64,000 nucleotides of DNA from Pirellula sp. (GTDB taxonomy: Bacteria; Planctomycetota; Planctomycetia; Pirellulales; Lacipirellulaceae). The notes beneath the pieces are model-generated. The model worked only from the letters and a program-made list of their open reading frames with translations, made no database searches and was not told where the DNA came from. Below, piece after piece: positions 1 to 64,000 of this stretch (position 1 is its first letter; every line of letters begins with the position of its first letter). The stretch spans positions 1-64,000 of the forward strand of contig PNKX01000023.1 of the NCBI GenBank assembly GCA_013822725.1. Reading direction: 5' to 3'. Both the position numbers and the translations under genes were made by a program.

Positions 1-656
1 TGCGTCAGACCTTAGTCCGTCAGTTCTCGACAAAAAATCTCTTGGGAATTGGGACATACGGGGTATAATAGATGGTGGGCTATCCACTTAGCGATTCAAG
101 GTCACTCCCAACGGACGTATGACTTAGAAACCCAAAGGCCTCAGTGCGGGGCTGAACCAAGAACCTGTAAAAGTCGACAAGATGAAATTGATGACTTGTC
201 GGCGGCAGACCAACGAATCGTTTACAACCGAAACCTTCCCTCTCATCTCTTAGGGAAAGGTACGCACTTAGAAAATCTATCGTTCACCTCAGAGGCTTGA
301 AAAAGCCATTCAGCGTCTAGTCAGGCGTGGAGCCGGCCCATAAAGGCCGAGCGACATTCGCCGCTAGTACCTCAGAAGTGACCCGGCCCATACTACGTAC
401 TTCCAGAACTGAAGTCGCGACAAAGAGAAAAATCTGGCGAGAGTGCAAACGCAGACGATATCGCCCGTGAAACAACATTCTCTGCGTCTAGGCATTCACA
501 TTCAAATGCCAAGGGACCCCGCAATCAATCTAGGTTGGCTAAGACGCGCCCTCTCCCGCCGACTCCCGCCGACTCCCGTTTAGGGAACTGTCGTTCTGAC
601 CGCTCGGCTGACTTGCCAAAATTCTCGCCCTAGGCGATAGTCGCAAAAGTTAGGTC
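1..656. other. No gene recognised; A/T-richer segment
   Basis: I see no convincing gene here. A reading frame of 83 codons spans 49-300 on the plus strand, but its product has no recognisable motif, its codons are not biased to G/C in the third position like the genes around it, and no ribosome binding site precedes it. The stretch looks visibly richer in A and T than the rest of the window. It could be old inserted DNA, a decayed gene, or the end of something lying to the left of the window. Confidence 0.4.
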
Positions 657-1085
657 TTGCCCCGATCGCACCCACCTCGCACCCACCTCGCCCGCGCCGC
701 CCCCCAAAGCCCGCCCCATACCGATCACCCCTCCCACGCAACGGCCGTCCCGAGCGAATCAAAGCCGATCGTGGGAGAAACGGCACAGGCGGGTGCGAAC
801 ACCCGCCCTACGGCAGGCGTCGTGTCGCCAGAAACGCATGAGGCGACAGCAGTCGTCCCGGAGCTGCCCGCCGCGATCGACTACTACCTGCCGATCGATT
901 TCAACCTGCGGTACGACGACTTCGCCGCGGCGATCGCAACGCTCGATCTTCCAGAACAGAGCCTGCTCTGGGACCAGCGTCTCCGCCATTGGCGCGCCGC
1001 CAAGCGACGCCAAGGGCGTCAAGCGGTCAAACGACGGAAGGCCGCCAAAAAACGCGCTCAAGCATCACGCCGGAACGCCGCGTAA
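657..1085 (+). CDS. Small hypothetical protein with a basic C-terminal tail
   Basis: I do not recognise this protein. The frame opens with a TTG at 657; a GTG at 771 in the same frame is an alternative start. The first half is low-complexity (Pro, Ala, Thr, His). The second half looks like genuine protein, with a short acidic/hydrophobic segment (DYYLPIDFNLRYDD) and a strongly basic Lys/Arg/Ala tail of about 30 residues that could contact nucleic acid. A strong hairpin follows the stop codon directly, which supports a transcribed gene ending here. The overlapping frames on both strands are weaker. Confidence 0.4.
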   Translation: MPRSHPPRTHLARAAPQSPPHTDHPSHATAVPSESKPIVGETAQAGANTRPTAGVVSPETHEATAVVPELPAAIDYYLPIDFNLRYDDFAAAIATLDLPEQSLLWDQRLRHWRAAKRRQGRQAVKRRKAAKKRAQASRRNAA

Positions 1086-1093
1086 CAACCTTA

Positions 1094-1118
1094 GCCCCCG
1101 GTTCTTTAAACCGGGGGC
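1094..1118. terminator. Perfect 10-bp hairpin between convergent genes
   Basis: A ten-base-pair GC-rich stem (GCCCCCGGTT paired with its complement) encloses a five-base loop. It lies between the stop codon of the small plus-strand frame and the stop codon of the minus-strand porin-like gene, so it may end transcription from both sides. There is no clear T-run on either side, so it could also be a repeat element. Confidence 0.55.
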
Positions 1119-1129
1119 CGGCATAACGC

Positions 1130-2245
1130 CTAGTAAACCCAACTCGCCGAAGCATAAGGCCCATGCACCGCAAAGTTGTTATGCAGATGGTACGCCGATT
1201 CCAAGAAGACGCCGATTCCCTGCACGTTCGGCGGGACGACGACGTCGCTGATCGCGTACTCGGTAATCGCGTTGATGTAGACGGCCGCCTGATACCCCCC
1301 TTCCAGGCGAATGATGCTCCCATTTTGCATCGGAATCGTCAGCCCGGCGCCTAGTTTGGAGTCGATGCTCGGAATTACGCGCGTCGCGTCGGGCGAGGTG
1401 ATCGACTGCCGGTTCGGCGGCGTTATGCCCACGTTCGGGAGATCTGGCGAGACAGCCTCGAAGTCGAGTTGATTTTCCTGCCGGCCGATGAGTGCCGATC
1501 CGGCGACCTGACCAAGAAAATCGAGCCGTCCTTTGACGACGCCCGCTTCCACGCCCAATCGCGGGCCGACGCCGTTGAACAGCGACGAGTTGGTGTTCGA
1601 GGAGGAATACGCGCCGTCGAAGCTCGCGAAGTTTCCGGTGAGTTCCTCGCTAATGCGAGCGTACTGCAAGCCGCCGAAGAGCCGGACCTGCGCCGGACTC
1701 CCGTCGGTCCACAAATGGCCCGCTTCGATGTTGACGGAGTCGTACTCAAAATCGACGTTGCCGCTTCCCAGATTGTAGAGATCCGAATCGGGGCCGATTT
1801 CGTAAGGAGGACCTGCGAACTGCTGCGCGTCGGCGACGAACGAACCGTCTCCCGAAGCGTTGAGATGCGTCCACGACAGCCGCACGTCGTTGCCGTTCTC
1901 CGGCACGATATAACGCACGCCGACGTTGAACGCCGGGCTGAGGCTCGTCTCGGCAGCCTGATTCACCCAGTGCGGCGACGGCGCCGGCAGCGGAGTGACC
2001 AGCGTGCCATATTGCATATTGTCGGAAACCGGCTGCAAGTACAGCAGCGCCGCCGTCGCTTCCCAGCGATTGCAATGGCTCGAGTTCGAAACATTCTCGA
2101 ACTGCCCCGCGATCGGCCCCGCTTCCATCGCAACCGAATACGACGCCGGCTCGACCATCCCCTCGTCGGCCCGGACGAGGCCGTCCGTCGTTCCCGCCGC
2201 CAACAGCAACGTACCCAACGACGCCCGCAGAAACGATCTGGCCAT
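1130..2245 (-). CDS. Lpg1974-type outer-membrane beta-barrel protein
   Basis: A secreted protein of about 371 residues that probably forms an outer-membrane beta-barrel. I chose the ATG at 2245 because a signal peptide follows at once (MARSFLRASLGTLLLAAG, then a charged mature N-terminus near residue 26). The rest has the alternating polar and aromatic pattern of a barrel: WEATAALLYLQP near the start, repeated short strands such as VRLSWTHLNASG, and a C-terminus ending in an aromatic residue (ASASWVY). This pattern is typical of the Lpg1974 family of pore-like proteins that is expanded in planctomycetes. The family call is from pattern only. Upstream in-frame codons to 2365 are unlikely to be translated. 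Confidence 0.7.
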   Translation of the reverse strand: MARSFLRASLGTLLLAAGTTDGLVRADEGMVEPASYSVAMEAGPIAGQFENVSNSSHCNRWEATAALLYLQPVSDNMQYGTLVTPLPAPSPHWVNQAAETSLSPAFNVGVRYIVPENGNDVRLSWTHLNASGDGSFVADAQQFAGPPYEIGPDSDLYNLGSGNVDFEYDSVNIEAGHLWTDGSPAQVRLFGGLQYARISEELTGNFASFDGAYSSSNTNSSLFNGVGPRLGVEAGVVKGRLDFLGQVAGSALIGRQENQLDFEAVSPDLPNVGITPPNRQSITSPDATRVIPSIDSKLGAGLTIPMQNGSIIRLEGGYQAAVYINAITEYAISDVVVPPNVQGIGVFLESAYHLHNNFAVHGPYASASWVY

Positions 2246-2526
2246 GACAAGACCCTGCAGAGAAGAGTCGCTCGAATGCCACCCCTGGCCGGCTAGCCGT
2301 GTGAGCGATGCTAGCCTAGCGGCACTGCCGCCATGGGGGAGACTATCGGCAGTCCGCGCCCGCAACTTCGACGCAACCGGTAAGGTTTAACGAGATGAGG
2401 GAGATCCCTAGTTCGACGGCCCGGTAGAGACCACCGGAAGCCGGCTTGGTGGAAAATCCCAGTTTTTGGTGCGGCGGCTCGAATCGACGTCGACGCCGTA
2501 GGAGGCTTCGTCCATGCGCTCGTGAT

Positions 2527-3618
2527 TCAACAATGGCGCCGGGGTCGCAGGGCGAACCGCGTCAGAACTAACGCGAACAGAGTCAACGATGACGACGCAG
2601 GCTCGGGAACGGACGCGAGCGCGGAACTGGCCGCGCTAAACTGCCGTTGCCAGAGGAGAAAGTCAGCGCCGTCTACGATGTCATCGCCATTGGCATCGGC
2701 ACGCGGGTCGCGGGCCGTCCACAGATCCAAGTCTCCGTCCCCGATGATTCCGTCATCATTGAAATCCGCGAGGCCAGTCCGGGGCTCGGAAACGATGACG
2801 TCCCAAATCGTTTTCTGCAACACCGCCAGCGTTGCATTTGGGATTACACCGTAATTTAAAGCAGGCACGGAAAAGTTCGCCGGGTTCTCGCGCTCCGTCG
2901 CCGCCAGTATCGTCGACGAGGCGACGTACGTTCCCAGTTTCGAGAGATGCAGGTCGTCGCGATAGAACTCAGCAAAGCTCGTCACTCCCGGAAGCTGGCC
3001 AGCATCAATCAGGAGGTCCAACCGATAAAACACTTCGCCCGCCGGAACGAGTCGGAGCGTCGCGTCGTTCGCACTATCGACTCGGTTGAAAAGATGATCG
3101 ACGTAGCTGCGCTGCTGCTGCGAAGGCGTCGCGTCGTCGTCTGCTAGTTGGCCAGTCCAAAAATCGGAAAACTTGCCGACCGTAAGGGCGGGCCAAGCCG
3201 AGTAAATGTAGAATGCGGTGTCGTCGTTGCCCGGATGCGATTGGGAAAGATCAATAAAGGTCCCGCAAGCCGCCGCATCATTCCCAAGCGTCGTCCCCTC
3301 GTACGGCTGCAGGGAGACTTTGTCCCATTTGTAATTGGGGAGCGCATTAGAGAAGGTGCCGTATTGAAAAGGCGAAACGACGCACGTCTCGGTCGGATTC
3401 GCGAGCGTATCGGGGAGCGACGAGCTGCAGCGAATGTGAAAGCCGTAATCAAGCGCGACTCCAGCGGAGTCGGCGAGGAGTTCCATACCGAGCCCGGCGG
3501 CCGAGTAGTGTCCGAGGCCGTCAAGCGTCAGGCTATTACCGACAAAATACGTCGACGCCCAACTGGCCGAGGAGACCAATAGAGATAGCGCCACCACTAG
3601 AAAGCTCGACGCCTTCAT
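2527..3618 (-). CDS. Secreted PEP-CTERM protein with dockerin-like segment
   Basis: A secreted protein of about 363 residues. The ATG at 3618 is followed directly by a signal peptide (MKASSFLVVALSLLVSSASWA). The body begins YFVGNSLT, resembling the GNSLT block of SGNH-type proteins, and contains a later DLHLSKLG that matches an SGNH block-V D-x-x-H arrangement, so a hydrolase-like fold is possible. Near the C-terminus, FNDDGIIGDGDLDLW and DANGDDIVDGADFLLW form two calcium-loop-like repeats, as in dockerins. The protein ends VPEPASSS followed by a hydrophobic helix and RPRRHC, a PEP-CTERM sorting signal processed by exosortase. The enzymatic activity is inferred, not certain. Confidence 0.8.
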   Translation of the reverse strand: MKASSFLVVALSLLVSSASWASTYFVGNSLTLDGLGHYSAAGLGMELLADSAGVALDYGFHIRCSSSLPDTLANPTETCVVSPFQYGTFSNALPNYKWDKVSLQPYEGTTLGNDAAACGTFIDLSQSHPGNDDTAFYIYSAWPALTVGKFSDFWTGQLADDDATPSQQQRSYVDHLFNRVDSANDATLRLVPAGEVFYRLDLLIDAGQLPGVTSFAEFYRDDLHLSKLGTYVASSTILAATERENPANFSVPALNYGVIPNATLAVLQKTIWDVIVSEPRTGLADFNDDGIIGDGDLDLWTARDPRADANGDDIVDGADFLLWQRQFSAASSALASVPEPASSSLTLFALVLTRFALRPRRHC

Positions 3619-4031
3619 AAACCTGCCCATTTCCGCTGTTCCGAAGACTCTCGCGCGGGACGTGCCCCTGTCCCATACTGCATGACAGGTATCATGATAA
3701 CCGGGCTCGCGGTCGGCACCAAGCGATCGGAACGACGTTTTTCCGCCGATCATGTTTGCTGCGGCGTTTGAGGGGCTTCGAGTGCAGCTTTTTGCCGCGA
3801 CAACCCGCCAAACGCACAAATCCCCCAGACTTCCTTATGGTTGCCCCGCCACCGACACGGAAATTAGATTTCCAGACCATACTGTCTGAATAACCCCACC
3901 TCCCGAGAGCCGCAAAAGCAAACAGCCGTAGGGCCACGCCCTCCGGGCTGAAGCGCGAACTCGCTTGCCGCTTCCCCCGGACCGCGTGGCGGCTCCGGCT
4001 ATTAAGCTGTCTATTGAATCTCGTCTGCTCC
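3619..4031. other. Intergenic region, no gene recognised
   Basis: About 410 bases upstream of the PEP-CTERM gene and downstream of the hibernation factor gene. Short frames on both strands have no recognisable product. It probably holds the promoter of the PEP-CTERM gene, but I cannot name boxes with confidence. Confidence 0.4.
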
Positions 4032-4427
4032 TCAATCCTCCGCCGCCAGGACCTCGTCGTCTACCAACTCGACCGCGCCGCTCGCGGCAAACTCTGCCGT
4101 CGAGGTTCGCCCCTTGGCGCCATACTTCTTCTCCAGCGTCCGATCGATCGTCCGCACCAGCTTCTCGACCGCTGCGCTAATCGCCGCCTCAACGACTGTC
4201 CCCTGCCCTGTCACCGCGATCGGCTGTATGCCCGAGAGTCGCGCTTCCATCGCACACCGTTTGTCATGCTCGCCCCCTTTGTGGCCATTCTCATCGCCGA
4301 TATGAACTTCCACCCGCGTCACCCGATTGCCGAATCGCTCCAGCGCTCCCGTCACGATCGACTCGACATGAGCCGTCAATCCCGCGCTGCCGTGGACATG
4401 GTTGTCGGTATGGACTTGAACTTGCAT
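4032..4427 (-). CDS. hpf: Ribosome hibernation factor, HPF/RaiA family (short form)
   Basis: A 131-residue protein of the HPF/YfiA/RaiA family, which bind the small ribosomal subunit and silence ribosomes in stress or stationary phase. The N-terminal 100 residues match the family fold: MQVQVHTDNHVHGS, then an amphipathic helix, RVEVHIGDENG, and a second helix that begins AAISAAVEKLVRTIDRTLEKK. The length fits a short form without the separate C-terminal dimerisation domain of long HPF. A short acidic tail (VELVDDEVLAAED) replaces it. It stands alone with long intergenic regions on both sides, which suggests its own regulation. Confidence 0.82.
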   Translation of the reverse strand: MQVQVHTDNHVHGSAGLTAHVESIVTGALERFGNRVTRVEVHIGDENGHKGGEHDKRCAMEARLSGIQPIAVTGQGTVVEAAISAAVEKLVRTIDRTLEKKYGAKGRTSTAEFAASGAVELVDDEVLAAED

Positions 4428-4883
4428 CTTCGTTTCTCTTCTATCGATGGACTCAACGATTAGTCGTTGTCGATGAACACAAACTTTATGGGTGATGACT
4501 TACGAAGCAGACTCGTCTTAAGGTGTTCCTTTCGTCGCCTGGGGCGGTCGATGGTCTGTTTTATTCCTAGGAGGGCTCGCCTCACACTTCAACATGAGCA
4601 ACGCATGTGCCATTTTCAGTGCGCCGCTGAGGAAAGAGCGCGCGGGAGGGGCTAACTCCACGCGCAGCCCACCCCTCCCTCAAAAATCTAGCCTCCTCTA
4701 CGGATCAAAACGGTACAATGTTCGGCGTCGGACGGGCCCAATCACCCCAACCGAACGCCAGATTGAGCGATTTCGCACGTTAGCGCGACCATAGGCGGCA
4801 AGAGGGCGCCACGATGGCTCCATTGGCCTCAGCGATGCGCCGCGTCGCCTAACCGCACCCCCACCTTCATAAGGATTTCCGTC
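4428..4883. other. Divergent intergenic region between hibernation factor and OsmC
   Basis: About 455 bases between two divergent stress-type genes. It must hold both promoters. An AAGGAT ribosome binding site lies just before the OsmC start. Otherwise I see GC-rich partial inverted repeats around 4615-4680 but no gene. Confidence 0.45.
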
Positions 4884-5312
4884 ATGCCCGCACGCTCCTC
4901 CACCGCCGTTTGGAACGGCGACATCATGTCCGGCAACGGCACGATGAAGATTGGTTCCGGCGCCTGGGAAGGTCCCTATTCGTTCAAGTCGCGCTTCGAA
5001 GACGGCAAAGGGACCAACCCCGAAGAGCTGATCGCCGCCGCTCACGCCGGCTGCTTCTCGATGGCCCTCAGCGGGGCCCTCACCAAGAGCGGCCACCCGC
5101 CGGAGAAGATCGAAACGACCGCCGAAGTCGGCCTCGTCAAAGAAGGCGAGGGCTTCCGGATTCCCACGATCAAGCTAAAGACCGCCGTCAAGGTCGCGGG
5201 GCTCGACGACGCCAAGTTCCAAGAAATCGCCAAGGCGGCGAAAGAGAACTGCCCCGTCTCGAAAGTGTTGGCCGGCGCAGAAATCACGCTCGATGCGAAG
5301 CTGCTTTCCTAA
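4884..5312 (+). CDS. OsmC-family peroxiredoxin
   Basis: A 142-residue cytoplasmic OsmC/Ohr-type thiol peroxidase that reduces organic hydroperoxides. Both redox cysteines are visible: Cys57 in AAHAGCFSMAL and Cys123 in ENCPVSKVL, the usual OsmC arrangement. NPEELIAAAHAGCF is the family signature. Length is normal for the family. The ATG at 4884 is preceded by AAGGAT at suitable spacing. The divergent neighbour is a ribosome hibernation factor, so this may be a stress-response pair. Its stop is followed within 30 bases by the end of a convergent sulfatase gene. Substrate is not predictable; OsmC rather than Ohr is favoured by sequence feel only. Confidence 0.9.
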   Translation: MPARSSTAVWNGDIMSGNGTMKIGSGAWEGPYSFKSRFEDGKGTNPEELIAAAHAGCFSMALSGALTKSGHPPEKIETTAEVGLVKEGEGFRIPTIKLKTAVKVAGLDDAKFQEIAKAAKENCPVSKVLAGAEITLDAKLLS

Positions 5313-5336
5313 GGACAAGCAACTGTCTTCCCTGCG

Positions 5337-6704
5337 TTAGCGCTCAGCGGCGCCTTGCCGCTGAGCGCGACGATTCAGTTGTTCCTTCCCCACCGGAGGC
5401 AGCGGCTGCCCCTGCAGCGCCGCAGGCCGCGCGTCAGCGTATTTGGCGATCACGCTGCGTAGCTCCTCAGCCGCTGCGGCTTGAGCAGCGTTCAACGCCC
5501 CGCTGTCGAGCGGCGCCGATTCCTCCAACGGATCGGCGTCGAGATCGTACAGCCTGCCGTCGCTGTAGAGTTTGTACTGCTTCGACATGGCAAACACATG
5601 CTTCGGCTCGCCGCCCCCATGTTGCGAGTACCAAGAGTAAATCGGCGGCCGCGGCGTACCCGACTCGCCCAGCGCTAGCGGCAGGAAGCTGTGTCCATCG
5701 AGCGTCAAGCCGGCAGGCGGTTTCACGCCCCCAGTGGCGCACAGCGTTGGCAAGAAATCAACGCTCGAAACCAGTTCGTCGCATACCTTCCCCGTCGGGA
5801 CATGCCCGGGCCAGTTGACGATCAGCGGCACATGCATGCCACGCGCCGTTGATTGGCCTTTGCCCCCTTTGAATTCGCCGCCGCGGAAGCGCGACATCGT
5901 CCCCGCTCCCGTGCCATTGTCCCCGAGAAAGATGATCAGTGTCTCGTCGCGAATCGCCAGCTCGTCGAGCTTCGCCGTCATTTTTCCGATCAGCTTGTCC
6001 ATATACGTTACCATCTCGCCGAAGTGACGCGGCGCACGATTTGCCTGCTCGCCGACGGCCTTCGGATCCCAATCCTTGCTGTCGGGCGTCGGTTGATACG
6101 GCGCGTGGGTCAGTATCATCGGATAGTAGAGGAGAAACGGCTTGTCCTGATGCCGCGCCACGAAGTCGATCGCAAAGTCATTCACCAGGTCGGGCCCATA
6201 CTGCCCCTCGTTGAAATCGCGCTCCTCGCCGTTGTATTCCAATCCCGGATTAGCGTAGCGCGGCGGGACGCGCGTTTGCTGCCAGAGACACGATTCGTCG
6301 AACCCCAAGTCCTGCGGCAGCCCTGGCTCCCGCCCCAGCTGCCACTTGCCCGCAATGCCTGTGACATACCCTGCTTGCTTGAGGAGCTGCGCAAAGGTCG
6401 TCGCCTTCGGATCGATCATGCCGAACCGAATGTAGTTCCGCACGTTCGATTGCCCGGTCATCAATTCGACTCGCGTCGGCGTGCAGAGCGGCTGCACATA
6501 GCAACGATCGAATCTCACGCCCGTCGCCGCCAGTTGGTCTAGGTTCGGCGTCTGGTACGACTCGCCTCCATTGGCCGTGATCGTCTCATAACCCAAATCA
6601 TCGGCCATGATCAGAATGATGTTTGGTTGCCGCGGCGCAGCCTGCGCGGCGAATGGCAGCAGCATTAAAATAAAGGCCGTGACGACGGCGGAATATCGAT
6701 TCAT
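5337..6704 (-). CDS. Secreted arylsulfatase (alkaline phosphatase superfamily)
   Basis: A type I sulfatase of about 455 residues that hydrolyses sulfate esters, probably of polysaccharides, outside the cytoplasm. The start at 6704 gives a clear signal peptide (MNRYSAVVTAFILMLLPFAAQA); ATGs at 6716 and 6743 are alternatives. Metal-binding DD at residues 35-36 (LIMADDLGY) and the formylglycine motif C-T-P-T-R at 74-78 are intact, so it needs a maturase, none of which is seen in this window. FLGDNGTGAG and HVPLIVNWPG are further family blocks. It is divergent from a second sulfatase across about 150 bases, suggesting a shared control region. Confidence 0.92.
   Translation of the reverse strand: MNRYSAVVTAFILMLLPFAAQAAPRQPNIILIMADDLGYETITANGGESYQTPNLDQLAATGVRFDRCYVQPLCTPTRVELMTGQSNVRNYIRFGMIDPKATTFAQLLKQAGYVTGIAGKWQLGREPGLPQDLGFDESCLWQQTRVPPRYANPGLEYNGEERDFNEGQYGPDLVNDFAIDFVARHQDKPFLLYYPMILTHAPYQPTPDSKDWDPKAVGEQANRAPRHFGEMVTYMDKLIGKMTAKLDELAIRDETLIIFLGDNGTGAGTMSRFRGGEFKGGKGQSTARGMHVPLIVNWPGHVPTGKVCDELVSSVDFLPTLCATGGVKPPAGLTLDGHSFLPLALGESGTPRPPIYSWYSQHGGGEPKHVFAMSKQYKLYSDGRLYDLDADPLEESAPLDSGALNAAQAAAAEELRSVIAKYADARPAALQGQPLPPVGKEQLNRRAQRQGAAER
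5340..5368. terminator. 12-bp hairpin between convergent genes, inside the sulfatase 3' end
   Basis: A perfect twelve-base-pair stem (GCGCTCAGCGGC with its complement) and a five-base loop. It overlaps the last codons of the minus-strand sulfatase, just before its stop codon, and lies 28 bases after the OsmC stop. It is well placed to end OsmC transcription and perhaps to protect the 3' end of the sulfatase message. There is no strong T-run. Confidence 0.5.
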
Positions 6705-6851
6705 GGCGAAACCCATTCGACGCGAAGTTGTTAAACTAGACATGCCCCGTCGCCGCCACTTTGTGTGATGACGAGGCGCTGCCCACACAATCGTAATCAT
6801 TTCATCTCTACCGCGTCAGCTTTCGAACAGCCACTTTCACGAATCCGCAAC

Positions 6852-8453
<1,602 letters not shown>

Positions 8454-8504
8454 CAACGCGTTCACTCACGCGCCCCACCAGCAAACGCCGCCATCCGCAA
8501 CGCC

Positions 8505-8559
8505 CATTTAGCCCCGCCCGCTCGCGGCGGGCACGCGGGCTACCGCCCGCGGCTAAATG
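8505..8559. repeat. CATTTAGCC palindrome, copy 1
   Basis: An imperfect 55-base palindrome. It starts CATTTAGCC and ends GGCTAAATG, with a GC-rich centre built around CCCGCTCGCGGCGGG. Similar elements occur at 23623-23679 and 54884-54925. It lies between the sulfatase stop and the DinB-fold gene, so it could act as a terminator or belong to a mobile REP family. Confidence 0.8.
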
Positions 8560-8653
8560 GCCTCACATGGTGATCAGCGCCACAGCGCTAGACCGCGCCG
8601 ACCGATTCTCTTACCATGCGCATCTCCCCAATCGCTGCCCAGGAGCCTTTCGC

Positions 8654-9136
8654 ATGAACGCCCGCGACGCCATCAAAATTTCCATCGACTGCGGCAACAT
8701 GGTGGCGCTCGCCTATCTCGAAGACCTCACCGACGCCGAGATGCTCCACCGTCCCGCCCCTGACGCAAACCATATCAATTGGCAGCTCGGCCACCTCGTT
8801 TGGTCCGATCATCACCATTTAGAAATGGGCGCTCCTAAGTTTCTCAAGCCCCTCCCCGACGGCTTCACGACGCTGTACAACGCCGAGACGGCGAAAGTCG
8901 ACGACCCGACCAAGCTCCTCACGAAGGCCGAACTCCTCGCCGCCCGCGAAGTCCAACAACGGGCGACGATCGAAGCCCTCGACCAGCAGACCGACGCTGA
9001 GCTCGATCGCGAGACAGGCGTCTTCTGGGCCCCCACCGTCGCCGCCCTCTTCTCGATGGCTGGCAGCCACTGGCTGATGCACTCCGGCCAATGGGCCGTC
9101 ATCCGCCGCCAACTAGGCCGCCCACCTCTCTTCTAG
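8654..9136 (+). CDS. DinB-fold four-helix protein
   Basis: A 160-residue cytoplasmic protein of the DinB/YfiT superfamily, metal-binding four-helix bundles often linked to thiol-dependent transfer or stress. The start at 8654 is decided by a good AGGAG (8641-8645) at correct spacing; in-frame codons back to 8567 lack one. Three candidate metal ligands are placed as in DinB proteins: His in INWQLGHLVWSDHH, and His in GSHWLMHSGQW near the C-terminus. The motif NHINWQLGH is a family signature. The stop codon lies within a dispersed 46-base repeat. Activity is not predictable. Confidence 0.8.
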   Translation: MNARDAIKISIDCGNMVALAYLEDLTDAEMLHRPAPDANHINWQLGHLVWSDHHHLEMGAPKFLKPLPDGFTTLYNAETAKVDDPTKLLTKAELLAAREVQQRATIEALDQQTDAELDRETGVFWAPTVAALFSMAGSHWLMHSGQWAVIRRQLGRPPLF

Positions 9137-9180
9137 CCCCTGGCTCCGCCAGGGGGTCGGTTACCATACCGATAGACGTC
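9135..9180. repeat. 46-base dispersed repeat, copy 1
   Basis: It starts AGCCCCTGGCTCCGCCAG, which forms a hairpin, and ends CCGATAGACGTC. A second copy at 59904-59949 matches at 40 of 46 positions by eye. The element begins in the stop codon of the DinB-fold gene. Confidence 0.7.
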
Positions 9181-9327
9181 GCCCCGTGGATCGCTATCCT
9201 CCAGCGAAGACAAGAGATTCAATCGGCTTCCGCCTCCCCCCTCCGCTCTCAGCTTTCCGCCCTCCCCCTTCGTCTCATGTTCCACAATCGCCCACCCGCC
9301 ATCAGCCGAGAGCCCCGTCGCATTCCG

Positions 9328-9654
9328 ATGCAGGATCACAACAGCGACGACAGGCTCCACGATCACCTCCTCAACATCATCGCCGTCTCCGCCGGCATGC
9401 TCGGCGTCTGCCTCACCGCCGTCGGCCTCATCGGCGTCATCAAGGCGACGGCCAAAATTGAAACCCTCTGCGACGAAATCCTCGCCGCGACCTCGTTCAT
9501 CTATCTCGGCGCCGCGATCATCTCCTTTGTCGCCCTCCGCACCCCCTTGCGCAAGCGAGCCATCGGCCTCGCCTTCCTGGTCGACGTCCTCTTCTGCCTC
9601 GGCCTCATCCTCACCGCCGTCGCCTGCGGCCTCCTAGTGATGATCGTTTTATAA
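9328..9654 (+). CDS. Small membrane protein with three predicted helices
   Basis: A 108-residue protein that I do not recognise by name. After a polar start (MQDHNSDDRLHDHLL) three hydrophobic segments follow, at about residues 17-37, 50-68 and 82-107, with a basic loop (RTPLRKRA) between the second and third. This fits a small inner-membrane protein with the loop in the cytoplasm. The start at 9328 is the first ATG that does not drag in the upstream repeat; longer frames back to 9091 overlap the DinB-fold gene. Confidence 0.65.
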   Translation: MQDHNSDDRLHDHLLNIIAVSAGMLGVCLTAVGLIGVIKATAKIETLCDEILAATSFIYLGAAIISFVALRTPLRKRAIGLAFLVDVLFCLGLILTAVACGLLVMIVL

Positions 9655-9721
9655 TCACCCCAGCGAGCCGGGTCGTCCCGACCCCGGCGCCCCTCCCTTT
9701 TCTATCCCCTTCTAAAATTCC

Positions 9722-9929
9722 ATTGAACCGCCAAGGACGCCAAGAGCGCCAAGGCAAATGCATGGGAGGAATTGAACCACAACGGCACAACGGGCACACG
9801 GAAGAAAAGAACAAACTGATGAATCCGCGATGAACGCAGATGAATTTCTATCGGCGTCTATCTGCGTTCATCGGCGGTTCCTAAACTTTTGTATTCCCTT
9901 GGCGCACTTGGCGTCCTTGGCGGTTCAAT
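9722..9929. repeat. Nested long inverted repeat between convergent genes
   Basis: Outer arms of 33 bases (9722-9754 and 9897-9929) are complementary with one mismatch; each contains CCGCCAAGGACGCCAAG or its complement. Inside them, a perfect 13-base inverted repeat (GATGAACGCAGAT at 9829-9841, complement at 9860-9872) forms a second hairpin. The right outer arm includes the stop codon of the serine hydrolase gene. The element fills most of the gap between two convergent genes. Related but different nested repeats occur at 53499-53593, 55834-56003 and 44754-44862. Confidence 0.85.
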
Positions 9930-11490
9930 CCCCTCGCTTTTCTACCCGCTCAAACCGCCCCATCCCATTCACATCCAAATTCTCAATCCGCACGCTCTCC
10001 GCTTTACCCTCAGGCCCCACCGAAAAGATCACCCCCGACCTTCCCGCCGACATCTCACCCGTCGGCTGGAACCAGAAGACGTCCCGATCCCAGTGCGCTA
10101 GCGCGAACCGCTCCAGCTTCGGCCCCAGCCCCAGCGTCAGCTTCCCCCCCTGCTCAGCGATCTCGATCACGCCAAAGTACTCGTTCTGATACTTCCCGGC
10201 ATACGCCGCTAGCTCCAAAGGCGCCCCGCGATCAGTAGGCGCCTTGCTGAAATCGCTCGTCTGCGCCAAATCGTTAGCCACCATCAGCTCGAACTGCTGA
10301 TTGGCAAACGTCATCCAATCGCGCTGCAGCTTTCCATCAAGGGCCCAATCAAAAAAGCTCTCGGTCAGTCCCTCCGGGACGCCGTTCGGCGCACTGTTCG
10401 ACAGCACCGCGATGCCCAACTCCTCCGCCGGAATCAGCGACGCCTCGGTCCGCACGCCCATGCTGAACTCGCCCGAATGGTTCGCCACGATCAGCCCGCC
10501 GCGCTGATCGATCACATTCCAACCGAGTCCGTACGCCGCCACTCGTCCATGCTCGGGCATGAATCCAGTGACGACCTGCGGCGTGCGCGTTTCGGCCAGC
10601 GCCGCCGCCTCGATCAACTGCTTCCCCTCAAACTTCCCGCCGCCTAATTGCAGCCGCATCCACCGCGCAAGATCGGTAATCGTCGAACTCGCGCCCCCTG
10701 CCGGCGCTTGCGCGTCAGGCTGCCGCGTATTCTTCGCCGTCCACTTCCCGTCAACCAGCACATGCAGCTTCGCCCGATTCTTCGCCGCCTCGTAGTCGGC
10801 AAACGCGTAGCTCGTCGAGTTCATTCCCAGCGGCTTGAACAACGCTTCCTGAGCGACTTGATTCCACTCAGCCCCCACGCCCTTCGCCGCCGCGTAGGCC
10901 GCCTCGCTATAGCCAAAGTTGTTGTAGGCATACCCCGCGCGAAAGCTGCTCGACGGCGGCTGATAACGCAACCTCCGCAACACCTCCGCCGCCGGATACC
11001 CCATATCCTCGAGCAGATCGCCCGCATGATCCGGCAGCCCGCTCCGATGACACAGCAAATCCCGCAGCCGCAACTCCCGCGTCACATACGGCGTGTACAT
11101 CACGAAGCTCGGGTCATGATCGCTCACCCGATCATCCCAACCGACCTTCTTCTCCCCCACGAGCGCCGCCAGCACCGTTGACGTGATCGGCTTCGACATC
11201 GACGCCACCTGAAACACGGTGTTCACGTCAATCAACTCCGGCTTGCCAACCTCGCGCGCGCCCAGGCACTTCGTATAGATCACCCGGTCGCGATGAACGA
11301 TGACAATCGCTAACCCCGGCGTGCCGTTCCCTTTGACCGTCGCCGCCGCGAGCTCATCAAGCTTAGCGATCGCCTGCGTCAAACGCTCCGGAGTGATTCG
11401 GCGCGTTGACGAATCGCCCCCCATCGCCTCGCCAAAGCTCAGACAAACCAACGCCACAACGAAAACGATCGACGCCAGACCTCGGGGCAT
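9925..11490 (-). CDS. Secreted serine hydrolase, beta-lactamase/DD-peptidase fold
   Basis: A class C beta-lactamase-like serine hydrolase of about 521 residues, probably acting on peptides or esters in the cell envelope. The ATG at 11490 is chosen because GAGGAAG lies at ideal spacing upstream; the frame extends to a TTG at 11505 without better support. A signal peptide (MPRGLASIVFVVALVCLSFGEAMG) follows. The active-site S-M-S-K tetrad (VASMSKPI) and the YxN-type motif (YAYNNFGY) are present, and HSGEFS is in the place of the third motif. The last 100 residues (YAGKYQNEYFGVIEI) resemble the DUF3471 domain often attached to this family. Confidence 0.88.
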   Translation of the reverse strand: MPRGLASIVFVVALVCLSFGEAMGGDSSTRRITPERLTQAIAKLDELAAATVKGNGTPGLAIVIVHRDRVIYTKCLGAREVGKPELIDVNTVFQVASMSKPITSTVLAALVGEKKVGWDDRVSDHDPSFVMYTPYVTRELRLRDLLCHRSGLPDHAGDLLEDMGYPAAEVLRRLRYQPPSSSFRAGYAYNNFGYSEAAYAAAKGVGAEWNQVAQEALFKPLGMNSTSYAFADYEAAKNRAKLHVLVDGKWTAKNTRQPDAQAPAGGASSTITDLARWMRLQLGGGKFEGKQLIEAAALAETRTPQVVTGFMPEHGRVAAYGLGWNVIDQRGGLIVANHSGEFSMGVRTEASLIPAEELGIAVLSNSAPNGVPEGLTESFFDWALDGKLQRDWMTFANQQFELMVANDLAQTSDFSKAPTDRGAPLELAAYAGKYQNEYFGVIEIAEQGGKLTLGLGPKLERFALAHWDRDVFWFQPTGEMSAGRSGVIFSVGPEGKAESVRIENLDVNGMGRFERVEKRGD

Positions 11491-11836
11491 AAGACGCTTC
11501 CTCAAGAGATTGACGAGGCAGGATGACCTCTTCGGTCATTCACGGCTCCGGCTCCTGAAAGCATACCATCCTCCTCGGCCCTGAGCCGTAAGCTCAATCG
11601 CCGGGATGCTCATCGTTGCTCCGTCGCGAGCCAAGGCGAGTTTCGCAACTCCCCGCGTGGCGAAACAGACAGCGAGCGGCGGACAAATCTCGATGAAGTT
11701 TTGGCGAATTGCCTGGAAATCTGTTTGGCCTTCGCTCAAGGCTGGCTAAACTCCAGGAGGAACATGGTCGAGGAGGTCGCGTCGCCCGCTGCCGCGGTCG
11801 ACGGTCGCTTTTCATTACTCGCCACCGGTTCTCCGC
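11491..11836. other. Divergent intergenic region, no gene recognised
   Basis: About 345 bases between the serine hydrolase and the multihaem cytochrome genes. It should carry both promoters. A frame crossing it on the plus strand continues for 1369 codons through the next genes but is a shadow. I see no clear operator. Confidence 0.4.
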
Positions 11837-13846
11837 ATGAGTGCTTCGCGTCAGGCATTGCGCATCGCGGGGAGACTAGTTCTCCCGACAGGCTTCCTCG
11901 TCCTCGTCGCCACGACGTGGGCGGTCGAGGTTCGTCCCGTCGCCAACAACGCTCCGTCGGCGCCCGCCGCGACGGCGCCTCGTCCCCCATTGCCTCCGCA
12001 GCTCAACGGCAACCCCGCCTTCGCTTCCTCCTCGGCCTGTCGCGACTGCCATCAAGGCGAGTTCGAATCGTGGCATCGCACCTTCCACCGCACGATGACG
12101 CAGGCGGCGTCTCCGGAAAACTTCGTCGGACGGTTCGATGGTTCGACCATCGACTCGGGGGGGCTCAAGTATCAGGTCTTCCGTCGCGGCGACGATTTCT
12201 GGGCCCGCCTGCCCGACCCCGACGTGATGCTCGACCGCCAGCGGCGCTACGACCACTTCGCGCGACTCGGCCAGGCGACCGGTCCGCCCGATTGGTCTGG
12301 GATTCCCGAGGTCGAACGGCAAGTCGTCATGTCGACTGGTTCGCACCGCTACCAGACCTATTGGGTCGAAAGCGCGCGGTTCTCGGGGACGCTGATGACG
12401 CTCCCGCTCGTCTGGCTCATCCAGGACGAACGCTGGATCCCGCGCGAAGCGGCGTTCGTCCACCCCCCCGACGGGTCGCGGATGGTGACCGTCTGGAACG
12501 ACCACTGCATCAAATGCCACAGCACCGGCGGGGCGCCGCGGCCGTTCGTAAACCACGACGCTGCCGGCCAAGTCGCCGAGACTGGCTTCCAGACGCAAGT
12601 CGGCGAAATCGGCATCGCCTGCGAGGCGTGTCACGGCTCGGCGGAGGAGCATGTGGCGCTCCGTCGACGCGAAGCGGCGGGCGAGGCGGGGCTGACCGAG
12701 CTGCTGGCAGCGGACCCGATCGTGCAACCGGCGGAACTCGTCGACCACCGTCGCAGCGCCGAAGTCTGCGGGCAATGCCACGGCGTCTTCATCTGGTCGC
12801 AGCAACAGGGCGAACAATATCGCGACGGCGGCGGCAACTTCCGCCCTGGCGAAGAACTCCTCACCAAGCGAGAGTATCTCTTCCCGCCTCAAGAGGCGAG
12901 CTTCTACGCGAACGAGCAGGAACAAGCAGAAGCCCTTGCTGGCTATCAGCGAAATCAAGGCTTCTTCCGCTCACGATTCTGGGACAACGGCACGGTGCTG
13001 GCAGGCGGCCGCGAGTTCACGGCGCTCGCTGTCACTGGTTGCTACCGCGAGGGGACGCTGTCGTGCGTTTCCTGTCACTCGATGCACCAGAGCGATCCGA
13101 GCGGTCAGCTCAAAGCCGGCATGGACGGCGTCCAGGCCTGCATCCAGTGCCACGACGAACCGCAGTACACGACCGACCTCACGCAGCACACGCACCACGC
13201 GGCGGAGTCGACCGGGAGCAATTGTCTCAATTGTCACATGCCCCACACGACCTATGCGTTGTTCTCGGCAATACGAAGTCACCAGATCGCTCGCCCCGAC
13301 CTCGCGGGCAGCGTCCAACACGGCGTCCCGAACGCGTGCAACCTCTGCCACCTCGACCAGACGCTCGCCTGGACGCAGCGGCATTTAGTCGACTGGTACG
13401 GCTACGAGCCACTGCCGATGACGACCGAACAGGCTCAAATCGCGGCGTCGCTCGTTTGGATGCTCAAGGGGAACGCAGCGCAGCGCGTCATCACGGCGTG
13501 GCATACGGGGTGGGCGCCGGCGCAGGCGGCGTCGGGCGACGACTGGCTTGCGCCGTTCGTCTCACGGCTCCTGGAAGATCCTTACGGCGTCGTCCGTTAC
13601 GTCGCGGAGCACGCGCTGCGCAAGCAACCAGGGTTTGCGGATTGGAAGTTCAACTTCCTCGCCCCGCCGGCAGAACTGGCGGCGGCGGGAAGCGAAGTTC
13701 GCCACGCTTGGAGTCAGGGGCAGACGGCGGCGCCATCGCGCACGGGGAAGAACGTCCTCATCAACGGCAATGGCCAGGTGGTCGACGCCGCGGTCGAGTG
13801 GCTCCTCAAGCACCGCGACAATCGGCCCGTTTCGATCAACGAATAA
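11837..13846 (+). CDS. Octahaem c-type cytochrome, exported
   Basis: A 669-residue exported protein with eight CxxCH haem-binding sites: CRDCH at residue 68, then CIKCH, CEACH, CGQCH, CVSCH, CIQCH, CLNCH and CNLCH at about 501. An N-terminal hydrophobic segment (residues 13-30) acts as a signal or anchor. HTHHAAESTGSNCLNCHMPHTTY is the most family-like block and recalls multihaem cytochromes of the NrfA/hydroxylamine-oxidoreductase superfamily, but I cannot see the catalytic site of either. About 160 haem-free residues follow the last site and look helical (HEAT-like: LLEDPYGVVRYVAEHALR). It probably carries electrons or does a redox reaction in the periplasm; the substrate is unknown. Confidence 0.88.
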   Translation: MSASRQALRIAGRLVLPTGFLVLVATTWAVEVRPVANNAPSAPAATAPRPPLPPQLNGNPAFASSSACRDCHQGEFESWHRTFHRTMTQAASPENFVGRFDGSTIDSGGLKYQVFRRGDDFWARLPDPDVMLDRQRRYDHFARLGQATGPPDWSGIPEVERQVVMSTGSHRYQTYWVESARFSGTLMTLPLVWLIQDERWIPREAAFVHPPDGSRMVTVWNDHCIKCHSTGGAPRPFVNHDAAGQVAETGFQTQVGEIGIACEACHGSAEEHVALRRREAAGEAGLTELLAADPIVQPAELVDHRRSAEVCGQCHGVFIWSQQQGEQYRDGGGNFRPGEELLTKREYLFPPQEASFYANEQEQAEALAGYQRNQGFFRSRFWDNGTVLAGGREFTALAVTGCYREGTLSCVSCHSMHQSDPSGQLKAGMDGVQACIQCHDEPQYTTDLTQHTHHAAESTGSNCLNCHMPHTTYALFSAIRSHQIARPDLAGSVQHGVPNACNLCHLDQTLAWTQRHLVDWYGYEPLPMTTEQAQIAASLVWMLKGNAAQRVITAWHTGWAPAQAASGDDWLAPFVSRLLEDPYGVVRYVAEHALRKQPGFADWKFNFLAPPAELAAAGSEVRHAWSQGQTAAPSRTGKNVLINGNGQVVDAAVEWLLKHRDNRPVSINE

Positions 13847-13875
13847 CCAGCGTCGTCGGACGGGGACGCAACTCC

Positions 13876-15063
13876 TCAACCCTGGTCGGACGGTGGCGCA
13901 TCGACAGGCTGAGCCGGCACGGCCGTCGCGGCCACCTGCGGCCGGCGGCGATAGAACGGATAGAACAGCTGCTTGATGAACCCGCGCGGGATCGGCTGGC
14001 TCACCACGCCATACCCGCTCGGCCAGCGGCCATCCTCGGGCATGTGGTGCGTCCCGAACATCCGATCAAGCCACGGGAAGTGGACGGCGAAGTTGACGTC
14101 GATCGCTTCGCGTTCGATCCCGTGGTGCCAATGGTGGAACCGGGGCGTCACGAACCATTTTTCGATCGGGCGGAGATTGATCCGCACGTTCGAGTGGACG
14201 GCGGCCGACAGCAGGAAGACGAACACGAGATAAATGTAGAGGGCCGACTCGGCGAATCCCAGGATGTACATCGGGATGACCGTGGCGCCCCGGAGGACGA
14301 CGATCTCCATGACGTGCATCCGCGAGCTGGCGAGCCAGTCCATCATGGGCGCCGAGTGATGGATCGCGTGGAAGTTCCAGAGCCACGGCACGCGATGGAA
14401 CCCGCGATGGACCCAGTACTGCACCAGATCGGTCAGCACCATGATCTCGATCACCTGCAGCCAGATCGGCTGGCTGGCGATGAACCCGCGGATGCCGACC
14501 CAATCGGTATGTCGCAAGATCGCCAGCGATGGCGCCAGCGACAGGTAGGTGAGTCCCTGGACGAACAAGCTGCTGATCAGGAAGTAGAGCAGGTCTTCCC
14601 GCCACTCCAACCGAAAGATCGGCTGGTTGCGAGCGCCAAGCAACCGCTCGATCGGGATGAAGACGATCCCCGTGAACAGGATACTCAGGATGAACCAATC
14701 GAGGCCGAGGTAAACGTCGGTCTGGACGTTGATCCGGTCCTGAGCCTGCGACCCGCCGAGCGCGGTCGCCATCAGCACCAGCGTGATCGCGGAGAATCCC
14801 AAGACCTTCTGCCGTCGCAGCACGATGCTGACGATCGCCAGCACGAACGCCGTCAGCAGCCCGGCAAAGAGGGCGAGCCGAATCAGGGCGACGTTGTAGA
14901 CTCCGCGAGCTTCGGGAACGGTCAGATATTCCGGATAGCGCAAACAAAGCACGGCGCCCAGCCCGGCGACCGCCAGCACCAGCGCCAGCACGCCGCTGAT
15001 CCACCCCGATCCGAACTGGCGGTCCGGTTCGGACGATTCAAGATCTTCGCGGAGCGCCGTCAT
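13876..15063 (-). CDS. Sterol desaturase / fatty-acid hydroxylase family membrane protein
   Basis: A 395-residue integral-membrane di-iron oxygenase-like protein. The histidine boxes are all present: HRGFH at 219-223, HAIHH at 232-236, a further His at 290, and HHWHH at 310-314. Hydrophobic segments lie at about 22-42, 57-82, 88-102, 120-137, 158-180, 200-218 and 258-292. Compared with the usual family length (about 250-300), it has an extra N-terminal membrane part of about 110 residues. Such enzymes hydroxylate or desaturate lipids, sterols or carotenoids; substrate unknown. Its stop is 30 bases from the convergent cytochrome stop, and a YbjQ gene lies just upstream with a 6-base gap, so the two are probably cotranscribed. 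Confidence 0.88.
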   Translation of the reverse strand: MTALREDLESSEPDRQFGSGWISGVLALVLAVAGLGAVLCLRYPEYLTVPEARGVYNVALIRLALFAGLLTAFVLAIVSIVLRRQKVLGFSAITLVLMATALGGSQAQDRINVQTDVYLGLDWFILSILFTGIVFIPIERLLGARNQPIFRLEWREDLLYFLISSLFVQGLTYLSLAPSLAILRHTDWVGIRGFIASQPIWLQVIEIMVLTDLVQYWVHRGFHRVPWLWNFHAIHHSAPMMDWLASSRMHVMEIVVLRGATVIPMYILGFAESALYIYLVFVFLLSAAVHSNVRINLRPIEKWFVTPRFHHWHHGIEREAIDVNFAVHFPWLDRMFGTHHMPEDGRWPSGYGVVSQPIPRGFIKQLFYPFYRRRPQVAATAVPAQPVDAPPSDQG

Positions 15064-15069
15064 CGGTCC

Positions 15070-15393
15070 CTATACCTTCTGGATCTTTACTGCGGTGCCG
15101 TAGGCGAGGACTTCGGTTACCCCCTCGGCAAACCCGGAGGCGTCGTACCGCATGCCGATCACGGCGTCGGCGCCGACGCTGGCGGCATGGTCTTCCATCC
15201 GCACGTAAGCTTCCTGACGACCAGCTTCGCAAATCTGAGCGTACGACTCAATATTACCCCCCACGATTTGCTTGAGGCCCCCCATAATCCCCTGCGTAAT
15301 GCTGGGCGAACGGACGACCACCCCACGGATCACCCCGAGGTACTCGACGATTTCGTAACCGGTGACTTCGTTGCCGGTAGTGACAATCATCAT
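15070..15393 (-). CDS. YbjQ/UPF0145 family protein
   Basis: A 107-residue cytoplasmic protein of the YbjQ family, which forms pentamers and is sometimes described as putative heavy-metal binding. Diagnostic stretches are TTGNEVTGYEIVEYLGVIRG, SPSITQGIMGGLKQIVGG and GADAVIGMRYD. The start at 15393 has AGGAG eight bases upstream; a second ATG follows at 15390. It is six bases upstream of the sterol-desaturase-like gene. Its cellular role is unknown. Confidence 0.92.
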   Translation of the reverse strand: MMIVTTGNEVTGYEIVEYLGVIRGVVVRSPSITQGIMGGLKQIVGGNIESYAQICEAGRQEAYVRMEDHAASVGADAVIGMRYDASGFAEGVTEVLAYGTAVKIQKV

Positions 15394-15465
15394 GGGAGAG
15401 GCTCCTACGAAAAAGCGTTGATTGATCGTAATTTAAGTTGGGACATTCGACGCCCAGTCGACCGA

Positions 15466-15804
15466 CTAGGCAAATCGCATCAGCAGCACCAGCGAGCCAA
15501 CGGCCATGGCGATGCCCAGCATTTCGGCGTAGTTCAAGGTTTCGCGAAAGGCGGCGGCGCCAATCACGGTGAGCAACAGAATCATCGAAACGGAGTACAC
15601 CACGCCGACCGTCGCCAGCTTCAGGTGCTTCATCACAAAGACCCAGCCGAAGGCGGTCGACGCGTACACGGCGAACCCGACGTAAAACCAGATCGAGCGG
15701 AGCGATTCCTCCTTCGAACTGGCGAGCTTCAGGAAATAGTCCCCCACCACGCCGACGACGCTAAAGCCGATCGTCACGAGGATAGCGAGGGTCTGTTTTT
15801 CCAT
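15466..15804 (-). CDS. Small EamA/SMR-like transporter subunit
   Basis: A 112-residue membrane protein with four predicted helices (about residues 6-25, 38-57, 64-85, 92-111). The pattern, including FYVGFAVYASTAFGWVFVMKHLKLATVGVVYSV and a terminal helix ending LVLLMRFA, matches half-size members of the drug/metabolite transporter superfamily. An acidic residue in the first helix, typical of drug-exporting SMR proteins, is not seen at the usual place, so export of cations is doubtful. The ATG at 15804 starts the first helix; in-frame codons back to 15822 add nothing. Confidence 0.72.
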   Translation of the reverse strand: MEKQTLAILVTIGFSVVGVVGDYFLKLASSKEESLRSIWFYVGFAVYASTAFGWVFVMKHLKLATVGVVYSVSMILLLTVIGAAAFRETLNYAEMLGIAMAVGSLVLLMRFA

Positions 15805-16007
15805 GGCTGATAACCATAGCACATGGAATCAAGTCGTGCGGATGTGGAACGAGGAATTTCAATCCCGGCAAACCTGCTCAGTCAGTTTACTTGCGGAATA
15901 GGCATTAAACGCGTGAGGATTGAGAGGACGCAACCCAGCTAGAGAGACGCCGACGCGACTCAGAAGGCGACTGCCAACTAAAGAAGCCAAGTGGGGCGAA
16001 TGCTTGG

Positions 16008-16994
16008 TCAGTCAGCCTGCGCCGCCAAGGTTGGGGTGCGAAAACCGAGCCGCTCGTCGATGATGTAGAGCGGACGCCGCTTGAGTTCGCGGTAAATGCG
16101 GCCCACGTACTCGCCGACAATTCCTAGGCAAGTAAGCGTCACACCCCCCAAGAAAGAGATGCTAATGAAGAGCAGCGTGAACCCAGACGCCCAGTTGCCC
16201 GTGAAGAGTCGCAAGAACAGCGTATATCCTATGCCCAACACGGCCATTGCCGCCGCGAGAAAACCGATGAACGCTGCGACGCGCAGCGGAACAAGCGAGA
16301 ACGAAATGACTCCGTCGAGGGCGAAGAGCAACATCTTTCGCAACGGATATTTGCTTTCGCCGGCGGCGCGTTCCGCGCGAGCATAAGGCAGAGCAAACTG
16401 GCGAAATCCGGCCCAGCTCACCATGCCGCGAATGAATCGGTCGCGTTCGGGCATGTTCTGCAACACCGCGACCACCCTACGATCCATCAAGCGGAAATCC
16501 CCGGAATCGAGCGGAATCGCCACGTCAGAGATCACGTTAATCATGCGATAGAACACTTTTGCGGTCAGCAGTTTGAACGCCGACTCGCCGGCGCGCTGCG
16601 TCCGAACGCCATATACGACGTGATAACCCTCGCGCCATTTATTGATCATTTCCGGGATCAGTTCCGGCGGATCTTGCAAATCGGAGTCGATCAACACGAC
16701 CGCGTCGCCAGACGCCACGTCAATGCCGGCGCTAACTGCCAACTGATGGCCGAAATTGCGAGAGAAGGAGATGACTCGCACTCGATCGTCGGACTTCTGC
16801 AGCGACTTCAAGATCTCCAGCGTGCGATCACGACTGCCGTCATTGACGTAAATAAGCTCGCAGTCGAGGTCGAGCGGCGCCAGGACTTCAAGCAAACGGG
16901 CATGAGTTTTCTCAATGACCGCCTCCTCGTTAAAGCAAGGAACGATGACCGAGAGCAGACTTGGTGACCCGGAGTGATCAAGAGTGTCATGCAT
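16008..16994 (-). CDS. Family 2 glycosyltransferase, polyprenyl-phosphate type
   Basis: A 328-residue membrane-anchored GT2 enzyme like bactoprenol or dolichol-phosphate sugar transferases. The catalytic half has SVIVPCFNEEAVI, then YVNDGSRDRTLEIL, SRNFGHQLAVSAGID and the metal-binding DSDLQDP. Two hydrophobic segments near residues 232-257 and 272-297 end the protein and anchor it. It probably moves a sugar from a nucleotide donor to a polyprenyl phosphate carrier for envelope glycan assembly. I use the ATG at 16994 because the catalytic domain follows within 14 residues. No glycan cluster surrounds it. Confidence 0.92.
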   Translation of the reverse strand: MHDTLDHSGSPSLLSVIVPCFNEEAVIEKTHARLLEVLAPLDLDCELIYVNDGSRDRTLEILKSLQKSDDRVRVISFSRNFGHQLAVSAGIDVASGDAVVLIDSDLQDPPELIPEMINKWREGYHVVYGVRTQRAGESAFKLLTAKVFYRMINVISDVAIPLDSGDFRLMDRRVVAVLQNMPERDRFIRGMVSWAGFRQFALPYARAERAAGESKYPLRKMLLFALDGVISFSLVPLRVAAFIGFLAAAMAVLGIGYTLFLRLFTGNWASGFTLLFISISFLGGVTLTCLGIVGEYVGRIYRELKRRPLYIIDERLGFRTPTLAAQAD

Positions 16995-17340
16995 GGCGCG
17001 ACAATGTAGTAACTGGTTGCAAAAGCAGAAGTGAGCTTGCTCCAACGGACACTTGAACTTGTCTGCTGTTCGCGGCTTAGGTCGAGACGCGACAGGGCGT
17101 TTCGTACTTTGCAGCTAGCCTACTGTCAGAGTATGGTAAGCTGGGTAATTGTTTATGTCACGTCGCCAACTGAGCCGGGCGCTGGGAATTGCTATTTTCT
17201 CCGCAGGACGGGTGGATCGGCCCTTATCTCCATGGGAACGGCTGGACTAGCTACGTCAGCCTCGACATCGTCCCGCCAGCGATGCATTCGAATCGAATCG
17301 CATGGCCTGAAGAAGTCCGCGCCCCGGCCGCGCCGATGTC
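16995..17340. other. Intergenic region, no gene recognised
   Basis: About 345 bases between the glycosyltransferase and GNAT genes. Short overlapping frames exist on the plus strand but show no family features. Composition is less GC-rich than the flanks. It probably contains the glycosyltransferase promoter. Confidence 0.4.
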
Positions 17341-17751
17341 CTATGCCTGTCGCGGGATTATCCAACAGGAATCGTGGGGCGTCATCCCAATGTGGGGATA
17401 GTACGTGCGAGCGTTGGGGGCCGCGAGCAAAATGAGCGCCGTCTCCAGTCCAGCCGCCACGTGAGTGCGCTTGATCAACTCACGCCCAATGCCACGCCGT
17501 TGGAACGCTTCGTCGACAGCGAGGTCGGAGAGATAGGTGGCGTAGCCGAAATCGGTCATCGCCCGCGAGACGCCTACCAGCAGCCCCTCCTGGTTGCGAG
17601 CGGTGACGATCACGTTCGCATTGGCGAGCATGCGTTCGATCAGATCGGGGCGGTCGACGGGGCGGCGCTCGGAAAGGGTCGAGCGGGTGAGGACGTCGAT
17701 GAACTCGGCCGACGTCAGCGTCGGTTCGAGTTGGTAGGTGATTTCATCCAT
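17341..17751 (-). CDS. GNAT-family N-acetyltransferase
   Basis: A 136-residue acetyl-CoA-dependent acetyltransferase. The cofactor loop is visible in [22 protein letters not shown] (the R-R-G-I-G turn binds pyrophosphate of acetyl-CoA), followed by [18 protein letters not shown], the usual C-terminal strand and motif. Length is normal. The substrate cannot be told. It lies 45 bases downstream of the GH43 gene on the same strand and may be cotranscribed with it. Confidence 0.9.
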
Positions 17752-17796
17752 GGCGAGGGGCTCAGTCGAGACAATAACGGCGAAGTTTGCAGGCGT

Positions 17797-19575
17797 TCAT
17801 TCGGCGACGATGGGCGCTGTGCGCGGCGAAACGCCATTTTCGTTAAACGCTTCAATCTGAAAATAGTACGGTACGTCGCGATCCATCGCCCGAAAGTAAT
17901 ACTCGTTGGCGCCGTAGACCATGGCGCTGTTGTAAAGTTTAGAGGGATCGACTCCGGAGCGGACGACGTAGCCCGTGGCATCGGGCGATTGCCGCCACTT
18001 GAGCCAAGCGTTGCGCGGCTCGCTGTAGCCGCGGAGAGCGATGAAGTTTTGCACCGGCTGCGGAGGGGCGCCATGGCCGCGGCCGAAGATGCGAAAACCG
18101 CTGAGGGCGAACTTGCCGGTGGGGACGCGGCGATTCTCGATCCGCACATAGCGAGCCTCGACTGGCTTCGGCAGTTCGACGTAGTCGTGCGGCACGTCGC
18201 GTTGGTTATCGCTTTTGTCGATGATCACATTCCACGCTTGGCCGTCACTGGAAGTCGAGATGACGTATTGATGCGAGACGTCGGCGACCTTGCCCATTAG
18301 TTCAGCGTCCTGGTCGGCGTAGTTGATCTGGATCGCGTGAATCGTAGAAAGGTCGCCCAAGTCGCTGGTAAACTGCTCGCCGGGGCCGCCAGTGGCGGCG
18401 CTCCAGTAGGTTTTGATGTCTTCATCAACTGCCAGATTTGGCGCAAACCCGCCCAACGTCGAGCTGGCGACGACCGGTTTCGCATAATTGAGAAGCATCC
18501 AGCCCATCGTCTCGCCGTGAGTAACGCCTGACGGGCTCGCATCGGGAAGTCGTTGGGGATAGTCGCCGTATGCCGTATCGCAATACATGACTCCGTCGGC
18601 GTCGAAGCCGGCGGGCCAGATGCCGAGGCGGCGTTCGAAATTGTTCTTCACGCCGACGACGATCGTGGCGCAACGCCAGTAGTCGCCTCGCTTGTCTTGG
18701 AATGTTGAGCCGTGGCCGGCGCCACGCGCGAAACCGCCTGGCTTGAAGCAGATCGGATTGTGGGGTTGGTATTCAAACGGCCCCAGCGGATGCTCGCCGA
18801 CGTACACGCCGTCGGCGTAGCCGCTGAATTCGGTCCCCGGCGCCGCGTATTGGAGGTAGTAGCGACCTCCATGCTTGGTCATCCAGGCGCCTTCGATGAA
18901 GGGAGGGAGAAAGGTATTGTCGTTCGCCTCGCCGAAACGCTCCCACCCGTGGAGAGCGGCGTTGAGACGAATCAATTCCTGCTTCGGGCCAATCGGCTGG
19001 AGCGTGTTGCGGTCGACTTCCTGACCGTAGAGAGGCAGGTCGTTGCTCGAGCCGTGATACAGGTAGAGGCGACCGTCATCGTTGAGAAAAAAAGCGGGGT
19101 CCCACGCGGCGCCCGCAAACGCCGAAACGGCTTCTTCCCAGCGATCTCCATCGTCGCTGCGCGGGGCGGCGCTACGCCAAAGCGGAAAGTCGGGCGTGTG
19201 CGTCGAGCCGATGACGTATAGCTGGTCATCCATGACGAACGCCGCCGGAGCACACAACTCGTCATATACCTGATGCTGTGGCTTGAGAAACTTTCGCGGG
19301 ACGAAGTTCCAAACGCGCATGTCCGGACTCCACCAATAACCCCACTGGTTGGTGGAAAAGAGGTAGTAGTCGCCTTGAAACGTTACCAGCGCGGGATCGG
19401 CCGTCGCGCGATGCTTTCCCTGCTCCACGAAGTTCGGAATCGGGCAGTAGCCGTAGTCAAGATTGAGCGGGTTGCAGTAAGTCTGCGGCTCAATCGGTGT
19501 AGCGGCTTCTTCCGCCGCGACCAGCGTACGGGCGACGCCGACGAACATCAGGCAATAGAGGAGAGCCAAACGCAT
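17797..19575 (-). CDS. Secreted GH43-type glycosidase with F5/8C and Fn3-like domains
   Basis: A secreted protein of about 592 residues, probably acting on plant or algal polysaccharides. The start at 19575 gives a signal peptide (MRLALLYCLMFVGVARTLVAA). Residues about 35-370 show five-bladed propeller features of family 43: HRATADPALVTFQGDYYLFST supplies the first catalytic Asp region, followed by WDPAFFLNDDGRLYLYHG and FIEGAWMTKHGGRYYLQYAA, where the Glu may be the general acid. A discoidin-like (F5/8C) carbohydrate-binding domain follows (NLAVDEDIKTYWSAATG ... ARYVRIENRRVP), then an Fn3-like domain (PRNAWLKWRQSPDATGYVVR ... YYFQIEAFNENG). Exact specificity is unknown. Confidence 0.87.
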   Translation of the reverse strand: MRLALLYCLMFVGVARTLVAAEEAATPIEPQTYCNPLNLDYGYCPIPNFVEQGKHRATADPALVTFQGDYYLFSTNQWGYWWSPDMRVWNFVPRKFLKPQHQVYDELCAPAAFVMDDQLYVIGSTHTPDFPLWRSAAPRSDDGDRWEEAVSAFAGAAWDPAFFLNDDGRLYLYHGSSNDLPLYGQEVDRNTLQPIGPKQELIRLNAALHGWERFGEANDNTFLPPFIEGAWMTKHGGRYYLQYAAPGTEFSGYADGVYVGEHPLGPFEYQPHNPICFKPGGFARGAGHGSTFQDKRGDYWRCATIVVGVKNNFERRLGIWPAGFDADGVMYCDTAYGDYPQRLPDASPSGVTHGETMGWMLLNYAKPVVASSTLGGFAPNLAVDEDIKTYWSAATGGPGEQFTSDLGDLSTIHAIQINYADQDAELMGKVADVSHQYVISTSSDGQAWNVIIDKSDNQRDVPHDYVELPKPVEARYVRIENRRVPTGKFALSGFRIFGRGHGAPPQPVQNFIALRGYSEPRNAWLKWRQSPDATGYVVRSGVDPSKLYNSAMVYGANEYYFRAMDRDVPYYFQIEAFNENGVSPRTAPIVAE

Positions 19576-19640
19576 GCGATGAGGACCCCGGCAGTGAAGA
19601 TGCCGAGCCATCATACCTAACATTCGCCCCCGCGGGCGCT

Positions 19641-20144
19641 TCAACGACTGAACTCTGCGATCTGGGCGCGAGCCTCTGGAAAGGCGGCCGCAAGTTTGGC
19701 GGCGTCACCCATTTCGACGTCCTCCGGCTCAGCGCGCAGCCAGACCGACGTGGCAAGCAACGCGTACTCGCTGCCAGGGGCGACGCGGGCCGTGTGAAAC
19801 GTTCCGCCCGGCAGAAACAGCTGCGGCCGCATGCCGGCGGCGAGATCGTGGCCGAGCGTGCGGACTTCGCTGCGTCCATCGGCGTAGAGCAACAGCACTT
19901 GCAGCGGGTCGCCCATGTAGTGGTGATACATCTGATCGGAGCGCAGTCGATGGAGGTGAACGCGCGCGGTCGGGGTGACCATGAAGTTCAACACGTTCCC
20001 CAGCGGCCGGCTGCCGCCGTATGCCGTGGGGAGGGCGTCGGCTGGGAGTTGCAGCGGACTGCGATAGCTTTCGGCAACGATACCGCACGTCGGATGGGGC
20101 TGCAGTCCGAGCAGGTCGGCGATTTGGGAGGCGGTCAGAGCCAT
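19641..20144 (-). CDS. Cupin family protein, DUF985
   Basis: A 167-residue single-domain cupin. Family features are IVAESYRSP near the N-terminus, FMVTPTARVHLHRLRSDQMYHHYMGDP in the middle (a cupin core with several His that could bind metal or ligand), and LFLPGGTFHTARVAPGSEYALLATSVWLRAEPEDVEMGD. This matches DUF985/YML079w-like proteins of unknown function. It lies between an FAD monooxygenase and the GH43 gene, all on the same strand with short gaps, so a loose operon is possible. Confidence 0.9.
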   Translation of the reverse strand: MALTASQIADLLGLQPHPTCGIVAESYRSPLQLPADALPTAYGGSRPLGNVLNFMVTPTARVHLHRLRSDQMYHHYMGDPLQVLLLYADGRSEVRTLGHDLAAGMRPQLFLPGGTFHTARVAPGSEYALLATSVWLRAEPEDVEMGDAAKLAAAFPEARAQIAEFSR

Positions 20145-20190
20145 CGAGGGGATCCCTGGGCGTCTCGCGCCGCTTCGGCGGAGCCGATTG

Positions 20191-21384
20191 TTAAAGGGCC
20201 ATCTGAGGCCGTGAGGTTTGCGCAGCGATGGCAGCGACGTCGCTTGGCTCTAGTCCCAGCGGCAGCGCATGATCCAGACCCGTCACTGTTCGCTTGATGC
20301 GCGCTTGCAGCGGCGTCCGGGCGACGACCGGCAACACATAGCGCCGAGCGAAGCGGAACTGCGGGGCGTCTGAGGCGATCAGCTTGGAGAAGAATTCGAC
20401 CTCGCGGACGACTCGTTGGTCGACCGGGTGGCGGAGGGCGTTGTATTCGCCGAGCCGGCCGGTGCGGACCAGATTGGCAAAGACCCAGGCGTCTTCGACG
20501 CCGAGGTTCATGCCGCGGGCGCCCATCGGCGAGTGGATATGAGCCGCGTCGCCAGCGAAGTAAACGTTGCCAACCGAGAGAGCAGCGTTGATCCGGTGCG
20601 AGACATGGAAGCTCGATTCCCACACGGCAGGGCCGGCTGGCTCTGCTTCCTCGAGTTGAGCCAGCGGATTCGATCGGTTGCCCAGCACGCGCCACAGTAG
20701 CCCGTTCGTTGATTGAAACTCTTCGTCGCCGAAGACAGGCATGATGAACAGGAAGCCGCCATCGCGGCAAAAGACGATGTGGGCGAACTCAGGCGAAAGA
20801 GTCGTCTTGAGCGGCGCGTCGGCCAAGTACCACTCGCCGGGAAATGTGGAACCGTTGAAATCGACGCCGAGTTGTTTGCGAGCGACGCTGCGGGCGCCGT
20901 CAGCGGCGAGGAGCCAGGGCGACTCGACCGATTCGGGGGAACCGTCGGCGTTGTGCTTCAACTCGACGGCCACGCCGCCGACATTGTTTTGGCAGGAAGT
21001 CATTTCGACGCCGCGTTCAATCTCCCCGCCGGCGGCGAGGAATGCCTGGGCCAGCAACCGTTCCGTCGTCGCTTGCGACAGGCCGAGCATGAACGGATAT
21101 TTCGAGTGGATGCCGTCGAGCTTGAGCCCAACGACGATTTTGCCGTTGCGATGGAATTGCATTCCGCGCACCGGGCTGCCGAGTTCCAGCATCCGAGCCG
21201 TGACGCCGGTCGGCTCAAGCAAGTCAAGAACGCGCGGATTAACGGCGAGCGCCTTCGACTGGGGCGCCGGTTCAGTCCGCGTTTCGACGATGCGTGGGCG
21301 GAGGCCCTCACGCTGCAGAAACAGGGCGGCGGCGAGGCCGACGGGGCCGGCGCCGACGATGAGCGGACGTTGATCTGCGGACAT
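20191..21384 (-). CDS. FAD-dependent monooxygenase (PHBH-type)
   Basis: A 397-residue flavoprotein of the aromatic hydroxylase (PHBH) family, which uses NAD(P)H and O2. The dinucleotide-binding GAGPVG is at residues 11-16, the middle motif is WLLAADGARSVARKQLG (DG motif), and the FAD ribityl motif is YFAGDAAHIHSPMGARGMNLGVEDA. Length fits single-component hydroxylases lacking the extra thioredoxin-like domain. The substrate is not predictable and no aromatic pathway genes are nearby. Confidence 0.92.
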   Translation of the reverse strand: MSADQRPLIVGAGPVGLAAALFLQREGLRPRIVETRTEPAPQSKALAVNPRVLDLLEPTGVTARMLELGSPVRGMQFHRNGKIVVGLKLDGIHSKYPFMLGLSQATTERLLAQAFLAAGGEIERGVEMTSCQNNVGGVAVELKHNADGSPESVESPWLLAADGARSVARKQLGVDFNGSTFPGEWYLADAPLKTTLSPEFAHIVFCRDGGFLFIMPVFGDEEFQSTNGLLWRVLGNRSNPLAQLEEAEPAGPAVWESSFHVSHRINAALSVGNVYFAGDAAHIHSPMGARGMNLGVEDAWVFANLVRTGRLGEYNALRHPVDQRVVREVEFFSKLIASDAPQFRFARRYVLPVVARTPLQARIKRTVTGLDHALPLGLEPSDVAAIAAQTSRPQMAL

Positions 21385-21442
21385 GACGGGCGATCCTAGC
21401 TTCCCGGAGCGGAACAGATTTGGACGTCAATAATTGTAGGCC

Positions 21443-21537
21443 AAAAAGCCGCGACCGGCGGTCGCGGGCATTTTTCGATTTTTTGCGTGGGCGGGCCGTG
21501 GTTTTGGGGCCTCGCGACCAGCGGTCGCGGCTTTTTG
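21443..21537. repeat. REP doublet (REPIN) flanking the RAYT, left copy
   Basis: Two palindromes in opposite orientation: AAAAAGCCGCGACCGGCGG... at 21443-21468 and ...CAGCGGTCGCGGCTTTTT at 21513-21535. Each is itself a hairpin with GCGACC/GGTCGC arms, and the pair are inverted to each other. The layout is that of a REPIN. The same family flanks the other side of the transposase gene and occurs inside the VWA gene at 41856-41968. Confidence 0.85.
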
Positions 21538-21595
21538 CAGAAAACAGCAATATTGATTGTGGCATTTAGGGTATGTGCTCAATACCATCGCGGGC

Positions 21596-22100
21596 ATGGG
21601 ACAAACGATTGGTTACCACATCGTGATATCCGGCTACGGGCTCTGGCTGCCGGGCGATGAACGTGGGCATTGGTCGGAGGCTTGGGACGCGGAACTTGGT
21701 TATATCGAGCCGCACACGCTGCATGCGGGAGACGCGATGCGGCGACGGATGGCGCTAGAACGGCAAAAATGCCCGCCAACGAAATTGACGTCACGCATGC
21801 AAGCGGTCGTCAAAGAGACGCTTGAGCGAAATGGAATCAGATTGGTCGTTCGCCGCCATTGCGATTGAGGCGACTCACGCCCATCTATTGATGACGCGTA
21901 CCAGTCGCGAAGTCGACAACGTCGTCAAATGGCTGAAAGATCAGGCGACCAAGGCGATTCATCGCCAGACGCCGCACCAGGGGCCGGTGTGGTGCAAAGG
22001 CCGTTGGCGGTCGTTCATCTTCGATGAACAAGTTTGGCGGAACACGCAGCGCTATATCAAACGCCACAACGAACGCCGCAGCATTGCGTCAAACGCATAA
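21596..22100 (+). pseudogene. REP-associated tyrosine transposase (RAYT), frameshifted
   Basis: A HUH-type IS200-like transposase of the RAYT group, which process REP sequences. The first frame (from ATG 21596; a GTG-like extension reaches 21557) encodes GQTIGYHIVISGYGLWLPGDERG, typical of this group, and stops at 21868. The second frame (open from about 21789, +1 relative to the first) encodes IEATHAHLLMT, the His-x-His metal motif, and a C-terminal GRWRSFIFDEQVWRNTQRYIKRHNE. Joining the frames around 21832-21847 gives one complete protein of about 168 residues. Either a one-base change has killed the gene or the ribosome shifts frame. REP doublets lie on both sides. Confidence 0.83.
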
Positions 22101-22186
22101 AGCCGCGACCGGTGGTCGCGGCGGCGTCAAAATCGGGCGTCGTCGATCGTGCGAAATACCCGCGACCACCGGTCGCGGCTTTTTTC
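22099..22186. repeat. REP doublet (REPIN) flanking the RAYT, right copy
   Basis: AAAGCCGCGACCGGTGGTCG at 22099-22118 and CCGCGACCACCGGTCGCGG followed by CTTTTTT at 22160-22184 form an inverted pair of palindromes. The first overlaps the stop codon of the transposase frame; the last T-run touches the stop codon of the kinase gene on the other strand. Its T-rich end could also terminate transcription. Confidence 0.87.
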
Positions 22187-23291
22187 AGTCGAGTTCTTCG
22201 AGCCAGACGCGCAGCTCGTTGTCGTACTCGCTCGCCAGATCGCCGATGACCAGCGTGCGTTGGAACTCGGCCAGGCCGTCAGGGCCGGTGTTGGCGTCCT
22301 CGGCATTGGCGAAGCGGAGCAGCGGATCGGGGGCCGTCAGACGGCGGCAGATCGTCATCAGCAGTTCGCTGTCAGCCACTTCGTCCGGCAGGATCCGTTC
22401 GAGGCGTTGCGGCAGCGTCCACTTCGCTTCGAGTAACTCGCCAAGGCTGTTCAGACCAGCGAACAGCGGTCGGCCAGCGAGGATCTCGATCAACACGTAG
22501 CCAAGGCTCGCGAGATCGCTTCGTGGCGTGAACTCGTTCCGTTCCAACATTTCCGGCGCGGCATACTGCGGCGTGCAGGTCCGTTGGTCGGGCATGTTGT
22601 TCAGATGGAGCGCCGAACCGATATCGACGATCTTCGCGTTGCCGGTCCGCTTCACCATGATGTTCGCCGGCTTAAGGTCGCCGTGAACGATGTCTTCGCG
22701 GTGGAGCGCGGCGAGGGCCGAGAGACACTGCCGAATAATCGACGCGGCGATGCCCGGCTTCAACCGCGGTCGCACGGGGCCGGCGGTCACGATGACGTTG
22801 TTGATGTATTCCCAACGGCGATGGCTGACGCGTTGCTGAACGCGGGCGAGCATCGCAGGGGTGAGGAGCCGGTCGAGGTCGTAGCCGTCGACCCACTCCA
22901 TCTCCATGATGCGGATGCGATTGCGCTCGATAAAGTTCTGGACGTCGAGTAGCGAATCGTGCTGAATCTTCGCGACGCTGCACGACACCTGAGCGATGCG
23001 GGCCATCGCCATGTCGTAGCTTTGCTGGCTCGAGAACCGTTCCGGCGAGAAAACCTTAACGGCCACAGGGAGCGTGAAACCATCGCTGCCGCGGCGGTCG
23101 CTCAGGTAAACGACCCCCTGCCCGCCGGTACCGAGCAAGCGGCGGAAGCGGAGGTGTTCGGTCCAGCCGAGGTGCTGGCCTTCGAGAAGTTGTTCGTAGC
23201 GGTCGTACAAATCCGTCGGGCAACGGTTGGATTCCTGCCCGTCGAAATTGATCGTCCGCGTGCCTTGCAGAATCGTGGTGGAGGGGTTCAT
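22185..23291 (-). CDS. Serine/threonine protein kinase, soluble
   Basis: A 368-residue eukaryotic-type Ser/Thr kinase. The Gly-rich loop is GTGGQGVVY (54-62), the ATP-anchoring Lys is Lys79 in VAVKVF, the catalytic loop is HGDLKPAN at 203-210 with Asp205, and the metal motif reads DIG (223-225) in place of DFG. CTPQYAAPE is the activation-loop end. HGD instead of HRD marks a kinase without the usual activation-loop Arg control. No membrane segment or sensor domain follows; a loose C-terminal region of about 60 residues ends the protein. The stop codon abuts a REP doublet. Target proteins are unknown. Confidence 0.92.
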   Translation of the reverse strand: MNPSTTILQGTRTINFDGQESNRCPTDLYDRYEQLLEGQHLGWTEHLRFRRLLGTGGQGVVYLSDRRGSDGFTLPVAVKVFSPERFSSQQSYDMAMARIAQVSCSVAKIQHDSLLDVQNFIERNRIRIMEMEWVDGYDLDRLLTPAMLARVQQRVSHRRWEYINNVIVTAGPVRPRLKPGIAASIIRQCLSALAALHREDIVHGDLKPANIMVKRTGNAKIVDIGSALHLNNMPDQRTCTPQYAAPEMLERNEFTPRSDLASLGYVLIEILAGRPLFAGLNSLGELLEAKWTLPQRLERILPDEVADSELLMTICRRLTAPDPLLRFANAEDANTGPDGLAEFQRTLVIGDLASEYDNELRVWLEELD

Positions 23292-23733
23292 CGTTGTCCT
23301 TCAGAAGATAAGTCGCGGCGGACGGGGCCAAGGTTCGCCCTCTCCCGCCAGAATCCCTTCTGGTCGATCGCTGACGGCCCATCACGCGGCGCTCGACGGA
23401 CCGACTGCGCGGGCCGCCTGCTGACTCTTCCATATTACGCAGAGTTGGGCGCAAACGTCCAGATCGGAAGATTGCGCAAACTACCTAGCCTCTAGGCGTT
23501 TTCGCTCTTGGAGGGGAAATCTTCCAGCGGTAATTCGCAGTTGACTTGGCGCTGTCGGCAAGCGCGACGCCGCGCAGTTCGCGATCATGAAGAGAGTGTG
23601 AAGATGGCGGGCCGATGGCGGACATTTAGCCCCGCCGCTCGCGACGGGCGCGGGGCGGGGCGGGCCCCGCGGCTAAATGGGCGTTATGGATGGGCGGGCT
23701 CAATCGCGGGGCAATACATCGGGCGACGACGAC
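23292..23733. other. Intergenic region with palindrome
   Basis: About 440 bases upstream of the kinase and downstream of the dehydrogenase gene. It holds the CATTTAGCC palindrome described separately and presumably the kinase promoter. Frames across it have no recognisable product. Confidence 0.45.
23623..23679. repeat. CATTTAGCC palindrome, copy 2
   Basis: Starts CATTTAGCCCCGCCGCTCGC and ends CCGCGGCTAAATG, with a GC-only centre. Outer nine bases pair perfectly. Same family as 8505-8559 and 54884-54925. Confidence 0.82.
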
Positions 23734-24711
23734 TTAGACCGCGCCGAAGATCGCGCTTGGTTCCGGGAAGCCGAGACACTTATCGACAAGGTTCGCGAGC
23801 GGTTCGCCGGCGCGGTAGCGGCGCAAGTTCTCGCAGAAGAGATCGGTCATGTCGTCGATCCGGCTCGCGCGTTGGCCGCCAACATGCGGCGTGATGATCA
23901 CGTTCGGGACATTCCACAGCGGGCTGTCGGCGGGAAGCGGTTCCACTTCCGTCACATCGACGCCAGCGCCCCACAGGTGACCTTCCTTCAAGACCTCGAC
24001 CAAGTCGCGCTCAACGACGATCGGCCCTCGGGCGACATTCACCACGACGGCTCCCTTGGGCAACAATCGCAACCGGCGGGCGTCGATCAGGCCGCGCGTC
24101 TGGTCGGTAAGGGGTGCGGCCAGGATCAGCACGTCGACGCGCGGCAGCAGTTGGTCTACGGCGTCGGCCGGCAAGATTTCATCAACGAAGGGCGATTTCT
24201 GTTCGGGAAACCAGTCGGTGGCGATCACTGAGCACTCAAACGCCTTGAGCAGCCGGGCCAGCAACCGGCCATTCCCCCCCAGGCCGACAATGCCGACGCG
24301 GGCTCCGTAAAGGTCGCGGGTCGGGCGGCGGACGAACTCCTTGGCCTCCTTGGCCCGAAAGTACGTCGGCAAATTCCGCAGAATCCCTAGCAATAACGCA
24401 AAAGTTTGGTCGGCAACCTGTTTTGCGAGAACCCCCGAGGCACTCGTGACCGTAATGTGGCTATCGACCACGCTGGGAACCAGGCAGTGGTCGAGCCCGG
24501 CGGCCGACGATTGGATCCACTGCAACCGACCGCCAGCCACTACCTCGTCCCATGGCACGGGCACCTTGGCGTGCCCGCAGTAGATGTCGGCCGACGGCAG
24601 TTCCGCGGCGATTCGCTCCTGGCCTGCGTCGACCAATTCGGCCTCGGGCCAGGCGCTTTGGATGCGGGCGATGTGCTGAGGTTCGACCGGGTAGCAGAGG
24701 ACGATTCGCAT
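23734..24711 (-). CDS. D-2-hydroxyacid dehydrogenase family protein
   Basis: A 325-residue NAD(P)-dependent D-2-hydroxyacid dehydrogenase. The Rossmann motif GLGGNG is at 143-148, followed by Asp166 at the strand end that would favour NAD. The catalytic trio is visible: Arg228 in NVARGP, Glu257 in DVTEVEPLP and His276 in ITPHVGG. Overall length is normal. The closest groups are glyoxylate/hydroxypyruvate reductase-like and phosphoglycerate dehydrogenase-like enzymes; substrate is not predictable. No pathway neighbours are visible. Confidence 0.92.
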   Translation of the reverse strand: MRIVLCYPVEPQHIARIQSAWPEAELVDAGQERIAAELPSADIYCGHAKVPVPWDEVVAGGRLQWIQSSAAGLDHCLVPSVVDSHITVTSASGVLAKQVADQTFALLLGILRNLPTYFRAKEAKEFVRRPTRDLYGARVGIVGLGGNGRLLARLLKAFECSVIATDWFPEQKSPFVDEILPADAVDQLLPRVDVLILAAPLTDQTRGLIDARRLRLLPKGAVVVNVARGPIVVERDLVEVLKEGHLWGAGVDVTEVEPLPADSPLWNVPNVIITPHVGGQRASRIDDMTDLFCENLRRYRAGEPLANLVDKCLGFPEPSAIFGAV

Positions 24712-25100
24712 AGAAACTTGTTTCGCGGCTGTGGAAGGCCGCCGCTATAGATTCGAAAGGAACAGATTCGAAAGGAACGTTTTGCTGGAACTACGGGCGC
24801 GGGCGCCATACGCTAGACACGAGGGCTTGGTCATCCCGATTGCTGGGAGTCGCCTAAGCCCTAGAGCGTAGGCAACCTGTTTCGTAGAATATCGTTACCG
24901 AGGCGGCATGGGCAGGAGTGCGGAGAAAGTCTCCGCACTCGCGACTGGTTCTGCAGCCATCGGCGGCGGTCGAGCGAAGTCCAGGCGATAATTGCTGCGA
25001 CTTCGGCTCCCCTGATCGTTCCTTTCATTGCGGAAGTGCGTTGCGACGGCGTTGGCCGTCCCGTCAAGCGAGACGCAGCCCCGCTCAACCCATCAGCGCC
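24712..25100. other. Divergent intergenic region, no gene recognised
   Basis: About 390 bases between the dehydrogenase and DoxX genes. A direct repeat of GATTCGAAAGGAAC occurs around 24755-24782. Nothing else is recognised, but both promoters should be here. Confidence 0.4.
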
Positions 25101-26231
25101 ATGGCTCATCATCCCGAAGAAACAACCCCGGTCGCCCCGCGACGTGCCGTCTGCCTGCCGATGGGGCTGGTGATTGCGCTGGTCGTGTTGCGACTGGCCA
25201 CCGGCTGGCACTTCTACCGCGAAGGGACGAAAAAGCTCGCGTACAACGCCGACACCGGCGTGACGACGATCGCTTTTTCCGCCGAACCGTTTCTCCGCCA
25301 GGCGGTCGGTCCCGTCGCCGACATGGTGAAGGAAGAACTCCCCGCTGCTTACAACTGGGAGCGTTACCTCGCCGTGCCGCGGCAAGCTCGCCCGACGACG
25401 GAAGAAGAACTGCAGAAGCGGGCCAAGTGGGAAGCCGACTACGCGTCGCGCCGCAAGGCGGCCGCCGCGAAGAAGCAGCCGCTGCCGATCGAGTTCCCGC
25501 CCCACTCGCCTTACTACGACTGGGCCGACCGGATCGAAACAAGCTGGCGCACCGCTCACGACCGCTTTGTGATCATTCCTGCCCTGACTGACAAGCAGCG
25601 TGCAGCAGCCGCTGAGGCGCTCGACTTCCGTCGCCAGCAGTTGGCCGATTATTTAGAATCGCAAACTGATGCGATCGCCGAATGGGAACATGAACTCTTC
25701 CGTCTTGAGGAACTCAAGAAAGATTCAGGCGCCGTGAGTTTGCCGTTTCAAGGAGTTCGCATCGAGGAAAAGTCGGCCGAAACCAAGTCGAAGACGGGCG
25801 CCTGGATTGCCCAGGTGAAAGAGATCGAAGCCGCGTATCTCAGCGACCTCCGCGCGATCGTCGATGAGGAACAAGTGAGCGAAGCCGCCACCGTGGCCGC
25901 GCTCGACGAGGCGCTCACTGACGAGAGCGTCAAGAAGCTCAACACCATTAACTACGCCGTGACGGCGGTGATCATCGGCTCCGGCGTCTGCTTGATGCTG
26001 GGCCTGTTCACTCGGATTGCGTGCATCTCCGCCGCCGGCTTCCTGCTCTCCGTGATCGCCTCGCAACCGCCGTGGGTGCCTGGCTCGTTGAATCCTGTGT
26101 TCTACTACCAACTTGTCGAAATCGCCGCGTTGGCGGTCCTGTTCGCTGCAGCGGCGGGACAGTACGCGGGCCTCGACTATTTCATTCGCCTCTTCACCGG
26201 TAAGTGTTGCGGCCGCAAGGAGTCTGTTTAG
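25101..26231 (+). CDS. DoxX-type membrane protein with large soluble insert
   Basis: A 376-residue membrane protein. A first helix (about 20-37) is followed by GWHFYREGTKKLAY, typical of DoxX-like proteins, then by about 220 hydrophilic residues with long charged helices (TEEELQKRAKWEADYASRRK; AEAATVAALDEAL), and then three hydrophobic segments (about 288-309, 315-330, 335-352). The split of a DoxX domain by a soluble helical insert is the notable feature. The start at 25101 is the first ATG with sense; codons back to 24918 look non-coding. Two bases after its stop comes the ATG of a Gfo/Idh/MocA protein, so they are translationally linked. Confidence 0.8.
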   Translation: MAHHPEETTPVAPRRAVCLPMGLVIALVVLRLATGWHFYREGTKKLAYNADTGVTTIAFSAEPFLRQAVGPVADMVKEELPAAYNWERYLAVPRQARPTTEEELQKRAKWEADYASRRKAAAAKKQPLPIEFPPHSPYYDWADRIETSWRTAHDRFVIIPALTDKQRAAAAEALDFRRQQLADYLESQTDAIAEWEHELFRLEELKKDSGAVSLPFQGVRIEEKSAETKSKTGAWIAQVKEIEAAYLSDLRAIVDEEQVSEAATVAALDEALTDESVKKLNTINYAVTAVIIGSGVCLMLGLFTRIACISAAGFLLSVIASQPPWVPGSLNPVFYYQLVEIAALAVLFAAAAGQYAGLDYFIRLFTGKCCGRKESV

Positions 26232-26233
26232 TC

Positions 26234-28069
26234 ATGAATCTTACGCCTGAACAACGCGATATTGGCAAGCAGAATTTTAACGAAGCGGTCGGCACGGTTT
26301 TCGATTCCGATAATCCAAACCGCCGCGATGTGCTGAAGGGCATTGCGGCCGGCACCGTTGCCGTCGGCAGCCTGGGGGCGATGTACTTCGGGTACGGCGC
26401 CAAGGTCGACGCCCCGCTGCGGGTCGGCATCATCGGCACCGGCGACGAGGGGAGCGTCCTTATTGGCGCCCTCAACCCCGAATATCTCGACATCGTCGCC
26501 ATCGCCGACATCCGGCCCTACAACCAGCATCGCGCGTTTCACGGCGATCAAGACAACATCGGCGCCCGGCCGGGGTTGATCACGCAATACAAGTACGCGA
26601 GCGAAGACGAAGCCAAGAAGCACATCAAGGTCTACAAGGGCGACTACCAAGAACTGATCGACGACCCGAACGTCGAAGCCGTCATCATCGCCCTGCCCCT
26701 CTGGCTGCACGACGTCGCCGCCTTCAAGGCGATGCGGGCCGGCAAGCACGTCCTCACCGAAAAGCTGATGGGGCAGACTGTCTCGCGCTGCAAGGAGATG
26801 GGACGCCTCGCCGAAGAATCGAAGGACGTGAACGGCAACCCGATCATCTTCGCGGTCGGCCATCAACGGCATTACAGCGTCCTGTACGCGAACGCCGTCG
26901 ACCAGATTCGCCGTGGCTTGCTCGGCGAGTTGCACCACATTCGCGCCCAGTGGCATCGCGGCAACATGCCGGGCAACGACAGCTGGTGTCCGCCACTGCC
27001 GGAGGCGGCCGACTATCAGTACGACGTCTTCGACGCCGCGATCGTGGCAGCGGAACGCGCAGGCGACAACAAGCAGAAGGCCGCGCTCGTCGCCGCGCAT
27101 CCGCTCTACACGAAGCTACGGGCCGCGAAGGGCGCTCTGAAGAACGCCAAGGGGGGCGACATCGATGTGCAAAAGGCGAAACTTGCGCAGATCGAGAAGC
27201 AACTCCAAGACATCGACATCGAACTCGCGGCCGGCAAGGATTACGGCTACGTCTCGAAGACGCTCGACAACGGCAACAAGCGCAGCGCTCTCGAAGAGTT
27301 GATTCGCTGGCGTCTCTGGGATCGCACCGGCGCCGGCCTCATGGCCGAACTCGGCAGCCATCAGCTCGACGCCTCGAGCATCTTCGTCAGCTCGCAGCGC
27401 GACGACGGCGGCAAGGTCTATCCGATCGCCGTCCAGGGCATCGGCTTCCGCTCGCTCTTCCCGGCCGACCGCGACGTCGACGATCACGTCCACTGCAACT
27501 TCGAATTCCCCGGCAAGCACTATTACGAGGACATTCAGAAGCAGGAAAAGGTCAAGGATCCCAATAGCAAGATCGTCGTCACCTACTCCTCGATCAACGG
27601 CAACGGTTTCGGCGGCTACGGCGAAGTCGTTCTCGGCACCGGCGGCACGCTGATTCTTGATCGCGAGACGGAAGTCATGCTCTACAAGGGGGGCGACGCC
27701 AGCACGAAGATCGAGGTCAAGGAAACCGGCAAAGGCAAGGCGGCGATGAGCAGCTATGAGACGGGCGGCGGCCCGCCGGTGGCAGTCGCCGCCGCCGCTG
27801 CGAAAAACGTCAGCCGCGGCTACAAGGAAGAGATGGAGCATTGGGCCTGGTGCATTCGCAACCCGGCGCCCGAGCATCAGCCGAAGTGCGGCGCCAAGGT
27901 CGCCATGGCCGACGCGATCATCGCGCTCACCTCGAACATCGCGATGAAGCAAGGGAAGCGGATCGAATTCAAGAAGGAATGGTTCGACATCCACGACGAT
28001 TCATCGCCGGAAGTCGATCTCGGCATCGACGGCGCCGCCGGACCCCGGAAGACGGAATCGCTGGCATAG
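26234..28069 (+). CDS. Gfo/Idh/MocA family oxidoreductase
   Basis: A 611-residue NAD(P)-dependent oxidoreductase-like protein. Residues 29-36 (NRRDVLKG) followed by a hydrophobic stretch look like a Tat-type leader or anchor, common in planctomycete members of this family. The Rossmann start is LRVGIIGTGDEG at 62-73, and LTEKLMGQTV supplies the EKP-like motif with Leu-Met in place of the usual Pro. A helical, charged insert (around residues 285-340: GALKNAKGGDIDVQKAKLAQIEKQ in part) interrupts the C-terminal domain and makes the protein longer than usual. It follows DoxX with a two-base gap. A role in sugar or cyclitol oxidation is usual for the family; the substrate here is unknown. Confidence 0.87.
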   Translation: MNLTPEQRDIGKQNFNEAVGTVFDSDNPNRRDVLKGIAAGTVAVGSLGAMYFGYGAKVDAPLRVGIIGTGDEGSVLIGALNPEYLDIVAIADIRPYNQHRAFHGDQDNIGARPGLITQYKYASEDEAKKHIKVYKGDYQELIDDPNVEAVIIALPLWLHDVAAFKAMRAGKHVLTEKLMGQTVSRCKEMGRLAEESKDVNGNPIIFAVGHQRHYSVLYANAVDQIRRGLLGELHHIRAQWHRGNMPGNDSWCPPLPEAADYQYDVFDAAIVAAERAGDNKQKAALVAAHPLYTKLRAAKGALKNAKGGDIDVQKAKLAQIEKQLQDIDIELAAGKDYGYVSKTLDNGNKRSALEELIRWRLWDRTGAGLMAELGSHQLDASSIFVSSQRDDGGKVYPIAVQGIGFRSLFPADRDVDDHVHCNFEFPGKHYYEDIQKQEKVKDPNSKIVVTYSSINGNGFGGYGEVVLGTGGTLILDRETEVMLYKGGDASTKIEVKETGKGKAAMSSYETGGGPPVAVAAAAAKNVSRGYKEEMEHWAWCIRNPAPEHQPKCGAKVAMADAIIALTSNIAMKQGKRIEFKKEWFDIHDDSSPEVDLGIDGAAGPRKTESLA

Positions 28070-28081
28070 CGATGCTTGAGA

Positions 28082-28106
28082 GCCCTCCGCGCGTCGCGCG
28101 GAGGGC
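28082..28106. terminator. Bidirectional hairpin between convergent genes
   Basis: A perfect eleven-base-pair stem (GCCCTCCGCGC and complement) with a three-base loop lies in the 45 bases between the oxidoreductase stop and the stop of the last gene of the large minus-strand cluster. It lacks a T-run but its position fits a shared terminator. Confidence 0.6.
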
Positions 28107-28114
28107 AAGGCCCT

Positions 28115-30205
28115 CTACAGTCTATCGAGCCCGTCGATCCAGCGCCCGATCTTCGCGCGGGTAGCGCCATCAAGCGTGGCTGAGCGACTTTCCTCGCCGC
28201 GACGGACGATCTGCGTCACGGGGTAACCGGCGACGTCGAACTTTTCCAGATCCTTAAGAATCAGCAGCGACAGCGGCGTGTTGTGAGTTTCGACTGAGAG
28301 GACTGCCAGCCGTTCGCTCGGATTGTTCTCCGGCACTTCCAACGTCCGCGGCAGCGGGCTGTCGACGACGGCGACGCCGCGGATCAGTTTGCGGCCGCGA
28401 AGGGCTAGGGCGTAAGCAAGTTGGCCCCCCTTCCCTTCCCCGGCGACGACGATGCGACGCGGGTCGATTCGCCAACGGCTGCCGGCGGTTTGCACCAGCC
28501 GTGCGAGATACTCCAGGTCGTCGTTCGTCCAGCCGCCGGCGTCTGCCGGCTCGGGCATCAGCAGCACCAGCCGATCGCGAACGCAGGTCCGCTGCCAGTC
28601 GGCGGCCAACGCTTCGGCAGTCTCTGGTTTGCCGTCGCCGAGCCAAATCAGCAGCCCCGGCGCCGAACCGTTGGCCGGGGGCTGGAGATAACGGGCCGTC
28701 TGCGACATCTCAGGGAGCTTGAGCGTTTGGAGTTTGGGATCGCCCAGGTTGGAAAGATCGGCGGCTTCTTTGCCGTCTCCCGCGCTGAGATCAGTCGCGT
28801 CGAGAACGTTCTCCGGCAGCGCCGCCAGTTCGACGTCGAACTCCAGTTCCTCGTCTCCTCGCTTGGCGACTAGTTGCACTTCGTCGCCAGGCGACTTCGC
28901 ATTCAGTTCCGCCATCGCGGCGTCGAGATCGCCAATCTTCTTGTCGCCCAAATTGATGATGCGGTCGCCCGCGCGCAGTCCTGCTTTATCGGCCGGGCTA
29001 CCGGGCCAGACGGCGCGAATAGCGAGACCTTCAATCTTTTCGTCGGGTTTCGCTTTCTCGTCGCTGGGCTTCGTCTCATCCTCTGCGTCGTCAGCCGGTT
29101 TCGCCTCGGCGCCGACATCTTCCTGCGGCTCGTCGGCGATTGTCGCCGATCGCACGGGGAGGACGCCGAGGAATGGATGAAGGAACGGCGGCAGCTTCTC
29201 AGCGAGCGTGATCTCCGTTTTGATCTCCTTCGCCTTGTCGCCCGAGCCGCGGCGGATGGTAACCGCCAACTTGTCCCCTGCGTAATGGGGCGTCGTTTGA
29301 AAGCGAAGCGCCGTTTGCGTATCGATCTTCACGCCATTGATCGCAACGATGCGATCTCCCGTCTTCCAGCCGGCCACGGCCGCGGGGGAACGCGGCCAGA
29401 CGTTGGCGACAATCGGCGCCGTCGCATGCGGATTCCCTGGCTTTAAACCGATCCCAAGCAAGCCGCGCTCCAGGTCGACCTCCTCAACCCAACGGTCGAC
29501 GACCGACAACACATGGCTCAGCGGCACGGCGAAGCCAATGCCTGAGTCGTAAAACTCTGAGCCGGCGGTGACGTTCGCCTCGCCGGCGCCAGGCGCTTGC
29601 GGGGCCATGGGCACCAGGATGCCTAGCACCCGGCCCTCGAGATCAATCAGCGGTCCGCCATAATTGGTGGCCGAGACGTTGGCGTCCGTTTGAATCGCGC
29701 GGCCATGCATGCGATTTAAGGCGCTGACGACGCCGACCGAGACGCTCACTTCCTCAGGGTTGTACGAGCGGCCGAGGGCAATCGACCAATCGCCGGGGCG
29801 AACAGCGTCCGCCGGCGCCGGTTCGGCGGCCGGCAGTTCGTCGGACGTTTCAACTTGCAGCAAAACGAGCATGCGATTGTCGTCGCGACCCACGATGCGG
29901 GCCGAACGTTGTTTGCCGTCGGGAAGCCGGACCAGAATCGACGTCGGTTGTTGCGCGAAATTAAAGGCGCTGGAAACGACGAGCCCATCTTCGGAAATGA
30001 TCAAGCCAGTCGTCGGGCCTTGCGCGAGCGTCTGCCCCTCCAACTGGTCCATGCCGCCGATCGTGCGAATCTGCACGACCGACTTCTCGGCGGCCGCCAC
30101 GGCAGCGGCGATGGCCTGCTGCTCCAGTTCGTCCAAATCGGCGCCCGCGGCAGCGGCATAGCCGGCTGGCCCGAGGCAAATCGCAAGTAGTAACAGGAAT
30201 CGCAT
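28115..30205 (-). CDS. HtrA-like pseudoprotease with two PDZ domains and a dead hydrolase-like domain
   Basis: A 696-residue exported protein, third of three tandem HtrA-like genes. After a signal peptide (1-20) a trypsin-like domain spans about 30-240, but all triad positions have changed: Ala80 where His belongs (VVSSAFNF), Met111 where Asp belongs (DDNRMLVLL) and Tyr182 where Ser belongs (ATNYGGPL). Two PDZ domains follow (about 245-330 and 390-460), joined by an Asp/Glu/Lys/Pro linker. The last 180 residues resemble an alpha/beta hydrolase, yet the nucleophile elbow reads GEGKGG (589-594), again without Ser. It is therefore likely a binding or scaffold protein. It ends the 13-gene minus-strand cluster. 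Confidence 0.85.
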   Translation of the reverse strand: MRFLLLLAICLGPAGYAAAAGADLDELEQQAIAAAVAAAEKSVVQIRTIGGMDQLEGQTLAQGPTTGLIISEDGLVVSSAFNFAQQPTSILVRLPDGKQRSARIVGRDDNRMLVLLQVETSDELPAAEPAPADAVRPGDWSIALGRSYNPEEVSVSVGVVSALNRMHGRAIQTDANVSATNYGGPLIDLEGRVLGILVPMAPQAPGAGEANVTAGSEFYDSGIGFAVPLSHVLSVVDRWVEEVDLERGLLGIGLKPGNPHATAPIVANVWPRSPAAVAGWKTGDRIVAINGVKIDTQTALRFQTTPHYAGDKLAVTIRRGSGDKAKEIKTEITLAEKLPPFLHPFLGVLPVRSATIADEPQEDVGAEAKPADDAEDETKPSDEKAKPDEKIEGLAIRAVWPGSPADKAGLRAGDRIINLGDKKIGDLDAAMAELNAKSPGDEVQLVAKRGDEELEFDVELAALPENVLDATDLSAGDGKEAADLSNLGDPKLQTLKLPEMSQTARYLQPPANGSAPGLLIWLGDGKPETAEALAADWQRTCVRDRLVLLMPEPADAGGWTNDDLEYLARLVQTAGSRWRIDPRRIVVAGEGKGGQLAYALALRGRKLIRGVAVVDSPLPRTLEVPENNPSERLAVLSVETHNTPLSLLILKDLEKFDVAGYPVTQIVRRGEESRSATLDGATRAKIGRWIDGLDRL

Positions 30206-30214
30206 CAGGGATAG

Positions 30215-31447
30215 TTACTCGACGGCGAGTTCGGCTTCAGCACCATCGGCGTCGATGGCCTCGTCAATGGTCACTTCGTCCGCCTCGGCAGGGGCGTCTT
30301 CCATGCCGGCGTCGTCGCCGTTCAGATCGTTGTTCTCGACCGGATTGCCTGAGTCTTCGAAGGAACCGCTCGGGTCCTCGTTAGTCTCGTCGAGCGGTTC
30401 AGCATCTTCCGCGTTCAACGTCACTTCCACCAGTTTGCCGCCGCGTAGCACCGAGATTCGCACGTCATCGAAGCTTTCGCGACGAGTCACTTGGTCGACT
30501 ACGGCCGAGCACGACGCCGTCGGCTCGCCCTCGACGAGCACCAGCAAGTCGTCAGGCCGCAAGCCGGCGCGAGCAGCCGCGGAATCGACGACGACCGAGT
30601 CGATGTAGGGAGGCGTCCGCGGCAAAATATCAGGCACCAGCACGATGCCGATCGCCGCCAGCGAGAGCGGATCGGTCGCGGTCGATGAATTTGTTCCGGC
30701 ATCTGCCACTGTGCGGCCCGCCTCCATCGTCTCGACGGAGGCGACGAACTGATCGACCGGGATCGCATAATGGAGCCAAGCGCCCGTGGCGCTGCTACGC
30801 AGCTCTTTGCCCAGCAAGCCCAGCAACTCGCCGCGCCAATTGACGAGGGCGCCGCCGGCAGCCCCGGGATTGTTCGCCGCGGCGTCGACGATGTAGACGT
30901 TGCCGTGAAAAGCCGCCTGATGGGCGCCACGGCGAGCGTCAAGCGGCGAGATCGCGCTAACGACTCCCTGCAACGCGCTGACCGGCTCGTCGCCGCCGGC
31001 AATGTTGAACAGATTGCTCACCGCTAACACCCGCTCGCCGATTTTGGCCAGCGGGGCGGCCGCTAAGTTAAAGTGGGGCAGCGAATCGTTCTCAATCGGC
31101 AGCTTGAGGACCGCCAGTTCGCGCACCGGATCGACGCCCAGGATCTCCGCCGTGAACTTGCGACCGTCGTCCAGCACCATTGCCAAATCGTCCGTATCGA
31201 GGACATAGCTTTGCACCGTGAGGACATGCCCCTCGGCAGAGATCAAGATCCCCGTTTGATACGCTTCTAGCCCGCTGACGCCGCCGGCGCCGTAAATCTT
31301 GACGACCTTCCGCTGAGCTTCGCGGATCGAGTCATGCAGCGAACCGGCGACTGCGGCGGACTGCGTCAGCATGAGCGCATCCGGCAGGCAGAGCGCCGCC
31401 ATCGCAGCGAGCAGCAGCTTCGAATATCGACGGCGTGTTCCGCTCAC
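30215..31447 (-). CDS. HtrA-like pseudoprotease with one PDZ domain and acidic tail
   Basis: A 410-residue exported protein, second of the HtrA-like trio. I place the start at a GTG at 31447, two bases after the stop of the upstream gene, with GGATGGAG upstream; the longer frame to 31504 would overlap that gene. A hydrophobic leader (residues 9-34) precedes the trypsin-like domain. The catalytic residues are replaced: Ser80 for His (VLTVQSYV), Glu110 for Asp (DPVRELAVLKL) and Ala197 for Ser (NPGAAGGALVN). The fold-defining blocks are otherwise well kept. One PDZ domain follows (about 275-345), then a very acidic tail (DPSGSFEDSGNPVE ... AEAELAVE). The next gene starts nine bases later. Confidence 0.86.
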   Translation of the reverse strand: MSGTRRRYSKLLLAAMAALCLPDALMLTQSAAVAGSLHDSIREAQRKVVKIYGAGGVSGLEAYQTGILISAEGHVLTVQSYVLDTDDLAMVLDDGRKFTAEILGVDPVRELAVLKLPIENDSLPHFNLAAAPLAKIGERVLAVSNLFNIAGGDEPVSALQGVVSAISPLDARRGAHQAAFHGNVYIVDAAANNPGAAGGALVNWRGELLGLLGKELRSSATGAWLHYAIPVDQFVASVETMEAGRTVADAGTNSSTATDPLSLAAIGIVLVPDILPRTPPYIDSVVVDSAAARAGLRPDDLLVLVEGEPTASCSAVVDQVTRRESFDDVRISVLRGGKLVEVTLNAEDAEPLDETNEDPSGSFEDSGNPVENNDLNGDDAGMEDAPAEADEVTIDEAIDADGAEAELAVE

Positions 31448-31449
31448 GG

Positions 31450-33237
31450 TTAGTTGGCTCCATCCTGCGGGGCGGCGCTCGGCTTGCCGGCGTTGACGTT
31501 CCATGTCTCGACGACCAACTCGGCGAACGGCGCCTCGGCGTGGCGAATCAGCCAGCGTTGCGGCAACCGGCGTCCTTCAAATTCCTTGAAGTCCGCAAAA
31601 CTGATTTCGCACGGATCGGCGTCGTCAGCCGTGAAAAGCTCGATGCCGGTTAGGTCGCCCGTTTCGTCAGCGAAGAAAAATCGCGTCTCCATCCCCTCGA
31701 AGTAGCCTACAAGGCAATCCTCGACGCGATTATCAGTCCCATGCGGCAACTTGCCGAGATAATAAACCTCGCCGAAGCGACGGAGCCCCTTGTCGATGAA
31801 TCGCTGCCAGGCGTTGATCGCGAGCAGCAACCCGCCAGACCGCGGCGGGCTCAGTTGATCGGCCAAGTCGCCAGTGAAAATGGCGCCCGAGTGCCCAGTC
31901 GGCAACGTCAACTCAGCGCGGTCAGCTGAAGTAATGAGCTCAAACGCGCCGCCCGTTTCCACATTGCCGACGAGCTTCCAATCGTAGCCGATGTCGTTGA
32001 CGGCGCTTCGCTCGACGTAGTTCGTCCAGAGCCGTTGTTGCGCCTGCTCGTTGTACCAGTAGTTCGCGTAACCGCGGCGGGCTTCATACTTGCCGACGAC
32101 CGCCGCCGGCAACTTCTTTTTCTTGAGCAGGCCTTCGAGACCGGGAACCGGCAACTTTGGGCCGTTGTCCTTCGGTTCTTCTTTTGGACCGCCGGGGTGC
32201 GGTTCGGATGGCTGTTCCTCTTCACTTTGGACGAGTTCAATCAACTCCGACTCGTCATGCACGCCCATCAGCCGGACTTGCGAGTTGAACGACTCGCCCT
32301 CTCGCCGATAGGTGAGCGGCACGCGCCAGCCGCTCGGGTAGACCCCCAAAACGTTCTTCAACGCGTTGGCCGTCGTGATCTCGCGATCAGCGAACCGGAC
32401 GATGCTGTCGCCGTACTGCAGCCCGCGACGGAAGGCGTCGCTTGTTTCGAGAATGTCGTCGACGACGACGCTCCCTTCTTCCGTCGACACCGTCGCGCCG
32501 AGCGTCGCGTGATCGACGATTCGTCCGCTCTTCAGCATCGGCACGAACCGCATCACCTGGTTGATTGAGATCGCATAGCCGACGCCGACGTTCACCCGCC
32601 CGCGCTTCTCGAACGAGCCGCGGCCATTGATGCCGATCAGCCGACCTTGCGCATCGAACAGCGGTCCGCCCGAATTGCCGGGGTTGATCGCCGCATCGGT
32701 CTGCAGGCAGTCGGTGTACTCCAGCAGCGTGCCGGCTGGGTACTGATAACGGTGAACGCCTGAGACGAGCCCATAGGTGATCGTCGGCGTAAAGTCGTCG
32801 GCCAGCAGGAAAGGATTGCCGGAGGCAAAGCACCAGTCGCCGACGCGCACCTGATCGCTGTCGGCGATCTCCGCCACTGGAAAATCATCGCGGCCGAGCA
32901 ACTGAATCAGCGCGACGTCGCCGACCGGATCGATGCCGACGATGACGGCGTCGTACAGCTTCCCATCGTTGAGACCGCACTTCATCGCGGCGCCGCAGGG
33001 GGAAGTCACATGGAAGTTCGTCACCGCGAACCCGTCGGGCGATATGAGGACGGCTGAGCCGCCGCCGGCCCCTGCTCCGTCGAACACGGCCACCGTCGCC
33101 GCCGACGCCTTGGCGATTGCCGCCGCCCGCTGATCTTCTGCTTGCATCACGGCCGGATCGGGCGTCACGGCGCCGCGCACCGCGGCAGCGCTGCTCAACA
33201 GCGAGGCGGCAATCAAGATCGGGTGATAGCAGTTCAT
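31450..33237 (-). CDS. Active HtrA/DegP-like serine protease with PDZ and novel C-terminal domain
   Basis: A 595-residue exported S1C protease. The triad is intact: His76 in VTNFHVTS, Asp107 in DPVGDVALIQL and Ser189 in NPGNSGGPL. A signal peptide covers about 1-22 and one PDZ domain about 245-325. The last 235 residues, after a Glu/Pro linker, form a domain I do not recognise (VGKYEARRGYANYWYNEQAQQRLW ... LPQRWLIRHAEAPFAELVVETWNV). Its ATG overlaps the stop of the NPCBM-type gene by four bases (ATGA), so the two are translationally coupled. Two catalytically dead paralogues follow directly. It probably degrades or refolds envelope proteins. Confidence 0.9.
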   Translation of the reverse strand: MNCYHPILIAASLLSSAAAVRGAVTPDPAVMQAEDQRAAAIAKASAATVAVFDGAGAGGGSAVLISPDGFAVTNFHVTSPCGAAMKCGLNDGKLYDAVIVGIDPVGDVALIQLLGRDDFPVAEIADSDQVRVGDWCFASGNPFLLADDFTPTITYGLVSGVHRYQYPAGTLLEYTDCLQTDAAINPGNSGGPLFDAQGRLIGINGRGSFEKRGRVNVGVGYAISINQVMRFVPMLKSGRIVDHATLGATVSTEEGSVVVDDILETSDAFRRGLQYGDSIVRFADREITTANALKNVLGVYPSGWRVPLTYRREGESFNSQVRLMGVHDESELIELVQSEEEQPSEPHPGGPKEEPKDNGPKLPVPGLEGLLKKKKLPAAVVGKYEARRGYANYWYNEQAQQRLWTNYVERSAVNDIGYDWKLVGNVETGGAFELITSADRAELTLPTGHSGAIFTGDLADQLSPPRSGGLLLAINAWQRFIDKGLRRFGEVYYLGKLPHGTDNRVEDCLVGYFEGMETRFFFADETGDLTGIELFTADDADPCEISFADFKEFEGRRLPQRWLIRHAEAPFAELVVETWNVNAGKPSAAPQDGAN

Positions 33238-34466
33238 TTGGTGAAGCGGGCCTCGACAAGGTGGAGGCGATCGCCGTAATCAAGGTTCTCGCCGTAATCG
33301 ACGACCAACTGCAAGCGGCGCGCCGTCCCTAATTCTACGTCGATTTCCACAGGAGACTCGCGGCCGTCAATCGCCCCTTCCCAGAGGACCCGGTCGTCTC
33401 CCCTGATTTCGAGCGTGACATGCCCCTGGCCAGCCGTTGCGGGGTCGATTCCCGCGGTGGTGATGAACCTCGCCATCCCCTGGGGGATGAGGTAAGCCAC
33501 CTCGGTGCGGCTGCGCATCGCGACGCCGCGCGGGTAGGTCCGGACATCACGTCGAGCGGGAAGCGGGTCGTCATGCCATAACAGCGACAGCGGCGAGCCG
33601 TTGAACGAAACGTTGTTCCGCGGCAGGCCATGATTGGCGATCGTGGTCGCCTCTTTCGGAATCGCCACGCGCGGGATCCAGCGGACGCTCGTCGATTTCA
33701 AATCGCTAAGATACGTAATCTTGCCTGTCGAGAAATCGATTCGCGCGAGTTGCTCCAGCGGCACGCGTAAATCAACCCCTGCGCTGCTGCGCAGCTTTAA
33801 TTGCTTGCCTTCAAGCGACGCTTGCCGAGCCACGATGAGCGAACCGTCGACCAGCGACGCCTTGCAGAGAGCCTCCGGCAGGTTCGTCGGTTTTGCGTGG
33901 TAGAAGACGATAGCCGCGATCTTGCTCAGCTTCACCGGCACACGATCGCCATCCCACTCGAAGTCAGCTTGCTCAGCCGTCACGTCTCCGAGGACGCCGC
34001 TGAGGTAGTCCATCGCCGCTGCGTCGCGTTTGACGATCACCAGCGAATCGCCGGCCGGTTGCTTCTGCTCGATGTCGGCTAGCGCCGCGTCGAGCGCGGG
34101 GCTCGGCGGCAAAAGTTCAATCCGCCGAATTCGTTCCGTCGGAATTTTCACCGCTTGCTTGGCGAATGGCAGCCGAAAAGTCGCCACTCGTTTGGCGATC
34201 GTGAAGTCCGCGTACGCGAGTCGGGAGCCGTCGATCAATTCGACCGAACGATCGACCGACGAGGGAACCGCGTCGCGCGCCCAAGCCGCATCAAGCAGCG
34301 CGTCGGTAGAGAGCTTCCGATCGCCATTGGCCATCTTGACCGTTATTTCGTTGCCATTCCACGCGGCAACGGTTCCGACGACAGTTTTGCCGTCGAGCTT
34401 CGTAAACGTGGCCTCGCCCGGATTCACAGCGAGCGCGGCGGCGAGGATGGCGAGCCAAGGTGTCAT
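33234..34466 (-). CDS. Exported NPCBM/NEW2-type domain protein
   Basis: A 410-residue exported protein. A short hydrophobic leader (MTPWLAILAAALAVNPGEA) is followed by small beta-rich segments repeating a theme of strands and a basic/acidic alternation (TKLDGKTVVGTVAAWNGNEITV; ELIDGSRLAYADFTIAKRVATF; LVDGSLIVARQASLEGKQLKL). The final 120 residues (YPRGVAMRSRTEVAYLIP ... LQLVVDYGENLDYGDRLHLVEARF) match an NPCBM domain, which binds carbohydrate. It overlaps the active HtrA gene by four bases, which suggests that the proteins are made in step. A role at the cell wall is inferred. Confidence 0.8.
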   Translation of the reverse strand: MTPWLAILAAALAVNPGEATFTKLDGKTVVGTVAAWNGNEITVKMANGDRKLSTDALLDAAWARDAVPSSVDRSVELIDGSRLAYADFTIAKRVATFRLPFAKQAVKIPTERIRRIELLPPSPALDAALADIEQKQPAGDSLVIVKRDAAAMDYLSGVLGDVTAEQADFEWDGDRVPVKLSKIAAIVFYHAKPTNLPEALCKASLVDGSLIVARQASLEGKQLKLRSSAGVDLRVPLEQLARIDFSTGKITYLSDLKSTSVRWIPRVAIPKEATTIANHGLPRNNVSFNGSPLSLLWHDDPLPARRDVRTYPRGVAMRSRTEVAYLIPQGMARFITTAGIDPATAGQGHVTLEIRGDDRVLWEGAIDGRESPVEIDVELGTARRLQLVVDYGENLDYGDRLHLVEARFTK

Positions 34467-34526
34467 GCAGTTAAGCGTCGTGGCGGCGGGGGGAGTGTTG
34501 GCGAGGTGAGCGGCAGCGAAGCGGGG

Positions 34527-35609
34527 TTAATTCTCTTTCGGCGGCGTTTGTTCGTTGGCGAGTTCACGGAAGTACTGTTCGACCAGTTCGCGGTAGTGAG
34601 CCGGAAACTCACGGCCAATCTGCTGGAGCGCCTGCTCGCGTTCTTTCGGCGGCAGGTCGCCCCACCCTGACTTATTGCCGATGTCGCGGCGATCGACCTG
34701 CATGGGCGCCTTGAGCTCGGCGATCTTGCTGTCTTGCATTCCTTGCGAGGGTTGCTGCGCGCCGCCGCTCCCCGCAGAGGCCGCCGCCTGCTGTTGCTGC
34801 TGTTGGTCTTCGAGATCTTTGATCTTTTTGTCGAGCGAATCGAGCACTCCTTGCTCGATCTCCTGCACCTGCGTTCCGGCGCGGCCGTAGGCGAGCCGGC
34901 GACGAATATCATGCATCCGCCGGGCGATGTGGTCGAGCGATTCGTCTTCGAGCCCCGACAAATCACGTTCCACCAGTTGGGCTACCTGCTGGAACCGGCG
35001 CGGCAGAGCGTCGTCACGTTCCATCAACTGCACCATCGCCGAGCGGGCGTCGTCGGGTCGCACCAATTGGTGGTAAGCGACCATCTGGTAAAAGAGCAGC
35101 GACGCGGGGTCGATCACTTCAGCAGGGCGCAGGTCGCCAATCTGGTGGAGGACTTCGTCATACAATCCGTACTGAGCGAGCCAACGGGCGTAGTAGAGCC
35201 GCAAGTTGCGCTGCACCAGCGGCGGGACGTCGGCGTCGGCCAGCCATTCGGGATCTGCCACGGCAGGGCCTTCATAAGCGTTGTTGCAAACGGCGACCAA
35301 CTCGGCGGCGTCAGCGGATGACGCGGCAAACGACGCCGCGGCGAGATCGAGAACCTGGCTCGCGTCGAGCGTCTCCGTCGGCTGCGCGGGCCAAAGCTTC
35401 CGCACGCTCGCCTCGGCTGAATTCTTCAAATTGGCGCCGGCCAGCCACGACAACATCTGCTCGCGAACCACCTGATAGCTCGGAGCCTCCCAGCTCGCTT
35501 CAAACGCAATCTCCGCGCGAGCAGCCGGCCACGAACCGCTGGCGCTCAGCGCGCCGATCGCCAGCGCAACAGCCAAACAGCTTCGCATTGACCAGCCATG
35601 ACGCGGCAT
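34527..35609 (-). CDS. Exported helical protein of unknown function
   Basis: A 360-residue protein that I do not recognise. The start codon at 35609 overlaps the TAA of the preceding gene (TAATG), which fixes the start and implies coupling. A leader runs to about residue 32 (MRSCLAVALAIGALSASGSWPAARA). The rest is predicted mostly helical with TPR-like hints (LYYARWLAQYGLYDEVLHQIGDL; LLFYQMVAYHQLVRPDDARSAM), then a poly-Gln linker (DLEDQQQQQQ) and a C-terminal helical end (LPPKEREQALQQIGREFPAHYRELVEQYFREL). The last motif occurs in planctomycete proteins that accompany MoxR/VWA operons; I say this from memory of the pattern only. Confidence 0.75.
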   Translation of the reverse strand: MPRHGWSMRSCLAVALAIGALSASGSWPAARAEIAFEASWEAPSYQVVREQMLSWLAGANLKNSAEASVRKLWPAQPTETLDASQVLDLAAASFAASSADAAELVAVCNNAYEGPAVADPEWLADADVPPLVQRNLRLYYARWLAQYGLYDEVLHQIGDLRPAEVIDPASLLFYQMVAYHQLVRPDDARSAMVQLMERDDALPRRFQQVAQLVERDLSGLEDESLDHIARRMHDIRRRLAYGRAGTQVQEIEQGVLDSLDKKIKDLEDQQQQQQAAASAGSGGAQQPSQGMQDSKIAELKAPMQVDRRDIGNKSGWGDLPPKEREQALQQIGREFPAHYRELVEQYFRELANEQTPPKEN

Positions 35610-37462
35610 TAGTTTTCCTTCGTATTCAATTCGCGGGTCGCTTGAAAAATCTTTTGCTGCCGGAGCGCCAGCCCGTCGAGCGCTTCCAGCAAGTCGGCCT
35701 CCTCGGCCTGTTCGCCTTCGATCATCGCCCCGTACTGTTGCGTCCGCTTATTCACCCGGACCTGCAGCGAACGAATCATACGCAACTCGGCCAATTGGTC
35801 GACCAACGGCTTTTCGCCAGGCTGGCCCTGACCTTGGCCCGGTTGCGGCTGACCTTTTTGTTCGCGCAAGTCCTTGAGCGCCTGTTGCAACGCCGCAAGC
35901 GTCTCCTCCAGCGCCGCAATAACGTCTTCTTCTAGCCCTTGGGTAATCAGGTCGACCCGCGTCTCCCGCAATCGTTCGGCAATCGACTGCATATCATCGC
36001 GAGCCTGTTCAATCGCTTCGGGAAACGCCGTCGACGTCCCATCTTCGCGTAGCAGTAACAGCGCCCGGTCAGCCTCCCGGACGATCAACGTTTCTTTCCG
36101 CGATAATCGCCCGCTGGCGATTTCCAACTCATGCTCCGGCGCCTTTTCCGATGCGGAGTCGAGTTTCTTCGTTTCGTCGTAAACCTCTACCTGTTCGTCG
36201 AGCATCTTCCGGAAGCGAGCCTCCAGCATCACCAACATTCGTTCTAGCTCTTCTTCGCGAAGTTGGCGAAGAATGCGCTCCAGTTCCGCCTTGGCCTGCT
36301 CAAGTTCCTCGACCGCCTTTGATTGTTCTTCGACGGCGCCTTCGCGTTTCGATTCCTCAAGCTTCTTTTTCGCTTCCTCCATCCGCTGCTGAGCCTGCCG
36401 CAGTTTCTGAGCGGCTCGCTGCATCGGGTTGTCGGGGGGCGGCTCGGCCGACGGCGATTGCTCGCCTGAAGGGCTCTGTTCGCCCGATTCGCCGGAGGAC
36501 TCAGATGGCGAGCCTTCAGTGGGCTTGCTTTCGCTCGGCTTACCCTCGCTGGGTTGGCCTTCGCTAGGTTTTCCCTCGCTGGGCTTTCCTTGCTCCGAGG
36601 GACTTTCACTCGGTTTGCTCTCGCCCGATTCGCTCGGTTCCTTCTGCTCACCATCCGTCGGTTTCTGCTCGCCCTCTTTAGGCTTCGCGTCTTCCGCTTT
36701 TTTAGACTCGCTCGGCTCGGCAGGCTTTGATTCCCCTTCCTTAGCCTCGCCCTCTTTCGACTCGCCGTCGCTTGGCTTCCCTTCGGAATTCTCGCCGCTC
36801 GCTTCGGGCGACTCGCTCGCCGCCTTCTCGGCCGCGGTCTGCTCCGCCTCTTCGACTTCGTCGCCGAGTTCCTTCGTCTTGTCGCCCACCTGTTTCTGAT
36901 CGTCGGCAAGCTCCTTCGCCTCGTCGCCGCCGTCGGTGCGCGCCTTCACGCCGCGCTGCATGCGAATCAGTCGATTGACCTCCTGCAGATAGCGACCGAT
37001 TCGCTTCCGCTCTGAATCGATCTGCCGATCGCGATCTTCCTGCAGCAGCAGTTCCAGGAGTTTGTTGAGATCCGTCTCCAGCGACGCTTGGCCATCGATA
37101 GCCGAAGAGAAACTCTCTTGCTCCAGCGCGGCAACGACTTTCTCAAATTGCCCCGCCACGTCGCGGTCACGGCTCTGTGTGATTAGCTGCCGCAGCAGCG
37201 TCGCGCGGCGCGGTTGGGTGGAACGCGACAACTCCGCCAAGCGCTCGACGAGCGTCTCCAATCGCGCGTAGCGATCAGCCAGGCGAGCTTCGATCTCCGC
37301 CAGGCTTTCCTCCCCGCTTGCCGCAGTAGCCGCAGCAGGATCGGGCGCTGCCGGCGTCGCCTCTTGAGCATGGCTGCGGCGAGAAGCGGCGAGACCGGCG
37401 CCGCAGATGGCGATAAGCATCGCCATCATCAGCGGGCGCCAAATTCGAAGCCGCATACGCAT
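35609..37462 (-). CDS. Exported coiled-coil protein with Ser/Glu/Lys/Pro repeat region
   Basis: A 617-residue protein with a leader of about 32 residues, then a coiled-coil region (SLAEIEARLADRYARLETLVERL), a low-complexity middle (about residues 205-340) made of short units such as PSEGK, PSESK and GESKP, and a second long coiled coil (QKLRQAQQRMEEAKKKLEESKRE onward, about 350-440). A final helical part carries DLREQKGQPQPGQGQGQPGE and ends ATRELNTKEN. It probably bridges envelope components as an extended rod. It sits twelve bases after the DUF4175-like gene and overlaps the next start. No enzyme motif is visible. Confidence 0.82.
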   Translation of the reverse strand: MRMRLRIWRPLMMAMLIAICGAGLAASRRSHAQEATPAAPDPAAATAASGEESLAEIEARLADRYARLETLVERLAELSRSTQPRRATLLRQLITQSRDRDVAGQFEKVVAALEQESFSSAIDGQASLETDLNKLLELLLQEDRDRQIDSERKRIGRYLQEVNRLIRMQRGVKARTDGGDEAKELADDQKQVGDKTKELGDEVEEAEQTAAEKAASESPEASGENSEGKPSDGESKEGEAKEGESKPAEPSESKKAEDAKPKEGEQKPTDGEQKEPSESGESKPSESPSEQGKPSEGKPSEGQPSEGKPSESKPTEGSPSESSGESGEQSPSGEQSPSAEPPPDNPMQRAAQKLRQAQQRMEEAKKKLEESKREGAVEEQSKAVEELEQAKAELERILRQLREEELERMLVMLEARFRKMLDEQVEVYDETKKLDSASEKAPEHELEIASGRLSRKETLIVREADRALLLLREDGTSTAFPEAIEQARDDMQSIAERLRETRVDLITQGLEEDVIAALEETLAALQQALKDLREQKGQPQPGQGQGQPGEKPLVDQLAELRMIRSLQVRVNKRTQQYGAMIEGEQAEEADLLEALDGLALRQQKIFQATRELNTKEN

Positions 37463-37474
37463 ACTGCTTTGGTC

Positions 37475-39856
37475 CTAATCCTCAAGCAATCCCTTGAGCT
37501 TCTCGCGCTGTTCTTGCTGCGTTCGCTCTTTGAGTTGCTCCTGATCCTTCACGATCCCGCGGAGCAGTTCCACTAACTCATTGTACTCCTCAAGCTCCAG
37601 CATACGATCAAGCACCGCTTTCATCGCTTCTTCGACCGTTTGAGCGGCCGACTTTGCGGCGGCTAGCGGTTCTGCCGCCTCCGCGGAGCCGGCTTGGTAG
37701 GCCGTTTCCAAGGCCTCCAGCCGCGTTTCAAACTCGGGGAGCAGTTCGCCGCTGATTTCTTTGAGCGGTTCCGAAATGCCACGCTCCAGTCGCTCCTTCA
37801 ATTCCTCCGTATCGACGCGATTGTTGATCAACTCCGCGACGATCTCATCGAAGCCGCCGGCGACGCCGGCCGTCTCGAATCCAAGTTGCGTCGCGCTCTG
37901 CCGCGCGCCGCCGATCCGCGACAGGTCGCGTTGCCGGATTCGCTCGGGGTCGTCTCCAGCGGCTGCTTCATCGTCCTCTGGAGGCGTTGCGGTCGTTTCG
38001 GCCGCGGCAGGCGCTGTGGGTTCGCCGGCCGGGCCTGCAGTATCGTCCGCGCCGGGGGCCGCCGCGGCAAGATCAATGCGGTCGAGCAGTTCGCCGACGC
38101 CGATCATTTTCTCGTGGATTGCCGCAAACCGCTGCCGCAGCCCCAACTCGCGTTTTTCGAGAATTGCCCGCAGTTCCGAAGGGGTCACCACGTCGAGGAC
38201 GAACCGCTGGCTCCCTCCAATATGGGGTTCCGCCCCCAAATCGTAGGCGTCGCGCCCCTTCACCGAGAGCGACAGTTTTTGCCCCGGCTTCACGGCGACG
38301 AGCGGCTGCTTCGTCGCCGGATCCGACTCAGCCAGATCGAACGACTCGGTCATCGCCAGATTCGTCATCCCGTCAGGCTGCGTCCGCAAGGGTCGGCGGT
38401 TCGAGGCGCCTTCGTCGATCATGTAGTCGAACCAGGCCTCTTCGAGGCCATAGTCGTCGGTGACGCTGCCGGCGAGCGGAATCGTCGATTGCGGCGTGAT
38501 CGCCGAGCCGATGCCGCGCAGCTGCACCGAAGCTTCCGGAGTTTGGTCCGGCACGACCGAGAGCGGCAGTCGAAAAGGATCGCGGTTTTCCACGCCATCG
38601 GCGTCGCGCAGCGAAATGGCGAAGACGCAGTCGCTGGCCGCCGCTGGGATTTCGAAACTGAATACCTTGGGATCGGCGGCGTCGACTTGCGCGGTCAGAT
38701 CGGTCTGCTCTACTGAGTCACGCACCGTCGCCGACACGAGCGGCTTGTTCGCTTCGATCCGGCAGACCGCTTTCGCCCCCTCAGGAAGCTCGGCCCGGCC
38801 GCTCACAGGAATCGAACGCGGTTCGCGCCGCATGTAAGCCGGATAATCGACCTCCAGCCAGACCCGCGTGATCGCCGGCCTCTCGACGGCGTGGAGTCGC
38901 AGGTTGCGAATCCGGTCGTCGCCGCCAATGACGTCGAACTCCAGGTCGCTGCTCACTTTGAACGTGTAGCCGTATTGTTGAGCGTCGTCGCGTCCTGGCT
39001 CGGCGTCGCCGATCTTCAGCATCGGCCCGCTGCCGCGGCCGCCGTCACTCGGTCGCCGCCAACGAATTTCGACTTCTTCCGGCGCGACATGTCCCTGCGT
39101 GATCGACGCTAGGACCGACAAGGGAAAATCATCGTCGCGGGCCACGTTGATTACGGGGGAAGCGTCTCGATCCTCGAAGCCGACGACAGTGAGTTGCACG
39201 CGACGCGGCCAGAGTTGCTCGCTCAGCCGCAGGCGATCGAGATAGAAGTCGAAGGCGCCTCGCTGCGCGATCGCAAAGACCACGATCGCGGCGAGCAGGC
39301 CAACGGCCGCCACTCCCTTACGCGTCAACGGTCGCATGTCAAAGACGCGACGCAGCGCGATCTCCGGCATCGCCGCCGCGGCGTTGCGACTCGCGGCGGT
39401 GAGCAACTCGCGACTGGCCCCATCGTACGGGAGGGCGAGGCTCCCGCCGAGCCGTGAACGTGGCGCCGGCTCAGCAGGAGCTTCGCCCTCCCACTCGCCG
39501 AGGCCCTGAGCCGCTTGGACCGTCGTGACGAGCCCTTCGCGCAACTGCGGGTATTGCCGTTCGACCAGCAGCGCCAAGCTGTCATCCGGCAGCGGCGCGA
39601 AGAGCCGCCGGCCAATGTATCGCCACCCGGCTGCCACGCCCGCGACGACGACGACGCCCCACATCGCGACGCGGAGCGCCGGTTGCGGTTCAAACATCCA
39701 GTCGAGGGCCAGCCCGAGCCAAAAACCGAGCCCGACGACAATCGCCACCGCCGCCAACCCCTCGGCCAAGCTGTAGAGCCGCACCAGCAACCGCAGTCGC
39801 GACACCTTTTGCGCGACTGGTCGAGGAATTTCAAATGGTAATGACGCCGTTGCCAT
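37475..39856 (-). CDS. DUF4175-like membrane protein with translated repeat insertion
   Basis: A 793-residue membrane protein. Three hydrophobic segments lie near the N-terminus (about 30-53, 64-82 and 176-194), followed by a large extracytoplasmic part with beta-rich Ig-like regions (VWLEVDYPAYMRREPRS; SVTDDYGLEEAWFDYMI) and a helical C-terminus (ELLRGIVKDQEQLKERTQQEQREKLKGLLED). This layout resembles the DUF4175 family. Residues 122-143 (WEGEAPAEP ... GGSLALP) are the translation of a palindromic repeat at 39429-39492 and are probably an insertion. A 115-base gap with a perfect inverted repeat separates it from the upstream VWA gene. Confidence 0.82.
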   Translation of the reverse strand: MATASLPFEIPRPVAQKVSRLRLLVRLYSLAEGLAAVAIVVGLGFWLGLALDWMFEPQPALRVAMWGVVVVAGVAAGWRYIGRRLFAPLPDDSLALLVERQYPQLREGLVTTVQAAQGLGEWEGEAPAEPAPRSRLGGSLALPYDGASRELLTAASRNAAAAMPEIALRRVFDMRPLTRKGVAAVGLLAAIVVFAIAQRGAFDFYLDRLRLSEQLWPRRVQLTVVGFEDRDASPVINVARDDDFPLSVLASITQGHVAPEEVEIRWRRPSDGGRGSGPMLKIGDAEPGRDDAQQYGYTFKVSSDLEFDVIGGDDRIRNLRLHAVERPAITRVWLEVDYPAYMRREPRSIPVSGRAELPEGAKAVCRIEANKPLVSATVRDSVEQTDLTAQVDAADPKVFSFEIPAAASDCVFAISLRDADGVENRDPFRLPLSVVPDQTPEASVQLRGIGSAITPQSTIPLAGSVTDDYGLEEAWFDYMIDEGASNRRPLRTQPDGMTNLAMTESFDLAESDPATKQPLVAVKPGQKLSLSVKGRDAYDLGAEPHIGGSQRFVLDVVTPSELRAILEKRELGLRQRFAAIHEKMIGVGELLDRIDLAAAAPGADDTAGPAGEPTAPAAAETTATPPEDDEAAAGDDPERIRQRDLSRIGGARQSATQLGFETAGVAGGFDEIVAELINNRVDTEELKERLERGISEPLKEISGELLPEFETRLEALETAYQAGSAEAAEPLAAAKSAAQTVEEAMKAVLDRMLELEEYNELVELLRGIVKDQEQLKERTQQEQREKLKGLLED
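39429..39492. repeat. In-frame palindromic repeat encoding GEAPAEP
   Basis: Two 25-base arms, 39429-39453 and 39468-39492, each contain GGGAGGGCGA(A/G)GCTCC and are inverted to each other with three mismatches, around a 14-base centre. On the minus strand the element reads as EGEAPAEP and GGSLALP within the DUF4175-like protein. The same peptide is familiar as a repeat translated in other planctomycete proteins. Confidence 0.85.
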
Positions 39857-39891
39857 GCTTAGTCGATCTGTAATCCTACTGTGAACTTGCC

Positions 39892-39971
39892 ACGCGTCAT
39901 TCTGAGCGGAGCGAAGAATCTGGCGCCTCGAATGGGGTTCTAGATTCTTCGCTCCGCTCAGAATGACGCGT
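39892..39971. repeat. Perfect 30-bp inverted repeat inside the operon
   Basis: Arms at 39892-39921 and 39942-39971 are exactly complementary and enclose a 20-base spacer. The core is TCATTCTGAGCGGAGCGAAG. A shorter cousin (TCATCCTGAGCGCAGCAAAG) occurs at 59845-59869. It lies between the second VWA gene and the DUF4175-like gene, starting immediately after the VWA stop codon in transcription order, so it could attenuate or process the message. Confidence 0.9.
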
Positions 39972-42506
39972 TTACGCCAACTTCAACAACCGCCGCAACA
40001 ACCACTCTGAACAAAGCGCCCCGCAAATCACCGCCAGCAACCACTGATTCAGCGACTCCGCAAACGCCTCATCGGGCTTGCCGCGCAGAATCTTCGTCTC
40101 CGCCCGGCTCTCGATCAACTCGCCAGCCGGCGGCAACGCGCTGTCGCCGGTCGCCGCCAACTGCGGGCTGGCGTAATACTTCCCTCCAGATCGCGCCGCG
40201 ATCGCCGTCAACAATTCTTCGTTCCGCCGCGTCTCGGCAAACTCCAAATCGGGGACCGTCGCCGTGATCCGCTTCACGAGCGGCTCGTCAGTCTGCTCCG
40301 GCGGCGCCAGTTCAATCCGATAGGAACCCTCGTTTGAGACAGTGAACTGCCCCACAAAGTTCCCCGGTCGGCTTTCGTCCGCAATGAGATCGATGTTCAC
40401 TCCTTGATTGTTCGGCCCCGTGACGCGCGCCGATACCCGCGGCACATCCAACGGTTCGCGACTCGGCGTGCTGAGTTGGGCCCGCACGACCACCGTATCA
40501 CCAACGAAGTAGCGGTCACGCTCCACGAGCAACCGGCCGACTGACGAGCCGCGCAGCAGTCGCCCCTGACTCACATGCCGCACGAGTTGCGTGTAGAGCC
40601 GTTCGTAGTACCCCGGATCGAGCGTCCTTAGCCGCCAAAGCTCGCCGCTCCCCATATAGAAGACGCGGCCGGCGCCGTAAAACTGGTCGGCGAAATAGAC
40701 GGGCCGTTCTACCGAGATTCCTGCTTCCGGGTCGCTGTAGCGACCATACACCTGGGCGCCTGGCTTCGGTCCCTTTACGGCGTAACAACCGAATACGCCG
40801 GGGAACCGCGACCACCGGTCGCGGCTTTCCTCGGGGGTGTCCCCCAGCCACAAGAAGTCGGCCTCTATCCCCTCGCGCGTCATTTCAATCTGCCAAGGCG
40901 TCTGCGATCCATACAACCCATCGTCGAGCAGCGTCATCCGCTGCTGGAACTCTACCGGGTAAAGAGCCCGAATCTTGCCGTGCTCTGGACTCTGCACCCA
41001 GCTGGCCGTATGGACCGGTCCCGCCACGACGATCAAGCCGCCCGCCTCTTCAGCGACCCACTGTTCCAGCAGATCGACCTGTTGCGCGTCGAGTTGCGTC
41101 CAGTCGGGATCAAACGCGACGATCACGTCGTAGTCGAACAACTCCTCCTTGGTCGAGGGGAACGCTTCCAATACCTTGTCGGCGTCCTGCGAAATGCCTG
41201 GCGGCGACATCTGCAACCAGACGTCGACGTTCGCATGGCGGTCGCGTTTCAGCTGATTCCGCAGGAAGCGATAGTCGCGCGTCGCTCCGCTGGCGATCAA
41301 TAGTACCTTCGTGCTGGTTTCGACGACGTCGATCTCCGCGCTGCGGCGGTTATCGTCGCCATATTGGTCGTCGGGGGGGGCGACGATGCGGGCTTCGAGT
41401 TCGAGCCGCCCAATTGCCGCCGGCTCGATATCGAACTCCACCGGCACTGTTTCGCCTTCGGCTTCGAGCGTCACTTGTTCCTGCCCAATGCGGACCTCCG
41501 CGGCGCCCTCCCCTTCCCGGGCGTAAAGCTCCACGTCAAACGTCCGACCCGCGTAGCCCTCGCCCTGAACGAGCGCGCGAACCGCCACTTTGTCTTCGGG
41601 ATAGGCCCGCGACGGGGCGATCAATTCCTGCAGACGCAAGTTCCGGCGTGGCGCGGTCGAACCGACGCCCACGGTGACGATGGGCGACTTCGCCAGCGCT
41701 GCCGCATCGGCAACCGCCAGCGGATCGACGCCAAGGTTTTGTCCCCCGTCTGAGAACGCATAAATCCCAGCCAGCGGCCCGCCCGCCTGATCGGCAAGCG
41801 CCGCCGCCAGCGCATCGCCGAGCCGCGTCTCCGCCCCACTCGGCTTCAACGCCTCAAAAAGCCGCGACCGTTGGTCGCGGTCAGCGTCACGCACCGCGTC
41901 GCCCTCGCCAGTCGATTCCGCGGCGGCGTTTTCCGGCGGGGTCCCGCGACCGCCGGTCGCGGCTTTGTCGCGTTTCCATTGCGCCACGCGGCGGACGTCG
42001 GCGTCGAATACCGCCACCGTGACGTCGTGCTGGCTGCGCAGTTCCTTGATCAGCGGCGAATCCTGCAGCGCCCGCAACACGGCGTCGCTGCGACTCAGCC
42101 CCGCGTCATCGCCGACCTTCTCATCCTCCACCGCCATGCTTTGGCTGGCATCGACGAGCACCGCGACGCGCGACTCCGTGACGATTTCCTGATCAGTCCG
42201 CTTGAGCGGCTCCAGAAAAAAGACAATCGCCCCGGCGAACGCGACCAGCCGTAGGGCGCCAAGCACCAGCGTCGCCCACCGCGGCAACGCAACGCTCTCA
42301 CGCCGGTACTGCCACGCGACGAACACGACGAGCAGCACCGCCGCCACCGCCACGCCGAGCCACAGCCAGCGCGGATCGTCAAACTGCTCCAACCGCCCCA
42401 GCCGGTACGTCACCAGCTCATCGCCCCCAGCCGCTTGCGGCTTAGCGTCTACCCCCGACGAGGCCGCCGTCTGCCCGAACGTCAGCATTTGCATCCAGCC
42501 ATTCAT
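39972..42506 (-). CDS. VWA-domain membrane protein with in-frame REP insertions
   Basis: An 844-residue membrane protein. Two helices lie at about 48-66 and 80-98, followed by a von Willebrand A domain whose metal site begins DASQS (119-123), and a C-terminal helix (LNQWLLAVICGALCSEWLLRRL). The middle contains a glutamine-amidotransferase-like alpha/beta region (YDVIVAFDPDWTQLDAQQVDLLEQWV ... GGLIVVAG) seen in related planctomycete proteins. Residues 181-217 are encoded by an inserted REP doublet that splits the VWA domain, and residues 561-569 by a solitary REP. Its ATG overlaps the stop of the BatA-like gene by four bases (ATGA). Confidence 0.87.
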   Translation of the reverse strand: MNGWMQMLTFGQTAASSGVDAKPQAAGGDELVTYRLGRLEQFDDPRWLWLGVAVAAVLLVVFVAWQYRRESVALPRWATLVLGALRLVAFAGAIVFFLEPLKRTDQEIVTESRVAVLVDASQSMAVEDEKVGDDAGLSRSDAVLRALQDSPLIKELRSQHDVTVAVFDADVRRVAQWKRDKAATGGRGTPPENAAAESTGEGDAVRDADRDQRSRLFEALKPSGAETRLGDALAAALADQAGGPLAGIYAFSDGGQNLGVDPLAVADAAALAKSPIVTVGVGSTAPRRNLRLQELIAPSRAYPEDKVAVRALVQGEGYAGRTFDVELYAREGEGAAEVRIGQEQVTLEAEGETVPVEFDIEPAAIGRLELEARIVAPPDDQYGDDNRRSAEIDVVETSTKVLLIASGATRDYRFLRNQLKRDRHANVDVWLQMSPPGISQDADKVLEAFPSTKEELFDYDVIVAFDPDWTQLDAQQVDLLEQWVAEEAGGLIVVAGPVHTASWVQSPEHGKIRALYPVEFQQRMTLLDDGLYGSQTPWQIEMTREGIEADFLWLGDTPEESRDRWSRFPGVFGCYAVKGPKPGAQVYGRYSDPEAGISVERPVYFADQFYGAGRVFYMGSGELWRLRTLDPGYYERLYTQLVRHVSQGRLLRGSSVGRLLVERDRYFVGDTVVVRAQLSTPSREPLDVPRVSARVTGPNNQGVNIDLIADESRPGNFVGQFTVSNEGSYRIELAPPEQTDEPLVKRITATVPDLEFAETRRNEELLTAIAARSGGKYYASPQLAATGDSALPPAGELIESRAETKILRGKPDEAFAESLNQWLLAVICGALCSEWLLRRLLKLA
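40806..40830. repeat. Solitary REP inside the VWA gene
   Basis: CCGCGACCACCGGTCGCGGC followed by TTTCC is the same palindrome as the units flanking the RAYT at 22160-22182. It is read on the minus strand as SRDRWSRFP. I find no inverted partner nearby. Confidence 0.82.
41856..41968. repeat. In-frame REP doublet (REPIN) inside the VWA gene
   Basis: AAAAAGCCGCGACCGTTGG at 41856-41874 and CGCGACCGCCGGTCGCGGC followed by TTTG near 41944-41967 are inverted REP units about 60 bases apart. The order and orientation match the doublets that flank the RAYT at 21.4-22.2 kb. The reading frame of the VWA gene passes through without a stop. Confidence 0.88.
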
Positions 42507-44728
42507 GCGGCGCTCCTGGCCGCGGCCGGATGGTAACTCGCTGATACGGCGAAGAGTTGCTCAGCAATCAACAGCCCAGCAAGCAAGTAGAGCAGCGCAT
42601 CGCCCAGCCGATAGCCGGCCAGTTCATCGTCAGTCTCCGAAAACTCCGTCGCCAGCGAGTAGCGATACTCGACGCCGCGCAACCGCTCGGCAATCTCCTC
42701 GCGATTGACGAGCGCTAATTGCCCTTCGCCGACCGGCACGTTGACCGCCACAAAGCGCGTCTGCGGCTTGCCGTCTCGCGTCGTCAGTTCGAACCGCCAG
42801 ACGCCGCTCTGCGGTTTTCCCGGTGCCGTGATTTCGTACATGCCGTCCTTCGCCGCCGCCACGATCGACGCCGCGTTGCTCTCGCCGACGCCGGGGGCGC
42901 GAATCTTCACCTCAGGCTGGTACTGCGCCTCGGGCAACGTCAACTTGATCGGCTCATCAACGCCGCGGACATCGAACCGCCGTCGCGTCGCCGAGAGGTA
43001 GCCGACCAACTCGTTCGCGTAGATGGGAAAGACCGGGTTGAGACTCCAGTTGCTCCAAATCCCTTGATCGGTCGGCGTCGGGGCCAACTTGCCAAGATGG
43101 ACCAGCACGCGGCCGTCGCCGAACTTCTTCTCCATCGCGAGCGGCGCTCCGTTGCGTAGCTTCGCGATCGTGCTGACGTCGCCCGACTCCGGCGCCTTCC
43201 AATTCGGCTCCAGGGCGTAGTAGAAATCAACGTTCGCCACCGAAAGAAAGCTGTTTCGTTGCCCGGCAAAAACACGGAAGATCGGATGGTTGGCGACGCT
43301 CACATCAGGGCGGCCGTCGGTCGAATCGCGGAGTAATTGCGACGGCACGCCGAGCGGCGCCGGCAGCATGCCTTCACCGTCACGGTAGAGTTTTTCGTTG
43401 TAGAACGGCTGCTGCGACTGAGGTCCGAGGAAAACCGCGAGTCCCCCGCCGCTGCGGACGAACGACTCCAGCACTTCGACCTCGGCGTCGTCGAGCCGCG
43501 GCACGTCGAGCAGGGCGATCACCGCGAAGTTGGCCAGCGCTTCGTGATTGCGGAGGAAACTCGGCGGTTCGACCTGCGGACTCCAACCGCCGACGTTCTT
43601 GCCGCCGGGGCTAAGCGCGGTTCGCATGTAATAGCCGTCGTCTCCTTCGGCCGAACCGTCGATCACCAACACCGGAAACACCGGCGGGATATCAGCCGCG
43701 AAGTAGCGGCGATTATCGGTCAGCACCGCGTCGCTTTCCAAGCTGGCCGTCAATTCATGCGGACCAGCGACCGGGAATGTGACGCGAAAGCGTCGCGTCG
43801 CCTCTTCGCCCACCGGAATTTCGTCGATCTCCACGGCCGGCAGGCGATTGCCGTCTTGCTCGACCGCCACCGTCACCGCCGAGACGGCCGACTCGCCATA
43901 GTTGGCGACGGTCAGCTCCATCCACGTTTCCACGCCCGCCGCGCGAATGCCCGACTCCGGTTCCAATCGCGTGATGGCGAGATTCGGCCGCTCTTCGTAC
44001 ACCGTCTGCACCAACTGCAAATCGCCGACCCGCTCGCGCAGGCGTCCCATCAACTGCCGAATCTGCGCCTGCTCCTCCCATTGCGGCCGGCGGAAGTCGG
44101 TGATGAGATACGCGATCCGCGTTTCACCGTCGGTCGACTCCGGCAGCCGCGTCGCGGCCTGCAGGCCCTCGATCGGCCCGGCGTCGGTCTCCGAAGGGGC
44201 CATCTTGTCGAGCACCCGTTCGAGTTCAGTCATCAACTCGCCGTCGAGCGGTCGCCGGTCGATCTCCGGCCCAGCCCCCGCCGCCAGGCGCCGCGCCTCG
44301 GAGAAGCGCAGCAGCGTGACGAGTTGATTCTCGCTCTTGCCGCGGGCTTGCTCCAGCACGGCCGCGACGACGCGCTTCGCCTGATCGAACGCCGACGTCT
44401 CGTCCCAATGGTCGGCCATCGAGTAACTGTCGTCGAGCAGAATGAGATGATGCGTCACGCCGCGGCCGAACAGCCCCGCCCAGGTCGAGCGCACCACCGG
44501 CCCCGCGAGCATCAACACTACCGCCGCGATGGCGAGCGTGCGGAGCAACAGCAGCAGCAACTGCTTCAGCACGATCCACTTCTTGTTCTTCTTTTGGCTC
44601 TCCAACAAGAAGTCCATCGCCGCCCACTCAATCCGCCGATGCCGCCGCAGGTTGATCAAATGGATCACCAGCGGCGCCGCTATGAGCGGTAGGCCGAGAG
44701 TCAGCAATGTGGGAAGGAGGAACGACAC
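42503..44728 (-). CDS. BatA-like VWA membrane protein (aerotolerance-type)
   Basis: A 741-residue membrane protein. The start is a GTG at 44728. The N-terminal 80 residues (LLTLGLPLIAAPLVIHLINLRRHRRIEWAAMDFLL, in two blocks, then a second helix to about 78) are the BatA/aerotolerance N-terminal domain. A VWA domain follows with its metal-site motif DDSYS at 99-103. Beta-rich segments fill the centre, then a region with a large ThuA/GATase-like fold (FPVLVIDGSAEGDDGYYMRTAL ... LAVFLGPQSQQPFYNEKLYRDGEG), and a C-terminal helix (YLLAGLLIAEQLFAV). Proteins of this sort work with MoxR and DUF58 partners, which are directly upstream here. Confidence 0.9.
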   Translation of the reverse strand: MSFLLPTLLTLGLPLIAAPLVIHLINLRRHRRIEWAAMDFLLESQKKNKKWIVLKQLLLLLLRTLAIAAVVLMLAGPVVRSTWAGLFGRGVTHHLILLDDSYSMADHWDETSAFDQAKRVVAAVLEQARGKSENQLVTLLRFSEARRLAAGAGPEIDRRPLDGELMTELERVLDKMAPSETDAGPIEGLQAATRLPESTDGETRIAYLITDFRRPQWEEQAQIRQLMGRLRERVGDLQLVQTVYEERPNLAITRLEPESGIRAAGVETWMELTVANYGESAVSAVTVAVEQDGNRLPAVEIDEIPVGEEATRRFRVTFPVAGPHELTASLESDAVLTDNRRYFAADIPPVFPVLVIDGSAEGDDGYYMRTALSPGGKNVGGWSPQVEPPSFLRNHEALANFAVIALLDVPRLDDAEVEVLESFVRSGGGLAVFLGPQSQQPFYNEKLYRDGEGMLPAPLGVPSQLLRDSTDGRPDVSVANHPIFRVFAGQRNSFLSVANVDFYYALEPNWKAPESGDVSTIAKLRNGAPLAMEKKFGDGRVLVHLGKLAPTPTDQGIWSNWSLNPVFPIYANELVGYLSATRRRFDVRGVDEPIKLTLPEAQYQPEVKIRAPGVGESNAASIVAAAKDGMYEITAPGKPQSGVWRFELTTRDGKPQTRFVAVNVPVGEGQLALVNREEIAERLRGVEYRYSLATEFSETDDELAGYRLGDALLYLLAGLLIAEQLFAVSASYHPAAARSAA

Positions 44729-44753
44729 CGATTATTTACTTCCAATACTTCTT

Positions 44754-44862
44754 GCCGCGAAGAGGCACAAGAAACGCAAAAAATGACGAGGGAAACTGAT
44801 CAACACGCCATCTCATTTAATCGCTTATTCTGTTCTTTGCGTCTTATGCGACTTTTCGCGGC
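44754..44862. repeat. Imperfect inverted repeat between DUF58 and BatA-like genes
   Basis: Arms GCCGCGAAGAGGCACAAGAA at 44754-44773 (continuing to 44781) and TTTGCGTCTTATGCGAC with TTTTCGCGGC ending at 44862 are largely complementary. The centre is A/T-rich. It fills the 151-base gap in an otherwise tight operon. It resembles the GCGAAG-type nested repeats at 55834-56003. Confidence 0.7.
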
Positions 44863-45744
44863 TAAACGTATTTGATTGCTTACTTCCGCGCCGCCAACCG
44901 CCGACTCAAAAACGCCGCCAGCGCCGCATCCATTGGTTGGCTGGTTCGAATCAACTCATAATCAACCGCGTCGCGCGCACACCCATGCCGCAGCGACGAT
45001 ACGAACTTCTCGACCGCCGCCAGATACCCTTCACGCAGCGCCCGCGGATTGCAGTTCAAATGAGCCGGCAGTTCCAGCCCCTCAAACCGCGTTGGCCCGT
45101 CGAACGGAAAATCGAGCTCGTCATCATCCATGATGTGGAGCACCAGCACGTCATGCCCCCGTTGCCGCAACAGCCGCAAGCCGCGGAGCGTCGACGCCAC
45201 GTCACCGAGCAGGTCGGAGACGACCACAATCAACCCGCGACGATAGTTTTCCTCAGCGATCAATCGCAGCACGTTGCCGGGATCAGTCTTCGCCTGCGGG
45301 CGATTCGCATCGAGCGCCTGGACGATCGACGACAGATGCACCTGCGTGCTCCGCATCGGCGTGCGGGCGCGAATCTTTTCGTCGAACGCCAGACACGCCA
45401 CCGCGTCATGCTGCCGCAACAGCAGGTACGCCAGGCTCACGGCCGCCGTCGCCGCGTACTCGTACTTATTCAGCGGTCCGCGGCCATATTCCATGCTCTT
45501 CGATACGTCGACGACCAGCGTGCAGCGCATGCTGGCGTCTTCCTCGAACTGCTTCACGTACAATCGGTCGGCCTTCGCCCAGACCTTCCAATCGACGTGG
45601 CGCAGATCGTCGCCCGGCGCGTACTGGCGGTGCTGAAGGAATTCAATCGATCGGCCAAAGTACGGGCTGCGATGCATCCCGCTCATGAACCCTTCGACGA
45701 CGTGCCGTGCACGAATCTCCAGGCGTCCGATCCGGCGAATCGCC

Positions 45745-46800
<1,056 letters not shown>

Positions 46801-46843
46801 GCAGGAAATCTCGTTGAGGATTCGATAGTCAGCAGGCTGTCGA

Positions 46844-47878
46844 CTAGCGCTGATAGATCGGGAGGTATGCGTTGTCCAATTGCAGAATGATCAGATTAAG
46901 CGCCGTCGTATAGACGGGACCGACGTAGCCTTGGTTCCATGTGTACGCCGTTTCGTCGCCAATTTTCACCGCCGTCGCGTCGCCGAGAATTCGTTTCTCG
47001 ACTGCCGCCCGGTAGTCGTCCCACACCGCCCCCCCCTCGCGGTACTGCACCTGCGAGTAATAAAAGTGGGCGTAGTGCCAGTGGCCAAAACTGTCGCGCG
47101 CCGCGGGATCGAGTTGCTTCTGGCAATACTCCATCATCCGCGGGACGTAATCATCGTCGTATTCGCCCGCATTGTACAGACAGGCGATGGCCGCGGCGGT
47201 AATCGCCGGCCGCCCGCCCCCTCCTTTGGAGCTGTACTGCACGGCCCCGTCCTTGAGCGTGCAGTTGTGGATGTACTTGACCGCTTTCTCAATCACTTCG
47301 TTCGGAACCGGGATGCCGGCGTTCCGCGCCCCGCGCAGCCCTTGCACTTGCGTGATCGTCGTCGATCCTTCGTCGAATCCGCCCCCATCCTTAGCGCTCA
47401 CATATCCCCACCCGCCCGCCGGGGTTTGGGCGAAGCCAGTAAATTCCACGGCGTTCGTCAGCACGCGAATCAACTCGGTCCGCCGCTCCATGTCCTCTTC
47501 TTCGCCGAGCACTTCAGAAAGGAACAGCATCGCGAACCCGTGTCCGTAGGTGTATCGATCGTCATCCTTATCGCCGATCAGTCCGTTCGGCCGGCTGCGG
47601 TTGGTGAGATAATCGACCGCCCGGCGGATGTTCTCGGCGTACTTACCCTGCGTGGTGGTCGAACCTTCGCACAACATCGCCATGCCGGCCAGCGCCGTCA
47701 TCGCCGTCGGGTAGCGGCCTTGCGCCGTCCAATGGCCCAGCTTGTGCTGTTGCGACGCCAGCCATTCCAGGCCGCCGTCCACGTGCGATTTCACCGCAGG
47801 ATCGCTGACGCGAGCCAGCGCTGGCGGCGCGCTGGCGACGAAGGCCAGCAACGCGAAGCTGAAAATCCGTTTCAACAT
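46844..47878 (-). CDS. Exported prenyltransferase/squalene-cyclase-fold protein
   Basis: A 344-residue exported protein with a signal peptide ([22 protein letters not shown]) and an alpha/alpha-toroid of the terpene cyclase/prenyltransferase type. Repeats of the QW-like kind are visible: [36 protein letters not shown]-like ([14 protein letters not shown]) and [12 protein letters not shown]. No DxDD or DDxD cyclase motif is seen, and the protein is exported, so an enzymatic role in terpene making is unlikely; related secreted planctomycete proteins are uncharacterised. It lies between the beta-propeller gene and MoxR with gaps of 48 and 43 bases. Confidence 0.88.
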
Positions 47879-47925
47879 GGTGAGGTCCAGAACGAGTCGT
47901 TACTCATGGCGGCAGGCGCCGACGT

Positions 47926-50900
47926 TTATTCTTGCAACGCCTTCATGAAAATTCCCAACACGCCGCTCCCGCTCCAACCCGTCTTCGCTTCACTCTCTAC
48001 TTCAGCCAGCGACGGCGGTTCGGGCGGGCGTCGCTCGTCGGTAAATTGTAGCAAGATCGTCTTGCCGGCCAGTTCGATCGTCGCCTGATGCTGGGCCGGG
48101 TCGGAAATCCGGGCGACGCACAACGCGCCATTGTTCGGCCCCAAATCGCTCTTTCGCATCAGGGTCCGCCCCGTGGCTTTGTCGAGGACCAACACCGTCG
48201 ACGTCGGCCGCGAGCCGCTGCTCTCCGGATTCACTTGCCCCGCAAACAGAATGAATGGCAGATCAACCGGCTGATTGAGCGGATACGCTTGCCGCTCCAC
48301 CTCGGCCGGCCGATTCCAATGCATCGCCCCGTCGGCCCGATCGAACAACATGACGCTGCCCGACATCACCGGCGAGTCCAGAAGACTGAATCCTTGCACC
48401 AGCGGCCCGCGGTTCATTGTTTGCGGACCACGCGCCAGCACGAGGAAATCATCGCGTCCGACGCGCAAGTGAACTTCGTCGACCCGTTTCGCTTCCGGCG
48501 CCTGGTAATCGACCAGCGTCGCGCCGTCCTCGGCGTCGATAATCACGACATGCCCCGTCGAGTCGGCGACGGCCACATAGCGACCCAGTTCAATGTCAAC
48601 AGCCGCCCCCGAGTCGAACGACTGCTTCCAATGCGTTTCGCCGGTCCAGGCGTCGAGCGAGGACAATTCCGCCTGCGAGCCGGCCACCTTCCAAGTGATC
48701 AGATTCCGCCCCGCGGCGACGAGTTGCTCGCGGAAGGGAGGCACGGCGCGCTCCCCGAGGAATCGCCCGTCGATAGTGCTGTAGACCAGCGCCTTCTCCT
48801 GGCCCGGTTCCAACGCAAACACCAACTCTTCATCGCCATACAACTCGCACCCCGGCGGCACGTCGCTGCGCGACCAGCGAACTTCACCAGACGTCGGATC
48901 AAGGCAGAGCAGTCGCCGCTGATCCTGGAAGACGACGCCGCGGCTCGTCACGGGTCCAATCACTCCAATCCACTTTTGCTCTTCATCCGTAGGGCGAGAG
49001 GCTCGATACGTCCCAGGACGGGCCGCCGCCCCGCCCGACATGTCAGCCGAGTAGGCCTGATCGTAACTCAGGTTCGTGACGAGATTGGCCCGCCAGAGAA
49101 CGCTCGGCGCCAAGGCGTCGGTAGACGACAACGTGTTGAGTGCGACCACCTGCCTTCCCAGAGAAACCACGAGCAAATTGCCGCGCGACGCGCCGTAAAC
49201 GCTGCCCGCTTGACGGTAGATGACATGATTTTCCGACTCAGCGTTCGCCCGGAAAAATTCTCGCCCGTAGTTGTCGGTGAGCGCGACCTCGCCGCCCCGC
49301 ACGGCTAGTTGAGCGTTCGACAGGCCCAGGACCGAGTCGGTCCGCTCCATGCGAATCGGCAACATCTGCATCCGCGTCCGGGCTCCCATCGACGGCGTCG
49401 TCGGCAGCATGCCGCTCTTCACGCGACCGCTGGGCCAGCTGGCTGGATCTGCGCCGCTCGCTTCTTTCCAACGCGAGACGAGGGCCTGGCCGGTCAAATC
49501 GTCGAAGAGAATCTCGTCAGCCAACGGTCCGACCAGCTCCGCATCGTATTCGTGTGCCAATGCGTGGAGCCCCGCCTCGTGCAGCTGCGAAGCAATCCGC
49601 CCCACCGCTTCGCGATGGATCGCCGGGTCGGCCGATTTCTCCAGATCAAGCAACAGCTGCTGAGCTTCCAGCGACTGCCCCGCCAGCGCAAGTTCGCGAG
49701 CGTGTCGCAAGCGGAGCGATTCCGTCGGCGGCAACGTGCCGAAGAACGCCAGGAAGCGATCCAGACTCTCGCCGCGCGGCTCCGGCCCCAGTTTCGCAAT
49801 CTCCCCTTCGATCAGTCCCAGCAGCGTTTTTCGCTCCTCTTCGGTCGAATCACGCCAAATCGCCGCCAGCTGCGACTCGACCCACCGCGAAATCGCCGTT
49901 TGATGATCGCGACCGATCGTCAGCATTTCTTCGGGATCGCCTGCCAGGTTGTACAACTTCAGGCACGATTCGGCCGACGCCAGTCGATGGCCCGCCTGCA
50001 GCATCCCCTGCGCCTCGATCCGCAAGATCAGCATCTGCCGGGCCATGCCGCCGTCCTGCAATTCTTTTAGCAGCGGCAGTTTCGCGCCATGCGCAGCGAA
50101 GTCACCGTCGAGAGCCGCGGCCAGACACTCCGCCAGCACGTCGCGAGTCTCGACATCATCAGGCGCCGCCCGATAGGCCCGCTCCAACAGCGAGATCGCA
50201 TCGCTCAGGCGTTCTTCGTTGTACGCCACTTCGCCGAGCGTTCGCAGCGCTTCGACGTTGTTCGGCTCCGACTCAAGTTGCAGCTCCGAACGTTTCCGCA
50301 GGACGTCGATTTGATCGTAGCAATCGAGGTATTCGCCATTTTGCGAGATCACCGAGCCGCGGTGGCAAATCAGGTTCCCCAGCGGCGCCCCGTCGCGCGG
50401 CGACGTCCGCGCCACGACGCGGCCCTCGGCCATATCGATGGCGATGACCTCTGAAGATGTGAGCGGCAGAAAATACCTACCGCCGCTGGCGAACCCCGTC
50501 CCAGCCGGCAAGACTCCGCTTGCCAGACCCAGCGTTTCCTTCTTCCACGCCGGCTTGCCGTCGTCCAAGTTGACTGACTTCACTTTGCGATTGCCCACCA
50601 ACAGCACGCGGCCATCTTCAATGCACGCCAGTCGCGTCATGTCGTCGCGTTTGACTTTCCAAAGCAACTTGCCGGTTTGGAGTTCGACGCAATGCAGGAA
50701 TTCTGACTCGGGGGGCGTCAGCACGACCTTACCGTCGGCAATGGACACGGCGTTCTCGGTCCAGCGGCGCCCGATGCCGGCTGTTCCCAGGTCTTCGCGG
50801 CCACGGTTGAAGTTATCGGCCAAAGAAATCGCGTCGAAGCGATACGCCCACGCGAATGAGCGCTTCGCCAAATCAACCCCCATGACCACGCCAGCCCCGG

Positions 50901-52524
50901 TGGGGCAAACGATGATCCCCCCTTCATACGACGGCGCCATCGACTGCAGCCGTCGCCGCAGGTCGAGTTGCACGCTTGATTCCAGGCTCGCCAACTGCTG
51001 CCGCCACTCGACCGAACCATCTTCGCGATTGAGCGCGATCAGATAGACCGCGCTCTTCGACTCGCCCAGCACGTAAAGAGATTGACCGACCGACAACGGC
51101 GCCCCTAGGAAGAACATTCCCGCGAGATCGCCCTCGGCATGCTCGCCGTTGATCTCCCAGACCAGCTTCCCCTGCGTGGCCAGCTCATACGCCGTCAGCT
51201 TGTTGGTAGCGCCCCGCTCCGGCAGATCGCCCCCCATAAATGGCGCCAATTCGTATTGCTGCGACATCGGCATCGTCAGGTTATTCACCATGTAGACGCG
51301 CTCGCCGTCGCTGCTCACGACTCCATAGAGGTAGTCCTCCCACAGCCGCCGCGCGAACGCCCGCACCGGTTCCGGATTCGCCGCCTGATCCTCGCCGTTC
51401 GCCGCCGACTGCACGAGCATTTCCAACACTTCCTCGCGCTGCGGTTCGCTGCGCCAGATCCGTTTGCCCGTGCGAAAATCAACCGCTAACAACCCCTGCG
51501 GCGTGCGCGTGAGAATGTAGTCTCCCGCGGCAATGACATTGCTGGCGACTGGCGCCGCCTGTTCGGTCCGCACCAGGTTGTCGATCAAATTCTCGAACAA
51601 CGTCTCCAGCTTCGGCGGCCCCAGCAGCGGCACTTCCCACCGCACCCGCAAGTGCGGCAAGCCGCCGCTCACATTGCCGTTACGCGCTGCATTGCCGCGA
51701 TAGGTCAGCCATTGCCGTTCTTGCTGGGCGACGAGGCCGGTCGGCTCGCCAACCACCTCTCGCAGCCACTTGATCGACTCTGGTTGCGACTCAAGCTTCC
51801 GCGTGCGCCCGGCGATTTCGATCGACTGCCCGCTCTGCGCCAGGAGTGCTTCGAGAATCTCGCGTGCCTTCTCCTCTTCCCCAGCCGCCATCCAACTGGA
51901 GGCGGCGCGAATCGAGAGCGCCGGTTCAAACCGGCGCGCCGCTTCCGGTGCGTCGAGAAGTTGTTCGTAAGCGAGCGCCGCCGAGAAATGGCGACCGGCG
52001 TCGGCTTCGTCCATCGCCAGCAGCAGCGCCGCTTCGTACCCGGCCGGCGTGAAGAAATAACGGTGGGCCACCGTGGCGAGCGACTTGGCGTCGCCTTGCT
52101 CGATGGCGGCTTCCAACAATCGCTGCGCCGTGGCGCCGTAGGAAGTTTCGTACGACTGACGGCCTTCGTTGGGTAAATCGCGAATCAACTGCCGCGCCGT
52201 CTGCTTTCGGCCCGCCAAACCTCCTGCGTCGCCATCCTCAACGAAGCCGTCTTCATCCATTCCCAGGACTTCGTCGAGAAAGCGGATCGCCTGCGAGAAT
52301 TCTCCCGCCGCAATGCTGGCCTTGGCCCGCTGCATGCCGCGATTGATCGCACGATCCATGGGGGGTTGGACGCCGGTCGCTTGTTGGGCCGCATCGTCGC
52401 CCGCGACCGCCACCCGCAACGCCGCATTCTGCCCCGCCGCGGGATTCAACCAGGTAAAGAAGTGGAGGCCCCACGCCACGGCGGTGCATAGCCCAGCGTT
52501 CCGTCCGATCCTCCAGCTCGACAT
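47926..52524 (-). CDS. Giant exported PQQ-like beta-propeller / TPR protein
   Basis: A protein of about 1532 residues, first gene of the minus-strand cluster. I use the ATG at 52524 because AGGGAGA precedes it at six bases; the ATG at 52545 is less well placed. An N-terminal leader (CTAVAWGLHFFTWLNPAAG) is followed by helical TPR-like repeats, a first propeller with PQQ-type blades (LLAVDFRTGKRIWRSEPQ; VYLIALNREDGSVEWRQQL; LHCVELQTGKLLWKVK), another TPR-like region (ALRTLGEVAYNEERLSDAISLLERAYRAAPDD), and a second propeller (LLCLDPTSGEVRWSRSD; SLDAWTGETHWKQSFD). No quinoprotein active-site residues are seen, so it is probably a structural or binding protein in the periplasm. Confidence 0.87.
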   Translation of the reverse strand: MSSWRIGRNAGLCTAVAWGLHFFTWLNPAAGQNAALRVAVAGDDAAQQATGVQPPMDRAINRGMQRAKASIAAGEFSQAIRFLDEVLGMDEDGFVEDGDAGGLAGRKQTARQLIRDLPNEGRQSYETSYGATAQRLLEAAIEQGDAKSLATVAHRYFFTPAGYEAALLLAMDEADAGRHFSAALAYEQLLDAPEAARRFEPALSIRAASSWMAAGEEEKAREILEALLAQSGQSIEIAGRTRKLESQPESIKWLREVVGEPTGLVAQQERQWLTYRGNAARNGNVSGGLPHLRVRWEVPLLGPPKLETLFENLIDNLVRTEQAAPVASNVIAAGDYILTRTPQGLLAVDFRTGKRIWRSEPQREEVLEMLVQSAANGEDQAANPEPVRAFARRLWEDYLYGVVSSDGERVYMVNNLTMPMSQQYELAPFMGGDLPERGATNKLTAYELATQGKLVWEINGEHAEGDLAGMFFLGAPLSVGQSLYVLGESKSAVYLIALNREDGSVEWRQQLASLESSVQLDLRRRLQSMAPSYEGGIIVCPTGAGVVMGVDLAKRSFAWAYRFDAISLADNFNRGREDLGTAGIGRRWTENAVSIADGKVVLTPPESEFLHCVELQTGKLLWKVKRDDMTRLACIEDGRVLLVGNRKVKSVNLDDGKPAWKKETLGLASGVLPAGTGFASGGRYFLPLTSSEVIAIDMAEGRVVARTSPRDGAPLGNLICHRGSVISQNGEYLDCYDQIDVLRKRSELQLESEPNNVEALRTLGEVAYNEERLSDAISLLERAYRAAPDDVETRDVLAECLAAALDGDFAAHGAKLPLLKELQDGGMARQMLILRIEAQGMLQAGHRLASAESCLKLYNLAGDPEEMLTIGRDHQTAISRWVESQLAAIWRDSTEEERKTLLGLIEGEIAKLGPEPRGESLDRFLAFFGTLPPTESLRLRHARELALAGQSLEAQQLLLDLEKSADPAIHREAVGRIASQLHEAGLHALAHEYDAELVGPLADEILFDDLTGQALVSRWKEASGADPASWPSGRVKSGMLPTTPSMGARTRMQMLPIRMERTDSVLGLSNAQLAVRGGEVALTDNYGREFFRANAESENHVIYRQAGSVYGASRGNLLVVSLGRQVVALNTLSSTDALAPSVLWRANLVTNLSYDQAYSADMSGGAAARPGTYRASRPTDEEQKWIGVIGPVTSRGVVFQDQRRLLCLDPTSGEVRWSRSDVPPGCELYGDEELVFALEPGQEKALVYSTIDGRFLGERAVPPFREQLVAAGRNLITWKVAGSQAELSSLDAWTGETHWKQSFDSGAAVDIELGRYVAVADSTGHVVIIDAEDGATLVDYQAPEAKRVDEVHLRVGRDDFLVLARGPQTMNRGPLVQGFSLLDSPVMSGSVMLFDRADGAMHWNRPAEVERQAYPLNQPVDLPFILFAGQVNPESSGSRPTSTVLVLDKATGRTLMRKSDLGPNNGALCVARISDPAQHQATIELAGKTILLQFTDERRPPEPPSLAEVESEAKTGWSGSGVLGIFMKALQE

Positions 52525-53016
52525 GGCGATCTCCCTATTGCTCATTCGCCGCCCTTGCTGTCAGCAAGCGGGGGCATCCCAACCCCTCAAGCGAGCCGGG
52601 GCGTCCTCGCCCCCGGTTCCCAACGCGTCGCGACGCTGCCTAACACCTTGCCCGTCTTAAGTTTACACCGGGTGACGATTATGGCAATTGAACGATTTTT
52701 GCCGTCCCGATCGCGATTCCCCTGCCATCGGGGGGCGACGGCGGTCGGAAACCGAAAATTCCGCATTTTCGGCCCTCTGCAGGGGGTCCGCCGAACTTTA
52801 GCCCCTGTTTTCTAGGCCGTTTTAGTCGGAAAGTTGGGAAAACCACGGCATTTCTAGGGTTTTTGCCGACTTTCGGCTTGTAATTTGGCCGCCAGAGCCC
52901 TTAAATCAGCACGTTGCGTGCTAGATTCCTAGTACGTCACGGCTCGGGGCCCCGAGCCAATCCGAACAAGTGTCGTCCCACCCCAACTCATACCGTACTA
53001 AGGAAGGTTCCCCAAA
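52525..53016. other. Divergent regulatory region upstream of the large cluster and HU
   Basis: About 490 bases between the beta-propeller gene and the HU-like gene. It should hold the promoters of both. It contains a repeat at 52590-52616, an eight-base-pair hairpin at 52752-52772 (CCGAAAAT / ATTTTCGG), a small GCCGA-CTT-TCGGC hairpin at 52865-52877, and an AAGGAAGG ribosome binding site before the HU start. The A/T-rich tracts and palindromes are unusual for this genome. I cannot assign -10 and -35 boxes with confidence. Confidence 0.55.
52590..52616. repeat. AGCGAGCCGGGG-type hairpin repeat
   Basis: AGCGAGCCGGGGCGTC followed by CTCGCCCCCGG forms a hairpin. A close relative, AGCGAGCCGGGTCGTC followed by CCGACCCCGG, is at 9662-9687. 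Dispersed short repeat of unknown role. Confidence 0.6.
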
Positions 53017-53343
53017 ATGGCGAAAGCCCCTGCCAAGAAGCCGCCCACCAAGACTGAAATCTTCGCGAGCATTTCCGAAGCGACCGGCGTCGCGAAGAAG
53101 GACGTCTCGGCCATCTTCGATTGCCTAGGCGACGAAATCGCGAAGGCCCTCAGCAAGAAGGGCGCGCAAGCGTTCACGATCCCCGGTCTTTGCAAGATCG
53201 TGGTCCAGCACAAGCCGGCCCAACCGGCCAAGAAGAACGTCCCGAACCCCTTCAAGCCAGGCGAGATGATGGACGTCGCTGCCAAGCCAGCGAAGAACAT
53301 CGTCAAGGTCCGCGCCTTGAAGAAGCTGAAGGACATGGCCTAG
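53017..53343 (+). CDS. HU/IHF-like DNA-binding protein
   Basis: A 108-residue nucleoid protein. The N-terminus is Lys/Ala/Pro-rich (MAKAPAKKPPTKTEIF); the rest has the HU helix pair (FASISEATGVAKKDVSAIFDCLGDEIAKAL) and the beta arm region (FTIPGLCKIVVQHK ... NPFKPGEMMDVAAKPAKNIVKVRALKKLKD). The arm reads KNVPNPFKPGE where HU usually has GRNPxTGE, so the tip differs but is still basic and Pro-containing. A strong AAGGAAGG site precedes it, and an excellent terminator follows; it is probably highly expressed as a single gene. Confidence 0.9.
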   Translation: MAKAPAKKPPTKTEIFASISEATGVAKKDVSAIFDCLGDEIAKALSKKGAQAFTIPGLCKIVVQHKPAQPAKKNVPNPFKPGEMMDVAAKPAKNIVKVRALKKLKDMA

Positions 53344-53378
53344 TCGCTGCTGCGACCCAGGCTCATCGAGCAACATCG

Positions 53379-53416
53379 ACCGCCGAGCGCGCTACCAGCC
53401 GCTCGGCGGTTTTTTT
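53379..53416 (+). terminator. Rho-independent terminator of the HU-like gene
   Basis: An eleven-base-pair stem (ACCGCCGAGCG at 53379-53389 with its complement at 53400-53410), ten-base loop and seven consecutive T at 53410-53416. It begins 36 bases after the stop codon. The best terminator in the window. Confidence 0.92.
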
Positions 53417-53498
53417 ATGCGCTGACAGTAGCCGCCGGTCAACGGCCGGCCGGAGCGGCATGAAAAAACCAACTACGAAGGGAACCGACGAATAGGAC

Positions 53499-53593
53499 AC
53501 GGATTTTCGCGGATTCGACGGATAGACGCGGATCAAGAAGCAACGCGGCGCTTCGAACGATCACTGGCCCCTGATCAATCCGCGAAAATCCGT
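53499..53593. repeat. Inverted repeat between convergent genes
   Basis: ACGGATTTTCGCGGATT at 53499-53515 and its exact complement at 53577-53593 (17 bases) flank about 60 bases. Outside and inside are further ATCCGCG/CGCGGAT echoes. It shares the CGCGGAT theme with the inner hairpin at 9829-9872. Confidence 0.78.
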
Positions 53594-53651
53594 TCAATCA
53601 GCGTAAATCCGCGTCCCATTCTTCAGCGCCGTCATCGGCTGAATTCGCCCC

Positions 53652-54173
53652 CTACCCTTCATCTCGTTTACGCGGTCCATTCGCTCGATCATGCCCATGC
53701 CCATTCGAGTGCAACGCGCCGCACCAGCGCTGCATCGCCGCCAATACGAGCAGTGCGAGAATCGTACTCAGAATCGCCGTTGATGCGTGCCCCAGCCCGA
53801 CCGCCACGCCGATCGCCGCCGTCATCCAAATGCTCGCCGCCGTGGTGAGTCCATGGATCTCCTCTCCTGGCTTCCCCTTCACGATCGCCCCGGCGCCGAG
53901 AAAACCGATGCCTGCCACCAAGCCCTGAATAATGCGCGACGACTCGGCGTCGCCCCCGCCGGCAAGATTCACCGCCATCAGGAACATCGCCGCCCCGATC
54001 GCCACAAGCATGTGCGTCCGCATGCCCGCCGCCTTGCCGGCGCTTTCGCGTTCGAACCCTAATGCCCCGCCCAGAACAGCCGCCAGGAGCAGCCGAAACG
54101 TCACCGTTGCGGCTTGCCCTGCGTCTCCCAAGTCGCTGAACTCGGCCGCCAGCGCATCGATGATTTCCTGCAT
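53652..54173 (-). CDS. MgtC/SapB family membrane protein
   Basis: A 173-residue membrane protein of the MgtC/SapB family. Conserved blocks are FRLLLAAVLGGALGFERESAGKAAGMRTHMLVAIGAA, in two parts, and IQGLVAGIGFLGAGAIVKGKPGEEIHGLTTAASIWMTAAIG, in parts. Four helices are visible. The C-terminus ends in a His/Arg-rich tail and lacks the larger ACT-like domain of MgtC itself, so it belongs to the short SapB/YhiD-type. I use the ATG at 54173; a GTG at 54176 is one codon earlier. Role in acid or magnesium stress is usual but unproven here. Confidence 0.93.
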   Translation of the reverse strand: MQEIIDALAAEFSDLGDAGQAATVTFRLLLAAVLGGALGFERESAGKAAGMRTHMLVAIGAAMFLMAVNLAGGGDAESSRIIQGLVAGIGFLGAGAIVKGKPGEEIHGLTTAASIWMTAAIGVAVGLGHASTAILSTILALLVLAAMQRWCGALHSNGHGHDRANGPRKRDEG

Positions 54174-54428
54174 CACGGCTTCATCGTCCTCAAGTTGTGA
54201 TCAATCCTGTCATGGATGCAGGCCAAGCAGGCCAGCAATTGTCACCTGCCGCATCCATGTTTAATTCGCCTCATAGCCCGCTTCACGGCACGTCGCAGCA
54301 TCGACCTCACGCCTGCTTGAGTCAACCCGCTCGCCTCCCGTATACTCGTGGCCTGTGGGAGTGGACCATTTAGCCATGCCGGGCAGCTTGGGGCGGGTTT
54401 GCCGGCGTCGTGAGGGGAGAGAATCGCT

Positions 54429-54827
54429 GTGGCCAAGAAGCAACCGTCGACCGACAAGAAAGCCAAGCCCGCCGCCAAAAGCGCCGCGAAGCCAGTAAAA
54501 AAAGCGGCTCCCAAAACCGCACCCGAACTAGCCAAGTCCCTCTTTAACGAACCCGCCGAAGAGCCGAAGCCGGCCAAAGCCGCTCCGAAGAAGTCCGCCG
54601 CGCCGGCCGTTCCCGCCCGCCCGCTGACTGTTGAAGAGATCGGCCTCGCCGCCGGCGAAGTCTGGGGCGCCCTCTCCACCGGCAACGGCGGCGTTTCGCT
54701 CGCCGCGCTGAAGAAGTCAGTCGAGGCCCCTGCCGATCTCGTGTTGCTCGCCCTCGGTTGGCTCGCCCGCGAAGACAAGGTCGAGATCGACGCCAGCGCC
54801 AAGGCACCGACGATCTCGCTGAAGTAG
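54429..54827 (+). CDS. Winged-helix DUF2582 protein with basic N-terminal tail
   Basis: A 132-residue protein starting at a GTG (54429) with GAGGGGAGA upstream. The first 65 residues are Lys/Ala/Pro-rich (histone-like tail, with repeats such as KKAAPK). The C-terminal 68 residues (LTVEEIGLAAGEVWGALSTGNGGVSLAALKKS ... LALGWLAREDKVEID) match the DUF2582 winged-helix domain, which is thought to bind nucleic acid. The combination recalls eukaryote-like linker histones and fits a planctomycete nucleoid protein. Function is inferred. Confidence 0.82.
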   Translation: MAKKQPSTDKKAKPAAKSAAKPVKKAAPKTAPELAKSLFNEPAEEPKPAKAAPKKSAAPAVPARPLTVEEIGLAAGEVWGALSTGNGGVSLAALKKSVEAPADLVLLALGWLAREDKVEIDASAKAPTISLK

Positions 54828-54883
54828 CCGCGACGCAACGCCCGCCCGTCGCCCCGCCAACTCGCCCGCCACCACGCCAAGCC

Positions 54884-54925
54884 CATATAGCCCCGCCGCT
54901 CGCGGCGGGATCCGCGGCTAAATGG
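54884..54925. repeat. CATTTAGCC palindrome, copy 3 (short)
   Basis: Starts CATATAGCCCCGCCGCTCGC and ends TCCGCGGCTAAATGG. It is the same family as 8505-8559 and 23623-23679 but shorter, with one mismatch in the outer arm. It lies between convergent genes. Confidence 0.78.
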
Positions 54926-54962
54926 CCGCAATGGCCCAGCCTCCGCCCCGCGCCGCTCCTAC

Positions 54963-55733
54963 CTACCCCATCGCCGCCAGCATCCCGTCCCACAGCGCCA
55001 CCCGCGCCCGCAGGGCCTCCATCGCCCCCGCTTCCGCCTGCCGCCACCGCTCCGGCTCAGCGCCGCATAGCGATCGCACCAACCGCGCCGCCATTGGGCC
55101 GTGAACGTCGCCGTCGAGTTGGATGTGCCGGTTTAAATAGTACTGAAATCGCCCGAATCCGCCGGCAGTCGCATTCGCTTGAGCGACAATTTTCTCAAAG
55201 ACGCTCGGCAGCAGATCTTCGCGACCAAACGTGAACGCCGCCGCCAAACGGCAGAGGCTCCCCTGCTCGATTGTGTGAAACGTCTCTTCGACGAATTGAG
55301 CCGCTGCCGCCGGGACCTTCGCTTCGTCGAGCGCCGTCTCCAGCCCCGCTCCTTCGTCGATGCGCGCCACGAACGTTTCGATCGAGTCCGTCTTCGCGCC
55401 CGCATCCTTCATCGCGCGAAGGTACAGCTCGTAGTGGCTGGCAAACCCGCCTTCGCCATCTTCGTCGCTCTCCTCGGCCAGCACGATCTCATTGACCAGC
55501 CTTGCAGCGGCGCGGTCGCGCGCCGGCCGCCAAGGAATCTCGACGCACGTCAGCTGCTTCTGCAATCCCTTCAGCAGCGACATGAAATCCCATACCGCAT
55601 AGACATGGTGCTCCATGAAGGTTCGCAGCGCCGCCGCCCCGTCGATCCGCCGATAGAGCGGATGCTCCAGCAAAGTCGCCCGCAGCGGCACCAAGCGTAG
55701 TTGAAGTTCCTGTAGCGGATCAGCGGCAGACAT
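54963..55733 (-). CDS. DUF3050 family protein
   Basis: A 256-residue cytoplasmic protein of the DUF3050 family, which has a haem-oxygenase-like helical fold. Blocks supporting this are LQLRLVPLRATLLEHPLYRRI, ALRTFMEHHVYAVWDFMSLLKGLQ, EESDEDGEGGFASHYELYLRAM and YYLNRHIQLDGDVHGPMAARL, each shortened here by me where needed. Conserved His and Glu residues are placed to bind metal. I use the ATG at 55733; the frame extends 14 codons further without support. Reaction unknown. Confidence 0.9.
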   Translation of the reverse strand: MSAADPLQELQLRLVPLRATLLEHPLYRRIDGAAALRTFMEHHVYAVWDFMSLLKGLQKQLTCVEIPWRPARDRAAARLVNEIVLAEESDEDGEGGFASHYELYLRAMKDAGAKTDSIETFVARIDEGAGLETALDEAKVPAAAAQFVEETFHTIEQGSLCRLAAAFTFGREDLLPSVFEKIVAQANATAGGFGRFQYYLNRHIQLDGDVHGPMAARLVRSLCGAEPERWRQAEAGAMEALRARVALWDGMLAAMG

Positions 55734-55833
55734 GAGGCGTCCAAGCGTGAGAGACGGCGAAAATTCAATCCCCAAAGAATACCACCAACCCCCAGCCGCG
55801 GGTCAACGACCCGCCGGAGCGGGACAAGGAATT

Positions 55834-56003
55834 TAACCACCAAGTCACTAAGGCACTAAGAAGCCACGAAGGAAGTAAGAAAACGGTGAACGGCCCTATC
55901 AGCGCCAATCAGCGTCCATTAACGGTGCAAAAATTCCCCTCCCCCCTCCCCCCTCCCCCCTTCTTCCTTGGTGCGTCTTCGTGCCTTCGCGTCTTGGTGG
56001 TTA
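55834..56003. repeat. Long imperfect inverted repeat with C/T-rich loop
   Basis: The left arm (55834-55875) begins TAACCACCAAGTCACTAAGG and the right arm (55963-56003) ends GCGTCTTGGTGGTTA. They pair imperfectly over about 40 bases. The loop contains the G-quadruplex-prone tract at 55936-55960. Similar ACCAAG/CTTGGT arms are common in many bacterial genomes. It lies between divergent genes. Confidence 0.8.
55936..55960 (-). other. G-quadruplex-prone tract
   Basis: On the plus strand: four C-runs of 4, 6, 6 and 6 separated by single T. On the minus strand this gives four G-runs with single A loops, an ideal four-tract quadruplex pattern. It lies about 195 bases upstream of the 56153 gene start and about 200 upstream of the DUF3050 start. 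Confidence 0.75.
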
Positions 56004-56152
56004 GTTTTTTCTAACCGCAGCCGCGCTAACTCTTACAACCCGACCTCGCGGAGACGAGAGGCGAGCGAACGTCGTAAGCTATGTTTTCAATGGCCGATCG
56101 CACCGCAGTCCTGCTTAATCTGCAAGTTCCCAACTCAATCCGGGACGCCCCG

Positions 56153-56545
56153 ATGCAACCAATCTTCCGCGACCCGCTCTTCCGTCGCATCGTCGCGGCC
56201 ACGGTTTTGGTCGGCACGCTCGGCAGCTTCATGGCGGGCCTCGCGCTCAGCGTCAGCCCCTGGGCCCTCCTGGTCACGGCCATCGGCGCCCTGATCAGCC
56301 TCGCCCTCGGCTTCCTCCTCGCCGTCTCCACCCTCGCCCACCGGCAACTTGGCGCCGCGCACTTCTGGAAGGTCGCCCTCCAAAACTACTTGGTGCTGAA
56401 TGCCATCAACGCCGCGCTCGTCTTCTTCATGACCGCCGATCCGACGCGACAATTCGTCTACGGTCTCGTCGGCCTGGCCATTCTGAGCCCGCTCGCCGTC
56501 GGCGCCAGTTGGTTCACCCAAGCGGCCGTGCCGAAGCCAGCGTAG
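56153..56545 (+). CDS. Four-helix membrane protein of unknown function
   Basis: A membrane protein of about 130 residues that I do not recognise. Four hydrophobic segments are visible: about residues 14-33, 36-58, 72-90 and 99-121. A polar link (AHRQLGAAHFWK) lies between the second and third. The start is uncertain: ATGs at 56081, 56090 and 56153 are in frame; I chose 56153 because the earlier codons include a low-complexity stretch and no better ribosome binding site. Confidence 0.6.
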   Translation: MQPIFRDPLFRRIVAATVLVGTLGSFMAGLALSVSPWALLVTAIGALISLALGFLLAVSTLAHRQLGAAHFWKVALQNYLVLNAINAALVFFMTADPTRQFVYGLVGLAILSPLAVGASWFTQAAVPKPA

Positions 56546-56787
56546 CGCCGCCCGAGTGCCGCCCTCTGTTCGTTGCCCGCATTACTGGTCTAACCGCTCA
56601 ACTTCTTGGTCTGCTGGGCCCCCAGGACTAAGCTCACGCACTGGGTACGGTTGGGTCGCAAGCGACGTGCGCGCGAATCGGTTCCTACCAACGGCTCTGA
56701 TCGCTCATCGACGCCGGCATTGCCGGCGCGCCTCGTCGCCAGATCGACCAGTTCTCTTCTTACTCTTTCTTAGGCAGGAGATGCGAA

Positions 56788-57399
56788 ATGCCAGGTCTAT
56801 TGGAAGCCTTGTTCGGCAACGACACCGAGACCGTCGAAAAAGTCCGCACGCACACCGGCAACGATCCCCAGCGAGCTGAGCAAGCCTACGGCGCCGCCGT
56901 CGGCACGATCCTGCGCGGCCTCGAGAACAAAAGCAAAACGAAGGAAGGCGCGGAAAGCATTTGGGAGATGCTGCGCAAACAAGTCGAGCAGGGCAACCTC
57001 CCCGCCGACGCCCCTGCCTCAGGCAAACACGTCCAAGTCCGCGACATGGATCCCAAGGCCGCCAACGAAATGCTGAAGACGATTTTCGGCAAAGATGCTC
57101 CCGACGTCGAAGGCGCCTACGGCAAAGTGATCACCCTCGACCCCGAGGCCTCGCGCAAAGTCTTCGCCAAAGTCCTCCCCGCCGTCCTCGGCGGCATCTT
57201 CGGCGCAGCCGAGCGCGCGCCCGAAGCGAGTGCGCAAGCGCTCCCCAAGATCGTCGGCAAGGCACGGACTGAAATCGAAGATCAGCAACCGAAAGCCAAA
57301 GGCATTTTCGACGCGATTCTCGATCGCGACCATGACGGCGACGTCGACATGGACGACCTCAATCAACTCGCCAGCATGTTCATGAAGAAGCCGCGCTAG
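56788..57399 (+). CDS. DUF937 protein with C-terminal EF-hand-like loop
   Basis: A 203-residue protein preceded by a good GCAGGAG site. The body carries DUF937-like helical repeats (LLEALFGNDTETVEKVRTHTGND ... AYGAAVGTILRGLENK ... VFAKVLPAVLGGIFGA). The last 30 residues contain DRDHDGDVDMDDL, a canonical calcium-binding EF-hand loop or dockerin-like loop. No signal peptide is seen, so a cytoplasmic calcium-responsive role is possible. The EF-hand fused to DUF937 is notable. Function unknown. Confidence 0.82.
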   Translation: MPGLLEALFGNDTETVEKVRTHTGNDPQRAEQAYGAAVGTILRGLENKSKTKEGAESIWEMLRKQVEQGNLPADAPASGKHVQVRDMDPKAANEMLKTIFGKDAPDVEGAYGKVITLDPEASRKVFAKVLPAVLGGIFGAAERAPEASAQALPKIVGKARTEIEDQQPKAKGIFDAILDRDHDGDVDMDDLNQLASMFMKKPR

Positions 57400-57427
57400 C
57401 GACTCTATTAGAAATAATCACCCGCAC

Positions 57428-57464
57428 GGGGCGTTCGGAGTGCAATGAATCTTCCGGACGCCCC
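57428..57464. terminator. Hairpin between convergent genes
   Basis: GGGGCGTTCGGA pairs with TCCGGACGCCCC (one G-U pair) around a ten-base loop, 28 bases after the DUF937 stop. Followed by TTCTC only; probably a bidirectional terminator for this gene and the PEP-CTERM gene. Confidence 0.65.
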
Positions 57465-57541
57465 TTCTCGCGTCAGCGATGCGCTGCGTGCGCGACTCTA
57501 CGGCGAGTCGCGCCACGCAGCCTTTCTCGCGCAACGACGCC

Positions 57542-58159
57542 TTAGCTAATTCGCTTTCCCGCCACGTCGCAGCTACGCGATCCGCGCCGCACTTTACAGG
57601 CGCCTACCACGCTCGCCAGCGATATGAGGACGCCGGCGCTTGGCTCCGGGATTGAAGAAAAATCGCCACTGCCGTCGGTCTGATACCACCAACGTCCTTG
57701 CAGCAGGTCGTCGTCGTGACCAAAATTCGGTCCAGTATTCAAACCAGTGTCAATATCGTCGATCCTCAACACCGCCATGTGTCCCGATGTGGCATGACGC
57801 CACACGATGAAATCGCCGACTCCGTCGGCCGCTGCCGCAGCGTCGCCGTACGGCCCAATCGCTTGACGCGTAAATGGCAATGACGCTGCGTTGGTGATTT
57901 GATTGATGGAACGCACCCCCGCTGCGTACGCCACATCACTGTCGATGTCCAAATCTCGCCCATAGAACCAGCCGTAATGGAGCGTATTGATCGACCACCG
58001 CATGCTCACATGATTGACGCCGTCCCCAACTTCCCGGATGCCTCCCTCACGCCAATCGACGAACGTTCCGGTCAGCACCGCTCCCTCACTAGCGGATCCG
58101 GTTAGCGAGATGCAGGCCAACGCCGCCATGCAGCAACTCCACAGATTTCCCACAGACAT
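57542..58159 (-). CDS. PEP-CTERM sorting-domain protein
   Basis: A 205-residue exported protein with a leader (MSVGNLWSCCMAALACISLTGSASEG) and C-terminal PEP-CTERM signal: IPEPSAGVL, a short hydrophobic segment, and a basic end (CKVRRGSRS). The central part is not recognised; it is rich in Asp and Trp (DGVGDFIVWRHATSGHMAVLRIDD). It is probably processed by an exosortase and displayed outside. No exosortase gene is in the window. A third sulfatase gene starts divergently 135 bases away. Confidence 0.8.
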   Translation of the reverse strand: MSVGNLWSCCMAALACISLTGSASEGAVLTGTFVDWREGGIREVGDGVNHVSMRWSINTLHYGWFYGRDLDIDSDVAYAAGVRSINQITNAASLPFTRQAIGPYGDAAAAADGVGDFIVWRHATSGHMAVLRIDDIDTGLNTGPNFGHDDDLLQGRWWYQTDGSGDFSSIPEPSAGVLISLASVVGACKVRRGSRSCDVAGKRIS

Positions 58160-58293
58160 TAGCTATTCCAGTTCATCATTGAGGAAGAATGCGACTCGGA
58201 CACTCTTCACCAGAATAACATGGGCGGAACCCCAAGTCATTGACGCGATGCAATCTCTAGCGGAGACTCGGTTTGATGCTCCGGAGCGCGACC

Positions 58294-59808
58294 ATGCCCC
58301 CTGTTTTCCATACCCTCGCGATCTTAGCTCTCATCGGCGCAGCGAACGTTGCCGCTGACGACGCCCCTACCCGTCCCAACATCGTCGTCATCCTCTGCGA
58401 CGACCTCGGCTACGGCGACGTTCAAGTCCTCAACCCCCAGCGCGGAAAAATCCCCACGCCGAATATCGACCGTCTCGCCGCCGACGGCATGCGTTTCGCC
58501 GACGCCCACTCCTCCTGCTCGGTTTGCACCCCCAGCCGCTACAGCCTGCTCACCGGTCGCTACGCCTGGCGCAGCCGCCTTCAATCGGGCGTTCTCAACG
58601 GCATGTCCGCACCATTGCTCGCCCCCAATCAACTGACGCTCGCCACGCTCCTGAAACAACAGGGCTACGACGCCGCCTGCTTCGGAAAATGGCACCTCGG
58701 CCTAGAGTTCGGCGCCGACCAGTTCACGTCGCCCATCGTCGACGGCCCGCTGCAGCACGGCTTCGACCATTTCTACGGCATCGCCGCGTCACTCGACATG
58801 CCGCCGTTCGCCTGGATCGAGGACGACCATTTCCCCGAAGCCCCTACGGCGACGAAAACGTTCATGCGATCCGGCCCCTCCGCCCCCAGCTTCGAGGCGG
58901 TCGACGTCCTCCCAACGCTCACCGCCAAAGCAATCGAGTTCATCAAATCGCACGGCGACCAGACTCGCAACGATGCGAACAGCGACGCCGACCAACCACA
59001 GCCCTACTTCCTCTATCTCCCCCTCGCCTCCCCCCACACGCCGCTCGTTCCCACGCCCGCGTGGCAAGGCCGCAGCGGCCTCGGCGAGTACGCCGATTTC
59101 GTCATGCAAACCGACGCCGCCATCGGCGAGATCCTTCAAGCGATCGACGACGCCGGCCAGCGCGATCGCACGCTCGTCATCCTGACCAGCGACAACGGCT
59201 TCGCCCCCTACGTGAAGCCCGAGCATCTTGAGCAACAGGGCCACTACCCCAGCGCCAACTTCCGCGGCTACAAATCCGACGTCTGGGAAGGAGGCCACCG
59301 CATCCCCTTCCTCGTCCGCTGGCCCGGCGTCGTCGCTGCCAACGCCGAGTCGTCGCAACTCATCGGCCAAATCGACCTCGTCGCCACCGTCGCCGATCTC
59401 TTCGACGAACCGCTCCCCGCCAACGCCGCCGTCGATTCGGTCAGCTTCCTCCCAATCCTCCAAGGCGACGACCGCCCCGTCCGCCAACACGCCATCCAAC
59501 AATCGGCCGACGGCTACTTCGCCATCCGCGACGGCCAGTGGAAGCTCGAACTCTGCGCCGGCTCCGGCGGCTGGAGCGAACCGCGCGAACCCCAGGCCAC
59601 CAAGCGCAAGCTCTCGCCAGACCAACTCTACGACCTCGCCCACGACCCCGGCGAACAACAAAATGTCGCCGCCAACAACCCCGAAATCGTCGCCCGCCTC
59701 ACGCAAGAGCTCAAAGAATCAATCGCCAACGGCCGCACCACCCCCGGCCCCGCGCAACAGAACGACGTGGAAATAGTCATCCGCAAAACTGCAAAACCGC
59801 GCCGCTAG
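58294..59808 (+). CDS. Secreted arylsulfatase
   Basis: A type I sulfatase of about 504 residues, third in the window. The ATG at 58294 has GGAG seven bases upstream and is followed by a signal peptide (MPPVFHTLAILALIGAANVAA); ATG 58276 is an alternative. Asp36-Asp37 (LCDDLGYGD) bind metal and C-T-P-S-R at 78-82 is the formylglycine site, with GKWHLGLEFG and TSDNGFAPYVK as further signatures. GYKSDVWEGGHRIPFLVRWPG is a strong arylsulfatase block. Neighbour on the left is a PEP-CTERM protein; a cluster of repeats follows the stop. Substrate unknown. Confidence 0.93.
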   Translation: MPPVFHTLAILALIGAANVAADDAPTRPNIVVILCDDLGYGDVQVLNPQRGKIPTPNIDRLAADGMRFADAHSSCSVCTPSRYSLLTGRYAWRSRLQSGVLNGMSAPLLAPNQLTLATLLKQQGYDAACFGKWHLGLEFGADQFTSPIVDGPLQHGFDHFYGIAASLDMPPFAWIEDDHFPEAPTATKTFMRSGPSAPSFEAVDVLPTLTAKAIEFIKSHGDQTRNDANSDADQPQPYFLYLPLASPHTPLVPTPAWQGRSGLGEYADFVMQTDAAIGEILQAIDDAGQRDRTLVILTSDNGFAPYVKPEHLEQQGHYPSANFRGYKSDVWEGGHRIPFLVRWPGVVAANAESSQLIGQIDLVATVADLFDEPLPANAAVDSVSFLPILQGDDRPVRQHAIQQSADGYFAIRDGQWKLELCAGSGGWSEPREPQATKRKLSPDQLYDLAHDPGEQQNVAANNPEIVARLTQELKESIANGRTTPGPAQQNDVEIVIRKTAKPRR

Positions 59809-59844
59809 CCAGCGCTCCAACATCCGTCACCCTGAGCGCCAGGG

Positions 59845-59869
59845 TCATCCTGAGCGCAGCAAAGGATCT
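59845..59869. repeat. TCATCCTGAGCG repeat
   Basis: TCATCCTGAGCGCAGCAAAG followed by GATCT, a single-arm cousin of the perfect inverted repeat at 39892-39971. It lies just after the sulfatase stop and next to another dispersed repeat. Confidence 0.6.
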
Positions 59870-59903
59870 AGCACGGCCGCTAGAGGCCGGCGCCCACAAC
59901 TTC

Positions 59904-59949
59904 AGCCCCTTGCTCCGTCAGGGGGTCGGTCGCTATACCGATAAACGTC
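59904..59949. repeat. 46-base dispersed repeat, copy 2
   Basis: Starts AGCCCCTTGCTCCGTCAG and ends CCGATAAACGTC. Same element as 9135-9180, with six differences in 46 bases by eye, in the same orientation. Confidence 0.7.
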
Positions 59950-60016
59950 CTCCCGCGCAGTGCTCGCCCCCTTGCGCAGCAGGAGCCAGAAACGTGACAC
60001 AGAGATGAGAAACACT

Positions 60017-60427
60017 CTAACTGTTCACTCTCTCGTCACGGACTGCAACTAACGATTGCCTTTTATAGAGAAGCATTCCAATCGAACCGCCGCCGAAGGC
60101 TCCTAGTGGAAAAAGATAGGGCCTTAACGGATCGTGAATCGCCGCTATCCTGGCATTTGATGCATACGTCGGCGTCCCGATCCCCCCCACTCTGATTCGC
60201 GTGTAGATCGCCGACGCCATGAACGCGACGATGACGCCCAACAAGGCGCTCCACGTCAAATATCGCCACTCCTTAGCAGGCAGAAATTGTCCAAGCACGA
60301 CGATAATCACGCAAAGAACAAAGCCGCCCAACTCCGCAAAAGGCAGGTAGCAGAGCGAAAGACAGACGCTGAACGCCGCCACGTAGAGCATCAGTGATCT
60401 GATCGACCAACGCATTGAACGCACCAT
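60017..60427 (-). CDS. Small membrane protein, unrecognised
   Basis: A 136-residue membrane protein of unknown family. Hydrophobic segments lie at about residues 12-27, 31-48, 57-74 and 104-120. It starts MVRSMRWSIRSLMLYVAAF, a pattern reminiscent of short planctomycete membrane proteins beginning FSLRTLL. It lies 19 bases downstream of the next gene on the same strand. Codon use is less GC-biased than in neighbouring genes. Confidence 0.6.
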   Translation of the reverse strand: MVRSMRWSIRSLMLYVAAFSVCLSLCYLPFAELGGFVLCVIIVVLGQFLPAKEWRYLTWSALLGVIVAFMASAIYTRIRVGGIGTPTYASNARIAAIHDPLRPYLFPLGAFGGGSIGMLLYKRQSLVAVRDERVNS

Positions 60428-60446
60428 GCAAGAGACGATTTCGATT

Positions 60447-61082
60447 TCACTGCTCGCCGTATTCCCCGACGCTTACGATGCGAGCGTCCGGTGACAGAGC
60501 GGCATACAAGCCATGTTCTTCCTCCCACTCTGGACTCCATGAGAACGAAATAGCAATTTCGTCGCGGCGCCGCGTAAACGCGATTTCTGGCTTGCCTAAC
60601 GTTTTCCAAATGTCTGCGTTTCGCCGCAGACTGGGCAAAGGATCCACACCGGTCAAACCGGGACGCAGCCGAATCTTACGGTAATATCGAGCAAGGGCCG
60701 ATTCCAGCTCGCGCAAGAGACTTCGCTCGCGAAGGCAAAACCGCGTCCACACAAGTCCAATTGATTCGCTGTTCGCCAGTTCCAACGGAACTTCCACAAT
60801 TACAGACGATTTCGGATAAAGCAACGTCTTCTTTCTACATACGAATCGCACGCCATCGTGCGTAAGTTTTCCCAGGCCGCTGACGTTGAGTTGAGTTCCC
60901 TTTTTCCGCTTGCTGGCTAGCTCTTCGTCTCGAAGCTTGATCAAGGCCGCAAGAGCCTTTTTGCTCTTAGTGCCGTACACGACCGCAGCAGCCTCAACGA
61001 GATTTCGCCCGGCCTCCCAATCGCGCATGGCCTTCCCGTATCGTCGCTGATACTCAGGGTTGAGAATATCACTCAGTTTCAT
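60447..61082 (-). CDS. Hypothetical protein, DUF6985-like C-terminus
   Basis: A 211-residue soluble protein. The N-terminal half is charged and helical with a small basic segment (ELASKRKKGTQL). The C-terminal half (RRNADIWKTLGKPEIAF then EIAISFSWSPEWEEEHGL) resembles DUF6985-type proteins, where W-x-x-EHG is typical. Such domains are often immunity-like or accessory proteins, but the match is from memory and weak. Codon use is more A/T-rich than the genome norm, which suggests a recently gained gene. No toxin is recognised beside it. Confidence 0.6.
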   Translation of the reverse strand: MKLSDILNPEYQRRYGKAMRDWEAGRNLVEAAAVVYGTKSKKALAALIKLRDEELASKRKKGTQLNVSGLGKLTHDGVRFVCRKKTLLYPKSSVIVEVPLELANSESIGLVWTRFCLRERSLLRELESALARYYRKIRLRPGLTGVDPLPSLRRNADIWKTLGKPEIAFTRRRDEIAISFSWSPEWEEEHGLYAALSPDARIVSVGEYGEQ

Positions 61083-61130
61083 GTGACAGGTTCTTGCAAC
61101 GCCTCAGGACAGCTCGACCCCCAGCCGCTC

Positions 61131-61367
61131 CTACTGCGGCCCCATCAACCCCAACCATACAAACACAAACAAAACGTACCCCAACACGGCTATCAAACAC
61201 CCAGTATCAGACAGGTAACGCCCCAACAGAGCCACGCCAACCAGCGGCCCGAAAACTACCAGCGTCGCCGCATCGCTCAACCCCATCATCCGGGCAAACG
61301 TCAGCAGCCCGGCAGCCACCACGGTCGACGTAAAGAGTTGCCGAGTTGTGAACCTGACGCCGCTCAT
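61131..61367 (-). CDS. Small membrane protein, unrecognised
   Basis: A 78-residue membrane protein. It begins MSGVRFTTRQLFTSTVVAAG and has three hydrophobic stretches (about 13-28, 32-50, 56-76). The RFTTRQLF start is common in planctomycete small membrane proteins. I use the ATG at 61367; the frame opens 15 bases further up at a TTG. Function unknown. Confidence 0.55.
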   Translation of the reverse strand: MSGVRFTTRQLFTSTVVAAGLLTFARMMGLSDAATLVVFGPLVGVALLGRYLSDTGCLIAVLGYVLFVFVWLGLMGPQ

Positions 61368-61371
61368 TAAT

Positions 61372-61746
61372 TTACTCTGCAAGTATTCTTGCCGAACCGC
61401 TTTCCTTGCTCAGCGCCATCATCGGCACGCCGACACGTCGCGCACACCTGCCCAATAAATCTGAAATCAGCCAACTTGCAATTGGCCGCCCGAGCTGAAA
61501 TAATGAACGTCCGTATACATCCGCTCTCTGGCAACTGAATTCCCGGACTCGCGGCTGGCTAAGCGACCCGCGATGGATCAAACAACGCGCGAATCCCGCC
61601 TGGTCCAGATCACCCTTCAGATGAAGATCCAACTCTCTCGACCGTAGATCGACGCCATGACGCCATAACGCAGGCCGCTGTCGCGACAACTGTCGCCTCC
61701 AGGTTGCTATCGTCCTGTAAGAAAATGACGCAACCACTACAAACAA
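61372..61746 (-). CDS. Doubtful 124-codon frame
   Basis: A frame opening at a TTG with no clear ribosome binding site. The product is rich in Arg, Ser and Leu and has no recognised motif, apart from an N-terminal hydrophobic start (MFVVVASFSYRT). It ends five bases before the start of the small membrane protein, so an operon is possible. It could equally be non-coding. Listed because otherwise 740 bases would be empty. Confidence 0.25.
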   Translation of the reverse strand: MFVVVASFSYRTIATWRRQLSRQRPALWRHGVDLRSRELDLHLKGDLDQAGFARCLIHRGSLSQPRVREFSCQRADVYGRSLFQLGRPIASWLISDLLGRCARRVGVPMMALSKESGSARILAE

Positions 61747-62105
61747 AACAAGTTAGGCCTAGTGTCGTGCTGTCGCCAAAAATCGCATTCCGCCACCAGA
61801 CGACGCGACAGGACACGACACAACGCCCCCCAGCCGCTCGCGGCTTAGCGATTCCCACCAATCGACCAGCAATCAGGCCACTCCACGCAAACCTCTCACT
61901 CCTCTTTCTTTCAACCAACGATGTTTCTCGAAGCCCAAATTGCCCCCGCCGTAACCCGTTCAAACGATTGACTCTCGCCCCCTCCCGTGCGACCCTAATA
62001 CCTTCGCCTTTCCGGGAATTTGGCCCTCGCTGCCCATCCCGAACCACCCGCCCACCGAGCCTACCCGCGCCAGTTGGCGCTGACTCACGACGGAGGATTC
62101 ACACG
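61747..62105. other. Intergenic region upstream of the coiled-coil secreted protein gene
   Basis: About 360 bases with no recognised gene. Overlapping frames on both strands have unlikely products. A GGAGG site at 62091-62095 serves the next gene. Its promoter must lie here. Confidence 0.4.
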
Positions 62106-63407
62106 ATGAGGTTGCTTCTCGCCGGGATGACCCTGGCCTGCCTCGGGCAAGTCGCCCAAGCTCAATCCCGCTACGACGAAACGGCCGCAGCCCCCGCTCC
62201 CGCCGCGGAGTCCCCCGCCAGCGCCCCCGCCGAGGCGGCCGCGACGCCCGACTACGCAAAGCTCTTCGCTCAACCCACCCCAAGCGCCGCTGAAGCCGCC
62301 CCCACTCCCGCCGCAGGCGAGCCGGCAGCGTCAGCCGCCGGGACGCCCCCACAACAACCAGCCGCAGCCCCCCCAGCCGCCGCGGCCACGCAGCCCTTCG
62401 CCCCCCCGGCCCAAGCGGCTGCTCCCGCCGAGCGCTCGACGCTCGTCAGCGGCCCCAAGCCCACCAAGCTGATGCAAGAGCTTATGAAGGCGCCCGCGGA
62501 CGCCCCGCTCGCCGGCACGCCGATCACACTCGGCGAGGCGGTCCGTGACTCCCGCTCGCGGCAAGACCAAACCCAACGGGCGAAGGCTTACTGGGACCTC
62601 GCCGCCGCCGTGGCTGACTATTACCTGGCGGTTCTCGAAGCTCAGGAACTCGACGCCTACCGCGCCGGCGTCGCGGCTCCCAACAAGCAATGGGATGTTC
62701 GCCAAGCCGACGTCAAGACGCGCATCGACGCGGCCCGCTTCGCCGCTCAGGCGGCGCAGTTGCAGCTCCACACGCTCCTCGGCGGCAACGCCTCCTCCTT
62801 GCCGCCCGTCCCGGCCGACGTCCCCCACTGCGGGCGCTACAACGCCGAGTACGACGAAATCTTTGCCGCGCGACCCGACCTCGTCGCGAAGAAGCTCGCC
62901 GACGTCCTGTCGCTCCGCCACGCTGAGTTGCGCTCGATGACCCAAGCGGTCGAAGATGCGAAAGCGTCGTTGGAGCAAGAAGTGACGATGCGAGCGGCGA
63001 CGAACGACGGAACCCAGTTGCTCAACGCGCAGCAACTCCTCTCGCTGCAGCGGCGAGCATTCGTGACGCGAGCTCGCGAGTACAACCAAGAGATCGCGAC
63101 CTACACCGAACTTGCCGCGCCGGCGGAGGTTCCCGCCGACCGGCTGGTCGCGATGATGATTCGCACCTCGGCGCCCACCGACCAACTCCGTTGGGGCCAA
63201 GGGGACATCGAACCAACCTCAGCAGAGGAACCGGCCGACGCAGCGAACGTCGCCGACGGATCCCCAGCAGGCGAGAACGGCGCGACGCCAACGCTGCAGG
63301 CGGAACGGCGGCAAGAAGTCCGCCGCCCGCTGCAACGTCTGCTCGGTCGTGAACGCGAACGTTCAATCGTCGTCAGCCGGCTCCGCAACCTGATGGATCG
63401 CGAATAA
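62106..63407 (+). CDS. Secreted TolC-like coiled-coil protein
   Basis: A 433-residue exported protein. The ATG at 62106 has GGAGG ten bases upstream and a signal peptide follows (MRLLLAGMTLACLGQVAQA). About 100 residues of Ala/Pro-rich linker come next, with AAPAPAAESPASAPAEAA-like sequence. The remaining part is helical: YWDLAAAVADYYLAVLEAQELDAY and RFAAQAAQLQLHTLLGGNAS have the look of outer-membrane efflux (TolC) helices, and a second coiled coil follows (RHAELRSMTQAVEDAKASLEQEV). The beta-barrel part of TolC is not evident, so it is only TolC-like. A hairpin ends the gene. Confidence 0.8.
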   Translation: MRLLLAGMTLACLGQVAQAQSRYDETAAAPAPAAESPASAPAEAAATPDYAKLFAQPTPSAAEAAPTPAAGEPAASAAGTPPQQPAAAPPAAAATQPFAPPAQAAAPAERSTLVSGPKPTKLMQELMKAPADAPLAGTPITLGEAVRDSRSRQDQTQRAKAYWDLAAAVADYYLAVLEAQELDAYRAGVAAPNKQWDVRQADVKTRIDAARFAAQAAQLQLHTLLGGNASSLPPVPADVPHCGRYNAEYDEIFAARPDLVAKKLADVLSLRHAELRSMTQAVEDAKASLEQEVTMRAATNDGTQLLNAQQLLSLQRRAFVTRAREYNQEIATYTELAAPAEVPADRLVAMMIRTSAPTDQLRWGQGDIEPTSAEEPADAANVADGSPAGENGATPTLQAERRQEVRRPLQRLLGRERERSIVVSRLRNLMDRE

Positions 63408-63446
63408 CTTAAAACGCAAGCACGTCGGTCAACAGAAATCCAAAGC

Positions 63447-63473
63447 GAGCCCCCGGGTTCATCCCGGGGGCTC
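63447..63473 (+). terminator. 11-bp hairpin after the TolC-like gene
   Basis: GAGCCCCCGGG pairs perfectly with CCCGGGGGCTC around a five-base loop, 40 bases after the stop codon and ten bases before the next start codon. It is followed by TTCG only. Probably a terminator, possibly with partial read-through to the next gene. Confidence 0.65.
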
Positions 63474-63483
63474 TTCGTACATC

Positions 63484-64000
63484 ATGGCAAGCACGGTTCT
63501 CGAATCATCGATCGCAGTGAGCGACCTGTCGCGGCCGCTGGCGAAACCGTTCTACATCGGCTCGCTGCTAGTCGACCCGCCGATCCTGCAAGCGCCGATG
63601 GCGGGGTTCACGAACTACGCCTTCCGGCAGATCGTCCGCGAGTTCGGCGGCGCCGGCCTGCTGGCGACCGAGATGGTGAACGCCCGCGGGTTCGTTTGGA
63701 TGGACGAGCACGAAGCGGAACATCCCGACCGCCTCTGGGGCGTCGCCGGCGAACCGCGGCCGCTTGCGGTGCAGATCTGGGACAACGAACCAGAGACCCT
63801 CGCCAAGGTTGGCGCCCGCCTGGCGACCGAGTACCAGGTAAGCGTCGTCGACATCAACTTCGGCTGCCCGGTACGACAAGTGACGCAGAAGGCTCACAGC
63901 GGCTCATACCTGCTGCGGTTCCCCGACCGGATGGGCGAGATCATCGAGCGCGTCGTCGCTGCCTGCGCGCCAACGCCCGTCACCGCGAAAATCCGCCTCG
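63484..64000 (+). CDS. dus: tRNA-dihydrouridine synthase, N-terminal part (runs off the window)
   Basis: The first 172 codons of a flavin-dependent tRNA-dihydrouridine synthase, which reduces uridine in the tRNA D-loop. The frame is open to the window end. Family marks are ILQAPMAGFTNYAFRQIVRE (FMN-binding barrel start), TEMVNARGF, PLAVQIWDNEPETLA and DINFGCPVRQVTQKAHSGSYLL, in which Cys of GCP is the catalytic acid. The start at 63484 is the first ATG of the frame. A strong hairpin sits just upstream. Type (DusA, B or C) cannot be fixed from this part, but DusB-like is most likely. Confidence 0.92.
   Translation, partial: MASTVLESSIAVSDLSRPLAKPFYIGSLLVDPPILQAPMAGFTNYAFRQIVREFGGAGLLATEMVNARGFVWMDEHEAEHPDRLWGVAGEPRPLAVQIWDNEPETLAKVGARLATEYQVSVVDINFGCPVRQVTQKAHSGSYLLRFPDRMGEIIERVVAACAPTPVTAKIRL

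Follow-up and report, generated by a model that had tools for sequence, protein, structure and literature searches.

A REPIN of a RAYT-associated family, probably inserted in frame, in a VWA-domain protein gene of Lacipirellula

A gene for an 844-residue VWA-domain protein of the genus Lacipirellula carries, wholly within its reading frame, an inverted pair of REP units of the same family that flanks a RAYT-like transposase gene. This feature is very probably a REPIN of the RAYT-associated Lacipirellula family that was inserted in frame before the species carrying it separated, and that has been tolerated in a variable loop. Events of this kind are already known from other bacteria, and the VWA case is a further instance; the conserved stems of the element, and a third, gap-free REP copy in the same gene, are the parts worth following.

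The window (the 64,000-nucleotide stretch of DNA that was analysed) forms contig 23 of a draft genome (4.98 Mb) of this genus (G000). The closest of its named relatives is L. limnantheis I41 (taken to be genome G003), the sole match in a homologue search of genome contigs, with 89% identity; another complete genome from this genus is referred to below as G004. The VWA protein shares 89% identity with its counterpart in L. limnantheis and 87% with that in G004.

A REP doublet lies in frame within the VWA gene

The VWA gene has genes for MoxR-type AAA, DUF58 and BatA-type proteins upstream of it. A Pfam search of the 844-residue protein found no domain; a model of residues 95-330 matched VWA-fold structures in the PDB, one of them an aerotolerance-related VWA protein. 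Two inverted REP units, AAAGCCGCGACCGTTGGTCGCGG and AAAGCCGCGACCGGCGGTCGCGG, are separated by 63 nt and both lie wholly within the minus-strand open reading frame, with the frame kept throughout (Table 1). The original prediction had placed a REP doublet in frame within this gene, which the exact units, their geometry and the open frame bear out, and had identified it with the inverted pair around the RAYT gene, where the same units are indeed found (21447-22180). When the doublet was folded, only one of 200 shuffled sequences gave a better structure (z = -2.5 as single-stranded DNA and -3.2 as RNA). In the AlphaFold prediction the peptide encoded by the spacer has pLDDT values below 50, and that encoded by the 3' arm is modelled in a helix.

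Table 1. Positions of the REP elements and associated genes in the window.
Feature	Position	Strand	Product or basis
Host gene, 844-aa VWA-domain protein	39972..42506	-	ORF translation, neighbourhood, PDB fold matches
REP unit 1, 5' arm in gene direction, AAAGCCGCGACCGGCGGTCGCGG	41944..41966	-	Encodes (K)AATGGRG, residues 181-187
REPIN spacer, 63 nt	41881..41943	-	Encodes approximately residues 188-208; predicted disordered
REP unit 2, inverted, 3' arm in gene direction, AAAGCCGCGACCGTTGGTCGCGG	41858..41880	+	Encodes DRDQRSRL, residues 209-216
Third REP, exact 23-mer	40806..40828	-	Encodes SRDRWSR, residues 561-567 of the VWA protein
REP doublet, one side of RAYT-like gene	21445..21533		REP matches
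RAYT-like (Y1 transposase) gene, two overlapping frames	21557..22100	+	Broken near 21850
REP doublet, other side of RAYT-like gene	22099..22182		REP matches

The doublet belongs to a dispersed REP family with a RAYT-like gene

The 21-nt core of the REP occurs at 30 places in the window genome and at 39 in G004, and the reversed control gave 0 matches. Doublets are present at about nine loci of G004 and at several in the window genome. The family thus combines many dispersed palindromic copies, inverted doublets that can form hairpins and have spacers of variable length, and a Y1/HUH tyrosine transposase gene with these REPs on both sides, all of which are features of REP/REPIN families with a RAYT. 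It lacks the terminal tag of the GTAG and CGTC REP superfamilies: the consensus flank is AnAAAG, with GTAG found near two of 67 copies and CGTC near six.

These counts bear on whether residues 181-217 might be an ordinary ancestral linker that matches the REPs by chance. The stretch is of low complexity and is variable in all homologues, as such a linker could be. However, a codon-usage model predicts 0.010 core matches in all the coding DNA of the window genome, and here two exact inverted units stand 63 nt apart in a single gene. With no match in the reversed control, we consider a chance resemblance extremely improbable and reject it.

Relative to the open G004 copy, the RAYT-like frame of the window differs by five bases and is broken as a result, a point that the original prediction had overlooked; the split could reflect either decay of the gene or a fault in the assembly. 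The open frame in G004 has REP doublets on both flanks and matches the Pfam model Y1_Tnp above its cut-off; its best NCBIfam model is REP_Tyr_transpos (E 6e-8, below the cut-off of that model). No close RAYT copy was detected when one was sought in L. limnantheis, in which few REPs are left. It is such a RAYT that would have moved the REPIN into the VWA gene. The RAYT-like gene and the VWA gene are approximately 20-22 kb apart in the window genome (21400-42506) and also in G004 (L102). The RAYT-like gene of the window ends in a stop codon, TAA, that belongs to the neighbouring REP (TAAAGCC; 22095-22121), and the TAG of GTAG REPs has been reported to serve likewise.

Homologues suggest an insertion that predates the split of three species

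In an alignment of 29 homologues, the region linking the VWA strand (VTVAVFDADVRRVAQW) to the helix that precedes ETRLGDAL varies freely in length and sequence, and at the site of residues 181-217 the homologues have residues of their own that are unrelated and variable in length. The doublet is found at the identical site in L. limnantheis and G004, and the reading frame is open in all three species that carry it. In G002, the closest relative that lacks the doublet, this region is 15 residues shorter.

The original prediction expected homologues to show a gap exactly over residues 181-217. There is no clean gap there in the 29-homologue alignment because the loop varies in length in all homologues. 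Similar residues at these positions, which the same prediction would have read as a sign of ancestral sequence, are confined to L. limnantheis and G004, both of which carry the doublet; its presence in both places the insertion in an ancestor that they share with the window species and leaves the idea of an insertion standing. We also sought an empty site with exact junctions in the VWA gene among the homologues and found none, since the loop itself is hypervariable, and insertion is inferred from loop length together with the common repeat. A recent insertion is rejected, as the doublet is common to three species. Most simply, the alignments suggest that the insertion took place before L. limnantheis, G004 and the window species separated, and that the loop was already variable at that time.

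The REPIN would therefore have entered the gene in frame before these species diverged, at a site in the loop between a VWA beta-strand and the helix just ahead of the metal-binding motif's T (ETRLGDAL). Since this loop is variable in length, approximately 15 added residues should leave the VWA fold undisturbed, and the encoded peptide may have been kept as a near-neutral addition. That a REPIN can be tolerated within a gene, as originally proposed, is in keeping with the frame, the predicted disorder of the loop and the open reading frame in three species, whereas the proposed addition of about 37 residues shrinks to a net gain of only 15 relative to G002.

Other genes carry in-frame copies of the same REP

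Further in-frame copies were identified with a codon model, translations and alignments to relatives. The valS gene has an in-frame doublet in the window genome and in G004, at a position where the loop is short or unrelated in L. limnantheis, G001 and the outgroups; judged by sequence alignment, this is the cleanest insertion among the in-frame copies of the family. An in-frame doublet in a variable loop of uvrA in G004 is absent from the relatives aligned (the gene of the window genome was not recovered). In the valS, uvrA and VWA alignments alike the insertion keeps the frame and there are homologues without it, as in protein-coding palindromic elements. In-frame singlets occur in a dnaA-like gene of the window genome, L. 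limnantheis and G004 (both DnaA domains are found by Pfam, and the best NCBIfam model is DnaA, below its cut-off), in the gene for a PQQ-propeller membrane protein of the window genome and G004, and in the gene for a YhaN-like AAA protein of three species; the tail of a small protein in the window genome and G004 also contains an in-frame REP copy. One candidate REP in G004 (L117), with one mismatch and no AAAG tag, was treated as a chance match.

The REPs in genes have reading frames free of stop codons (for example KAATGGRG, KPRPVVA, SRDRWSR, DRDHRSRL, PRPPVAA and ATTGRGF), and in-frame copies can therefore be read as peptide. This carries a warning for annotation, as blocks such as KAATGGRG, KPRPVVA and DRDHRSRL in Lacipirellula proteins are derived from the repeat and are not homologous motifs.

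Approximately seven of the 34 elements in G004 are intragenic, a count made on retrieved regions with a codon model that was trained for this analysis, and not from annotation. REPs close to predicted starts (L007, L011, L012, L029 and L103, and L074, L077 and L087 in G005) were left out of the intragenic count because an over-long start prediction is their likely cause. Coding sequence makes up about 90% of a bacterial genome. Random placement would thus put about 30 of the 34 elements within genes, compared with the seven or so seen, and insertions into genes must therefore mostly have been removed. Selection would remove most genic insertions, and flexible loops and tails would keep the survivors.

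Some of these loops have repeats of other kinds in relatives that lack a REPIN there. In G002, TGDAIAAA-type repeats stand beside the ValS loop, and in G001 the UvrA loop contains QLAPRAS repeats (L154, L153 comparison).

Comparison with known intragenic palindromic elements

REPs and REP dimers inside open reading frames have been catalogued in many species, the PVC phyla among them (Di Nocera et al., 2013; PMC3733652). Those intragenic GTAG and CGTC REPs and dimers encode 20-30 residues, sometimes with two insertions in one gene, and their targets include uvrA and tRNA-synthetase genes. The intragenic Lacipirellula elements resemble them in being REPs and inverted dimers that lie wholly within genes and in having uvrA and a tRNA-synthetase gene as targets, but carry neither the GTAG nor the CGTC tag. 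They also differ in that orthologous copies can be traced across three species, whereas the earlier catalogue mentions only the case of two Xanthomonas with different REPs at approximately one recB site.

The classic example of palindromes that code for protein is that of the Rickettsia palindromic elements, which are likewise small palindromic repeats with open frames that lie in frame within conserved protein genes; one product that bears such an element, Gmk, was shown to be translated and active (Ogata et al., 2000, 2002, as reviewed in PMC2229807). They are 105-146 bp long, unrelated in sequence and restricted to Rickettsia, whereas the Lacipirellula element, a REPIN of the RAYT type, measures about 110 bp. 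It was in Pseudomonas that REPINs were defined, and the REPINs and RAYTs of that genus share with those of Lacipirellula the inverted REP doublets, the diverse spacer and the REP-flanked tyrosine transposase gene; their distribution is described as extragenic, in contrast to the one fifth or so of Lacipirellula elements that are intragenic (Bertels and Rainey, 2011; PMC3116915).

Lacipirellula adds a planctomycete genus to the few systems with REPINs in translated genes, and it offers two complete or near-complete genomes with a common set of orthologous REP sites. A comparison of G004, with its open RAYT, and L. limnantheis, with no close RAYT detected, makes it possible to measure how intragenic REPs are retained, how they decay and whether they are rewritten.

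A third REP in the VWA gene lies at a site that is gap-free in all homologues aligned

The VWA gene contains a third REP at some distance from the doublet, which the original prediction had overlooked (Table 1). Its seven codons are present, gap-free and with no change in length, in all 29 homologues aligned, and the corresponding sequences in L. limnantheis and G004 are AATCGGGCTCGATGGAGTCGC and AATCGCGCGCGGTGGGGACGC, respectively. Changes private to the window sequence number six within these 23 nt, compared with a mean of 1.6 for the gene, and 51 of 2491 windows along the gene reach six. The window sequence differs from that of L. limnantheis at 11 sites (mean 4.25). At the protein level NRARWSR has become SRDRWSR, and the prior residues already resembled one REP frame.

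From the alignment, this copy looks to have arisen by replacement of the resident sequence and not by insertion. It could be the product of conversion with another REP as donor, or of a template switch that corrected a quasi-palindrome, and coincident ordinary substitutions are unlikely. The wider proposal, that resident coding sequence can be overwritten by REP sequence at unchanged length, is a tentative one that we consider rather unlikely. If true, it would point to REP single strands being copied by annealing to near-matching DNA as well as by insertion, and the same process would keep the stems of intragenic REPs identical.

The stems of the doublet are conserved and its spacer is not

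In both arms of the VWA doublet, 19 of 20 nucleotides are invariant in the three species. Among arm codons with a conserved residue, 13 of 14 are identical in the three species (6.5 expected, P = 9e-5), the expectation being taken from how well each codon is itself conserved across six genes and corrected for codon bias. The spacer, by contrast, has diverged between the three species in both sequence and length, and is 12 nt longer in G004. L. limnantheis retains both arms, with only the A-tracts eroded. Conservation of the stems elsewhere is weak when each gene is taken alone (valS, P = 0.04; the dnaA-like gene, P = 0.10; other genes not significant).

The stems may be held by a constraint on the hairpin or by correction of one arm from the other. 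It is possible, though we would not favour it, that they are identical through repeated conversion from other REPs, or through template switching between arms, and not through selection. Consistent with such rewriting, the third REP replaces resident sequence without a change in length, and among REP copies the loop bases vary while the stems are constant. However, direct evidence of conversion at the VWA doublet is absent, and L. limnantheis retains the stems despite having very few donor copies in its genome.

A further alternative is that the stems have been recruited as a nucleic-acid element (an mRNA hairpin, an internal attenuator or a protein-binding site), with the peptide being incidental. 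We regard this as unlikely, even though silent sites in the stems are conserved while the spacer has diverged, including in L. limnantheis with its few REPs and no close RAYT detected. The stem-conservation test is significant for one gene only, and arm-to-arm correction could conserve the stems without any function. The preferred reading remains that of a REPIN tolerated in frame. Read on the gene strand, 41862-41880 gives a terminator-like hairpin followed by CTTTTTG within the VWA open reading frame, as a nucleic-acid role might predict; in L. limnantheis the T-run is interrupted (CTTGCT), and a terminator role is therefore not conserved.
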